A DNA stretch of 44,599 nt, from contig CALCCE010000259.1 in NCBI GenBank assembly GCA_937899835.1, forward strand, positions 1 through 44,599, written 5' to 3'. Positions 1-44,599 of this stretch are shown here, piece by piece. The DNA comes from an uncultured Flavobacteriales bacterium. GTDB lineage: Bacteria; Bacteroidota; Bacteroidia; Flavobacteriales_G; Salibacteraceae. How positions within the stretch are numbered: position 1 is the first letter of the stretch; every line of letters starts with the position of its first letter. Both the position numbers and the translations under genes were made by a program. The notes under the pieces were generated by a model. That model ran no database searches, was not told the origin of the DNA, and saw nothing but the letters and a program-made list of their open reading frames with translations.

Positions 1-142
1 ACATTTCTCCAAAATAGTCGAGACCGTGATTGGTGAGCAAGATTTTGTTGCGCGCAAAAACTTTACGCAACACATTTTTTCAAAATAGTTGAGACTGTGA
101 TTGGTAAGCAAGATTTTGTTGCGCGCGAAAACTTCGCGCAAC
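1..142. repeat. Two tandem copies of a 71-bp repeat with embedded hairpin
   Basis: Bases 1-71 and 72-142 align end to end without gaps and differ at 8 positions, all of them transitions (C/T or A/G). Each copy is a 46-bp lead followed by a 25-bp inverted repeat with arms GTTGCG and CGCAAC (47-71 and 118-142). In the second copy the stem lengthens to 8 bp (GTTGCGCG/CGCGCAAC). The first copy starts exactly at the window edge, so the array may continue to the left. No convincing coding sequence covers the region. It could be a REP-like extragenic palindrome family or a structured RNA. Confidence 0.75.
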
Positions 143-164
143 GGCGGCATCGTCTAACCGTTTT

Positions 165-189
165 GTTGCGCGGCCAAATCTCACGCAAC
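165..189. repeat. Third, isolated copy of the 25-bp GTTGCG/CGCAAC hairpin
   Basis: This 25-bp element has the same arms and the same total length as the hairpins at 47-71 and 118-142, but it lacks the 46-bp lead. It lies 22 bp after the second copy. The rest of 190-260 shows no recognisable feature. Confidence 0.65.
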
Positions 190-260
190 ACTTTTTCTTG
201 TAATAAAGTTTTGAATTAGATGTGCCTGTTGGGAAATGGCTAAGCAAAAATCTGAGCCAC

Positions 261-286
261 AAAAAAAGCCATCCCAAAGGATGGCT
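261..286 (-). terminator. Intrinsic terminator of the small secreted-protein gene
   Basis: An 8-bp perfect stem, AGCCATCC (267-274) and GGATGGCT (279-286), encloses a 4-base loop. It is followed on the minus strand by seven T (261-267 read as complement). It lies 34 bp beyond the stop of the minus-strand gene at 321-575. Confidence 0.8.
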
Positions 287-320
287 TCTAAAAAATATGT
301 AGCGTGCGATTAGTTAGTCG

Positions 321-575
321 CTACTGCTTTCTTTTTCCGTTTGCGGGTTTGCTTTCGGTAGTGGTAGCGGTGGCCTGCGAAGTAGTGGCAGTGTTAGTGG
401 CTGATTCAGAGCTGGAAGCTGTTGAAGCAGAAGCTTTGCTTTTGTTGCATGTTTTCACGCAAGTTTTTGCACAAGACTTTTTAGCGGTGGTGTTGGAAGA
501 CGTTTGGGCCGAAACGCTCAAGGAGAGGGCAACAGCGACCATCGTCATGGCTGAAAGTTTAAGAATGCTTTTCAT
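321..575 (-). CDS. Small secreted Cys/Ser/Thr-rich protein, unknown function
   Basis: The 84-residue product begins with a typical signal peptide (about residues 1-23, ending VSAQ). The mature part starts with a basic segment in which three cysteines are spaced CxxxCxxxC (KSCAKTCVKTC). A low-complexity Ser/Ala/Thr stretch and a basic end (KRKQ) follow. I do not recognise a named family. Cys at i, i+4 and i+8 would line one helix face, which could suit metal or heme binding, but that is inference. The gene stands alone, with a candidate promoter upstream and a strong hairpin terminator downstream, which argues that it is a real expressed gene. A plus-strand reading frame over the same DNA has no such features. 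Confidence 0.7.
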   Translation of the reverse strand: MKSILKLSAMTMVAVALSLSVSAQTSSNTTAKKSCAKTCVKTCNKSKASASTASSSESATNTATTSQATATTTESKPANGKRKQ

Positions 576-606
576 ATTACTAAGGCTGTTTACTGCAAAT
601 TCTATT

Positions 607-637
607 TAAAGTTACCGCTATTCGGAAAGATGGCCAA
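607..637 (-). promoter_or_regulatory. Candidate Bacteroidota promoter (TTG-N20-TAACTTTA)
   Basis: Read on the minus strand, TTG (635-637) is followed after 20 bases by TAACTTTA (607-614). This is one mismatch from the Bacteroidota -7 consensus TAnnTTTG and has the expected -33/-7 spacing. It lies 31 bp upstream of the ATG at 575. Motif match only. Confidence 0.4.
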
Positions 638-663
638 CAAGGCTTGTTCGTTCAGGTTGATCC

Positions 664-2739
664 TTATTGGCCTTGAATCAAACGCTGAGCATCGCCAGCG
701 GAAATGATGTTGCCATCGTTCTCACCTACAACGAAGCCTTTCACGCCTTGTTGCTCCAGGGTATCCATAAAGTTGCGGGCTTGCTGGTAGTCTACAAAAT
801 CGCCAATGAAGTAACGGGTAATACCGTCATCACCAGTTTGTTGGTCTACATCGCCAAGAGTCATGAACTTCTCGATCACATCTACCGGAATGTCTTGCTC
901 ATAAGCTCCGATCTGAACACGGAAACGTACGTTCGTTGCGTTGGCATTGTTACCAGTCGATGCATTGCCCAAATTCACATCCGGTGCCAGAGTAGCTCCA
1001 GCATCAGTCAGGCGCACTTTCTGACCATCCTTAAATGGCACCACAAAGGCATCTTCAAATCCGGCTTGTACAATTCTGATTTTGGCACTGGCGGCTTCAG
1101 AATAAGAAGGATAAGCTCCGGTATAGTAGCGGGTCAGGCCGTCTTCAGTTCTGATTTTTACCATTTTGGGCAAGCCTTCAAACATAGCATTGGGTGGCTC
1201 GTTGCGGAAGGCACCCACCTGAACACGGTAGGCACGGCCTGCCGGAGGCGTCACTTCACGTTCTTCGCCTGCATCGTCAATTTCGATGTAGGCAAGGCTC
1301 ACCTCGGTGCGTTCACCCGACTCGTTGCGTACAATTTCTTCCGTATCAATGCCTTTTTCTTTCAAGCCCATTTTGATCTTGATGGCATCATCGAGTTCCG
1401 TTTCTTCTCCTACGTAAATGGTGGTTTTACCATCCGACTCTTCTACCGTTACGCCTTCCAGGGAAAGAATTTCATTGGCTACACTTTCGGGCAGATCTCC
1501 TTCAAACTCGCCATATTTCACACTGTAGGTTTTCGACGTCCGGCGTTTTACCTGAATCTGCGTACCGTCAGTAGCCGCAAAGTTGGTGTCTTTGATCACC
1601 ACATATTTTCCGGTAGTGTCGATGTAGGCGAGGTAGAGGCGCTCCAACTGTTCTTCCGACATCTGCACGCCACGGTTGTCTACGTAGGAACTGTCGGGCG
1701 AATCAATTTCATCGTCACGGTGGTTCACAAAACCATCTTCGTCCGAATCGAAAGGACAACCTTTTTCATCTACCGGCTCTCCGGGAGGAGTTTGTGGACA
1801 AGCATCTTCGATATCGATTACGCCATCACCGTCTTCATCGCCCACATCAGCCAACAGTGGTCCGGGGTCGTCTTTGTCTTTTTTGGTGCGTTTGTTTGAA
1901 CCAAAATTGTAGTTGAGGTTCACATTCGTGAACAATAACAAGTCGTTGCGACTGTCGCCTTGGCGGTTGCCCAAGCTTTCATCGGTCAAGCCATCAATGC
2001 GGTCGGTAAGGGTGTAGTGAAGGGTGGTTCCAAAGCGGAAAGAAACTTTATCGGAAATGTACATGTTGGCACCAATTCCGATGGGAATGGCCCAGGTACG
2101 TTCGTCATAAGCTCCAAAGCCGTCGAGATTCAGTGCCCGAATATCGGACTCGTATTCGTAGTCACGCTGGATACGTATGGCATTTTCGGCGTTGGGATCA
2201 TTTTCGGCCAAATTGCGGATACTTCCATCGGACCAATAGTTGTAGGTGTTGCCAAACTCGTCTTGTAGATCGGTTTTGGACAGAAACTCCATCGACTCGA
2301 TGCCCACGGAGATGAATGGATCGATGATGCGATCGGGTTTCAACAAGTGGTCGAAGTTGTAGGCCAAGGCAATACCACCGGTAGTAATGGTGGATTCAAA
2401 ATTGAGGTTGCGGTCCAGTGAACGTTCGTTAGCGCTCACTTTTCCGGTCATCACATGAAAACTAAGGTCAAGGTAGTTGTTGAGGCTTTGCGTTACCCGC
2501 AATTCATAGCCCAGGTTGTTGACCAGTGGGTTGTTGGTGGATTCGCCTTTACTAATCTCACCGTAATAGGTGAGCATTCCGATTCCAAGGCCAATGGTGG
2601 GGCGGAATATGAATTCAGATTCTGTATCCTCTGTGCTTTCATCGGGATTACCAGTAGCAGTAGTTGTACTGGCATCCTGGGCCAACAGGAAGCCTGGAAG
2701 CAATAAAAAGGAAAAAATCCAAATGAGATACTTTGGCAT
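664..2739 (-). CDS. Outer-membrane beta-barrel protein with TSP3 repeat and SPOR-like domains
   Basis: The 691-residue envelope protein is started at the ATG at 2739 because MPKYLIWIFSFLL... is a clear signal peptide; another ATG lies 42 bp upstream at 2781. Residues about 35-290 look like an outer-membrane barrel, with alternating beta segments and YxFxFG-like ends. Around residues 299-340 is a thrombospondin type-3 calcium-binding repeat (DEDGDGVIDIEDACP...DSDEDGF). The C-terminal half holds SPOR-like units near residues 403-470 (degenerate), 500-575 (YRVQVGAF...RYYTGAY) and 605-680 (FRVQIGAY...RYFIGDF). SPOR domains usually bind denuded peptidoglycan glycans, so a role in tethering the outer membrane to the wall is likely. 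The architecture resembles OmpA-like anchors but lacks the OmpA C-terminal domain. Confidence 0.85.
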   Translation of the reverse strand: MPKYLIWIFSFLLLPGFLLAQDASTTTATGNPDESTEDTESEFIFRPTIGLGIGMLTYYGEISKGESTNNPLVNNLGYELRVTQSLNNYLDLSFHVMTGKVSANERSLDRNLNFESTITTGGIALAYNFDHLLKPDRIIDPFISVGIESMEFLSKTDLQDEFGNTYNYWSDGSIRNLAENDPNAENAIRIQRDYEYESDIRALNLDGFGAYDERTWAIPIGIGANMYISDKVSFRFGTTLHYTLTDRIDGLTDESLGNRQGDSRNDLLLFTNVNLNYNFGSNKRTKKDKDDPGPLLADVGDEDGDGVIDIEDACPQTPPGEPVDEKGCPFDSDEDGFVNHRDDEIDSPDSSYVDNRGVQMSEEQLERLYLAYIDTTGKYVVIKDTNFAATDGTQIQVKRRTSKTYSVKYGEFEGDLPESVANEILSLEGVTVEESDGKTTIYVGEETELDDAIKIKMGLKEKGIDTEEIVRNESGERTEVSLAYIEIDDAGEEREVTPPAGRAYRVQVGAFRNEPPNAMFEGLPKMVKIRTEDGLTRYYTGAYPSYSEAASAKIRIVQAGFEDAFVVPFKDGQKVRLTDAGATLAPDVNLGNASTGNNANATNVRFRVQIGAYEQDIPVDVIEKFMTLGDVDQQTGDDGITRYFIGDFVDYQQARNFMDTLEQQGVKGFVVGENDGNIISAGDAQRLIQGQ

Positions 2740-2912
2740 TCTCAAAGGTTTGGGTTGGGGCGTCTCCAGCAAGACGAACATTTGACAAAATGGTTTGCCA
2801 AAATGTTAACAAATACCTTAAATCGGCCTAAGATAAGCAATAACTCTGCACTTGCCCAAATTATTCTAAGAATGCCAAGGCCAAATATGCCTCGTTCAGG
2901 CTCGATAGAGGC

Positions 2913-4547
2913 TTATTGAAACCACTTTTGGTTGGTGATCATCAACGCTTCCTGAACCGTGATTCGGGTACCATCGTTGTAGGCAGTAACGAATGGGCCA
3001 GGAAAGTTGTGGCCTGCTGCTTTGTAGTCTTCACGCTGGTCGCGGGCACCTTTGTACACGCCAAATCCACCCGTGGTGTACTTGATCCAACCTTCGTGAT
3101 TTTCAATGTAGAAAGGTCCTGAAAAGCTGTGGCGTTTCTCAAAGTAGGCTTTGTCGACCATGTTTTTACCGGCCGAAATCTGTACGCGATATACTACCCC
3201 AGTTTGTGGATCAGGCACATTGGTCACTCCATTGCCTCCGTTTTGTCCATTGTTTTGCTGTGCCAATGCGGCTTGTTCAGCCGCTTTTTTACGTTCTTCT
3301 TCAGCTTTTCTACGGTCGGCTTCGGCTTGAGCCAATCTTGCAGCTTCGGCTTCGGCTTTGGCTTTTTCTTCCTGTGCGATGCGCTCCGCTTCTTCAGCCT
3401 GACGCCTGGCTTCGGCCTCTGCATCTGCAACACGTTTGGCTTCTTCGTCAGCCAGGCGCTGGGCCTCTTCTTCTGCTTTGCGTTTGGCTTCGTCGGCTGC
3501 GGCTTGCGCTTGTGCCGGATCTTCTACTTGTTGCTCGGTAGAGTTGCCACCTTGTTGTTGGTCCAGTTCACGTAAGCGGGCCAGTTCTTCTTCTTTTTTA
3601 CGTTGGGCTTCTTCTTCAGCCGCTTTTTTCTGGGCCAAAATTTCTTCCCGGGTCATGGCGCCAGCGTTAGCAGGATCAGCAGGATCGGCCGGGTCGGGCT
3701 GTTGTACTACAGGATCACTGGGAGTCGCCTCGTCCAAGGTAGTTACCTCGGTAGTAGTAATGGGTTGTTTTTTAGTTTCCTCTTCTTGTAAATAGGAGAA
3801 TTTTCCCTCCATGTTTTCAAAATCTGGATCTTCTCCTTCTACCGTTACTTTATAGCTGACTGTGAAAATGTTGTCGTCGGGCAATTTCATCCAAACAAAC
3901 TTGGCTTTTTCATCTACCGTGGAGAAAACAGCGTTTTTATTTTCTACTACTGACGCTTTAGCACCTTCGGGCAAATACTCTTCTACTTTTGCAAATTGAC
4001 TCAAGCCCTCTTTTTCTACCGTTAGGCTCACCTCATATTCGTTGGCTGAGGTTTGGGTAACGGATCGGGTACAGCCGGCATTAACCACTATCGGATCGTT
4101 GGCATTTTCTTCCCCTGGCAGGGTACCTACAATGATTTGATGCGCAGGAATGTTGTAATTCACTTTATCGTTGCCATCCAAAGCCGAAAACTTTCCAGTG
4201 ATATCGAAAGCTTGGTTCATGTTGGGGCCCGTCTTGATTTTCAAGGCCACCACAAACTCTTCGTCGGCTGGGAGCGACAACCAGGTAATTAAAATTTTCT
4301 GGTTTTGAAAGGTGAAGCTTCCGTCTCGAACATCCACCATTTCAGCGGTAAAGCCTTCTGGCAATTCCATGGTGAATTTTCCGTATTCATCCAGTTTCCC
4401 CTTATTGAAAACCAAGTCGACACTAAATTCGGCCGAGTTTTCAACTTGCGCAGGCAAATTGTGGGTAACGGTGATGTCGGAGCCTAAGGTTAATTCGAAA
4501 AGGAGGAGGGCAAAAACGTTGAAAACAACAAACAACTGACTGACCAT
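2913..4547 (-). CDS. Exported SPOR-tailed protein with two N-terminal beta-domain repeats and long charged linker
   Basis: The product has 544 residues. The N-terminus is a signal sequence (residues about 1-22). Two homologous modules of about 100 residues follow (about 23-140 and 158-262). Each carries an LPEG segment, then a W..LP segment and an alternating beta-strand (FVVALKIK / FTVSYKVT), so they look like a duplicated Ig-like fold. Residues about 285-440 are a Lys/Glu/Ala/Arg-rich predicted coiled coil of the TolA-linker type. Residues about 450-544 form a SPOR-like domain (YRVQISAGK...KYTTGGF...GPFVTAYNDG). The layout suggests a periplasm-spanning protein that contacts peptidoglycan with its C-terminus. 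It lies 173 bp upstream of the other SPOR protein on the same strand. The exact family is not recognised. Confidence 0.8.
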   Translation of the reverse strand: MVSQLFVVFNVFALLLFELTLGSDITVTHNLPAQVENSAEFSVDLVFNKGKLDEYGKFTMELPEGFTAEMVDVRDGSFTFQNQKILITWLSLPADEEFVVALKIKTGPNMNQAFDITGKFSALDGNDKVNYNIPAHQIIVGTLPGEENANDPIVVNAGCTRSVTQTSANEYEVSLTVEKEGLSQFAKVEEYLPEGAKASVVENKNAVFSTVDEKAKFVWMKLPDDNIFTVSYKVTVEGEDPDFENMEGKFSYLQEEETKKQPITTTEVTTLDEATPSDPVVQQPDPADPADPANAGAMTREEILAQKKAAEEEAQRKKEEELARLRELDQQQGGNSTEQQVEDPAQAQAAADEAKRKAEEEAQRLADEEAKRVADAEAEARRQAEEAERIAQEEKAKAEAEAARLAQAEADRRKAEEERKKAAEQAALAQQNNGQNGGNGVTNVPDPQTGVVYRVQISAGKNMVDKAYFEKRHSFSGPFYIENHEGWIKYTTGGFGVYKGARDQREDYKAAGHNFPGPFVTAYNDGTRITVQEALMITNQKWFQ

Positions 4548-4585
4548 AAGTGTCCTAAATTGATGGAGCGGTACTTGGTAATGAA

Positions 4586-4593
4586 CAAATCTA
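4586..4593 (-). promoter_or_regulatory. Candidate -7 box TAGATTTG
   Basis: On the minus strand TAGATTTG matches the Bacteroidota -7 consensus TAnnTTTG. It lies 38 bp upstream of the ATG at 4547. I see no clear -33 TTTG at the expected distance, so support is partial. The rest of 4548-4730 shows nothing recognisable. Confidence 0.35.
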
Positions 4594-4730
4594 TCCGAAT
4601 CACGGCCTTGCTTTTGGTTGTTAATAACGGATTTACAAACACGAAAATGTTAACAACAGCCCCGTCAATGGCTCTAAAACCGGGGGGCGGAGCCTCTTCA
4701 AAATGCACTTTTTAAGAAGTGGGGAAAACG

Positions 4731-4765
4731 AAAAAGCCCCGACGGGTCAAAGGCCAGTCGGGGCT
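4731..4765 (-). terminator. Intrinsic terminator after the LOG-family gene
   Basis: A 9-bp perfect stem is formed by AGCCCCGAC (4735-4743) and GTCGGGGCT (4757-4765). On the minus strand it is followed by a run of T. A second A-run flanks the other side, so it could also act on the opposite strand. It lies 22 bp beyond the stop of the minus-strand gene at 4788. Confidence 0.8.
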
Positions 4766-4787
4766 GAAAAAATAAATTGCTATGCTC

Positions 4788-5489
4788 TTAGAAATTCGGG
4801 CGCAGCATGTATTGTGCATAAAACTGTTCAATCTCTTCCACCGCGGCTTGCGGGGTGTCTACTACCTTGAGTAAATCGAGGTCTTCGGGGCTGATGTTTT
4901 TTTCTTCCAGTAGGGTGTTTTTCACCCATTCAATGAGGCCCGACCAGTATTTTCTGCCCACACAAACAATTGGGAAGCGGGCGATTTTGTAGGTCTGAAT
5001 CAGGGTGATGGCCTCAAACAATTCGTCGAGGGTACCAAAACCGCCGGGCAGGGCGATGAATCCTTGGGAGTATTTCACAAACATCACCTTACGGACAAAA
5101 AAGTAATCGAAGGTGATGAGTTTATCGCTGTCGATGTAGGGGTTGGAACCCTGTTCAAAAGGCAATACAATGTTGAGACCTACTGATTTGCCATTGCCAC
5201 GGCGGGCTCCTTTGTTGGCTGCTTCCATAATTCCGGGGCCACCACCAGAAATTACACCGTATCCTTTGGTAGTAAGTTGGTAGGCAATTTCTTCGGCCAT
5301 TTGATAGTAGGGGTGCTCGGGTTTGGTGCGTGCAGAACCAAATACCGAAACGCAAGGGCCGATTTTCGATAATTTTTCGAATCCTTCTACAAATTCGGCC
5401 ATGATTTTGAAAATGGCCCACGAATCGTTGGTCTTGATTTCGTTCCAGGTTTTATTCGCAAACGCTTCTTTGATGCGGTCTTCACTCAT
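4788..5489 (-). CDS. LOG-family protein (TIGR00730 type), putative nucleoside-5'-monophosphate phosphoribohydrolase
   Basis: The 233-residue Rossmann-fold protein belongs to the LOG / 'lysine decarboxylase-like' family. The signature is visible: FGSART near residues 50-54, SGGGPGIMEAANKGA at 81-95, and the catalytic PGGFGTLDE at 148-156 with its conserved glutamate. Family members cleave the N-glycosidic bond of AMP or cytokinin ribotides to release the base. In bacteria the usual substrate is often uncertain. There is no signal peptide, so it is cytosolic. It is the last gene of a minus-strand run and is followed by a strong terminator. The N-terminal extension of about 40 residues before the Rossmann core is helical and common in the longer bacterial members. 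Old labels of lysine decarboxylase should not be used. Confidence 0.9.
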   Translation of the reverse strand: MSEDRIKEAFANKTWNEIKTNDSWAIFKIMAEFVEGFEKLSKIGPCVSVFGSARTKPEHPYYQMAEEIAYQLTTKGYGVISGGGPGIMEAANKGARRGNGKSVGLNIVLPFEQGSNPYIDSDKLITFDYFFVRKVMFVKYSQGFIALPGGFGTLDELFEAITLIQTYKIARFPIVCVGRKYWSGLIEWVKNTLLEEKNISPEDLDLLKVVDTPQAAVEEIEQFYAQYMLRPNF

Positions 5490-5541
5490 ATCAGTCGGTT
5501 TAATTAAAAAGTTAGGGGAAACTTATTAACGTAGAAAGTCG

Positions 5542-6024
5542 CTATTTCGTTTCTGACGACCGCAAGATAAAGGCCACCGGCAGGCTCAGGAGCAACCCGG
5601 TGAAGGTAACGGAGAGGAACTGCCAGATACTTCGGGTAAGGGCTACCTGACCCGGTGTAACATTCAGTTCTTGCCCTTGTTCTTTGGCAGCTTCGTTGTT
5701 CGCTTGTGCCAAGGTTTCCAAGTATTCGGGATTGAAATCGGAGAGGTAGAACCAAAAGGCCAGGGCCGATACCAGGGCGGCCATCACCGACATGTTGAGC
5801 CCGGTGAGAAAGCCTTCTTTCAACGGAAGTTGGTTCTGGTGTTCTTGTTTCATTTTCCAAAGCCCAATGCCCAACAGGCCGAGAAACAAAGCATAATAAA
5901 TGATCTGTAGCACGGTGCCCACCGGTTGGGGTTCCAGATCGTAAGCTCCGGTTTCGGTCAGGTAAATTTCCCAACTCAAGAGAAAAAGGGCGGTGAGGGT
6001 TCCGTAGATAAATGGATGTCGCAT
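5542..6024 (-). CDS. DUF4199-like four-helix membrane protein
   Basis: The 160-residue protein has four hydrophobic helices: near residues 5-22, 37-58, 73-96 and 130-153. A polar segment rich in Glu, Gln and Asn separates helices 3 and 4 (about 98-125). Length, helix layout and the KEGFLTGLNMS segment after helix 2 resemble DUF4199 proteins, a family found mainly in Bacteroidota with no established function. It lies 57 bp downstream of the DUF6056-like gene and 52 bp upstream of the LOG-family gene on the same strand, so co-transcription is likely. No catalytic motif is visible. Confidence 0.75.
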   Translation of the reverse strand: MRHPFIYGTLTALFLLSWEIYLTETGAYDLEPQPVGTVLQIIYYALFLGLLGIGLWKMKQEHQNQLPLKEGFLTGLNMSVMAALVSALAFWFYLSDFNPEYLETLAQANNEAAKEQGQELNVTPGQVALTRSIWQFLSVTFTGLLLSLPVAFILRSSETK

Positions 6025-6081
6025 TCCGGGTTTAGCGCTTGGTGCCTTTTCGAGTCAATGGTTTGCTACTTTGACGAAGCG

Positions 6082-7503
6082 TCATTTTTTGAACACATCG
6101 AAAATAGGAACTTCCGATCGTTTTTCTGCTGGGTAGGGATGGGTGAGTGCAACCGAATCGACTTGGTAGAAGCGTGCCCAACCTTCGTTGATCCAATGCC
6201 AATTTTCCCGTGTTAAATCGGGCACATAAAGTGATTTGGGGCGGGCTAGCAGGGGCGGGAGAAAAATTTCTTTTTCCGGAGTATGCTTCAGTTGCCGGTA
6301 CCGGTCTTCCATTTGGGCGGCATAAATCGCGGTGTCTCCACCAAAAATATTGCTCATGATTTGAAGGCTATTGCCAGTGACCAATAGGCCTACCAGAAAA
6401 GCGATCCAAAGCACGCGGGAGGCGGTATTGAACCAGGGCCGGTAAAAATCCCGGGCAAAAAAAGCGGGCCAAAGCATTGTTAGGGCCAAGCTCAACGGTA
6501 AAACCACAATCCACGCCAGGTTAAGGGTGCGGTGTTGGCCCAGAATTCCAGTGGCCCAATAAGGAGGGAATACCGCCAATACGATGGGCAAGAGCAGCAA
6601 AAGGAACCAAAGCCAGCGTGGAAGGGGTGATTTGGTCGGTCGGGTCTTTTGTAACATTATCCACCCGATAAACGCCAATAAGGGTAGGTTCACCCCCCAA
6701 ACCAACAGGAACCGACCAGTTTGCAAACCGGTCATCATCACGCTATTGGCCAACAGGCCTCCATCGGCATACTTATCGGCCCGGGCCAGGTTGCCGCTGG
6801 TATTTTGCAAAACGAATAAGAGCAAAATGGGGAGAAGCGATAAAATCAGCCACCACCAACGCCGGTGGCGGTGCTGCCGAAAAGCCGAAAAGGTGAACAC
6901 TCCGTTGATACCGGCTGCCAATAGCAGGCCAACTTCGCTGAAGCCGCTCAAGAGTAGAAGCAACAGGGCACAGGCCCAACCTTTGTGTTTGCCTACTCCT
7001 TGGTAAAAAGAGTTGGCCCATCGGAAATAGATCAACAACAGCAAGGCTGGCCAGAAATAGGTGATGGCGCCCGGAAACCAATAAAGTCCTTCGGCAAGTG
7101 TTGGTAGGCGGTGCAGGTAGAGCAGGGAAAAAGCCATTGCAGCCCACCAACGGGTGGGTGAAGAAAGCGGGGGCAAACCCGGGCTGCCCAAAAAGTAACG
7201 AGCGGCCAACACCAATCCAGTGAGGTGAACCACCGGCAACAAACGGTAGAAGAACAACATCCACTCTTCCAAAAGCAAGGGGTGAAGGGTGAGTACGGCG
7301 GTAGCCGCCCAGCGGGCATTCACCACTTCCCACCAAAACAGGTTGGCTGCCCAATATCCCCGGTCACGCGATTCGAAGGCATAGAAAAAGTCGTCGGCGG
7401 CCGGAACCGCAAACCAGCAAAGCCCCAGGTAGGGAAGTGCCGCCAGCAGTAGGCCCACCACACCCACCCGCCAATACCACGGGTGTTGCTCAAGGGAGAC
7501 CAT
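6082..7503 (-). CDS. DUF6056-like polytopic membrane protein, possible GT-C-type glycosyltransferase
   Basis: The protein has 473 residues from the ATG at 7503 (MVSLEQHPW). A longer frame exists, but this ATG overlaps the upstream SGNH gene by only 14 bp and opens directly before the first membrane helix. About 10-11 hydrophobic helices are visible. The first periplasmic loop contains AADDFFYA followed by a long aromatic stretch and an R-W pair, as in DUF6056 proteins. An acidic pair in the first outer loop is also the hallmark of GT-C glycosyltransferases using lipid-linked sugars, so a transferase role is plausible but unproven. The C-terminal soluble tail of about 90 residues carries EKEIFLPPL and ENWHWINEG segments. 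The stop/start overlap suggests translational coupling with the SGNH hydrolase. Confidence 0.7.
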   Translation of the reverse strand: MVSLEQHPWYWRVGVVGLLLAALPYLGLCWFAVPAADDFFYAFESRDRGYWAANLFWWEVVNARWAATAVLTLHPLLLEEWMLFFYRLLPVVHLTGLVLAARYFLGSPGLPPLSSPTRWWAAMAFSLLYLHRLPTLAEGLYWFPGAITYFWPALLLLIYFRWANSFYQGVGKHKGWACALLLLLLSGFSEVGLLLAAGINGVFTFSAFRQHRHRRWWWLILSLLPILLLFVLQNTSGNLARADKYADGGLLANSVMMTGLQTGRFLLVWGVNLPLLAFIGWIMLQKTRPTKSPLPRWLWFLLLLLPIVLAVFPPYWATGILGQHRTLNLAWIVVLPLSLALTMLWPAFFARDFYRPWFNTASRVLWIAFLVGLLVTGNSLQIMSNIFGGDTAIYAAQMEDRYRQLKHTPEKEIFLPPLLARPKSLYVPDLTRENWHWINEGWARFYQVDSVALTHPYPAEKRSEVPIFDVFKK

Positions 7504-8626
7504 CGGGAACGGCGTTGGTAGGGGCCCAGATCGGCAACAAAAGTTGGGCAAATTGAAGGTTGGCCGCTCCGTTCAAATGGCTGGGGTCCGCGAAATCCCG
7601 GACTGTCCACGGATGGGCTACTATTTGCCTGGCAAAGACGGCTTCCGATTGCCGTGCCTCTGCTTCCATGGCCCGGTTGAAATGCCCGAGGGTAGAAAGC
7701 ATTTCTTCCTCTGGCACAAAGGGCACCCACCACGCCAGTTGATCGTTGGCAATGGCTTCGGCGTGCAACAGCTGAGGGACAAAGATTGGTTGCGCACCCA
7801 TTCCCTTGATCAAGGCCACCAATGTGTGCAGGTTTTGTGCATACGATTCCAGCGCCAGGTTTGCCGTGGTATCCGACCAGGATTTATACTGTTGGTAGTA
7901 GCTGGAGGTTGGATAAAGGTCCAACTCTTGCAAGCCAATCACCACCGACTTGAGCATCGCCAAAGGTGGCAGGCGGTTGCGGTAAGATTGTCCCAGGCCC
8001 AGTCGTAGGTTAGGTTCGTGAAAGTTGGACTGATCCCGTTCGAGGCCAGCCACAAAAGAACTTTGGAGGTCATTCAGGCCCGCGTGAACGATCACATAAT
8101 CGGGTTGATAGGTAGGCAAGTGAAGCCCGGAAAACACCACATGTTCGACCGAATTGTGCCCTGGTATGCCAAAATTGAGTACTTCGAAGGAGTCGGGCAG
8201 CAAGCTATCGAGGTAGTGGGGCCAGGTTTCCCAATCGTTGACGCCTACCCCATAAGAGGTGGAGCCACCCACCACTGCAATGCGCACTTTCGATTTTGGC
8301 GTTTCGGCCACCGGACCCCGAAAACCTTCGGCATTGTGGGTAATCACTTTGCCGTTGAAACTGAGTTTGAGGTTGGGTTTGGGCGTGGCCACCAGGTAGG
8401 GGTCGGCCTCAAAAAATTCGATGTTGTAATTCTCTCGTCCCCGAAAGGTCCAGGTACCGGTGTAGTAGAAGTAAAACAGCACGCAGCCGCCTTCTAAAAC
8501 GAGAAGTAAAAACAACCCGTAGCTAAGGCGCAGCAGGGGTTTGCCTTGCCGGGATTTTCGAGTGATGAAAGCAGCTAAAAAGGTGCCGATCACCAACAAC
8601 AACCAACCGGTATAGATTTTCAGCAT
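7490..8626 (-). CDS. Membrane-anchored SGNH/GDSL hydrolase
   Basis: The 378-residue protein has two N-terminal membrane helices (about 5-20 and 33-56) and a soluble domain that would face the periplasm. All SGNH blocks can be seen: GGSTSYG with nucleophile Ser122, the block-II Gly in NFGIPGHNS (152-159), HAGLND with Asn185, and DPSHLN with Asp347 and His350. Family members are esterases or acyl-hydrolases, and several act on polysaccharide or peptidoglycan O-acyl groups. It overlaps the DUF6056-like gene by 14 bp, so the two products may work on the same surface glycan or lipid. This partner idea is inference. The phosphatase-like lipoprotein gene ends 67 bp upstream. Confidence 0.85.
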   Translation of the reverse strand: MLKIYTGWLLLVIGTFLAAFITRKSRQGKPLLRLSYGLFLLLVLEGGCVLFYFYYTGTWTFRGRENYNIEFFEADPYLVATPKPNLKLSFNGKVITHNAEGFRGPVAETPKSKVRIAVVGGSTSYGVGVNDWETWPHYLDSLLPDSFEVLNFGIPGHNSVEHVVFSGLHLPTYQPDYVIVHAGLNDLQSSFVAGLERDQSNFHEPNLRLGLGQSYRNRLPPLAMLKSVVIGLQELDLYPTSSYYQQYKSWSDTTANLALESYAQNLHTLVALIKGMGAQPIFVPQLLHAEAIANDQLAWWVPFVPEEEMLSTLGHFNRAMEAEARQSEAVFARQIVAHPWTVRDFADPSHLNGAANLQFAQLLLPIWAPTNAVPDGLP

Positions 8627-8693
8627 TGAAGTACACAGAAAGAAGTCGGTCGCTAAGATAACAAATGCGAGGTGCCGGAAAAGGGCAGGAGCA

Positions 8694-9734
8694 TCAACGA
8701 AAGAGTTCCCACATCACCAGGTTTTCGTTGGCAGGATTGGGAATGCGGAGCAATTCGGCTGCAGTAGCCGAAATGTTCACTTGCTCAAACCGGGTATCGG
8801 TCACCAGGTCGGTGCGAAAATCGGGACCGACGGCAAAAAAGTTGATGTGGCGACATCCATCACAGTAGTCGCCATGGCTAATGAAACCGTCGGCCACATC
8901 GTCGAGGTGGCGGCCATGGTCGTTGGTTACAAACAGGGTGGTTTTTCCACCCATTTCCGGGTCAGTTTGTATGTGTTTCCAGATTTCCCAAACCTGATCG
9001 TCGGTGGTGCGAATGCCGTTGATGTATTGGGGCCAATCGTTTCTGTGGCCAAATACATCCGGGTCCATTAGGTTGACGATGGTAAGGTGAGGATGGTGCT
9101 GCGTCAGTATTTTTTTGAGCTCTACCACCGTTTCTGCATCGCTGCCGTAGCCCGAACCGTTGCCACCTCCGTTGGTTCCACACCAGGAGGAAGGTAGAAA
9201 TTGATCTTTCCATTCGCGATGGCTGGTATTGGCCAGCACTTCGATTTTGTCTTTTGAACCCACGACCCAGGTGTCGGTGGCGGGTGCTCCGGTCATTTTG
9301 CGGTAGATCTGCATCAACGAAGGCCGGGCAGGAAAGTCTTTGCCACTGTTGTTGATGTCTTGGTTGCAACCCGTAGCCAGGGCCACATGGCCGTTGATGG
9401 TGCGGGTCACCCCTTCGTTATACATTGCGGTGCCGACAATTCCTTGTGGCGCTAAATCATTGGCCATGTGCGGAATCAATTCCTTTTCGGGATCTCCCCA
9501 GGTTTCGGAATACCGGGGGCCGTCCACTACCATGATCACCACATGTTCAGTTGCGTAGTTTTTGCTGGTGACCACCGCCACGGTGGCCAGGTCGATGCAA
9601 GTTTGCCGAGGTTCGGAATAGTAGGGGAAAGGGGGTGGAGGGTCGGTTTCACATCCAGGCAAAAGCACGCTTAGGCAACACATTATCGGTACCAACAGCC
9701 ACTTTTTCCTCCAGAGGTATTCCTTCCCACACAT
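8694..9734 (-). CDS. Alkaline-phosphatase-superfamily lipoprotein
   Basis: The 346-residue protein is started at the ATG at 9734; an in-frame TTG lies 21 bp further out. The N-terminus is a lipoprotein signal (WRKKWLLVPIMCCLSVLLPGC, read as basic residues, hydrophobic core and lipobox LPGC, with the lipidated Cys near residue 28). The body carries the metal-site pattern of the superfamily: an Asp in IMVVDGPRY, the nucleophile region VTRTINGHVALATG, DPDVFGHRNDW, and TNDHGRH with a following SHGD. Members include phosphatases, phosphodiesterases and sulfatases. No formylglycine C/SxPxR motif is visible, so a sulfatase is less likely. It would be anchored to a membrane facing the periplasm or outside. 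The specific substrate is unknown. Confidence 0.8.
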   Translation of the reverse strand: MCGKEYLWRKKWLLVPIMCCLSVLLPGCETDPPPPFPYYSEPRQTCIDLATVAVVTSKNYATEHVVIMVVDGPRYSETWGDPEKELIPHMANDLAPQGIVGTAMYNEGVTRTINGHVALATGCNQDINNSGKDFPARPSLMQIYRKMTGAPATDTWVVGSKDKIEVLANTSHREWKDQFLPSSWCGTNGGGNGSGYGSDAETVVELKKILTQHHPHLTIVNLMDPDVFGHRNDWPQYINGIRTTDDQVWEIWKHIQTDPEMGGKTTLFVTNDHGRHLDDVADGFISHGDYCDGCRHINFFAVGPDFRTDLVTDTRFEQVNISATAAELLRIPNPANENLVMWELFR

Positions 9735-9792
9735 CAGCAAAGCAAATTTAAACAATCGGAATTAAGCAGAGACAAACGATTTCAAAACACGG

Positions 9793-11868
9793 TTAAACCA
9801 AGCTTGTTGTGTTGGCTGCCTTGGGCGATTTAGACCGGCTCTCTTGCACTGCTGCGGCAATTTTGCCGTAAAGATCAGCCATGTCAAAAGGTTTGGTCAA
9901 ATAGTCGTTCATACCCGCAGAAAGACATTTCTGGCGCTCCGAGGCTTCCGCATGGGCGGTCATCGCAATGATAGGGATTGCCTTTTGTGGACCCGACTGT
10001 CGGATCGACCGCGTGGTTACCAGGCCGTTCATCACCGGCATCTGTACGTCCATCAACACCAGATCGTAGGACTTTTTCGACATCATTTCCAGGGCTTGAA
10101 AACCATTTTCTGCTACATCCGTGGTAAACGACCAGCGGCTGAGTACTTTGGTAGCCAACAGTTGGTTGAGGCGGTTGTCTTCTACCAGCAGAATTTCCAA
10201 GGCGCCCAAGCGGTGACGGTCAAACAGGTCTTCCGGTTGAGAGTCTTCCACAATTTTGATGATGGTCTTTAGAGGGACCACTACATCAAAGCGAGAACCT
10301 TCGCCGGGAGAACTCTTCAGTTCGATGGTGCCACCCAACAGGTCGAGCAGGCGTTTCACAATGGTAAGGCCCAAACCAGTACCACCAAATTTTCGGGTAG
10401 TGTCCGAACTCGCCTGACTAAAACTCTCGAAAATGCTGGCCTGCTTGCTTTTGTGAATGCCAATTCCAGAATCTTTGACGGTAAGTCTGACCCATGTGGC
10501 TTCCGCTTCTTCTTTGTCGATGTTCACTTCCAAAGAAACCTGCCCTTCGGTGGTGAATTTAATGGCATTGCTCAGCAGGTTGGTAAGAATCTGTGTGATC
10601 CGCACCGGATCGCCGGTAAATGATTTTGGAAAGGCGTTGCTGTAGCGAAAGGTAAAATCCAGTTGCTTTTCTTGCGCCAACGGAAGCAGCATTTTGTGCA
10701 CTTGCTCTACCACATCGCGCAAATTGAAATCGATGTGTTCGATACCCAGTTTGCCAGCTTCAATTTTTGAAAGATCCAGGATGTCGTTGATCAACACCAA
10801 CAGGTTTTCTCCGGCGGTATTGATAATGCTCAGGTATTCGTGTTGTTCTTCGTTGATGTTGGTATCCAACAGCAGTTTGGTGAAGCCCAATACCGCATTC
10901 ATCGGCGTCCGAATTTCATGGCTCATGTTGGCCAGGAATTGCTCTTTGAAACGTACCGTTTGCAAGGCCTGATTACGAGCATCAATGAGCTCTTCTTCGG
11001 TGGCCTTGCGTTTGGTGATGTCGCGCACTACCGCATACATCAGGTTGGCCTCCCGGTTGAGGGTGGTCGACCATGAAGTCCACCGGTAGCTTTCATCCTG
11101 GTGGCGCAAGCGCATCCGTAAGAAGGTTTGCGGCTTTCCGTTCCGCAGTTTTTCCAATCCTTTTTCGGCCAATCCACAATCATCGGGGTGCACCAGCAAT
11201 TTCCAGTTGCTTTGCCGCAGGGCTTCCACAGGCCATCCCAAAATTTTTGTCCAGGCTGGATTCACCTGGTGCAAATTGCCTTCCAGGTCGGAAATCACCA
11301 TTAGGTCTACCGAGAGGTTGAAAATACGATCGCGTTCTTCTTCGGCCCGTTTCCGGTGGTCGGTGTTCGAAATTCTGCCTACCATGCGGTAGGCCCGGCC
11401 ATTTTCGTTGCGCAGGCATTGGCCTTTGTGCACCGTCCACACGTAATGGTCGTTGGTGTGGAGCAGGCGGTGTTCACTTTGAAAGTGTTCGGTGTTGCCT
11501 TTCAGGTGTTCAATCAAGCGTTGGCGCACAACATCCCGGTCCTCCGGATGAATGAGCAATTGCCATTTGTTGTTGTCAAATACTTCGGGAGATGGATGGC
11601 CAATGATGTCCATGCATTCCTTCGAAAGGCTAATCAGGTTGTCTTGAATGTCCCAATCCCAAAGGCCGTCAGCGGTGCCTTCAATGGCGAGGTGATACCG
11701 TTCAATTTGTTCGATGTGCTCTAAGTCGGCCTTGTGCAGTTTTCGCCAGTTGGCTTCGTAGTTTTCGTAGGTATGGCTGATGGATTGCAGCAATTCCTGC
11801 AAGTCGGGATGGTCAGCCAGATTCTCCGGCAAGTGTTTGGCCAATTGTTGTTGCAGAAGTGAGTGCAT
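9793..11868 (-). CDS. Hybrid sensor histidine kinase (PAS-PAS-HisKA-HATPase-REC)
   Basis: The 691-residue protein has no signal peptide or membrane helix, so it is probably cytosolic. A coiled N-terminus (about 1-55) leads into two PAS/PAC modules (about 58-178 and 180-290, the latter ending VRDITKRKA). The phosphorylation site is His317 in NMSHEIRTPMN. The ATPase has the N-box around Asn434, G1 DSGIG at 467-471 and G2 GGTGLG at 495-500. A receiver domain follows from about 557, with acidic residues in LLVEDN, phosphoacceptor Asp607 in LMDVQMP, and the conserved Lys in LTKPFD. No partner regulator or output domain lies nearby, so phosphate must be passed to a distant protein or used internally. 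Confidence 0.92.
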   Translation of the reverse strand: MHSLLQQQLAKHLPENLADHPDLQELLQSISHTYENYEANWRKLHKADLEHIEQIERYHLAIEGTADGLWDWDIQDNLISLSKECMDIIGHPSPEVFDNNKWQLLIHPEDRDVVRQRLIEHLKGNTEHFQSEHRLLHTNDHYVWTVHKGQCLRNENGRAYRMVGRISNTDHRKRAEEERDRIFNLSVDLMVISDLEGNLHQVNPAWTKILGWPVEALRQSNWKLLVHPDDCGLAEKGLEKLRNGKPQTFLRMRLRHQDESYRWTSWSTTLNREANLMYAVVRDITKRKATEEELIDARNQALQTVRFKEQFLANMSHEIRTPMNAVLGFTKLLLDTNINEEQHEYLSIINTAGENLLVLINDILDLSKIEAGKLGIEHIDFNLRDVVEQVHKMLLPLAQEKQLDFTFRYSNAFPKSFTGDPVRITQILTNLLSNAIKFTTEGQVSLEVNIDKEEAEATWVRLTVKDSGIGIHKSKQASIFESFSQASSDTTRKFGGTGLGLTIVKRLLDLLGGTIELKSSPGEGSRFDVVVPLKTIIKIVEDSQPEDLFDRHRLGALEILLVEDNRLNQLLATKVLSRWSFTTDVAENGFQALEMMSKKSYDLVLMDVQMPVMNGLVTTRSIRQSGPQKAIPIIAMTAHAEASERQKCLSAGMNDYLTKPFDMADLYGKIAAAVQESRSKSPKAANTTSLV

Positions 11869-11968
11869 ATACGTTTAGAGCAGTATGAAAAACATCATTT
11901 TGATGGGCGTAATTCATTTACGAAAAAAAGCGGCAGAAGTTGCCAAACCCCAGAATTGCCGGCTGAAA

Positions 11969-14830
11969 TCAGGCCTCGGCAGGTGTTCCTTCCAGTTCTT
12001 CCAACAAAAATCGGCCGGTATGGCTTTCGGGGTGATGGAGCAGAGCCTCCGGTGTACCACTGAACAACAAAGTGCCTCCGCCTTTGCCACCTTCGGGCCC
12101 AAGGTCGATGATGTGGTCGGCTACTTTAATGATGTCCAGGTTGTGCTCAATTACCAATACCGTATTGCCCTGGTCTACCAAACGGTCGAGTACTTCTAAC
12201 AGAATGCGGATGTCTTCAAAGTGAAGGCCGGTTGTGGGTTCATCCAGGATGTAGAAAGTTTTTCCGGTACTGCGTTTGCTCAGTTCCGAAGCCAGCTTTA
12301 CCCGTTGCGCCTCGCCTCCCGAAAGGGTGGTGGAGCTTTGCCCCAAGGTGATGTAGCCCAGGCCTACGTCTTTTAGCGCTCTGATTTTTTGAACGATGGA
12401 TGGCACGTGTTCAAAGAATTCTACGGCCGTAGAAATCGTCATGTCCAGCACATCGGAAACAGATTTCCCTTTGTAGCGGATTTCTAAAGTTTCCCGGTTG
12501 TAGCGCTTGCCGCGACAAGTTTCGCAGGTCACGTATACATCCGGCAAAAAATTCATCTCGATGGTTTTTAAACCTGCTCCCTGGCACGTTTCACAGCGCC
12601 CACCTTTGACGTTGAACGAAAACCGGCCCGGCTTGTAGGCTCGGATTTTTGCTTCTGGCAATTGGGCAAACAAGTTGCGAATGTCGGTGAATACTCCGGT
12701 GTAGGTCGCCGGATTGGAACGTGGGGTTCTTCCGATCGGCGATTGATCGATTTCAATCACCTTGTCGATGTGGTCGAGGCCAGTCACCTTTTTGTAAGGC
12801 AGTGGTTTGCGCACCGAACGGTAGATGTGCTGGTTGAGAATAGGGTAGAGGGTTTCGTTGATGAGGGTCGACTTGCCGCTACCCGATACCCCGGTTACAC
12901 AGATGAATTTTCCGAGTGGAAAGGTGACGTTTACCGTTTGCAGGTTGTTGCCGCTGGCTCCTTTCAGGATGAGTTTTTTACCATTCCCCTTTCTCCGTTT
13001 GGGCGGAACGGGAATTTCCATGGTACCACCCAAGTAGGCCGAAGTGAGGGTATCCAATCCGAATAGCGATTCGGGCTTGCCTTCCGCTACGATCTTACCA
13101 CCGTGTACTCCGGCTCTTGGTCCTACGTCCAACACGTGGTCGGCGGCCAAAATCATGTCTTTGTCGTGTTCTACCACAATCACCGAGTTGCCCACGTCCC
13201 GCAAATCTTGCAGGGCCTGGATCAATCGGCGGTTGTCGCGTTGGTGCAGGCCAATGCTGGGCTCATCCAAAATGTAGAGTACACCCACCAGTTGCGACCC
13301 GATTTGGGTAGCCAGTCGAATGCGCTGGGCTTCTCCCCCGGAGAGCGACCGCGAACTGCGGTGCAAGGTGAGGTAGTCAAGGCCCACGTCCAACAAAAAT
13401 GAAATGCGGTTGCGAATCTCTTTCAGTACCTCCCGACCAATGGTGTTTTGGCGATCGCTCAAGCGCTCCTCCAGGTTCTCAAGCCAGGCTTTGAGCTCCA
13501 CAATGTCCATTTGGGCGAGGTCGGCAATGTTTTTATTGTCCAGCTTAAAATAGAGTGCTTCTTTTTTCAAGCGGCTGCCTTCACAGGTAGTGCAAACAAT
13601 CCGGTTCATGAAGCTGCTGGCCCAGCGGTTGGCCGCTTTGCCGGTGTTTTCTTTCAACTGCTGGTTGATGGCCTGCACCACCCCTTCAAAGTTGATGTTG
13701 TAGGAGCGAGACACACCAAGCGATTCGCTTTTGACCGAAAACTGTTCGTCGGTACCGTAGAGAATCACCTGCAAGGCTTCCTCAGAAATATCTTTCACCG
13801 GTGTGGTGAGCTTGAAGTCGTAGCGTTCGCCGATAGCGGCAATTTGTCGAAAGATCCAATTGTCTTTGTAGGGGCCCAGTGGAGCAATGCCGCCTTTTTT
13901 GATGCTCATTTTTGGATCGGGAATGATCTTTTTCAAATCAATTTCCAACACCGTACCCAAGCCGTTGCATTTGGCACAAGCTCCGTAAGGCGAATTGAAC
14001 GAAAACATGTTGGGTGCCGGCTCGTCGTAGCTAACGCCACTGGTGGGGCACATCAACGACCGGCTGAAAAAACGGGCGTCTTTGGAGTCGTGTTCCATCA
14101 CCATGATCACGCCTTTTCCGTGCTTCATGGCCACCTTGAGGGAGTCAACCACCCGTTGGCGTTCCGAGGCTTCTACCGCAATTCGGTCGATCACAATTTC
14201 GATGTCGTGCACCTTGTAGCGGTCTACCTGCATGCGCTCTTTGAGCTGTAGCACTTCACCATCTACCCGCACCCGCAAAAAACCCTGGCGGCTAATTTGC
14301 TGAAACAATTCGCGGTAGTGGCCTTTGCGGCCTTTCACCACGGGTGCCAGCATCAATATTTTTTTGCCCGCGTATTCCGACAAGATCAGGTCTACGATCT
14401 GGTCGTCTGAGTAGCGCACCATCTTCTCGCCCGTTACGTACGAGAAGGCATCGGAAGCCCGTGCGTAGAGCAGGCGCATGAAATCGTAGATCTCGGTAAT
14501 GGTGCCCACCGTAGAACGTGGACTTTTGTTCACCGTTTTTTGCTCGATGGAGATCACCGGGCTCAGGCCGGTGATTTTGTCCACGTCTGGCCGTTCCATC
14601 TTGCCCAAAAACTGCCGGGCGTAGGCGGAGAAGCTGTCGATGTACCGGCGTTGGCCCTCCGCATAGATCGTGTCGAAAGCCAATGAACTTTTGCCGCTAC
14701 CACTCAGTCCGGTGATGACCACCAGCTGGTTGCGTGGAATTTGAACGTTGATGTTTCTCAGGTTGTGTGCTCGTGCACCGTACACCTCTAAATATTCTTC
14801 GGTGGTGGCTTCGGTCAAAGTTTCGTTCAT
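11969..14830 (-). CDS. uvrA: UvrABC excinuclease subunit A
   Basis: The 953-residue protein is the damage-recognition ATPase of nucleotide excision repair. The start is set at the ATG at 14830, since the only longer start is a TTG 15 bp upstream. Both ABC modules are complete: Walker A GLSGSGKSS near residue 40 and GVSGSGKST near 650, signature motifs LSGGEAQR in both halves, and Walker B LDEPS/LDEPT. The insertion-domain zinc finger CETCQGAG...CETCRGKR is intact. In the first finger one cysteine pair reads CPTSG rather than CPICG, paired with CAKC. I recall that form from other Bacteroidota UvrA proteins. It lies 18 bp after the transglycosylase gene. Confidence 0.97.
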   Translation of the reverse strand: MNETLTEATTEEYLEVYGARAHNLRNINVQIPRNQLVVITGLSGSGKSSLAFDTIYAEGQRRYIDSFSAYARQFLGKMERPDVDKITGLSPVISIEQKTVNKSPRSTVGTITEIYDFMRLLYARASDAFSYVTGEKMVRYSDDQIVDLILSEYAGKKILMLAPVVKGRKGHYRELFQQISRQGFLRVRVDGEVLQLKERMQVDRYKVHDIEIVIDRIAVEASERQRVVDSLKVAMKHGKGVIMVMEHDSKDARFFSRSLMCPTSGVSYDEPAPNMFSFNSPYGACAKCNGLGTVLEIDLKKIIPDPKMSIKKGGIAPLGPYKDNWIFRQIAAIGERYDFKLTTPVKDISEEALQVILYGTDEQFSVKSESLGVSRSYNINFEGVVQAINQQLKENTGKAANRWASSFMNRIVCTTCEGSRLKKEALYFKLDNKNIADLAQMDIVELKAWLENLEERLSDRQNTIGREVLKEIRNRISFLLDVGLDYLTLHRSSRSLSGGEAQRIRLATQIGSQLVGVLYILDEPSIGLHQRDNRRLIQALQDLRDVGNSVIVVEHDKDMILAADHVLDVGPRAGVHGGKIVAEGKPESLFGLDTLTSAYLGGTMEIPVPPKRRKGNGKKLILKGASGNNLQTVNVTFPLGKFICVTGVSGSGKSTLINETLYPILNQHIYRSVRKPLPYKKVTGLDHIDKVIEIDQSPIGRTPRSNPATYTGVFTDIRNLFAQLPEAKIRAYKPGRFSFNVKGGRCETCQGAGLKTIEMNFLPDVYVTCETCRGKRYNRETLEIRYKGKSVSDVLDMTISTAVEFFEHVPSIVQKIRALKDVGLGYITLGQSSTTLSGGEAQRVKLASELSKRSTGKTFYILDEPTTGLHFEDIRILLEVLDRLVDQGNTVLVIEHNLDIIKVADHIIDLGPEGGKGGGTLLFSGTPEALLHHPESHTGRFLLEELEGTPAEA

Positions 14831-14848
14831 GCCGCTATCGTTCAAAAA

Positions 14849-15892
14849 TCAAGGACCCTTCTTCTTTTGATTAGAAGCAGTGTCTGGCTCCGCAGTAGGT
14901 TCCGGCCATTCAACCGGTTCAACCATTAATTGTTCGGCAAAACCCGGTTGAGGCAGGTGAATTTCATAGGTTTTTCCCGATCGGTTGTTCAGGTAAGTCC
15001 TGCGCAGCCAAGGGTTGAGCAACTTCAACACTTTGTAGTTGATGCCCTGCTGGCGGGCGAAGAGGGCGAGGTCGGAAATGGCAGTATCTACCGTTATTTT
15101 ATGAGTGGCGATAGGAACGTAGAGGTCTTTGCTGCGGAATTGAAATCCGTATTTATTCGGGTTGCTCAGGATTTCTTTTACCGCCAGAATGCGAAACAAG
15201 TAGCGCGAAGTTTCGGTACCGAGCAGCAAGTCGTAATAGTTGTTTACCTGTTGCCGGTTGAGTTGTTTTTGTAGCCCGGGCATGCCCATGTTGTAGGAGG
15301 CAGCTGCCAAAGTCCAACTCCCAAACTTCTCTTTGGCTTTCGTCAGGTATTGGCAGGCGGCTAAAGTGGCCTTTTCGAGGTGATAGCGTTCGTCTACTTC
15401 TTCGTTGATCTCCAAATCATTTTCGCGGCCGGCAGCTTTCATAAATTGCCAAAAGCCCACTGCTCCGGCCGGTGAAACTACATTTTGAAATCCGCTTTCA
15501 ATCAGGGAAAGGTACTTGAAATCGTCGGGCACACCGTTTTGTGCCAAAATGGGTTCAATAACCGGAAACCACTTGTTGGCCCGCTTGATGAACAGAAGCG
15601 TTTGCGATTGCCAATAGGTGTTCACCAACAATTCGCGGTCGAAGCGTTCGCGCAAATCGATTTTTTCTAAAGGAACCTTTTCTTCCGCAAAACGCAGGTT
15701 CTCCGGCAGGTTCAAAGAATAGATTTGGTAGTTGCGTTGAAATTGCTCGTGGTGTTGCTGGTCTTTCTTTTCGTCGGTGGTAGAAAAGCTGAAAAGCCGA
15801 CCCAAACTAAAAGCGACAATGAGTAAGCCAACCGGAAACCAAATTTTGGGGTTGGACAACCAAGAGGTAACGCGATCAGGAGGATTGGGCAT
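14849..15892 (-). CDS. Membrane-anchored lytic transglycosylase (SLT domain, MltD-like)
   Basis: The protein has 347 residues from the ATG at 15892 (MPNPPDRV). This start overlaps the upstream transferase gene by 17 bp and places one membrane helix at about residues 16-37. The SLT fold is clear: the catalytic glutamate in SLIESGF, SPAGAVGFWQFM, the AAASYNMG motif, and the tyrosine-containing tail region. Such enzymes cleave the MurNAc-GlcNAc bond with 1,6-anhydro product formation. Residues after about 270 (ISDLALFARQQGINYKVLKLLNPWLR) resemble a degenerate LysM-like unit. The C-terminus is a short Pro/Glu/Lys tail. It sits between a WecA-like gene and uvrA in one tight minus-strand run. Confidence 0.88.
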   Translation of the reverse strand: MPNPPDRVTSWLSNPKIWFPVGLLIVAFSLGRLFSFSTTDEKKDQQHHEQFQRNYQIYSLNLPENLRFAEEKVPLEKIDLRERFDRELLVNTYWQSQTLLFIKRANKWFPVIEPILAQNGVPDDFKYLSLIESGFQNVVSPAGAVGFWQFMKAAGRENDLEINEEVDERYHLEKATLAACQYLTKAKEKFGSWTLAAASYNMGMPGLQKQLNRQQVNNYYDLLLGTETSRYLFRILAVKEILSNPNKYGFQFRSKDLYVPIATHKITVDTAISDLALFARQQGINYKVLKLLNPWLRRTYLNNRSGKTYEIHLPQPGFAEQLMVEPVEWPEPTAEPDTASNQKKKGP

Positions 15893-16958
15893 GAAACCGT
15901 GCTTTCGCTTTTTTGTGTTGCGTAGTGTAGTAAAGTCCTCCGAGCACCGCCAGAAAGTACACAGCAAAAAATCCGTAAAACCAGGGAGAGGAAGAAGGGA
16001 TAAAGTTAACGATCACACAGCTAATAGCGAACGAAACGGAGCAAATTGCTCCAAAAAGTAGTGCTACTTGCCGGTCGGTCAGCCCCAGGTAACTCAGGTG
16101 ATGGGTAGTGTGGTCCTTGCCTCCCACAAAGGGGCTTTGGCCCCGTCGAAGCCGGTTGATGATGACCGTAGCTGTATCGGAAATGGGAATGATGAAGGCC
16201 AGCGCTACCAGTAAAATTTGGCGCAAAGCACTGTCCGTTGCTCCCGAAGGGTCGTTCCAAAAAAACGCAATGCCCGCCACCGATAAGATGATGCCCAAAA
16301 ATTGACTTCCGGTGTCGCCCATAAACATTTTTGAAGGGTTCCAATTGTAGTAGAGGAAACCCAACAAACCTCCCAGTGAACCCAGTAGCAGCACCAAAAA
16401 GAAAACATCTACAGTGGCTTGAGCGAGGCAAACCATGAGGGCGATGGCCAAAATGAAACTGGAAACCAAGGTGGTGATGGCGTCCATGTTGTCGAGCATG
16501 TTGATGGAGTTCATCACCGCTACCACCCACAATACCGTAAGGGCATAGTTGAGCCAGGGATTGGAAAACAATTCAATGCAGGTGCCAGTGAAGGCCAACA
16601 GGAGGCCACAACCTACCTGAACCCCAAATTTCAACAGGGGCGTGGTGTTGTAGGCATCGTCGGAGAGGCCCATGAGAAAAGCCATGACCGTAGCCCCTAA
16701 AATGCCGGCGTGTTGCCAGTTGGCCGCTGTGGCTGCGGGGTTGAACAAAAACACATAGCTCAGGTAGGCCACCAGAAACACAATGAAAAAGGAGATGCCT
16801 CCCAGGGCTGGTTTGGAGGTGCCGCTCCAACGAATAATGGATTCGTCGTGGTTGCGAATGCCCAGCGTGCGTGACAACTGTAGCAAAATACGGTTCAGTA
16901 CCAGCGACAGCAGGGTCATCAGCCCAAGGAAAATCACGTATTTAAAACTGGACTCCAA
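15876..16958 (-). CDS. WecA/MraY-family undecaprenyl-phosphate sugar-1-phosphate transferase
   Basis: The 360-residue polytopic protein begins at a TTG. An in-frame stop lies only three codons upstream, and the next ATG would remove the first membrane helix. About ten helices are visible. Family motifs are present: the early cytosolic loop RWSGTSKPALGG, the acidic SINMLDNMDAI motif, MFMGDTGSQFLG, and the basic DHTTHHLSYLGL loop. Such enzymes transfer GlcNAc-1-P or another sugar-1-P to undecaprenyl phosphate and start glycan assembly. The adjoining rfbC and Wzc/Wza genes suggest a surface polysaccharide, not peptidoglycan (MraY). The C-terminus is short and basic. A role as initiating transferase of the neighbouring exopolysaccharide is inferred. 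Confidence 0.88.
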   Translation of the reverse strand: MESSFKYVIFLGLMTLLSLVLNRILLQLSRTLGIRNHDESIIRWSGTSKPALGGISFFIVFLVAYLSYVFLFNPAATAANWQHAGILGATVMAFLMGLSDDAYNTTPLLKFGVQVGCGLLLAFTGTCIELFSNPWLNYALTVLWVVAVMNSINMLDNMDAITTLVSSFILAIALMVCLAQATVDVFFLVLLLGSLGGLLGFLYYNWNPSKMFMGDTGSQFLGIILSVAGIAFFWNDPSGATDSALRQILLVALAFIIPISDTATVIINRLRRGQSPFVGGKDHTTHHLSYLGLTDRQVALLFGAICSVSFAISCVIVNFIPSSSPWFYGFFAVYFLAVLGGLYYTTQHKKAKARFHAQSS

Positions 16959-17039
16959 AAGAAATCAGCGAGCTATTTCGCTGAAGAAAGGCATCTGGTG
17001 AGCATCAGCGAAGGCGGCAAAAATAGAGCAGTTGACCCA

Positions 17040-17582
17040 CTAAAACAAGCTTTCGAAATCGGCGAAAGGCGGCAGTTCCAAATCTTTGTCCGAAACCAGA
17101 GGGTCAGCAATGCCCCAGTCAATTTTCAGCGCTGGATCATTCCAGCGAATGCCTCGCTCCGACTCCTTGTTGTATACTGCGGTGCATTTGTAAGAAAAAA
17201 CCGTATCGTTTTCCAGGGTGAGAAAGCCGTGCGCAAACCCCGGTGGAATCCAAAGCATGGTTTTGTTGTCGCCATTCAATTCGTGGGTATACGATTGACC
17301 ATAGGTAGACGAAGCCCTGCGTACATCCACCACCACATCCAGCACACTGCCAGCAATCACCCGCACCAGCTTGCCCTGAGCAAAGGGCGGATTTTGCAGG
17401 TGAAGACCGCGCAATACCCCCCGTTGCGACAAACTTTGGTTGTCTTGCACAAAGTGAAGGTCCAGGCCCGCTGCCCGAAAGGTTTCCTGATTATATGATT
17501 CGTAAAAATAACCACGGGGGTCGTTGAAGACACGAGGATGAATCACTTTCAATCCTTCGAGGGGCGTGTTTTGAACCTGCAT
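17040..17582 (-). CDS. rfbC: dTDP-4-dehydrorhamnose 3,5-epimerase
   Basis: The 180-residue cupin-fold enzyme makes dTDP-4-keto-L-rhamnose in the dTDP-L-rhamnose pathway. Visible motifs are HPRVFNDPRGYFYESY, the substrate-binding LRGLHLQ with the catalytic histidine, GKLVRVIAGSVLDVVVDVR, and IPPGFAHGFLTLEN. Length is usual for the family. It starts at an ATG 7 bp after the stop of the Wzc-type kinase gene, so the two are likely co-translated. The other rhamnose genes (rfbA, rfbB, rfbD) are not in the window, although rhamnose or a related deoxysugar is probably part of the polymer. Confidence 0.95.
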   Translation of the reverse strand: MQVQNTPLEGLKVIHPRVFNDPRGYFYESYNQETFRAAGLDLHFVQDNQSLSQRGVLRGLHLQNPPFAQGKLVRVIAGSVLDVVVDVRRASSTYGQSYTHELNGDNKTMLWIPPGFAHGFLTLENDTVFSYKCTAVYNKESERGIRWNDPALKIDWGIADPLVSDKDLELPPFADFESLF

Positions 17583-17589
17583 GTTGGGT

Positions 17590-20067
17590 TTATTTCGAGC
17601 GTTTCAAGATGCGCTTGTACCAGGGAAGGGTGGGCTTGGGGTCGTCGTAGTAGCCATAGCCGTAGCCATAGCCATAACCATAGCCGTATCCGTAGCCATA
17701 GCCGTATCCGTAGCCATATTTGTAGGAACCGTAACCTCCACGTTGCACATCGACCCCATTGAGCACTACCGAAAGCCGCTTGATGTTGTTTTCGTTGATG
17801 AGGCGATCCACGTTCTGTACGAAACTCTTTTTCGAATATTCCGCCCGGAAGATGTAGATCGGGTAATCGGCCCGCTGGATGCAGTAAATGCCATCGGTTA
17901 CCAAACCCACTGGCGGGTTGTCCATGATGATAATGTCGTATTTCTCTTTGAGGAAAGAAAGAAGCTTTTCCAGGCGGCCGTTGATAATCAGCTCGGAAGG
18001 GTTGGGTGGGATGGGACCAGCCGTGATGAAATGCAGGTTGTCCAATTCACTGGCCTGAATGGTATCTTCAATGTTCACCTTATCAATGAGCAAAGTGCTC
18101 ATGCCGTTGTTGTTGCTCACACCGAAGCCGAGGTGGATTTTCGGTTTCCGCATGTCCAGGTCGAGAATAATAACCCGCTTACCCGAGTAGGCAATGATTC
18201 CCCCAAGATTGATGGCAACAAAGGTTTTGCCTTCTCCGGAAACGGTAGACGTCACGGCGATGGTTCTCGATTCCTTCTCGTTGGAAATAAACTGAAGGTT
18301 GGTCCGTATCGAGCGAAACGATTCTGCAATCATCGACTTGGGACGCTTGTCTACCAGCAACTGCGAAACCGGAATGTTTTTCTTGTATTTCGGTACCAGG
18401 CCCAAAATGCCGACAGAAGCATTGGTCAGTTTGGTGATTTCGTGCAGGGAAGTAATGTTGTTGTGCAAAAAGTAGCGGACCACTACCAACAGAATACTGG
18501 TTAAAAGCGCTACCAACAAGAAAGAGAGAAAGGTGAGGTTGCGGTTGGGTGAAATGGGAATGTTGGGCGTTTGGGCGCGTTCCAAAATCACGTTTTGTGG
18601 CACAAACCCCGCTTTGGAGATAGAATACTCAGTCCGTTTTTCCAACAGCAGGGTATAAAATTTCTCATTGATGGTAAATACCCGTTGCAACCGGGCAAAC
18701 TCCAATTCTTTGGTTGGTAGATCGAGAAAAGTATTTTCAAACTCCTGGGTTTTCGTAGAGATATTTCCACGACGGGCACCCAGTTTTTCGCGCAAGCTTT
18801 TCAAGCTTTCCAGCAACAGCTTTTTTTGAATTTCAATACGGTATTCGATCGATTTGATGTTTTCACTCGAAGGCGTTACCTCATAGAGCATTTGCTCTTT
18901 CTGTATAAGCAGTTCCTGTAGGCTTTCGATCTGCTTTGAAATGTTGTTTTCAAAGTTGGTACCGGTGAGAATGGGCAGCAGGTTGTACACATCGATTTCT
19001 CGTCCTTCTTCCCGGTTGATGGCCTCCTCGATCTCCACCAATATGCTTTCCTGGAGCTCCAGATTGAGCAATTCTCCTTCCAGGTTGTTTAGCCGATCGA
19101 GGTAGATGGAGGTAAAATCGTCCGATTCACTCAATCGATTTTCTTTTTTGAACTCCTGAATAGAGGTTTCCGAAGTTTTCAAACGGCCGTAGACCTGGTC
19201 CACCTGGCGGTCGATAAAATTGAGCACCTGCTTGGCGCTTTCGCTTCGGCGTTCCACATCGTAGTCGATGAACCGTTGGGCCAAAGCCGTAGCGATGTCC
19301 GAAGTTTTTTGAGCATTATCGTCCCGGAAAGAAATCTGTACCGTTTTGGCCGCATCGTTGAGCAGACGTACCGAGAGTTGAGGATAGTATTGGTTCAGAA
19401 TGTGATCAACCAGGTTGAGCTGAAAATAGTGTTGGATCGACTTCACCTGTCCTTGACCTTCAATAAATTGTTCGTAGTCCAGCAGCTTGATCTTGAGGTC
19501 GGCATGGGGCAAGGAGATGGCCCGGGATACCGGATAAGTGCCACCATAGCTTTCGCCTTTGAGCACGTAGGCCAGTTCTACCGTCTCTTTAGAAGGAAAT
19601 TGAATGTCGATCCGGGTATTGTAGAGGGCTGAGTCGATTACTCGCGCTTGTACCAGGTAGGCCGATTTTTTGTAGTTGTCGCCGGTGAGAAATTGTCCTT
19701 CAGCAAAATAGCCCACATCCAAGCCCAAGGCATCCAAAGTAGAGCGGAAAAACTCCTTCGACCGCAACAGCTCAATGTCGCCGGAAATATCGTCGGTTTC
19801 GTAGATGTTGTCTACGTTCAATACCTGCTGTGCAGTGTTGTTGCTGGTGATTTGCAGGATGGTGCTGGCCTCAAAAATGGGTTGGGTGTAGCGCAGGTAA
19901 GCAAAAGCTCCGGCACCGGCCAACATAAAGAAGAGAATGACCCACAACAAACTTTTACGAGCGAGAAAAACAAACAGGCCCAGCTCGAACTCGTTGCTGA
20001 AATTGGTTAACCGCTCTTTGTAGCGTTCAAAGTTTTCGTTGGTCCTGGAAATATCCTCATCGTACAT
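17590..20067 (-). CDS. Wzc-type polysaccharide co-polymerase / tyrosine autokinase with Tyr-Gly repeat tail
   Basis: This is an 825-residue bacterial tyrosine kinase. A Wzz-type chain-length domain lies between two membrane helices (near residues 30-52 and 505-527), with long coiled coils between. The cytosolic kinase domain has Walker A VSGEGKT near residues 610-616, Walker A' ILDLDMRKP and Walker B IIIMDNPP. Such proteins control polymer length and export with Wza. The C-terminus is unusual: 24 codons at 17647-17718 encode alternating Tyr and Gly, with 13 tyrosines in a row of YG pairs, followed by an acidic and then basic end. A tyrosine cluster is the normal autophosphorylation site, but this one is built from a hexanucleotide repeat. 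The wza-like gene ends 23 bp upstream. Confidence 0.95.
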   Translation of the reverse strand: MYDEDISRTNENFERYKERLTNFSNEFELGLFVFLARKSLLWVILFFMLAGAGAFAYLRYTQPIFEASTILQITSNNTAQQVLNVDNIYETDDISGDIELLRSKEFFRSTLDALGLDVGYFAEGQFLTGDNYKKSAYLVQARVIDSALYNTRIDIQFPSKETVELAYVLKGESYGGTYPVSRAISLPHADLKIKLLDYEQFIEGQGQVKSIQHYFQLNLVDHILNQYYPQLSVRLLNDAAKTVQISFRDDNAQKTSDIATALAQRFIDYDVERRSESAKQVLNFIDRQVDQVYGRLKTSETSIQEFKKENRLSESDDFTSIYLDRLNNLEGELLNLELQESILVEIEEAINREEGREIDVYNLLPILTGTNFENNISKQIESLQELLIQKEQMLYEVTPSSENIKSIEYRIEIQKKLLLESLKSLREKLGARRGNISTKTQEFENTFLDLPTKELEFARLQRVFTINEKFYTLLLEKRTEYSISKAGFVPQNVILERAQTPNIPISPNRNLTFLSFLLVALLTSILLVVVRYFLHNNITSLHEITKLTNASVGILGLVPKYKKNIPVSQLLVDKRPKSMIAESFRSIRTNLQFISNEKESRTIAVTSTVSGEGKTFVAINLGGIIAYSGKRVIILDLDMRKPKIHLGFGVSNNNGMSTLLIDKVNIEDTIQASELDNLHFITAGPIPPNPSELIINGRLEKLLSFLKEKYDIIIMDNPPVGLVTDGIYCIQRADYPIYIFRAEYSKKSFVQNVDRLINENNIKRLSVVLNGVDVQRGGYGSYKYGYGYGYGYGYGYGYGYGYGYGYYDDPKPTLPWYKRILKRSK
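17647..17718 (-). repeat. 72-bp in-frame hexanucleotide repeat encoding the Tyr-Gly tail
   Basis: On the minus strand the DNA reads as TAY-GGN pairs: eleven Tyr-Gly pairs plus a terminal Tyr-Tyr. An 18-bp block (TATGGCTACGGATACGGC) occurs twice in tandem at the upstream end, then simpler TATGGC units follow. Unit lengths are multiples of 3, so slippage would change the tyrosine number without a frameshift. Confidence 0.9.
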
Positions 20068-20090
20068 AGGCGGAACGGGCGAGGTAGTGA

Positions 20091-20861
20091 TTAGAAGTTA
20101 CGCACCGAAACAATGGCAATCAACACCGAGGTGAGCAAAGTTAGTATCGGACTCAGGTCGCGAAGCAATTCGTCCGACACGTCCAAAACAGGTTCAACAT
20201 AGATAATGTCATTGGCCTGTAAAATCATGCCAGCGGCATTCACACCTTCAATGGTGGAGAGGTCAAATTGATAAACGATCGGATTATTGGGGTCGCCCCG
20301 AATCAACTTCACATTCCTGGCCTTACCTGTACTGATGCCACCTGCCATAGCCAGCCCTTCGATCAGAGAGGTACTTTGGTTGGTGAGCCGAATAACCTGG
20401 GCTTCTCCACCCGCACCCGGGAAAACAATCACCCTGCGGTTGACCACATTCAACATCACAAAAGGTTTGTTGTAAAAGTCGCTGTATTCTTTTTCCAACA
20501 ACAATTCCGCTTCCCGCAAGGTCATACCCGTAATGTTCACATGCCCCACGATCGGCAGCTTCAACGTGCCATCCTGCTCAATAAGAAATTGAAAGGTATT
20601 GTTGGATTGGGAGGCTGCCATAGCCGAGTTGGAGAGGTCGATTAACTTAAAACCATCGTTGGCAAACAGGCGAAAGGTCACAATGTCGTTTGCCGATAGC
20701 TTGTAGGCAGTAGCAATGGTGTCTGGTGGCACGTCAAATTCGTAGTCTTTGTCTGTGCGCAACATCCAACTGGCACGCCAGTTACATCCCGCCAATAGCA
20801 TTCCGCCCAGTACCAACAGAAGGGTCGATCTCAGTATCTTTTTCACCATGGTTTTTCGCAT
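20091..20861 (-). CDS. Wza/BexD-type polysaccharide export lipoprotein
   Basis: The 256-residue protein has a lipoprotein signal whose lipobox LAGC places the lipidated cysteine at residue 26. The Poly_export domain follows (YKLSANDIVTFRLFANDGF ... YKLxxxDxV pattern, then TLKLPIVGHVNITGMTLREAE). An SLBB-like segment comes next (VIVFPGAGGEAQVIRLTNQSTSLIEGLAMAGG). A single hydrophobic C-terminal helix (about 235-252) fits an outer-membrane amphipathic or transmembrane helix as in Wza. It would form the outer-membrane exit channel for the polymer synthesised with the Wzc-type kinase encoded 23 bp downstream. It is somewhat shorter than E. coli Wza, as is usual in Bacteroidota. Confidence 0.92.
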   Translation of the reverse strand: MRKTMVKKILRSTLLLVLGGMLLAGCNWRASWMLRTDKDYEFDVPPDTIATAYKLSANDIVTFRLFANDGFKLIDLSNSAMAASQSNNTFQFLIEQDGTLKLPIVGHVNITGMTLREAELLLEKEYSDFYNKPFVMLNVVNRRVIVFPGAGGEAQVIRLTNQSTSLIEGLAMAGGISTGKARNVKLIRGDPNNPIVYQFDLSTIEGVNAAGMILQANDIIYVEPVLDVSDELLRDLSPILTLLTSVLIAIVSVRNF

Positions 20862-20868
20862 TGCGCGG

Positions 20869-20903
20869 CAAAATTAAATCAATTTTACTTAGCTGATACT
20901 AAA
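20869..20903 (-). promoter_or_regulatory. Candidate promoter of the exopolysaccharide genes
   Basis: On the minus strand TAATTTTG (20869-20876) matches the Bacteroidota -7 consensus TAnnTTTG. A weak -33 element TTTAG lies 22 bases further upstream (20899-20903). The box is 8 bp upstream of the ATG at 20861, so either the leader is very short or translation starts at the second ATG at 20849. Confidence 0.35.
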
Positions 20904-20923
20904 GTACTTTGTGTTGCAAAGTA
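20901..20923. promoter_or_regulatory. Inverted repeat upstream of the exopolysaccharide genes, possible operator
   Basis: TACTTTG (20905-20911) and CAAAGTA (20917-20923) form a 7-bp inverted repeat around a 5-base centre. A perfect palindrome AAAGTACTTT (20901-20910) overlaps its left arm. It lies just upstream of the candidate -33 element, where an activator could bind. There is no U-run, so it is not an obvious terminator. Confidence 0.35.
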
Positions 20924-21000
20924 ACTGAAAATCTGTTATCCACAAACATTTCTACTGGTAATTTCCAAGGGAGGAAGGAGAGAATAAGGGCGGCAAACGC

Positions 21001-22191
21001 TCATGCTTTGTCCAGCAAACGGTCGTAGAGTGTTCGAATATCTTTCACCAATCGGAGGTAATGAAACTTTTCTTTCACATGGGCCCACCCCCCCAACCCC
21101 ATTTTTTTGCGCAGGTCAGCATCGTCTACCAGTTGGATCAGGTGATTTGTAAAACCCGCCACATCAGCCGTGGGCGAGAGCAAGGCCGTGGTATTTTGCA
21201 GCACCACATTTTCGATGCCGCCCACGTTGGTAGAAACAATGGGCCGCTCGGCCGCTTGGGCTTCAATAAGACTTACGGGCGTTCCCTCATTGAGCGAAGT
21301 GAGGGCCACGATGTCCAATCCCGGATACACCAATTCTACATCCCGAATCCAGGAGGTCAAGGTTACCAGCGCCTCAGGGTTGGACCGCTCTGGCGATTCC
21401 CAGGGCAGCTGAAGTGCGTCACACCAGGATTCAATGTCTTGCCGCAACTCACCATCTCCTACAATAAAGGCTCTGAAAGGGGTAGACGACCGCTGGCGCA
21501 AACCCACCAGGGCTTCTAAAAACAAGCGGTGGTTTTTGATGGGCACCAACCGCCCAATGATGCCGATGGCCACCGTATCGTCGGCTAAGCCATAGCGCTG
21601 CCGAAAAGCTTCCCGGCGTTGGTCCATGGCCTCCCGAAAGCGGCTCAGGTCAAAGCCCAGGGGTACAATGTGGGTTTTGTCAGTAGCGCAAATGCGGTGC
21701 TCTTCGCACAATTCGAAGCGCTGCCGCTCCGAAATGGCAATGATGCCGGAAGTCTTCCGGGCCAGGTAGCGTTCGATGGTTTTGTAAAAAGTGGTTTTGG
21801 CCTTGCTGAAGTAGGAGTGAAAAACGTGGCCATGAAAGGTGTGTAGAATAACCGGTACCCCTTCGTGCAAGGCCGCCAAACGGCCCAGGGTTCCTGCTTT
21901 GGAAGCATGCGTATGCACAATGTCGGGTTGGTATTCTCGAATCAACCGCCGGAGCTTCCAATAAGCTTTCCAATCGAGCCGCGGATCGATTTCCCGTTTC
22001 ATTTCCGGAATGATCAACGGTTCCAGGCCCAATTTTTCTACGATGAACTCGGAGGTGTCTTCGCTCACATCTTTGGTGCCGCCTACCAGCAGCGTTTCGT
22101 AGGGTTCAGACAAATAGTGGCTCAGGTAGGCTACGTTAAACGTAGGGCCTCCCAAATTGAAGCGGTTGATGATGCGGAGCACTTTGGGCAC
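21001..22191 (-). CDS. Glycosyltransferase family 4 protein
   Basis: The 396-residue GT-B fold enzyme starts at a GTG one base after the AsnB stop. The N-terminal acceptor domain opens with VLRIINRFNLGGPTFNV and includes DIVHTHASKAGTLGR. The C-terminal nucleotide-sugar domain carries GIIGRLVPIKNHRLFLEAL and the family motif SLNEGTPVSLIEAQAAERP followed by STNVGGIENVV. It is soluble or peripheral at the inner membrane and transfers a sugar from a nucleotide donor to a lipid-linked acceptor. Donor and acceptor cannot be read from sequence. Its position between asnB and the Wza/Wzc genes suggests a role in the same exopolysaccharide. Confidence 0.93.
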   Translation of the reverse strand: MPKVLRIINRFNLGGPTFNVAYLSHYLSEPYETLLVGGTKDVSEDTSEFIVEKLGLEPLIIPEMKREIDPRLDWKAYWKLRRLIREYQPDIVHTHASKAGTLGRLAALHEGVPVILHTFHGHVFHSYFSKAKTTFYKTIERYLARKTSGIIAISERQRFELCEEHRICATDKTHIVPLGFDLSRFREAMDQRREAFRQRYGLADDTVAIGIIGRLVPIKNHRLFLEALVGLRQRSSTPFRAFIVGDGELRQDIESWCDALQLPWESPERSNPEALVTLTSWIRDVELVYPGLDIVALTSLNEGTPVSLIEAQAAERPIVSTNVGGIENVVLQNTTALLSPTADVAGFTNHLIQLVDDADLRKKMGLGGWAHVKEKFHYLRLVKDIRTLYDRLLDKA

Positions 22192-22192
22192 G

Positions 22193-24133
22193 TCAGTCGA
22201 GCATGTATTTTTTCCACCAGTGTTGAAACACGATCAGGGCCCACACCGTGGCGGCCGCATCACCGGGATTTTTTGAAAAAAGCCGCTTGAGAAGTTCGCC
22301 TACCCCTTCTGTATTGAACAGCCCTTGTGCTTGCAAAAATTCAGGTGCCAGCAGGTCATCGGTAATCATCGATCGGAGATCGGTGCGAAACCAATTGAGC
22401 AGGGGCACTTCAAAACCGTGCTTGGGCCGGTTGTAGAGTTCGGTGGGCAACAAATCGCGAAAAGTATCCTGCAAAATCTTTTTGCGCATGCTGGCATTGA
22501 TCTTAAACGCCGGTGGCAGGCTAAAGGCAAAGTTCACCACTTCGTGATCGAGAAAGGGTGTGCGCACTTCTAGGCTATTGGCCATGGACATGGCGTCCAC
22601 CTTTTGCAACATGTCGTACACCAATACCATGCGGCTATCGGTGAGCAACACCTCGTTGATGTTTCCTTCCGGCGAAATGGATTTCAACAGCTGGTCGCGC
22701 CTTTTCTTGTAGCGGTAGGCATCGTCGGTGAGCCGTTGCGGATTGAATACGATGTGCTCTTTGAGCAGGTAATTGGCTTGTTCGGAGCGCAGCAAGGTAG
22801 CCCAGCGCCAATAGCGGGACTTGGGCGAAAGCTTCATGCCCTCGCTAAACTTGTTCAATTGTCGGGAAAGGTTGGTCAACTTGCCCTGGCGGGATTGGGG
22901 CACCGCTTTCCACAGCGGTTGCATGCTGCTTACCAGGTGTTCGGCCACCCCGGGATTGCGCACTTTAAATTCGGCTGCATGCTTGTTGTAGCCACTGAAA
23001 ATTTCATCGGCTCCATCGCCCGAAAGGGCAACGGTGACCTGTTTTCGGGTGCGCTGGCTCAAAACATAAACCGCCAAAGCCGAGGAGTCGGCAAAGGGCT
23101 GATCGAAATAATCCAGCGCATCGTGCAGGTGTTCAAAGAGGTCGTCGTTGGTCAGCGAAAAAACGGTGTGATAGGTACCGATCTTTTTGGCGACCGCTTC
23201 CGCAAAATGGGTTTCGTCGAAATAAGGTTCGTCCCGATAGCCGATAGAAAAGGTATGCAACTGGTTGTCGTAGCGTTGGGCCAGGGCGGCAATCACCGAC
23301 GAGTCGATACCACCACTCAAGAAGGCCCCTAAGGACACATCAGAAACCAGTCGCCGGGCAACGGCTTGCTCCAACACTTCTTGCAACCGCGATTTGGCCG
23401 CCGTGTAGCTCTCGGGCGTAGGTGGAATGCTTTTTTCCTGGTGATAGGGAATGCTGTAGTAAGCTACAGGCTCCGGAAGTTCGGTTCCATCGGAGTTAAG
23501 GTCGATGGTCAAAGTATGGCCCGGTGGAAGGTGCAACACATCTTCCAGCATCGTGGCCGGCCCGGGCACGTAGTTGAGTTGCAAGTAGGCAAACAGCGAA
23601 GCCCGGTCGAGCACTTTGGGAATACCCAGGGCAAAAAGTGCCTTCAGTTCGGAAGCAAAAGAAAATTTACCCGATTCAAAATGGTACAGCAAAGGCTTTA
23701 TGCCCATGCGGTCGCGGGCCAGAAACAAGGTGCGGTCCGCACGATCGTAGATGGCTAGTGCGAAAAAGCCGTTGATCTTTTCCAGGAAAGCCGGGCCTTC
23801 CTGCATGTATAAATGCAGCAGAACCTCCGTATCGGTGCTCGATTGTAAGGTGACTCCCTGGGCCAACAATGCCTCGCGGTGTTCGCGGTAATTGTAGCAC
23901 TCGCCATTGAAAACAATGGTATAGCGATCGCTCTGATCTTGAAAGGGTTGGTGCCCGGAGGCGCTGGGGTCGATAATGGAAAGTCGGCGATGGCCCAAAG
24001 CAATACCACGATCGGAAAAAGTGCCGACCGCATCCGGGCCCCGGCGTTGAAGTTGTGCCAGGGCTACATCCAATAAATCCGCGGGTAGGGGATCAGGAGT
24101 ATTCCAACGAACTGTTCCGACAATTCCACACAT
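22193..24133 (-). CDS. asnB: Asparagine synthase (glutamine-hydrolysing), AsnB family
   Basis: The protein has 646 residues from the ATG at 24133. This start is fixed because the catalytic cysteine must be residue 2 (MCGIVG); an in-frame upstream start would block it. The class-II glutaminase domain shows GHRRLSIID, NGECYNYRE and SSTDTEVLLH. The synthetase domain has the ATP PP-loop SGGIDSS at residues 273-279 and ALSGDGADEIFSGY. The enzyme makes Asn from Asp and Gln. Paralogues beside polysaccharide genes are thought to amidate sugar acids, and this copy is directly coupled to a glycosyltransferase gene, so that alternative is open. Confidence 0.93.
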   Translation of the reverse strand: MCGIVGTVRWNTPDPLPADLLDVALAQLQRRGPDAVGTFSDRGIALGHRRLSIIDPSASGHQPFQDQSDRYTIVFNGECYNYREHREALLAQGVTLQSSTDTEVLLHLYMQEGPAFLEKINGFFALAIYDRADRTLFLARDRMGIKPLLYHFESGKFSFASELKALFALGIPKVLDRASLFAYLQLNYVPGPATMLEDVLHLPPGHTLTIDLNSDGTELPEPVAYYSIPYHQEKSIPPTPESYTAAKSRLQEVLEQAVARRLVSDVSLGAFLSGGIDSSVIAALAQRYDNQLHTFSIGYRDEPYFDETHFAEAVAKKIGTYHTVFSLTNDDLFEHLHDALDYFDQPFADSSALAVYVLSQRTRKQVTVALSGDGADEIFSGYNKHAAEFKVRNPGVAEHLVSSMQPLWKAVPQSRQGKLTNLSRQLNKFSEGMKLSPKSRYWRWATLLRSEQANYLLKEHIVFNPQRLTDDAYRYKKRRDQLLKSISPEGNINEVLLTDSRMVLVYDMLQKVDAMSMANSLEVRTPFLDHEVVNFAFSLPPAFKINASMRKKILQDTFRDLLPTELYNRPKHGFEVPLLNWFRTDLRSMITDDLLAPEFLQAQGLFNTEGVGELLKRLFSKNPGDAAATVWALIVFQHWWKKYMLD

Positions 24134-24274
24134 GAGCGCCAAAAATAAGGGCTTGGGAGGAAAGTCAAACTGCCGGTGAATATCCTTTGTCAACAAGGCA
24201 GCATGGAAACCAGATTACAAAGGTTAAAGAACACCGACCTGCAACCGGTAGGTGTTTCCCCTTATGCGACCACA

Positions 24275-24308
24275 AAAAAAGGGGCAAATCCTTTCGGATA
24301 GCCCCTTT
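24275..24308 (-). terminator. Intrinsic terminator after lpdA
   Basis: AAAGGGGC (24278-24285) and GCCCCTTT (24301-24308) form an 8-bp stem with a 15-base loop. On the minus strand it is followed by a T-run (complement of the A-run ending at 24280). It lies 23 bp beyond the lpdA stop. The remaining 24134-24270 stretch upstream of asnB shows no other feature. Confidence 0.75.
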
Positions 24309-24331
24309 CAGAAAGTTATTCGTTGCGTTCC

Positions 24332-25717
24332 TTAGAGGTGAATCACCTCATCGTAAGCGGCTGCAGTAGCTTCCATCACCGCCTCGCTCATGGTGGGGTG
24401 AGGGTGTACGGCTTTCAAAATTTCGTTACCGGTGGTTTCCAGCTTACGGGCTGCTACCAACTCGGCAATCATTTCGGTTACGTTGTAGCCAATCATGTGG
24501 CCGCCGAGCAGTTCGCCATACTTGGCATCGTAAATCACTTTTACGAAACCTTCGGAGTGGCCGGAAGCCTTAGCTTTACCAGAAGCACTGAATGGGAATT
24601 TTCCAACTTTTACATCGTATCCAGCTTCTTTGGCGGCTTTTTCGGTCATGCCTACCGAGGCTACTTCCGGACTGCAATAGGTACATCCTGGAATGTTGTT
24701 GTAATCCAATGCTTCGGGATGGTGACCGGCAATTTTTTCTACACAGATGATGCCTTCGGCCGAAGCCACGTGGGCCAGGGCCTGACCAGGAACGCAGTCG
24801 CCAATGGCATAAATACCAGGAATGTTGGTTTGGTAGAAATCGTTGACGATGATCTTACCACGATCGGTCGCAACGCCTACGTCTTCGAGGCCTACTCCTT
24901 CGAGGTTGGAGGTAACACCGACGGCAGACAACACGATGTCGCACTCAATTTTTTCTTCGCCTTTCTTGGTTTTCACCGTAGCAACCACTCCGTCACCACT
25001 GGTATCCACCGATTCTACCGATGATTCGGTCATCACTTTTACACCCAACTTTTTGAAGGAGCGGCCCAATTGCTTGGATACCTCTTCATCTTCAAGGGGC
25101 ACAATATTTTTTTGAAACTCGACCAAGGTCACCTCGGTACCCATGGCCTGGTAGAAATAAGCGAATTCGGAACCGATGGCTCCCGAACCTACTACCACCA
25201 TTTTCTTGGGCTGCTTGTCGAGGGTCATGGCTTTGCGGTACTCGATCACTTTTTCACCGTCGATCGGCAGGCTGGGCAGTTCGCGGGCACGCGCACCAGT
25301 AGCAACAATGATGTGTTTGGCCTCGTAATCGGTAGCTGTGCCATCTTCGGCAGTAACGGTTACTTTTCCGGCAGCTTTCAGCTTGCCGAAGCCCATCAAT
25401 ACATCAATTTTGTTTTTCTTCATCAAGAAGTCTACCCCTTTGCTCATGCTATCGGCAACTCCTCGACTCCGCTTGATGACTTCGCCAAAGTTGGCTTTTC
25501 CACCTTCTACGTTGATGCCAAAGTCGCTGGCATGTTGCAGGTATTGAAAAACAGTAGCACTTTTCAACAGCGCCTTGGTAGGGATACATCCCCAGTTGAG
25601 GCAGATGCCACCAAGAGACTCTTTTTCTACCACGGCCGTTTTGAGGCCCAGTTGTGAGGCGCGGATAGCAGCGACATAACCTCCGGGTCCGCTACCAACA
25701 ACAATTACATCATACAT
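24332..25717 (-). CDS. lpdA: Dihydrolipoyl dehydrogenase
   Basis: The 461-residue flavoprotein disulfide reductase reoxidises dihydrolipoamide of 2-oxoacid dehydrogenase or glycine-cleavage complexes, passing electrons to NAD+. Visible motifs are FAD-binding GSGPGGYVAAIRASQLG at the N-terminus, the redox-active disulfide GGICLNWGCIPTKALL, NAD-binding VVVGSGAIGSEFAYF, the second FAD motif NIPGIYAIGDC, and the active-site HPHPTMSEAV with His-Glu. It is cytosolic and of normal length. It stands as a single transcript with its own terminator; no E1 or E2 gene is adjacent. It is divergent from the M61 peptidase gene. Confidence 0.97.
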   Translation of the reverse strand: MYDVIVVGSGPGGYVAAIRASQLGLKTAVVEKESLGGICLNWGCIPTKALLKSATVFQYLQHASDFGINVEGGKANFGEVIKRSRGVADSMSKGVDFLMKKNKIDVLMGFGKLKAAGKVTVTAEDGTATDYEAKHIIVATGARARELPSLPIDGEKVIEYRKAMTLDKQPKKMVVVGSGAIGSEFAYFYQAMGTEVTLVEFQKNIVPLEDEEVSKQLGRSFKKLGVKVMTESSVESVDTSGDGVVATVKTKKGEEKIECDIVLSAVGVTSNLEGVGLEDVGVATDRGKIIVNDFYQTNIPGIYAIGDCVPGQALAHVASAEGIICVEKIAGHHPEALDYNNIPGCTYCSPEVASVGMTEKAAKEAGYDVKVGKFPFSASGKAKASGHSEGFVKVIYDAKYGELLGGHMIGYNVTEMIAELVAARKLETTGNEILKAVHPHPTMSEAVMEATAAAYDEVIHL

Positions 25718-25831
25718 GATATAGGTCGATTTATTTAGTTCGATACAGTGCTAAATTGCACCGCGAATTTACTACAAACCCCTCAAGAAAAAAAGGTGAT
25801 TCGACAACCACAACACGACACTTGCTTTGGC

Positions 25832-25839
25832 TATTTTTG
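25832..25839 (+). promoter_or_regulatory. Candidate -7 box TATTTTTG
   Basis: TATTTTTG matches the Bacteroidota TAnnTTTG element and ends 18 bp before the ATG at 25858. No convincing -33 TTTG is seen. If real, it supports the downstream ATG as the start of the peptidase gene. Confidence 0.35.
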
Positions 25840-25857
25840 GCTCCAAATCCTGCCTCT

Positions 25858-27558
25858 ATGGACTATTATCTCAGCTTTTCTAAGCCAACCCAGCATTGGC
25901 TCGACATCGAAATTCGCCTCGATACGCTTGGACAAGAGCACGTGATGTTGCAATTGCCTGCATGGCGGCCCGGTAGGTATCAATTGGGCAATTTTGCCGC
26001 CAACATTCGTCATTGGGCAGCCTTTGATGGGGAGGATCAGCCCCTTGCTTTTCGCAAACGGACCAAAGACTTGTGGGAAATAGACACCACCGGCACCACG
26101 CAATTGAGGGTTCGTTATCAGTTCTACGCCAATGCCTTGGATGCAGGTAGCACCTGGCTGGACGAACATCAACTGTACGTCAACCCCGTAAATTGTTTGT
26201 TGTACCAGCCCAATCAGGTGGACGCCCCCCATCGGGTACATTTGAGTTTGCCACCCGACTATGAGGTGGCTACTTCTATGGTAGAGGTGAAGGCCCTCAC
26301 CTTCGAAGCGCAAGATTTTCAGGAACTGGCCGATTCGCCCTTTATCGCGAGCGATACCTTACAGCACCGGCTTTTCGTGGTCAACGATATCGATTTTCAA
26401 CTTTGGTTTCAAGGCGATTGGCAGGATTTAAACGAGCCGCAACTGGAAAACGATTTTCGAAAATTCATTGCCGTACAATTGGCCCTTTTTGAGGAATGTC
26501 CGGTAGAAGAATATCATTTTTTGTTTCAGTTTGTGCCCTACAAGGCCTATCACGGGGTGGAACACTTGAAAAGTACGGTCATCGTATTGGGGCCCAACTA
26601 TTTGCTTTCGGGAGACTACTACCCAGAATTGTTGGGCGTATCGAGCCACGAACTGTTTCACACCTGGAACATCAAGGCCATTCGTCCGGCAGCGATGCAG
26701 CCCTACGATTTCTCCCAGGAAAACTACACCCGATTGGGCTACGTGGCCGAAGGGGTGACCACTTACTATGGCGATCAATTGTTGCTGCGAAGTGGCGGTC
26801 TTTCCTGGACCGATTATTTACACCAATTGGAAAGGTCGGTACAGCGGCACCTGGACAACCCTGCCCGGCACCATTATTCGGTGGCCGAATCTTCTTTCGA
26901 CACCTGGCTCGATGGCTATCAGAAAGGGGCTCCCGGCAGAAAGCTCTCTATTTATGCCGATGGCTGCGTGTTGGCCTTCATCACTGATGTGGGCCTGATG
27001 CAAGCCACCAACAACCAGGCTTCGCTGGATACGGTCATGCGGCAGTTGTATCAAGAGTTTGGAAAAACCGGAAAAGGATATACTGAGGACGACTATTTTC
27101 GGCTCATTGGCGAAATAGGAAATACTGATTTGGTCCATAATCTACGGAGCCTGGTAGGAGAGGGCGTATCGATGGAAACGGCTTTTCGCCAAGCCATTGC
27201 CTACCTCGGCTGGGAGTTGGTAGAGGACCCGTCTTCTAAGCTAAGCGAAAGCCAGTTGGGGATGAAACTGAACGATCAAGGCAAGATCATAGCAGTTTAT
27301 CCCGGTTCACCGGCGGATGAAGCGGGCCTTGCGGAAGATGATGTAGTAGTAGCTTTAAACGGTATTGCCATTGAGGGTGATTTCGACAAATGGGCAGCCT
27401 ATCGGCTCACCGAAGCCTTTCACCTCGACCTGAAGCGCAAAATGGGCTTGACCCGCGTGTCTGTGGCTCCGGACGGGAAGCCGTGGTACCGCAACTACCG
27501 TTTGGAACGAAAAACGGCCGATAATGCCAACGAATCGGCTTGGGCTCGGATTCTTTGA
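25858..27558 (+). CDS. M61 (glycyl aminopeptidase) family metallopeptidase with PDZ domain
   Basis: The protein has 566 residues from the ATG at 25858 (MDYYLSFSKP). An in-frame ATG 102 bp upstream would add a poorly conserved-looking extension that runs through the candidate promoter. The N-terminal beta domain carries LPAWRPGRYQLGNFAANIRHW, typical of M61. The zinc site is HELFHTWN at residues 264-271, with the third ligand Glu298 in VAEGVTTYYGD. A PDZ domain occupies about 455-540 (IIAVYPGSPADEAGLAEDDVVVALNG). No signal peptide is visible, so it is probably cytosolic. Substrates are likely peptides with N-terminal small residues, by family analogy. Confidence 0.92.
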   Translation: MDYYLSFSKPTQHWLDIEIRLDTLGQEHVMLQLPAWRPGRYQLGNFAANIRHWAAFDGEDQPLAFRKRTKDLWEIDTTGTTQLRVRYQFYANALDAGSTWLDEHQLYVNPVNCLLYQPNQVDAPHRVHLSLPPDYEVATSMVEVKALTFEAQDFQELADSPFIASDTLQHRLFVVNDIDFQLWFQGDWQDLNEPQLENDFRKFIAVQLALFEECPVEEYHFLFQFVPYKAYHGVEHLKSTVIVLGPNYLLSGDYYPELLGVSSHELFHTWNIKAIRPAAMQPYDFSQENYTRLGYVAEGVTTYYGDQLLLRSGGLSWTDYLHQLERSVQRHLDNPARHHYSVAESSFDTWLDGYQKGAPGRKLSIYADGCVLAFITDVGLMQATNNQASLDTVMRQLYQEFGKTGKGYTEDDYFRLIGEIGNTDLVHNLRSLVGEGVSMETAFRQAIAYLGWELVEDPSSKLSESQLGMKLNDQGKIIAVYPGSPADEAGLAEDDVVVALNGIAIEGDFDKWAAYRLTEAFHLDLKRKMGLTRVSVAPDGKPWYRNYRLERKTADNANESAWARIL

Positions 27559-27621
27559 TACTAAAATTTGGAAGCTTCTACCGGAAATACCATTTTTGGT
27601 AAAACTACAATACTTAACTCC

Positions 27622-28080
27622 ATGGAAGAAGAACTACTCATCGACGAAAACGAAGCCTTTAATGATAGTCAGCCGGAGCGGCCGCAATTCCTGACGGTCC
27701 TTTGCATCCTTTCCTGGATTTGGAACGGTTTGGTGGTCTTGTTTGGACTCATCATGGCTTTGGCGGTAGGTGCCATTTTTAGCGTATTTGAATCAGGTGA
27801 TTTTCCAATGGATCCTGATCAAAAAGTACAAATTGATGCTTTTCTTGGGCTGGGACAAGGCCTTGCGGCCGGTGTATTTTTGTTGTTTGCAGTCATTGCT
27901 GGTATCACTATCGCCAGTGCCTGGCTCATGTGGAAACAGAAACGGGTAGGTTTCTTCATTTATACCGCTTTGCACGGCATTTTGGCAGTGCTCTATTTTG
28001 TAGGTGATAGCCTTTTTGCTGGTGTTCTTTGCGCAGCTTTCATTGGCATGTATGCCGCCAACCTCAAGCACATGCGCTAA
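27622..28080 (+). CDS. Small four-helix membrane protein, unknown
   Basis: The protein has 152 residues from the ATG at 27622; the longer frame starts only at a TTG. An acidic N-terminus (MEEELLIDENEAFND) precedes about four hydrophobic helices: near 25-52, 77-101, 110-127 and 130-147. The last helices contain GFFIYTALHGILAVLYFVGD. The pattern is seen in many uncharacterised Bacteroidota membrane proteins. No catalytic or transport motif is visible. It lies 63 bp after the M61 gene, on the same strand, and is followed by a strong terminator, so it may be the last gene of that transcript. Confidence 0.75.
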   Translation: MEEELLIDENEAFNDSQPERPQFLTVLCILSWIWNGLVVLFGLIMALAVGAIFSVFESGDFPMDPDQKVQIDAFLGLGQGLAAGVFLLFAVIAGITIASAWLMWKQKRVGFFIYTALHGILAVLYFVGDSLFAGVLCAAFIGMYAANLKHMR

Positions 28081-28104
28081 TCTCTATTGAACGAATGAAA
28101 TAGC

Positions 28105-28140
28105 AAGGCCCGGTGGTTTTCAAAACCCCGGGCCTTTTTT
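28105..28140 (+). terminator. Strong intrinsic terminator
   Basis: AAGGCCCGG (28105-28113) pairs with CCGGGCCTT (28128-28136). An inner GGTTTT/AAAACC extension nearly closes the loop, and a T-run ends at 28140. It lies between the plus-strand membrane-protein gene and the convergent ridA gene. Confidence 0.9.
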
Positions 28141-28165
28141 GATCCTTTGAAAACAATCAGTAGGC

Positions 28166-28552
28166 TTAGTTCACCACCGCGATGGCCGAAATCTCTACGT
28201 TGACATTTTTGGGCAGCACCGAAACTTGTACCGTTTCCCGGGCGGGTGGGGTGGGGCCGTTGAAATAACTGGCGTATACCGCGTTTACCCGGGCAAAGTT
28301 GTTCATGTCGGATAGGAAGATGGAGCACTTCACCACGTTGGAAAAGTCCATTTGAGCAGCCGCCAGTACCGCTTTCAGGTTGTTCATCACCAGGTGCGTT
28401 TCGGTTTCGATATCGGAGAGCACCAATTCGCCACTCGCCGGGTCTATGGCGATTTGACCGCTGCAATACAGGGTGCCGTTGGCTAAGATAGCCTGGCTGT
28501 AGGGGCCGATGGGTGTAGGAGCATGTTCACTTTGAATGCGTTCGATTGCCAT
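28166..28552 (-). CDS. ridA: RidA family enamine/imine deaminase
   Basis: The protein has 128 residues from the ATG at 28552 (MAIERIQSEHAPTPIGPYSQA), the usual family start. RidA hydrolyses reactive 2-aminoacrylate-type enamines released by PLP enzymes. Conserved features are IGPYSQAI, YCSGQIAIDP, the substrate-binding Arg in PPARETVQV, and the C-terminal VEISAIAV with its Glu. It is cytosolic and forms trimers in known cases. It is divergent from the pabA/trpG-type gene with about 90 bp between starts, and convergent with the small membrane-protein gene. Confidence 0.95.
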   Translation of the reverse strand: MAIERIQSEHAPTPIGPYSQAILANGTLYCSGQIAIDPASGELVLSDIETETHLVMNNLKAVLAAAQMDFSNVVKCSIFLSDMNNFARVNAVYASYFNGPTPPARETVQVSVLPKNVNVEISAIAVVN

Positions 28553-28644
28553 AAGTTTAAAATGTTGATCGAAGCCAAAGATAAGGCCTTGATGCACCTC
28601 AATACCCATCCGTTTGGTTACTTTTATCGCCCAATTTTTAAGCC

Positions 28645-29232
28645 ATGCGCTTGTTGGTCATCGACAATTACGATTCATTTACCTACAACCTGGTTCATTA
28701 CCTGGAACCACTGGTAGCGCATTGTACCGTTTGGCGCAACGATGCGGTCGACCTGGAGGAGGTGGCCCGGTTCGATGCGCTGGTGCTTTCTCCTGGTCCT
28801 GGTTTACCAATGCATGCCGGACAGCTCCTTGATGTGTTGGCCCATTGGTCGGCCTCGAAACCCATGTTGGGCGTGTGTTTGGGGATGCAAGCCCTCGTAG
28901 AACATTTTGGAGGAAGCCTCTACAACCTGTCGCAAGTGGCCCACGGCATTGCCACTGAAATTGAGCAAGAGGCCTTCGATCCGATGTATAGTGGTTTGCC
29001 CAATCGGTTGGCAGTAGGGCGCTACCACAGCTGGGTGGCCCAGGCAGATCAACTGCCCGAAGTGTTCGAAGTAACGGCCCGAAGTGCCGAAGGCTTGATC
29101 ATGTCGGTGCGGCACCGGAGTTTACCACTTTGGGGGGTGCAGTATCATCCAGAGTCGATCATGACCCACCATGGAAAAGCCCTGTTGGCCAATTGGGTGA
29201 AGGCGGTAGCCGCTGAGAAGGCTATAAGCTAG
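28645..29232 (+). CDS. pabA: Glutamine amidotransferase component II of anthranilate/aminodeoxychorismate synthase
   Basis: This is a 195-residue class-I glutaminase. MRLLVIDNYDSFTYNL is the family N-terminus, LSPGPGLP forms the oxyanion region, the nucleophile is the Cys of GVCLGMQAL, and the His-Glu pair is in VQYHPES. It supplies ammonia to TrpE for anthranilate or PabB for aminodeoxychorismate. The synthase partner is not nearby, so TrpG and PabA cannot be separated; an orphan gene away from trp genes fits PabA or a shared subunit. Its stop is one base from the stop of the convergent lptD gene. Confidence 0.9.
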   Translation: MRLLVIDNYDSFTYNLVHYLEPLVAHCTVWRNDAVDLEEVARFDALVLSPGPGLPMHAGQLLDVLAHWSASKPMLGVCLGMQALVEHFGGSLYNLSQVAHGIATEIEQEAFDPMYSGLPNRLAVGRYHSWVAQADQLPEVFEVTARSAEGLIMSVRHRSLPLWGVQYHPESIMTHHGKALLANWVKAVAAEKAIS

Positions 29233-29233
29233 T

Positions 29234-31870
29234 TTACTGGTTGAAATCAAACCATGCCCGACGGCGGTTTAGCTTCAAGTCTTGAAGAATTGGCGCTTTC
29301 ACCTTGATGTTGAAGGTATAGCTCTGACGGGCTCCGAAAGGCACCAGGTTCAGGCTGAAATCCCAGCAGTGCAGGTCACGGTAAATGTCGATGGTGGTGA
29401 AGGTGAAATCCCGTGATTCAAAATCGTAGCCCGACCGAAATCCGATCTTCCATTTGGGCGTTAGGTTCAGGTCGCCCGAAAAGTTGAAGGTGTTGGTGAG
29501 GGTAGCGTCTAACCCGGGTTTGGAGTAGTTGAGGTTGTAGGCAATGTTCAATTTCCAAGGCACATTGAAATCCACAAAATAGTCGGGGTTGGAGTGGATG
29601 AAGTTCAATTCTTCAACGGTTCCAAAACGACTTTGGCGTTGCTTAGCCGCTTCCCGCCCTTGTTTGCTGGTGAGGTTGAGGTTCAGCGCTACGTTACCGT
29701 TGGTAAACCGAAGTGGCGTATCGTTCACGTCCCAGGCGGCCTCATGAATCCGGGTACCCGCCGAATCGATGGCGTAAGGATCGAAGGTGCCACCCATTTG
29801 CAGGCTAAGGTTTTTGCCCAGGCCCGTGCGTGCGGTAACCCTCACGGGTGCCCAGCGAAATTCCGCAAGGTTGATGTTGTAGGAGGAACTCAGGTTGAAC
29901 GCATCCAGGATCGAAATCTTTTTGGAGCCGGTAGAATCAGCATTAGACGCTACCTTCATAGCGAAGGTATTTTGCAGCGAGAAACCGATGACTCCTGCCT
30001 CGCTCCGCGATGGCGAACCGTAAATTCCATTCTGAAAGATGGAATAGGTTTCGGAAGTAAATACTGTAGAATCTCGGTTACTAGTGTCGGGAATGTCAAA
30101 ATATTCGAGGGTGCGGTAGTAGTTAAACCTGGGATCGGAGTAATCGGGTTTGTATTGAAAGCTTACCGCAGGGGTGGCTACATGGCGCAGGGCCTTAATA
30201 AAGCCTTTCTTGAAATAAGTGGTGTTGTAGAGTTTGGTGGTGAGTGAACCGTTGAAGCTGATCTCACCAAAGCGTTCGAATCCGGCTACGGTATCATCTA
30301 CCACCGCAGCAGCATCTTCGTCAAAAGATTTCCGAATGGTTTCCAGGTACCATACCTCACGGTAGGAGGCGCTGGGGGCCAGGGTCAAGTACTTGAACAA
30401 CTTCATCGACGAAGAGATGGGGATGTTGTGGCGCATTCCCGTTCGGATCTGGTCCAGGGTTTCTTCCCGCAAGAAATCGTCTTGATTTTCCGACACCCGG
30501 CTTTCAAAATTCGACTGCATAGAAAAACCCAGGTTGTCGGTCAACTGGTTGCGCCAATTGGCGGCACCCACCCGGTTGCGTTGCTTCAGGGGAAAAATCC
30601 GCGTCATGTTGAGGGTAGCCCTGGGCAATGTAAGGTTGATGATGCTGTCGTTGGCGTTTTGGTCATGGCTGGCGTTGAGCACCATGTTGAAGGGAGCGTT
30701 GGCAAAGCGCTTGTTGTAGGTAATGTTGGATTTAAACGTGTTCGTAAGGTAGTTGATGCCCGTGCTGTTGAAGTTGGTTTGAAAGTTTTGCGGGGTACCC
30801 GCGTTTACATCGGCTGAAAAGCTGCTGTTGGGTCGGGCTTTCGGGTCTTGGTTGTGCCGCCAGCGGAGGAAAAAACTCTCCGCTTCGCTAAAGTCGGGAA
30901 ACTCGCGTTGGCTTTGGAAAAACTTGGCGTATTCAAAATTCAGGTTACCGTTGAACTTGTAGCGGCTGCGGTAGCGGGTCAGCACATTGCCCGACCAACT
31001 GCCCCGGCTGTAGATGTCTCCCGTGAGGGCCAGGTCCCAATATTCGCTCATGCCAAAATAATACCCTCCATCTTGCAGGAAGTAACCCAAGCCCGGAGAG
31101 TTGCCGTAGCTGGGAATGATGAGGCCGGAACTTTGGGTGTTTTGCTGCGGAAAGAACCCAAACGGCAAGGCCAGGGGAGTGGGCACATCTTCTACCTTGA
31201 GGTAAGCCGGTCCGGTAACGATCTTATCGTTTTGAATCAATTTCAGCTTGCGGGCATGGATTTCGAAGTGCGGGTGCGGGTCGCTGCAAGTGGTGTAAGA
31301 ACCGTCTTTAATAAAGATCACCGTCTCGCTTACCTTTTTGATCGAATCGCCGTGCACGTAGCCATCGCCATCTTGGGTAACCGCGGTGATGATCTGCCCT
31401 TTTTTGGATTCGAAGTTGTAGCGCATCGACTGGGCATCGAAACCCTGTTCACCTTCTTTGAAATGGGGAGTACCTTGCATGGTGCCCGTACTATCGGGCA
31501 TGCCGGTGGCATACAATTCTTTGTTTTTGAGGCTGATTTCGATGTAGCTGGCCTTCAAAAAGATGTTTTGATAGGTGACTTCCGCCTCTCCGTAGAGGTA
31601 TACGCGTTGGTTCACAATATCGAAAAGCATGGAGTCGACGGCTTTGTAGCTCACGTCGTCTTCGAGCACTTCATCGGCGGGCTCTACTGCGTTGGAATCG
31701 GGCGTAGCAGTGCTGCTATCGTTGGTGTCGGGAAGCAGTAGGATAGAAGAGGAAGCGAAAATATCGGACAGGGGAATTGCGTTATCCGTAGCACCGGCAG
31801 CCGTTTGAAAGTGGCCCGCAAATACCGCCAGAATTAACAAAACTGCGTGAATTACTTCTCTGAAACGCAA
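29234..31870 (-). CDS. lptD: LPS-assembly outer-membrane protein, LptD-like
   Basis: The 878-residue protein starts at a TTG, preferred because it gives a signal peptide (MRFREVIHAVLLILAVFAG..). The OstA/LptA-like beta-jellyroll lies about residues 75-260 (VYLYGEAEVTYQNIFLKASYIEI, DGYVHGDSIKK). The rest is a large outer-membrane barrel, with repeated aromatic beta strands and a closing strand that ends in Phe-Asn-Gln. LptD inserts lipopolysaccharide into the outer leaflet. Bacteroidota homologues are divergent and usually annotated as putative LptD. No LptE is adjacent. It diverges from the amidase-MCE operon, another envelope unit. Confidence 0.88.
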   Translation of the reverse strand: MRFREVIHAVLLILAVFAGHFQTAAGATDNAIPLSDIFASSSILLLPDTNDSSTATPDSNAVEPADEVLEDDVSYKAVDSMLFDIVNQRVYLYGEAEVTYQNIFLKASYIEISLKNKELYATGMPDSTGTMQGTPHFKEGEQGFDAQSMRYNFESKKGQIITAVTQDGDGYVHGDSIKKVSETVIFIKDGSYTTCSDPHPHFEIHARKLKLIQNDKIVTGPAYLKVEDVPTPLALPFGFFPQQNTQSSGLIIPSYGNSPGLGYFLQDGGYYFGMSEYWDLALTGDIYSRGSWSGNVLTRYRSRYKFNGNLNFEYAKFFQSQREFPDFSEAESFFLRWRHNQDPKARPNSSFSADVNAGTPQNFQTNFNSTGINYLTNTFKSNITYNKRFANAPFNMVLNASHDQNANDSIINLTLPRATLNMTRIFPLKQRNRVGAANWRNQLTDNLGFSMQSNFESRVSENQDDFLREETLDQIRTGMRHNIPISSSMKLFKYLTLAPSASYREVWYLETIRKSFDEDAAAVVDDTVAGFERFGEISFNGSLTTKLYNTTYFKKGFIKALRHVATPAVSFQYKPDYSDPRFNYYRTLEYFDIPDTSNRDSTVFTSETYSIFQNGIYGSPSRSEAGVIGFSLQNTFAMKVASNADSTGSKKISILDAFNLSSSYNINLAEFRWAPVRVTARTGLGKNLSLQMGGTFDPYAIDSAGTRIHEAAWDVNDTPLRFTNGNVALNLNLTSKQGREAAKQRQSRFGTVEELNFIHSNPDYFVDFNVPWKLNIAYNLNYSKPGLDATLTNTFNFSGDLNLTPKWKIGFRSGYDFESRDFTFTTIDIYRDLHCWDFSLNLVPFGARQSYTFNIKVKAPILQDLKLNRRRAWFDFNQ

Positions 31871-31894
31871 TTTCTTATGCAGGGTAAGATTAGT

Positions 31895-31902
31895 TACTTT
31901 TG
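31895..31902 (+). promoter_or_regulatory. Candidate -7 box TACTTTTG for the amidase operon
   Basis: TACTTTTG matches TAnnTTTG and lies 57 bp before the GTG start of the amidase. The -33 region (about 31868-31878) holds only a weak TTTC. It lies within the 89-bp divergent gap shared with lptD. Confidence 0.35.
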
Positions 31903-31928
31903 CCTGGGTGCCGTGATGAAAGCAGCTG

Positions 31929-31936
31929 CAAAGCTA
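31929..31936 (-). promoter_or_regulatory. Candidate -7 box TAGCTTTG for lptD
   Basis: On the minus strand TAGCTTTG matches TAnnTTTG. It lies 58 bp upstream of the lptD TTG start. No clear -33 element is seen; that region would overlap the first bases of the divergent amidase gene. Confidence 0.35.
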
Positions 31937-31959
31937 CTAAAACTAATTAGTGTGCTCAC

Positions 31960-33372
31960 GTGAAACAATTGCTTGTCATATCCCGGCCGAGAACGATCCG
32001 ATTATTCATCGGAATCATCATCCTTGGCATATCGGGGCTCTTTTTAGCATCTTTTGTGCCAAAATCGTCGGGAGGCGATCCGCCGGCACAAACGCAATCC
32101 AATTTTGGCATTCGAAAAGTAGTGATTGATGCCGGTCACGGAGGAAAAGATCCGGGCAATTTGGGCACGGGAAGGTACAAATTCACCGAAAAAAATGTGG
32201 CCCTGGCGGTGGCCCTCAAGTTGGGCAAATACATCGAAGAAAAGATTCCCGATGTAGAGGTGATCTACACCCGAGACGACGACACATTCATTGGGTTGCG
32301 CGAGCGGTGTGAAGTCGCCAACAAGGCAGGAGCCGACCTTTTCATTTCCATCCATTGCAACGCCTTCAGCCGCAAGGAGGCCAACGGTACCGAAACCTAT
32401 GTGATGGGCTTGCACAAATCGAAAGCCAACCTCGAAGTGGCGCAACGCGAAAATGCTTCGATCTATCTGGAAGAAAACTACGAGGAGAACTACTCCGATT
32501 TCGATCCCAATTCTGACGAGCAGATCATTGCCCGCACCATGATGCAAAGTGCTTTTCGCGGACAGAGCTTCAATTTCTCCCGTCGGGTACAAGAACAGTT
32601 TGAAACCCGGGTGAAGCGCTACAACCGGGGCGTGAAAGAGGCCGGCTTTGTAGTGATCAGCTACACCACCATGCCATCGGTGTTGATTGAGTTGGGTTTT
32701 TTGACCAATAAAGACGAGGAAGACTTTTTGAATTCTGATGCGGGGCAGGATTACATGGCTTCGGCAATTTTTCGGGCGTTCAAAGAGTTTAAGGTAGAGC
32801 TCGATGGAGTGAATGCGCGCATGCAGGGCGAAGGCGCTACTCCTCCGAAAGCAGAACCACCCGTAGCGCCACCTGTGGAAGAGGCCGCACCTGAGAAAGC
32901 TCCTGAAACCGCAGAAAAACCAGCGAAAGGAAAAAAAGAGAAGAAGGCCGAGAAGAAAGCGGCCAAGGAAAAAAAGCCAAAAGCCCCTGCTGAAAAGACT
33001 ACTCCACCGGAAGAAGAAACCGCAGCAAAATCGGAAAAGACCCCGGAAGCACCCAAAACCGAAAAGAAAACCGAACCAGTAGTTGCCGCGGGTACTCCGG
33101 TATACAAGATTCAATTGCAAATATCACCGGAACGCATTGCCACCACACCAGCCAACTTTAAAGGGCTGGAAGGGGTGACCTATTATAAAGAAGGCAGCAA
33201 CTATAAATATACGGTAGGGGAGATGACCAGCTTTGAAGAAGCCGTGAAGTTGCAGCGGGATGCCCGCGAAAAAGGATTCAATCAAGCTTTCATTGTTGCG
33301 TTTTTGGACGGGAAGCGTATCCCGACCTCGCAAGCTTTGAAAATCACTAAATCGTTGAAAACCACCCCCTGA
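31960..33372 (+). CDS. N-acetylmuramoyl-L-alanine amidase with charged linker and SPOR-like C-terminal domain
   Basis: The 470-residue protein starts at a GTG. A membrane helix or signal (about 13-33) is followed by an amidase_3 domain. Zinc ligands are His60 in VIDAGHGGKDPG, Glu77 in FTEKNVAL and His132 in SIHCNAF; the catalytic Glu244 lies in VLIELGFL. The enzyme cleaves the stem peptide from MurNAc during cell separation. Residues about 280-375 are a Lys/Pro/Ala/Glu linker. The last 90 residues are SPOR-like (YKIQLQIS...YKYTVGEM...GFNQAFIVAFLDGKRI). The final part resembles the tail of the SPOR protein at 2913-4547. The MCE gene starts one base after the stop. Confidence 0.93.
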   Translation: MKQLLVISRPRTIRLFIGIIILGISGLFLASFVPKSSGGDPPAQTQSNFGIRKVVIDAGHGGKDPGNLGTGRYKFTEKNVALAVALKLGKYIEEKIPDVEVIYTRDDDTFIGLRERCEVANKAGADLFISIHCNAFSRKEANGTETYVMGLHKSKANLEVAQRENASIYLEENYEENYSDFDPNSDEQIIARTMMQSAFRGQSFNFSRRVQEQFETRVKRYNRGVKEAGFVVISYTTMPSVLIELGFLTNKDEEDFLNSDAGQDYMASAIFRAFKEFKVELDGVNARMQGEGATPPKAEPPVAPPVEEAAPEKAPETAEKPAKGKKEKKAEKKAAKEKKPKAPAEKTTPPEEETAAKSEKTPEAPKTEKKTEPVVAAGTPVYKIQLQISPERIATTPANFKGLEGVTYYKEGSNYKYTVGEMTSFEEAVKLQRDAREKGFNQAFIVAFLDGKRIPTSQALKITKSLKTTP

Positions 33373-33373
33373 T

Positions 33374-34366
33374 TTGAAACTGAAAAGGGAAGTAAAAGTG
33401 GGCATAGTCGCCGTAGCCGCCCTCGTGTTTTTTTTCTACGGCTTCAATTACCTCAAGGGTGAGCCTATTTTTAGCAGTGCCCGTAAATACTATGCCGTAT
33501 ATCCTACCATTTCCGGGCTTTCGGTAGACAACAATGTAGTGTACCTAGGCCTGAAAGTGGGAAAGGTGACCCACGCTGAATTGTTGGAAGACAATACGGG
33601 TACCTTGGTAGAGTTCATCATCACCGACGATCGGGTGAACATTCCGGCAAAATCTACTGCGATCATTTCCAGCCCCGAGCTCATTGGTTCCAAGGTCATC
33701 ACCCTGGTGTATTCGAAAGCCACCGAGGTGGCACAGGATGGCGATACGCTGGTAGGCGAAGTAGAACAAGACCTCAGCGATGTGGTGGATGCCCGTTTAA
33801 AGCCCCTGGAAAGCAAAACCAAAGAGCTCATCAGTTCCATCGATTCGGTGGTGGCTACCGTGCAGTTGATTTTGGACAAAGACGCTCGGAAAAACCTCAC
33901 AGAAAGTTTTGAAAGCATCAATGCTTCGTTTGCTGCTTTTGAGATCACCTCGTTGCGCATCGATTCGATGATTGCCAACGAAAAGCAGCGGGTAGAGCAA
34001 ATTATGGCCCACGTGGAGTCGATAACTAAAAACGTTCGCGATAACAATGAGGAGTTAAACCGAATCATTGATAACTTTGCAATGATCTCCGACTCAGTAG
34101 CAAAAGCAGATTTGGTGGGCACCATACAAAATGCTGAGGTTGTTTTAGGAGAAGTTTCTACCTTGTTAGACAGGGTGAACCGAGGGGAGGGCAGCTTGGG
34201 TGCGCTGGTGACAAACGACTCATTGTATTACCACCTCGAAAATTCAGCTTTGGAGCTGGATAAACTGTTAGAAGATATTCGGGTAAATCCAGAACGTTAT
34301 GTTCATTTATCCGTTATAGGTAGGAAAGAGAAAGCGAAAGACAAGCCGAAGAAGCGGGACCGATAA
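33374..34366 (+). CDS. MCE/MlaD-family lipid-transport protein
   Basis: The 330-residue protein starts at a TTG giving MKLKREVKVGIVAVAALVFFFYG, the usual opening of Bacteroidota MCE proteins. One membrane helix (about 8-24) anchors it with the MCE domain in the periplasm (about 35-115: VYPTISGLSVDNNVVYLGLKVGKV ... SSPELIGSKVITL). The rest is a long helical, coiled-coil region ending in a basic tail (KEKAKDKPKKRDR). MCE proteins form hexameric tunnels that carry phospholipids between membranes. No MlaE permease or MlaF ATPase is adjacent. The gene lies one base after the amidase stop and five bases before the Fe-S membrane gene, so it is embedded in this operon. Confidence 0.92.
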   Translation: MKLKREVKVGIVAVAALVFFFYGFNYLKGEPIFSSARKYYAVYPTISGLSVDNNVVYLGLKVGKVTHAELLEDNTGTLVEFIITDDRVNIPAKSTAIISSPELIGSKVITLVYSKATEVAQDGDTLVGEVEQDLSDVVDARLKPLESKTKELISSIDSVVATVQLILDKDARKNLTESFESINASFAAFEITSLRIDSMIANEKQRVEQIMAHVESITKNVRDNNEELNRIIDNFAMISDSVAKADLVGTIQNAEVVLGEVSTLLDRVNRGEGSLGALVTNDSLYYHLENSALELDKLLEDIRVNPERYVHLSVIGRKEKAKDKPKKRDR

Positions 34367-34371
34367 AATTG

Positions 34372-35691
34372 ATGATAGACTATATGGAGCAAGTTTTACA
34401 CTACCTTCCTCAAGTTCTTTTTGCCGTGGCGCTGGGCGTCACTTCTTATTTTTTTTACAAAAGCATTGCTCGCATCCGGCGAAACATCAACTTAGGCCGC
34501 GATCTACAACTCGAAGGCCCCACCGCTGAGCGCTGGAAAACCATGGCACGCGTAGCCATGGGGCAAACCAAAATGGTTGTACGGCCCGTAGCGGGCATCA
34601 TGCACATCCTCATTTATTTAGGGTTTATCCTCATCAACATCGAGGTTCTAGAAATTTTGCTGGATGGCTTATTGGGCACGCACCGCTTGTTCAAACCTTT
34701 ATTGGGTAAGGCATTCTATTCGTTTTTGATTGGCTTTTTTGAATTTTTAGCGCTTTTAGTAGTGGTCGCTTGTGTGGTTTTCCTCTACAGGAGAAATGTG
34801 CACAAACTAAAACGCTTTTGGAAGCCCGAAATGAAAGGGTGGCCAGCCAAAGATGGAAATTACATTCTCATCATCGAGCTGATTTTGATGAGCTTTTTGT
34901 TGATCATGAATGCCTCCGATCCTACGGTAGACGGCTTTTTGATCTCCGGTTTTTTGAAACCCCTGATGCCGGCTGATGAAGGCACGCTGCACCTGATTGA
35001 ACGCGTGGCCTGGTGGGGGCACATCCTTGGCATTTTTGCTTTTCTCAACTACGTGCCTTATTCCAAGCACTTCCACATCATCATGGCGTTTCCCAACACC
35101 TATTGGTCGAACCTAAACGCCAAAGGCTCTTTCAACAACCTGGAGTCGGTGAAAAAGGAAGTGGAGTTGATGATGGATCCCAATGCCGATCCGTATGCTG
35201 CTCCACCTGAACCCGATCCGAATGCTGCCGTGCTTCGGTTTGGTGCCAAAGATGTGAAAGACCTGAGTTGGAAACAGCTGATGGACTCCTACACCTGTAC
35301 GGAGTGTGGGCGTTGCACCAGCGAATGCCCGGCCAACCAAACCGGCAAGATGCTTTCTCCGCGCAAGATCATGATGGATACCCGCGATCGCTTAGAGGCC
35401 GTGGGAAAAAACATTGACGAGCACGGACCCGATCACGACGATGGCAAAGCCCTGCTGGGCGACCACATTAGCGCAGAAGAATTGTGGGCATGCACCTCTT
35501 GCAACGCTTGTGTGCAAGCGTGTCCCGTAAACATCGACCCACTTTCCATCATAATGGACCTGAGGCGCTACCTGGTGATGGAAGAGTCTAACGCCCCTAC
35601 CGAATTGAATTCGGTGTTCACCAACATCGAAAACAACGGAGCTCCCTGGCAATTTGCTCAGGCCGACCGTTTCAATTGGGCCTCGGAATAA
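34372..35691 (+). CDS. Membrane-anchored 2x[4Fe-4S] oxidoreductase subunit (EtfD N-terminal half-like)
   Basis: The protein has 439 residues from the ATG at 34372. The N-terminal 250 residues hold about five or six membrane helices with histidines (GIMHILIYLGF, WWGHILGIFAFLNYVPYSKHFHI) resembling the heme-b-binding NarI-like domain. Two ferredoxin-type cluster motifs follow: C309-C312-C315-C319 (CTECGRCTSECP) and C374-C377-C380-C384 (CTSCNACVQACP). The adjacent gene encodes a CCG-domain protein. Together they match the domain order of the single-chain EtfD / ETF:menaquinone oxidoreductase (formerly DUF224). The likely role is moving electrons from a soluble flavoprotein into the quinone pool. 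The partner and substrate are inferred. Confidence 0.85.
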   Translation: MIDYMEQVLHYLPQVLFAVALGVTSYFFYKSIARIRRNINLGRDLQLEGPTAERWKTMARVAMGQTKMVVRPVAGIMHILIYLGFILINIEVLEILLDGLLGTHRLFKPLLGKAFYSFLIGFFEFLALLVVVACVVFLYRRNVHKLKRFWKPEMKGWPAKDGNYILIIELILMSFLLIMNASDPTVDGFLISGFLKPLMPADEGTLHLIERVAWWGHILGIFAFLNYVPYSKHFHIIMAFPNTYWSNLNAKGSFNNLESVKKEVELMMDPNADPYAAPPEPDPNAAVLRFGAKDVKDLSWKQLMDSYTCTECGRCTSECPANQTGKMLSPRKIMMDTRDRLEAVGKNIDEHGPDHDDGKALLGDHISAEELWACTSCNACVQACPVNIDPLSIIMDLRRYLVMEESNAPTELNSVFTNIENNGAPWQFAQADRFNWASE

Positions 35692-35721
35692 GTATTTTTG
35701 AGGCTGTAAACCTATTTCTAA

Positions 35722-36513
35722 ATGGCAGAAACGCTGACCGTACCTACCATGGCCGATTATATGGCCCGAGGCGAAGCCCCCGAAATTTTGTTTTGGGTGG
35801 GCTGTGCCGGAAGTTTCGACGACCGTGCCAAAAAAATCACCAAGGCTTTGGTGAAGCTTTTGCAGAAAGCAGAAGTGAAGTTTGCGGTATTGGGAACTGA
35901 AGAGGCATGTACGGGCGATCCAGCCAAGCGGGCGGGCAACGAGTTTTTATTCATGATGCAGGCCATGATGAATGTTCAGGTGTTGAATGGTTACGGCATT
36001 GAAAAAATTGTTACAGCTTGTCCACACTGTTTCAATACGCTGAAAAACGAGTATCCGGAATTGGGCGGTAGCTACGATGTGATCCACCACACGCAGTTGC
36101 TGCGCGATTTGATGAAAGACGGCAAACTGAAAGTTGAAGGCGGTTCTTTCAAAGGCAAACGCATCACCTTTCACGATCCTTGCTATTTAGGGCGTGGCAA
36201 CGGTGAATACGAAGCTCCGCGCGAAGTATTGGAAAAACTGGATGCCGAGCTTTCGGAAATGAAGCGTTGCAAAACCCGTGGCTTGTGCTGCGGAGCCGGT
36301 GGAGCTCAAATGTTTAAAGAGGCGGAGAAAGGCGACAAAGAGGTGAACATTGAACGCACCGAAGATGCTTTAGAAGTGAAACCCGATATCATTGCTGCGG
36401 GTTGTCCTTTTTGCAACACCATGATGACCGACGGTGTGAAGCATTTCGAAAGGGAAGACAACGTGCAGGTATTGGATGTTGCCGAACTGATTGCCAGCGC
36501 AGCCGACCTTTAA
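35722..36513 (+). CDS. CCG-domain Fe-S protein (EtfD C-terminal half / HdrB-like)
   Basis: The 263-residue soluble protein has two cysteine-rich halves. The first has C28 (FWVGCAGSFDD), a single Cys in EACTGDPAKRAGNEFLF, and CPHC. The second has HDPCYLGRGN, the GLCCGAGGAQMF pair and GCPFCNTMM. CCG domains bind noncubane or other Fe-S clusters in HdrB, GlpC and LutA. The (E/S)CTGDPAxRxGNE segment is familiar from the EtfD-type proteins. It starts 30 bp after the membrane subunit. The two are probably one complex at the inner membrane face. Confidence 0.88.
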   Translation: MAETLTVPTMADYMARGEAPEILFWVGCAGSFDDRAKKITKALVKLLQKAEVKFAVLGTEEACTGDPAKRAGNEFLFMMQAMMNVQVLNGYGIEKIVTACPHCFNTLKNEYPELGGSYDVIHHTQLLRDLMKDGKLKVEGGSFKGKRITFHDPCYLGRGNGEYEAPREVLEKLDAELSEMKRCKTRGLCCGAGGAQMFKEAEKGDKEVNIERTEDALEVKPDIIAAGCPFCNTMMTDGVKHFEREDNVQVLDVAELIASAADL

Positions 36514-36538
36514 TTTTACCGGTATTTTACCAACAACG

Positions 36539-37063
36539 ATGGAAAACAACATGCCAATCTCAAGTCCTTCAGCCGTTGATGCCAACGATTTTCAGTCGAT
36601 GCCTGCCCACTCCCGGGTATGGATCTACCAAAGCAATCGTATGCTCACTGAGCCGGAAGTCAATGCCATCAAAGATGCGGGCGACCGTTTCGTGTCCCAA
36701 TGGGCGGCTCACGGAAGCCAACTCACAGCTTCTTTTCAGGTATTTCACCGGCTATTTCTGGTGTTTTTCCTCGACGAAAAACAAGCTTCTGCCACCGGGT
36801 GTTCCATCGATTCGTCGGTGGGTTTTGTGCGCCACGTGATGGACGAATTGCAAATTGATTTGTTGGACAAGCTCAACCTGGCCTACCGCGATGCCCAAGG
36901 CGATATCGCGGTGCAGCGGATGACCGATTTTCAAGACAACCTGAAAGCCGGAACCCATACTGCTGATACGGTGGTTTTCAACAACTTGGTGGGCACCAAA
37001 GGCGAATTTGTGGACAAGTGGGAGGTACCCGTAAAAGAGAGTTGGCACCGGCAGTTGCTTTAA
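36539..37063 (+). CDS. Conserved Bacteroidota protein, unknown (often labelled 'ABC transporter ATPase')
   Basis: The protein has 174 residues from the ATG at 36539; a longer frame would begin at a TTG inside the previous gene. It has no signal peptide and no membrane helix. Noticeable segments are RVWIYQSNRMLTEPEV, FVSQWAAHGSQL, LVFFLDEKQASATGCSIDSSV, and TVVFNNLVGTKGEF near the C-terminus. I recall relatives carrying the label ABC transporter ATPase, but no Walker A, Walker B or signature motif is present, so that label looks wrong. The Cys in GCSIDSS could be functional. It is the last gene of the amidase-MCE-Fe/S run and is followed by a terminator. Confidence 0.8.
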   Translation: MENNMPISSPSAVDANDFQSMPAHSRVWIYQSNRMLTEPEVNAIKDAGDRFVSQWAAHGSQLTASFQVFHRLFLVFFLDEKQASATGCSIDSSVGFVRHVMDELQIDLLDKLNLAYRDAQGDIAVQRMTDFQDNLKAGTHTADTVVFNNLVGTKGEFVDKWEVPVKESWHRQLL

Positions 37064-37093
37064 CGGTCAACCCATTTATTTTTCCAAAACGAT

Positions 37094-37117
37094 AGCGCCT
37101 TTCAGGGCGCTTTTTTT
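37094..37117 (+). terminator. Intrinsic terminator of the amidase-MCE-Fe/S operon
   Basis: AGCGCC (37094-37099) pairs with GGCGCT (37106-37111) around a 6-base loop and is followed by T37111-37117. It lies 31 bp after the stop of the preceding gene. Confidence 0.8.
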
Positions 37118-37190
37118 ATGCCCAAAAGAAATATGGGTTCCGGGCTATGATCCACCTCTTGCAGCTGCCTGCAATACCCCCATTTCGTTC

Positions 37191-37221
37191 TTTGCTGCGA
37201 TGGTGTAGAAACTCTATCTTG
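37191..37221 (+). promoter_or_regulatory. Candidate promoter of the efflux operon
   Basis: TTTG (37191-37194) is followed after 20 bases by TATCTTG (37215-37221), which resembles TAnnTTTG with one T missing. It lies about 50 bp before the ATG at 37271. No operator-like inverted repeat was noticed in the 37118-37270 gap. Confidence 0.3.
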
Positions 37222-37270
37222 TCCGCCCAAAATACTCTTCGCTACTCAACGAATTAAAGAGACGGGCATC

Positions 37271-39613
37271 ATGAAAAAACTATTTCTTCTCGCAGTTTTC
37301 CTTACTCCTGTTTTGGCGCTGGCACAAGCAAAACCGGTGTACAACATCGGTGTGTTGCTGGACAAGGAGCTGGAGGACTTTCGACCGCGGTTTGAACAGT
37401 TCAAAACGGAGGTAAAAGCAGTGGTCGGGGAAGGGGCTACCATACGGTTTCCCGAATCGAGTGTGTTGGTGAATAATTTTGACCTGGATAAGGCCGCACA
37501 GAATTACCAAACCCTTCTCGACAACGAGACCGATATTATCATAGCGCTTGGGGTGATCAACGGTGCGGTGGTGGTGAAGCAAACGGAATATCCGAAGCCC
37601 ACCATTCTGTTTGGAGCGATCAACCAGGACATGAACCAGATCGACTTCACCAACAAGACTTCGGGCATTTCCAATTTCACCTATCTGGTGAATACCGAGT
37701 CGTATGTAGAAGACCTTAAAATGTTCAAAGAGCTCACCGACTTTAAGCGCCTTGGGGTAGTGGTAGAAGCCCCCTTGCTGCAATTTTTACCTTTTGAGGA
37801 AACCTTTACCAAGGCCACTGCTGATTTAGAGGCCAGCCATCAAATGATTCCTTACAATACGGTGGCAGACATCACCAGCAGATTAGACGAGGTGGATGCC
37901 TTGTACATCGCCGGTGGATTCTTTTTGAAAGAAGCGGAGGTGAAGGACCTGGCGCAAGCGTTGGCCCAGCGCAAAATTCCTTCTTTTACCACCAACGGTA
38001 TTCGGCAGGTAAATGCGGGACTCATGGCCACTGCACAGGCCGACGACAATACCGATCGGTTTTTCCGGCGGTTGGCGCTCACTGTCGATGGCTACATTGG
38101 CGGCACGCCCCTCTCAGAAATGCCGGTGCTGCTCGACTACGAATCCCGGTTGACGATCAATTACAATACGGCGGCACTGGTGGGCATTCCGATCAAGTTT
38201 AGCCTCATTGGCACCACCGACTTTGTGGGCGAGTTTAAAAATGTGTTGTCTGAAAAGCAATACAACCTGCTGGATGTGATCAACCAATCGTTGGACAACA
38301 ACCTTGCTTTGCAGGCTACCCGGAAAGATGTGTTGCTCAGCGAACAGGATTTGAAGAGTGCCCGCACCAACTACTTGCCTGCGCTCACGGCGGCAGGTGG
38401 GGTAACGCACAACGACCCTGATCTGGCTGCGGTGAGCAACGGGCAGAGCCCGGAGTTTCAAACTGCGGGCAACCTGAGCCTGGAGCAGGTGGTGTATTCG
38501 GAAGGCGCCAACGCCAACATTTCGATTCAGAAGCATTTGTTGGAAGCTCAAAAAGCCAACCTGAATGCGGAGCAGCTCAACAAGGTGCTGGAGTCTTCCA
38601 ATGCCTACTTCACCACACTGATTGTAAAGGCCAACGCACAGATCATCTTTCAAAACCTGGACCTCACCCGGAAAAACCTCGCCATTGCAGAAGAAAACTT
38701 CAATGCGGGGCAAAGCGGCAAATCGGACATGTTGCGTTTCCGCAGTCAGCTGGCACAAAATACCCAATCGATGATTGAGGCTTTGAACCAACTGGAACAG
38801 AGCTTCATTCAACTGAACCAGGTGATGAACAACCCACTGGATTTTGAGATCGATGTGGAGGAAGCTCAGTTGGGAGAAGGGGTTTTTGAGGAATACAACT
38901 ACGGACAGCTGACCGAAATTTTGGACAATCCGCTGTTGCGGGAATCGTTCATTACGTTTTTGGTGGAGGAGGCCAAAAATAATTCGCCCGAACTGAAGCA
39001 ACTGGACTACAATCTGGCTGCTATCGACCGCAACATTCGTTTCAACAAAACGGGCCGTTTTTATCCTACAGTTGCGCTTTCGGGACAATACATCAATGTG
39101 TTCGACCGCAGTGGAGCAGGCAGCGAAGCTCCCCCTCCTTTTCAATTGATTGACAATTACTACACGGTGGGGCTCAACCTTTCGGTGCCCATCCTCAACC
39201 GGAATCAAACCAACATCAACCTGCAAACGGCTACGATTCAAAAGGAGCAGTTGGACCTCAACACGGCGAACACGGAGTTGGCTATAGCGACCAACATTCG
39301 CACCAATGTGCTGAACCTGATCAACCAGATATCGAACATCGAACTGAGTAAGGTTTCGGAGGAAACGGCCAAAGAGGCTTTGGAGCTCACGCAATTGTCT
39401 TACTCCAAAGGGGCGGTGAATGTGATTCAGCTCATCGATGCCCAAAACAATTACCTCAGTGCCCAACTGGCCCGCAACAACGCGATCTACAATTTTTTGC
39501 TGAGTGCTATCCAACTGGAGCGCTCCATGGGCTATTTCTTTCTCCTGAAAACAAAGGAAGAGAATGCGGCTTTCAACCAACGTTTCCTTCAGTTTAATTC
39601 TACCCAAGAGTAA
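37271..39613 (+). CDS. TolC-family outer-membrane efflux protein with N-terminal substrate-binding-protein-like domain
   Basis: The 780-residue protein has a signal peptide (MKKLFLLAVFLTPVLALAQ). Residues about 22-325 look like a type-1 periplasmic-binding fold of the ABC_sub_bind kind (YNIGVLLDKE, DIIIALGVINGAVVVKQ, PTILFGAIN, KRLGVVVEAP, ALYIAGGFFL, GLMATAQADDN). From about 335 to 765 is a complete TolC/OEP unit with two helical-hairpin halves (LLDVINQSLDNNLALQATRKDV; YYTVGLNLSVPILNRNQ; ELTQLSYSKGAVNVIQLIDAQNNYLSAQ). A usual TolC is about 430-490 residues, so this is a fusion or an unusual two-domain form. The binding-like part might gate or sense substrate. It heads the RND operon, 18 bp before the adaptor gene. 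Confidence 0.9.
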   Translation: MKKLFLLAVFLTPVLALAQAKPVYNIGVLLDKELEDFRPRFEQFKTEVKAVVGEGATIRFPESSVLVNNFDLDKAAQNYQTLLDNETDIIIALGVINGAVVVKQTEYPKPTILFGAINQDMNQIDFTNKTSGISNFTYLVNTESYVEDLKMFKELTDFKRLGVVVEAPLLQFLPFEETFTKATADLEASHQMIPYNTVADITSRLDEVDALYIAGGFFLKEAEVKDLAQALAQRKIPSFTTNGIRQVNAGLMATAQADDNTDRFFRRLALTVDGYIGGTPLSEMPVLLDYESRLTINYNTAALVGIPIKFSLIGTTDFVGEFKNVLSEKQYNLLDVINQSLDNNLALQATRKDVLLSEQDLKSARTNYLPALTAAGGVTHNDPDLAAVSNGQSPEFQTAGNLSLEQVVYSEGANANISIQKHLLEAQKANLNAEQLNKVLESSNAYFTTLIVKANAQIIFQNLDLTRKNLAIAEENFNAGQSGKSDMLRFRSQLAQNTQSMIEALNQLEQSFIQLNQVMNNPLDFEIDVEEAQLGEGVFEEYNYGQLTEILDNPLLRESFITFLVEEAKNNSPELKQLDYNLAAIDRNIRFNKTGRFYPTVALSGQYINVFDRSGAGSEAPPPFQLIDNYYTVGLNLSVPILNRNQTNINLQTATIQKEQLDLNTANTELAIATNIRTNVLNLINQISNIELSKVSEETAKEALELTQLSYSKGAVNVIQLIDAQNNYLSAQLARNNAIYNFLLSAIQLERSMGYFFLLKTKEENAAFNQRFLQFNSTQE

Positions 39614-39631
39614 TATCAATACACAACGACC

Positions 39632-40726
39632 ATGCAAAAATTTTTGAAAAAAGGACGGCCCGTTTTCCTTTTGCTGCTGATCTCCTTTGGATGGACAGCC
39701 TGTGGCGAAGAAGAAAAGAGCACGGAGAAATTCATTCGCCCGGTAAAGTACCAGGTGGTGGGTTTCAATGCTGCTGCGAAAGACCGCACCTACAGTGGAG
39801 TGGCAGAGATTGATAAGAGCATTAGCTTGAGCTTCCGGAGTTCCGGGGTGATTACTCAATTCAACATCAAGTTGGGACAGAAAGTGAAAAAGGGGCAACT
39901 CCTGGCCCGCTTGGACAATGTGCAGGCGAAGTTGAGCTACGAAAATTCCATTTCCTCCAAAAACAGTGCGGAGTCGCAAATGAAAACGGCCAAATCCACC
40001 CTCGACCGGGTGCGGAGTTTGTACGAGAAAGGGAGCACTTCGCTGAGCGATTACGAGTCGGCAAAAAATGCTTACGAAACGGCCAACCAGAGTTTCAACA
40101 ACGCCAAGCGCAGTGTGGAAATTCAAAAGGAGCAACTCAACTACGGCATTCTCTATGCGCCTGAGAATGGCACAATTGCCACAGTAAATGCTGAGATTGA
40201 TGAAAACATCAACCCGGGGCAGCAAATTGCTACGCTGAACGCGGGCCAGCAGATGGAAATTTCACTGGGCTTGCCCGAGAGTGTGATCAATCAGGTGAAA
40301 ACCGAGGCGCTCGTTAATGTGGGTTTTCCGGCCTTGGGCGATCAGCAGTTTGAGGGCAAGGTGACCGAGGTGGCCCCGGCGATTGATGGCAATACTTCCA
40401 CCTATCCGGTTCGAATTACGGTAACCAACCCTATTGATGAGATTAAAAGTGGCATGGCGGCCAACGTAACCTTCGACTTTTCGGATGAAGGTCCGAAAAA
40501 CACTGCATTAACCGTGGCTTCGAATGCGGTTGGTGAAGACAGCAAGGGCCGGTTCGTGTTTTTGATTGAGGAAAAGGAGGGCCAGTATTTTGTGCGGAAG
40601 CAGCCGGTGACTTTGGGCCAGCTGACCAGCGCAGGCTTTGAGATTGTATCGGGTATTGAAGAAGGACAAAAGATTGCTACGGCCGGTTTGCAAACGCTGC
40701 TGGACGGACAGGAGGTGAAACTCTAA
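39632..40726 (+). CDS. RND efflux periplasmic adaptor lipoprotein (HlyD/AcrA family)
   Basis: The 364-residue protein has a lipoprotein signal ending TACGEEE, so it is probably lipid-anchored to the inner membrane. The membrane-fusion-protein layout is visible: a barrel-sandwich half (SLSFRSSGVITQFNIKLGQKVKKGQ), an alpha-hairpin (about residues 90-160, with EKGSTSLSDYESAKNAYETA), the second lipoyl half (LYAPENGTIATV...INPGQQIA), the beta-barrel, and a membrane-proximal end (VTLGQLTSAGFEIVSGIEEGQKIATAGLQTLLDGQEV). It bridges the RND pump to the TolC-like protein. It ends 12 bp before the pump gene. Confidence 0.95.
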   Translation: MQKFLKKGRPVFLLLLISFGWTACGEEEKSTEKFIRPVKYQVVGFNAAAKDRTYSGVAEIDKSISLSFRSSGVITQFNIKLGQKVKKGQLLARLDNVQAKLSYENSISSKNSAESQMKTAKSTLDRVRSLYEKGSTSLSDYESAKNAYETANQSFNNAKRSVEIQKEQLNYGILYAPENGTIATVNAEIDENINPGQQIATLNAGQQMEISLGLPESVINQVKTEALVNVGFPALGDQQFEGKVTEVAPAIDGNTSTYPVRITVTNPIDEIKSGMAANVTFDFSDEGPKNTALTVASNAVGEDSKGRFVFLIEEKEGQYFVRKQPVTLGQLTSAGFEIVSGIEEGQKIATAGLQTLLDGQEVKL

Positions 40727-40738
40727 AAACGCCAACGG

Positions 40739-43700
40739 ATGAATTTAGCGCAATTCTCAATCGAGAAAAACAGAATCACCTTCATTGTTCTGGCTACCAT
40801 CATCATCATGGGACTGGTGATGTATTCGGGCTTGTCGCGAGACAGCATGCCGCCCTACACGGTGCGTGTGGCCTCGGTAGTGACGCAATTTCCCGGGGCC
40901 AGCCCCGAGCGGGTGGAGCAATTGGTGACGGACAAGATTGAAAAAGTGGTGCAGGAACTGCCCGAATTGAAGGACGTGTCCAGCACTTCCCGGTCGGGCC
41001 TTTCTGTGGTTTCGGTGACCTTGAAAGACGAGGTAGCCGCCAAAGACATGCAAGCGGTGTGGGACCGGCTGCGCAGAAAGCTCAATGCCTTGCGGGGGCT
41101 CCCGCAAGATGTGAAACCCAGCGTGAACGACGATGGCATTGGCGAGGTGTATGGCATTGTGGTGGGACTCACCTCCGACGGGTTTAGCTACACGGAGATG
41201 AAGGCCTACGCTGACGACATCAAAGATGCTTTGATCAAGTTGCCCGATGCTGCCAAGGTAGAGATGGGCGGCAACCAGGAAGAGCGGGTTTTCGTGAATT
41301 TTGACAACACGCGCCTGCGGGAATACAACCTAACGGCTTCTAAGTTGCAACAAAGCATTGCCTCCACCAACATCCTGAATTCGGGCGGTCAAATCAATTT
41401 GGGTGACGAGCGCATCATTTTAGAGCCGACCGGCAATTTCAACTCGATTCAAGACATCCGCGACATGTTGATTGCGGTGGGCAACGGTTCACAGTTGGTG
41501 AAGTTGGGCGACATTACTTCCGTTTCCAAAGGCTACATCGATCCGCCTACTCAGCGGGTGCGGATCAATGGCCGGTCTGCCATTTCGCTGCACGTGAACC
41601 TGAAGAAGAATGCCAACGTGATTGCACTTGGCGAACAGGTGAACGGTGTGATGGAGGAGTGGCAACGCAAACTGCCCGTCGGCCTGGAGCTCACCCGGGT
41701 TTCTTCTCTGGACGATTACATTGATTTTAAGGTGGGTGATTTTATCGTGAACCTGATGCAGTCCATTGGCATTGTGTTGCTGGTGATGCTGGTTTTTCTT
41801 GGTTTACGCACCGGTTTTGTGATCGCGAGTCTCATTCCGATCGTTACCATCATGACTTTGATGATCATGGGTTTGATGAACATCGGTTTGAACCAGGTGA
41901 CCCTGGCGGCCCTCATCATGGCCCTGGGCATGTTGGTAGACAACGCGATTGTGGTGGCCGAAACCATCATGGTGAAATTGGAACAAGGCACGGAAAAGAT
42001 GGATGCCGCCGTGCAAGCCTTTTCAGAACTTTGGATGCCGCTGCTGATTTCTACCTTGACCACCTCTGCGGCTTTTCTGGCTTTTTACTTATCACCCACC
42101 ACCATGGGCGATATCGTAGGACCCATTTTTGTGGTGATTTCCATTGCCTTGCTTTCTTCCTGGATCATTGCGCTGACGGTGATCACCATGTTTTGTTACC
42201 TCTTTTTGAAGGTGGCCCCCAAGGGGACGAAGCAACCCAGTTTGATCGACCGGGTGATTGGCTACCTCAAGTTGAAATACAAGGACCTGATCTTGGTAGC
42301 GCTGCGCCACAAATACAAGGTGATCGTTACCATTTTCGTTGCCTTCTTCGCTTCGCTCTATGGTTTTGGTTTCATTCCGTTCTTGTTTTTCCCCGACAGT
42401 GATCGCAACATGATTACCATCGACATCAATTTGCCGGAAGGCAACAAGATTGAGAAAACCCAGGAAGTGGTGGAAAAGTTGGAGGCGTTTATGTACGATT
42501 CACTGTTGGTGAACGATACCCGGGAGAGCGGCATCAACGATTGGTCTTCTTACATCGGTGCCGGACCCGAGTCCTACGATTTGGGCTACAGTCCCGACGA
42601 ACCCAACTCGAACTATGCCCACATTTTGGTGAATACTTCCTCTTTTGATGTCAACAATGCTGTGGTGGCAACGTTGGACCGGTATACGTTTAACGGTTTT
42701 CCCAACGCGGACATCAAAGTAGGAGCCCTGGGGGCGGGCGGTGGGGGAACGCCTATTGAGATCAAAGTTTCTGGCAGCGACCCCGATCAGCTTTCGCAAA
42801 TTGCCGAATCGGTGAAACTGCGCCTTTCGGCCATTGCGGGTACCAAAAACGTGAAAGACGACTGGGGACCGAAGAGTAAGAAGTTTTTGATTGAGATTGA
42901 TCAGAACCGCGCCAAGGCCGCGGGCATCAGCAGCCAAGACATTGCCACCTCGCTGCAAACGGTGTTGGACGGATTTACTACCGGTGAATACCGGGAGGGA
43001 GACAAATCGATTCCTATTGTGATGCGCAGTGATGCGGGGCAGCAACAGTCGCTGTCTTCGTTGGAAACGCACAACATCTATTCACAGTCGAGCGGTAAGA
43101 GTGTGCCCTTTTTGCAGTTGGCCACCATTGTGCCCGAGTGGCAATACGCCAAGGTGAAACGCTTCGACCTGAAGCGCACGGTGAACGTGACCTCCGAGTT
43201 GCGGAGCGATGGTAATGCTTCTGAAATTACTGCGGAGATTACACCCTGGCTCGAAGAGCAAATGCAAAACAACTGGCCGGCCGACTACGGTTACGAGTTT
43301 GGTGGAGACGCCAAACAAACCGCTGAAAGCATGGGTTCGGTGATTGGTTACCTGCCTATTTCAGGCTTCATCATTGTGTTGCTGCTCATCATTCAGTTCA
43401 ATTCTTTTCGCAAAATGGGCATGGTGGTGTTGACCATTCCATTGGGGGTTATTGGCGTGGTGATCGGCTTGTTGGCTTTTCAGGAACCTTTTGGCTTCAT
43501 GCCCTTCCTGGGCGTAATCTCCCTGGCGGGTATCGTCATCAACAATGCCATTGTGTTGATCGACCGCATGGAAATCGAACAGAACGACCTCCAACGAAAC
43601 GAGAAAGATGCGGTGATTGCTGCTTGCCTGCAACGGTTTCGGCCCATTCTGTTGGCCACCTTTACCACCGTTTTGGGTTTGATTCCGCTCTACCTGAGTG

Positions 43701-43855
43701 GCGGTGAGATGTGGGAAGGCATGGCAGTAAGCATTATGATCGGCTTGCTGTTTGGCACCATCATTACCCTGGTGTTTATTCCATCGCTCTACAGTGTGTT
43801 GTTCAAGTTGAGTTACAAGGAGTATGAGTTCAACCCGGAACTGCTGGAAGATTGA
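40739..43855 (+). CDS. RND-family efflux transporter permease (AcrB/HAE1-like)
   Basis: The 1038-residue inner-membrane pump has about twelve helices and two large periplasmic loops; length is typical. Family motifs include FPGASPERVEQLVTDKIEK, GIVVGLTSDG, the TM4 motif LGMLVDNAIVVAE, and the TM10 motif SLAGIVINNAIVLID followed by RFRPILLATFTTVLG. AcrB has Asp407-Asp408 and Lys940 at these sites. Here the second Asp and the Lys are Asn, while one Asp and the TM11 Arg remain. Proton-driven export of drugs, lipids or other hydrophobic compounds is expected; the substrate is not readable. The stop overlaps the ATG of the channel-like gene by one base. Confidence 0.95.
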   Translation: MNLAQFSIEKNRITFIVLATIIIMGLVMYSGLSRDSMPPYTVRVASVVTQFPGASPERVEQLVTDKIEKVVQELPELKDVSSTSRSGLSVVSVTLKDEVAAKDMQAVWDRLRRKLNALRGLPQDVKPSVNDDGIGEVYGIVVGLTSDGFSYTEMKAYADDIKDALIKLPDAAKVEMGGNQEERVFVNFDNTRLREYNLTASKLQQSIASTNILNSGGQINLGDERIILEPTGNFNSIQDIRDMLIAVGNGSQLVKLGDITSVSKGYIDPPTQRVRINGRSAISLHVNLKKNANVIALGEQVNGVMEEWQRKLPVGLELTRVSSLDDYIDFKVGDFIVNLMQSIGIVLLVMLVFLGLRTGFVIASLIPIVTIMTLMIMGLMNIGLNQVTLAALIMALGMLVDNAIVVAETIMVKLEQGTEKMDAAVQAFSELWMPLLISTLTTSAAFLAFYLSPTTMGDIVGPIFVVISIALLSSWIIALTVITMFCYLFLKVAPKGTKQPSLIDRVIGYLKLKYKDLILVALRHKYKVIVTIFVAFFASLYGFGFIPFLFFPDSDRNMITIDINLPEGNKIEKTQEVVEKLEAFMYDSLLVNDTRESGINDWSSYIGAGPESYDLGYSPDEPNSNYAHILVNTSSFDVNNAVVATLDRYTFNGFPNADIKVGALGAGGGGTPIEIKVSGSDPDQLSQIAESVKLRLSAIAGTKNVKDDWGPKSKKFLIEIDQNRAKAAGISSQDIATSLQTVLDGFTTGEYREGDKSIPIVMRSDAGQQQSLSSLETHNIYSQSSGKSVPFLQLATIVPEWQYAKVKRFDLKRTVNVTSELRSDGNASEITAEITPWLEEQMQNNWPADYGYEFGGDAKQTAESMGSVIGYLPISGFIIVLLLIIQFNSFRKMGMVVLTIPLGVIGVVIGLLAFQEPFGFMPFLGVISLAGIVINNAIVLIDRMEIEQNDLQRNEKDAVIAACLQRFRPILLATFTTVLGLIPLYLSGGEMWEGMAVSIMIGLLFGTIITLVFIPSLYSVLFKLSYKEYEFNPELLED

Positions 43856-44520
43856 TGTTGGAGAAACTGTATCAACTTCGGTTTGAGGTTTTTCTCACCA
43901 CCCAATTGCTCATTCTGTTTGGTTCACTCCTGGTAACACAGGAGGTGCACGAAGAATTTTTGCTGCCCGGGTTGTTTCTGCTCAACATTGCGGTCGGCAT
44001 CTTGATCTTGTCGAAGCAAAAGAAGTTGATGTGGTTTTCCATGCTTTTGTTTGGCACTGCAGTTTTGATTTTCGGAGACAGCATGATCTCACGGCGAGGG
44101 GAGGAGGGCAGTTTGGTCCGGCTGGCGATCTACTTTCTATTCTACACGGTGCTGACCTTCAACATCATCAGGCAAGTGTGGACCTCCAAAACGGTTACCC
44201 GGAAAGTGATCCTCGGTTTGATGAGCGGCTACCTGGCCTTGGGTTTTTTGGGCTTCTTTTTGTTCATGTCCATTGAGTTGCTGCATCCCACTTCTTTCAC
44301 CGGCCTGCTATTGGAAGCAGGTGATTTTCGACTGAAAATGGATGGCATCATGTATTATTCCTTCATCACGCTGCTGACCATTGGTTACGGGGAGATTGTT
44401 CCAGTGACTCCCGTAGCCCAAAAGGCCGCCATTTTGGTCGGTTTGGCCGGGCAGTTCTACCTGGTGATCATTACGGCAGTGGTAGTAGAAAAATACATTC
44501 GCCATTCGGTGAATAGGTAG
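43855..44520 (+). CDS. Ion-channel protein with K+-selectivity-filter motif
   Basis: The protein has 221 residues from the ATG at 43855, which shares its A with the pump's TGA stop. Several hydrophobic helices lie in residues about 12-135. They are followed by a final pore unit: a helix (about 118-140), a re-entrant pore loop carrying TIGYGE at 175-180, and a last helix (about 185-210). TxGYG is the K+ channel filter. The fold is of the two-pore-helix Ion_trans_2 type with extra N-terminal helices, and no RCK regulatory domain is visible. Four subunits would be needed for a pore. Coupling with the RND pump suggests co-production; the reason is not known. Confidence 0.82.
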   Translation: MLEKLYQLRFEVFLTTQLLILFGSLLVTQEVHEEFLLPGLFLLNIAVGILILSKQKKLMWFSMLLFGTAVLIFGDSMISRRGEEGSLVRLAIYFLFYTVLTFNIIRQVWTSKTVTRKVILGLMSGYLALGFLGFFLFMSIELLHPTSFTGLLLEAGDFRLKMDGIMYYSFITLLTIGYGEIVPVTPVAQKAAILVGLAGQFYLVIITAVVVEKYIRHSVNR

Positions 44521-44599
44521 CTTGTAAGAAAAAAGGATTGGTGGTTTAATCCCTCCCATTTCGGCTCCGCTCAATGTCCGGGGTGGGTGGCTCCGCTTA

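Follow-up and report, generated by a model that had tools for sequence, protein, structure and literature searches.

The Tyr-Gly tail of a Wzc-type kinase from an uncultured Flavobacteriales bacterium: a probable autophosphorylation cluster whose unit number changes slowly in related lineages

Is a run of alternating tyrosine and glycine codons at the end of a bacterial tyrosine kinase gene a switch operated by its own DNA repeat, or a phosphorylation substrate whose length evolves no faster than the lineage that carries it? The question is raised by a contig of an uncultured Flavobacteriales bacterium, analysed here as a single stretch of 44,599 nucleotides (the window). A first-pass annotation of this DNA had proposed that slippage adds or removes Tyr-Gly pairs in frame, and that the tail could thereby serve as a device for tuning exopolysaccharide length or amount. 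The kinase gene, its domains and its neighbours are as follows:

15876..16958, minus strand: WecA/MraY-type glycosyl-phosphate transferase (PF00953, E = 2.2e-25; TIGR02380 below cut-off), likely the initiating enzyme
17040..17582, minus strand: RmlC, dTDP-4-dehydrorhamnose 3,5-epimerase, directly downstream of the kinase gene (PF00908, E = 8.5e-72; TIGR01221 above cut-off)
17590..20067, minus strand: Wzc-type polysaccharide co-polymerase/BY-kinase gene, 825 aa (open reading frame, Pfam, NCBIfam and PDB Wzc matches)
17911..17937, minus strand: Walker B motif, residues 711-719, DIIIMDNPP (D716 and P719 in 83/83 relatives)
18145..18174, minus strand: Walker A' motif, residues 632-641, VIILDLDMRK (D636, D638; D638 in 83/83 relatives)
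18220..18252, minus strand: Walker A motif, residues 606-616, with K614 and T615 (E. coli Wzc alignment; K in 83/83 relatives)
18472..18699, minus strand: GNVR domain, residues 457-532 (PF13807, E = 5.8e-08)
19732..19986, minus strand: Wzz chain-length-determinant domain, residues 28-112 (PF02706, E = 7e-08)
20091..20861, minus strand: Wza-type polysaccharide export protein of the outer membrane, immediately upstream of the kinase gene (PF02563, E = 2.8e-11; SLBB_2)
21001..22191, minus strand: GT4-type glycosyltransferase (PF13692, E = 9.5e-24)

The annotation of this gene as a tyrosine kinase ending in a tyrosine cluster was borne out. PF02706, PF13807 and PF13614 (AAA_31) all exceed their Pfam cut-offs in the one chain, and the NCBIfam model for polysaccharide biosynthesis tyrosine autokinases (TIGR01007) is passed with 168.9 bits against a cut-off of 108.05. 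A sequence search of the PDB recovers experimental structures of Wzc with E values between 1e-45 and 1e-49, and these matches are decisive for the identity of the kinase. K614/T615, D636/D638 and D716 align with K540/T541, D562/D564 and D642 of K30 Wzc, and K614, D638, D716 and P719 are invariant in 83 aligned relatives. Judged by its sequence, the product is an ordinary Wzc-type capsule or slime kinase. Its closest known counterparts are the Wzc proteins of E. coli K30 and K-12, which are PCP-2 polysaccharide co-polymerases and BY-kinases (PDB 7nhr, 9exo and 3la6), and which share with the window kinase their domain order, the Walker A, A' and B residues, a YxY-spaced C-terminal tyrosine cluster and a neighbouring Wza gene. 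The two nevertheless differ in several respects: the tyrosine cluster of E. coli Wzc is shorter and irregular, whereas that of the window kinase has about a dozen strictly alternating Tyr-Gly units, and the enterobacterial Wzc equivalog model (NF008568) is not reached, at 228.1 bits against a cut-off of 1068. Another close known system, Porphyromonas gingivalis Ptk1 (PGN_1524), belongs to the same phylum as the window kinase. A search of the open-access literature found no paper joining YGYGYG, tyrosine kinase and exopolysaccharide.

The tail itself comprises two features:

17647..17718, minus strand: Tyr-Gly tract, codons 784-807, (YG)11-Y-Y, 13 Tyr and 11 Gly, 72 bp (open reading frame translation, repeat analysis)
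17683..17718, minus strand: perfect 18-bp tandem, two copies of TATGGCTACGGATACGGC (repeat analysis)

Minus-strand translation confirms the count and placement given earlier, with 13 tyrosines alternating with glycine over 24 codons; the interval 17590-17730 that had been assigned to the tail covers the last part of the gene, stop codon included, and is wider than the tract proper. As a protein sequence, the Tyr-Gly repeat lies far beyond chance, and its YxY spacing is unbroken across residues 784-806. Its DNA presents a different picture. Tandem Repeats Finder reports 17650-17718 at periods of 6, 12 and 18 (score 76-89), and the 18-bp tandem is indeed perfect, yet the tract is no clean microsatellite, as its 11 hexamers fall into four kinds (TATGGC, TACGGA, TACGGC and TATGGT) and only one of the 10 adjacent pairs is identical. 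At a lag of 6 the tract matches itself at 0.794, where shuffling of synonymous codons gives 0.830 (p = 0.93), and the run of 23 matches at a lag of 18 bp has a p of 0.025 that becomes about 0.12 once corrected for five lags. Since the lag-6 match falls below the shuffled mean and the 18-bp tandem is weak, the periodicity of the DNA is mostly what a Tyr-Gly protein repeat forces upon it. Duplication of an 18-bp block, judged from the window alone, was set aside as weak, the p of 0.025 belonging to a single lag out of five.

Tails of this type are common in the phylum and not special to this genome. Matches were found in 60 of 60 genomes in the search for relatives, and Tyr-Gly-rich tails end all 37 distinct close homologues fetched (the 29 best fetched loci other than the window's own, plus eight others, also distinct, taken from the named genome collection). 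The genome itself encodes four more Wzc homologues (L014-L017), of which the two on contigs C28 and C237 end in (YG)n tails and the two on C238 and C40 do not. Among 32 kinases of the set L013-L046, which takes in the window kinase and two of its paralogues, the longest uninterrupted run ranges from 2 to 11 units with a median of 8, the window tract standing at 11; many relatives are draft metagenome assemblies in which repeats may be collapsed. In one such draft (G029) the Tyr-Gly tract of L046 contains unresolved bases, and a second contig of the same genome (C90) begins inside a kinase tail; Tyr-Gly repeats may be points at which draft assemblies break. Across the phylum, 29 of 148 genomes contain the exact pattern (YG)4Y, with the first fetched match being a BY-kinase tail in 26 of the 29 and another Tyr/Gly-rich protein in three. 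Tyr-Gly-rich tails were also found in 90 congeneric Flavobacteriaceae-like kinases (genus g41). Comparison across phyla draws on a small sample of nine plasmid-borne kinases: in Burkholderia, Priestia, Lactococcus, Azospirillum, a planctomycete and a cyanobacterium the tyrosines are few or form short clusters, the Roseivivax kinase ends in a looser Tyr/Gly tail, and two from Bacteroidales alternate in YGYR or YGYK fashion, still with a tyrosine at every second residue.

What such a tail might do is suggested by K30 Wzc, whose tail enters the active site of a neighbouring subunit, where a pocket receives the tyrosine at position i-2, which orders the tail; phosphorylation proceeds from the C to the N terminus, and octamers cease to form once four conserved tyrosines are phosphorylated, with the fourth phosphotyrosine as the tipping point (PMC11986026; PMC8285477). 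The authors of that work proposed a YxY ratchet for K30 Wzc (PMC11986026). By analogy, we infer for the window kinase autophosphorylation, an octamer, a ratchet and the number of its steps. In the octamer each tail would occupy its neighbour's active site, one tyrosine being phosphorylated while the tyrosine two residues N-terminal to it waits in the pocket, and the tail would advance by one YxY step per phosphorylation in the C to N direction. The build-up of phosphotyrosine would then loosen the octamer, a phosphatase would reset it, and the cycle would control the polymerase. With (YG)11 every step would find a tyrosine at i-2, and the tail might allow about a dozen steps against the four functional conserved tyrosines in K30, although K30 itself stops at four conserved sites. 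The tract begins nine residues past the position aligned to K701 of K30 Wzc, close to the place of Y708, the innermost phosphorylated tyrosine of K30, which lies seven residues past K701. The pocket is a point of divergence: E675 and S679 of K30 Wzc correspond in the alignment to F749 and V753, the first position being F or M in 64 of 83 relatives and the second mostly V, L or I. Because both residues are replaced, charge-based rejection of phosphotyrosine, as proposed for K30, cannot apply in the same way here; a hydrophobic pocket may still prefer tyrosine over phosphotyrosine. As for the resetting enzyme, searches found no phosphatase gene in the window, adjoining the kinase or elsewhere, which is a further difference from E. 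coli Wzc; the genome does encode two LMW-type phosphatases and one of CpsB/CapC type, the last on C237, where it lies 1.1 kb away from the YG-tailed kinase.

We consider it probable that the gene encodes a Wzc-type co-polymerase and autokinase whose Tyr-Gly tail is an autophosphorylation cluster, or ratchet track, with a slowly changing number of units. A simpler account takes the tail to be a pool of phosphorylatable tyrosines, the length of which above some minimum is nearly neutral and drifts by occasional in-frame duplication or deletion with no graded effect on the polymer. It draws on the finding that regulation in K30 depends on the extent of phosphorylation and not on any single tyrosine (PMC11986026), on a longest run that varies between 2 and 11 units among the relatives without obvious loss of the gene, and on the different tyrosine-bearing tails, or few tyrosines, of other phyla. 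Against it, tyrosines at i and i-2 are strictly maintained in most tails of the phylum, the Bacteroidales alternation included, which suggests that spacing matters, and we regard the neutral pool as possible but doubtful. A bolder extension of the ratchet track would have the number of Tyr-Gly units set the number of clicks before the octamer falls apart, making the tail a graded fuse with natural longest runs of 2 to 15, changed over evolution in steps of 12 or 18 bp, that fixes how long polymerisation lasts and how long the polymer becomes in each lineage; this we hold to be rather unlikely. The phylum offers nearly idealised YxY tracks in a natural series of lengths, and this series could separate break-up of the octamer at a fixed number of phosphates from break-up once the whole tail, down to its root, has been pulled in. 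Whether the natural series of tail lengths sets the step number of a ratchet is, to our minds, the more interesting question that remains.

The proposal of a slippage-tuned contingency locus, in which gain and loss of Tyr-Gly units within populations would tune the polymer, fares much worse. No second member of the window's genus was present in the sample of relatives searched, and tests of rate therefore rest on other genera, represented by one genome per species. Among 90 kinases from the large genus g41, with longest runs of 2-9 units, a tree of the kinase domains requires 46 changes of one unit, compared with a mean of 84.5 (never below 70) when labels are shuffled to remove phylogenetic signal. 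Over a tree length of 34.9 substitutions per site this amounts to 1.3 steps per substitution per site, a lower bound that counts net changes between species. Unit number differs in about one fifth of 43 pairs sharing at least 82% nucleotide identity in the kinase domain, and is thus mostly constant at the species level above this threshold. In all 35 equal-length pairs at or above 82% identity (34 from g41 and one of the Chlorobiaceae type described below), the tracts differ synonymously, at a mean of 51% of codons. A mostly constant number with synonymous divergence, the pattern that the first-pass annotation had itself set against its proposal, is accordingly what is found at the species level among close congeneric species.

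In 82 distinct Flavobacteriia tracts, pooled from the window's relatives and genera g10 and g41, adjacent units are identical in 77 cases where shuffled codons give 101 (z = -3.4). At lags of 12 and 18 bp, between units two or three apart, likeness is instead more frequent than in shuffled codons (z = 3.3 and 3.4). Partial relatedness of the tracts by descent inflates these z-scores somewhat. An overall avoidance of codon repetition was rejected as the cause of low adjacent-unit identity, since codons at the same distance in the rest of the proteins show no avoidance (z = 0.34); directly adjacent codons there, which lie at a different distance, give z = -4.5. The low identity of neighbours fits either selection against slippage-prone DNA or the survival of tracts unable to slip. 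Joint identity of Tyr and Gly codons in these tracts hardly exceeds the product of each alone, and copying in blocks of 12 or 18 bp is suggested rather than demonstrated. The window tract is neither pure nor slippage-prone in the manner of a contingency locus, with one in ten adjacent units identical and lag-1 identity below chance in its lineage. Slippage as its present-day driver was rejected as the main reading, given an impure tract, the low likeness of adjacent units, a unit number that follows the tree, and synonymous divergence at equal length. As a whole, the contingency-locus account can appeal to the perfect 18-bp tandem, to the likeness of units at 12- and 18-bp lags and to the faster tracts described below, and we judge it very improbable for this gene, where unit number looks like a slowly evolving trait of the lineage and does not look like a rapid switch. 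The earlier interpretation is thus partly supported, its kinase and tyrosine cluster standing and its tuning device not. A comparison is offered by tolA of E. coli, which resembles the window tract in being a coding repeat in which changes of unit keep the frame; its repeat is reported to be highly variable between strains (PMC3477136), unlike the impure window tract with its slowly changing relatives.

A different regime is seen in the kinases of genus g68, which like the window kinase are Wzc homologues (L167-L176) with Tyr-Gly tails, theirs with longest runs of 2-15 units. Three of the genomes (G102, G155 and G159) carry a gene for the FMO antenna protein (PF02327, E ~1e-224) and are for that reason considered Chlorobiaceae-like. 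Unlike the window tract, these tails are encoded by nearly pure hexanucleotide repeats and change fast: identical adjacent units make up 59% in g68, whereas their share is 16% for g41, 17.5% among relatives of the window and 10% for the window tract itself. The rate of change in unit number is 10.7 steps per substitution per site, about eight-fold that of g41, a rough figure that comes from eight sequences. Nearly pure TATGGC, TATGGG or TATGGA tracts with longest runs of 3-15 units were observed in L167-L174 and L176 (genomes G102, G155, G380, G372, G359, G373, G364, G377 and G159). L169 and L171, which are 89% identical, have nine units each, one tract containing (TATGGG)8 and its counterpart (TATGGC)8, a mark of active homogenisation. 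In Chlorobiaceae-type tails the slippage mechanism of the first-pass annotation is plausible, and the difference between the slow, impure tracts of Flavobacteriia and the fast, pure ones of the Chlorobiaceae type shows where real variation in repeat length may be sought.

Tyr/Gly-rich low-complexity domains offer an analogy for one further account, in which the aromatic tail is a sticky segment that clusters kinases or recruits partners and is dissolved by phosphorylation, but this draws on tail composition while structural homologues use the same segment as a substrate, a role that suffices, and we consider it extremely improbable.

Two minor observations concern other repeats. The YGYR-tailed kinase of Bacteroidales (L212, plasmid matches H42-H61) was observed on plasmids of about 98 kb and others in species of Bacteroides, Parabacteroides and Phocaeicola, in 20 records at 99% identity or more, of which 19 are identical over 450 bp and one (H61) is 1 bp shorter; its spread is too recent to inform on the window tract. 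At the start of the contig, positions 1-142 of the window hold a 71-bp tandem repeat in two copies that match at 88%.
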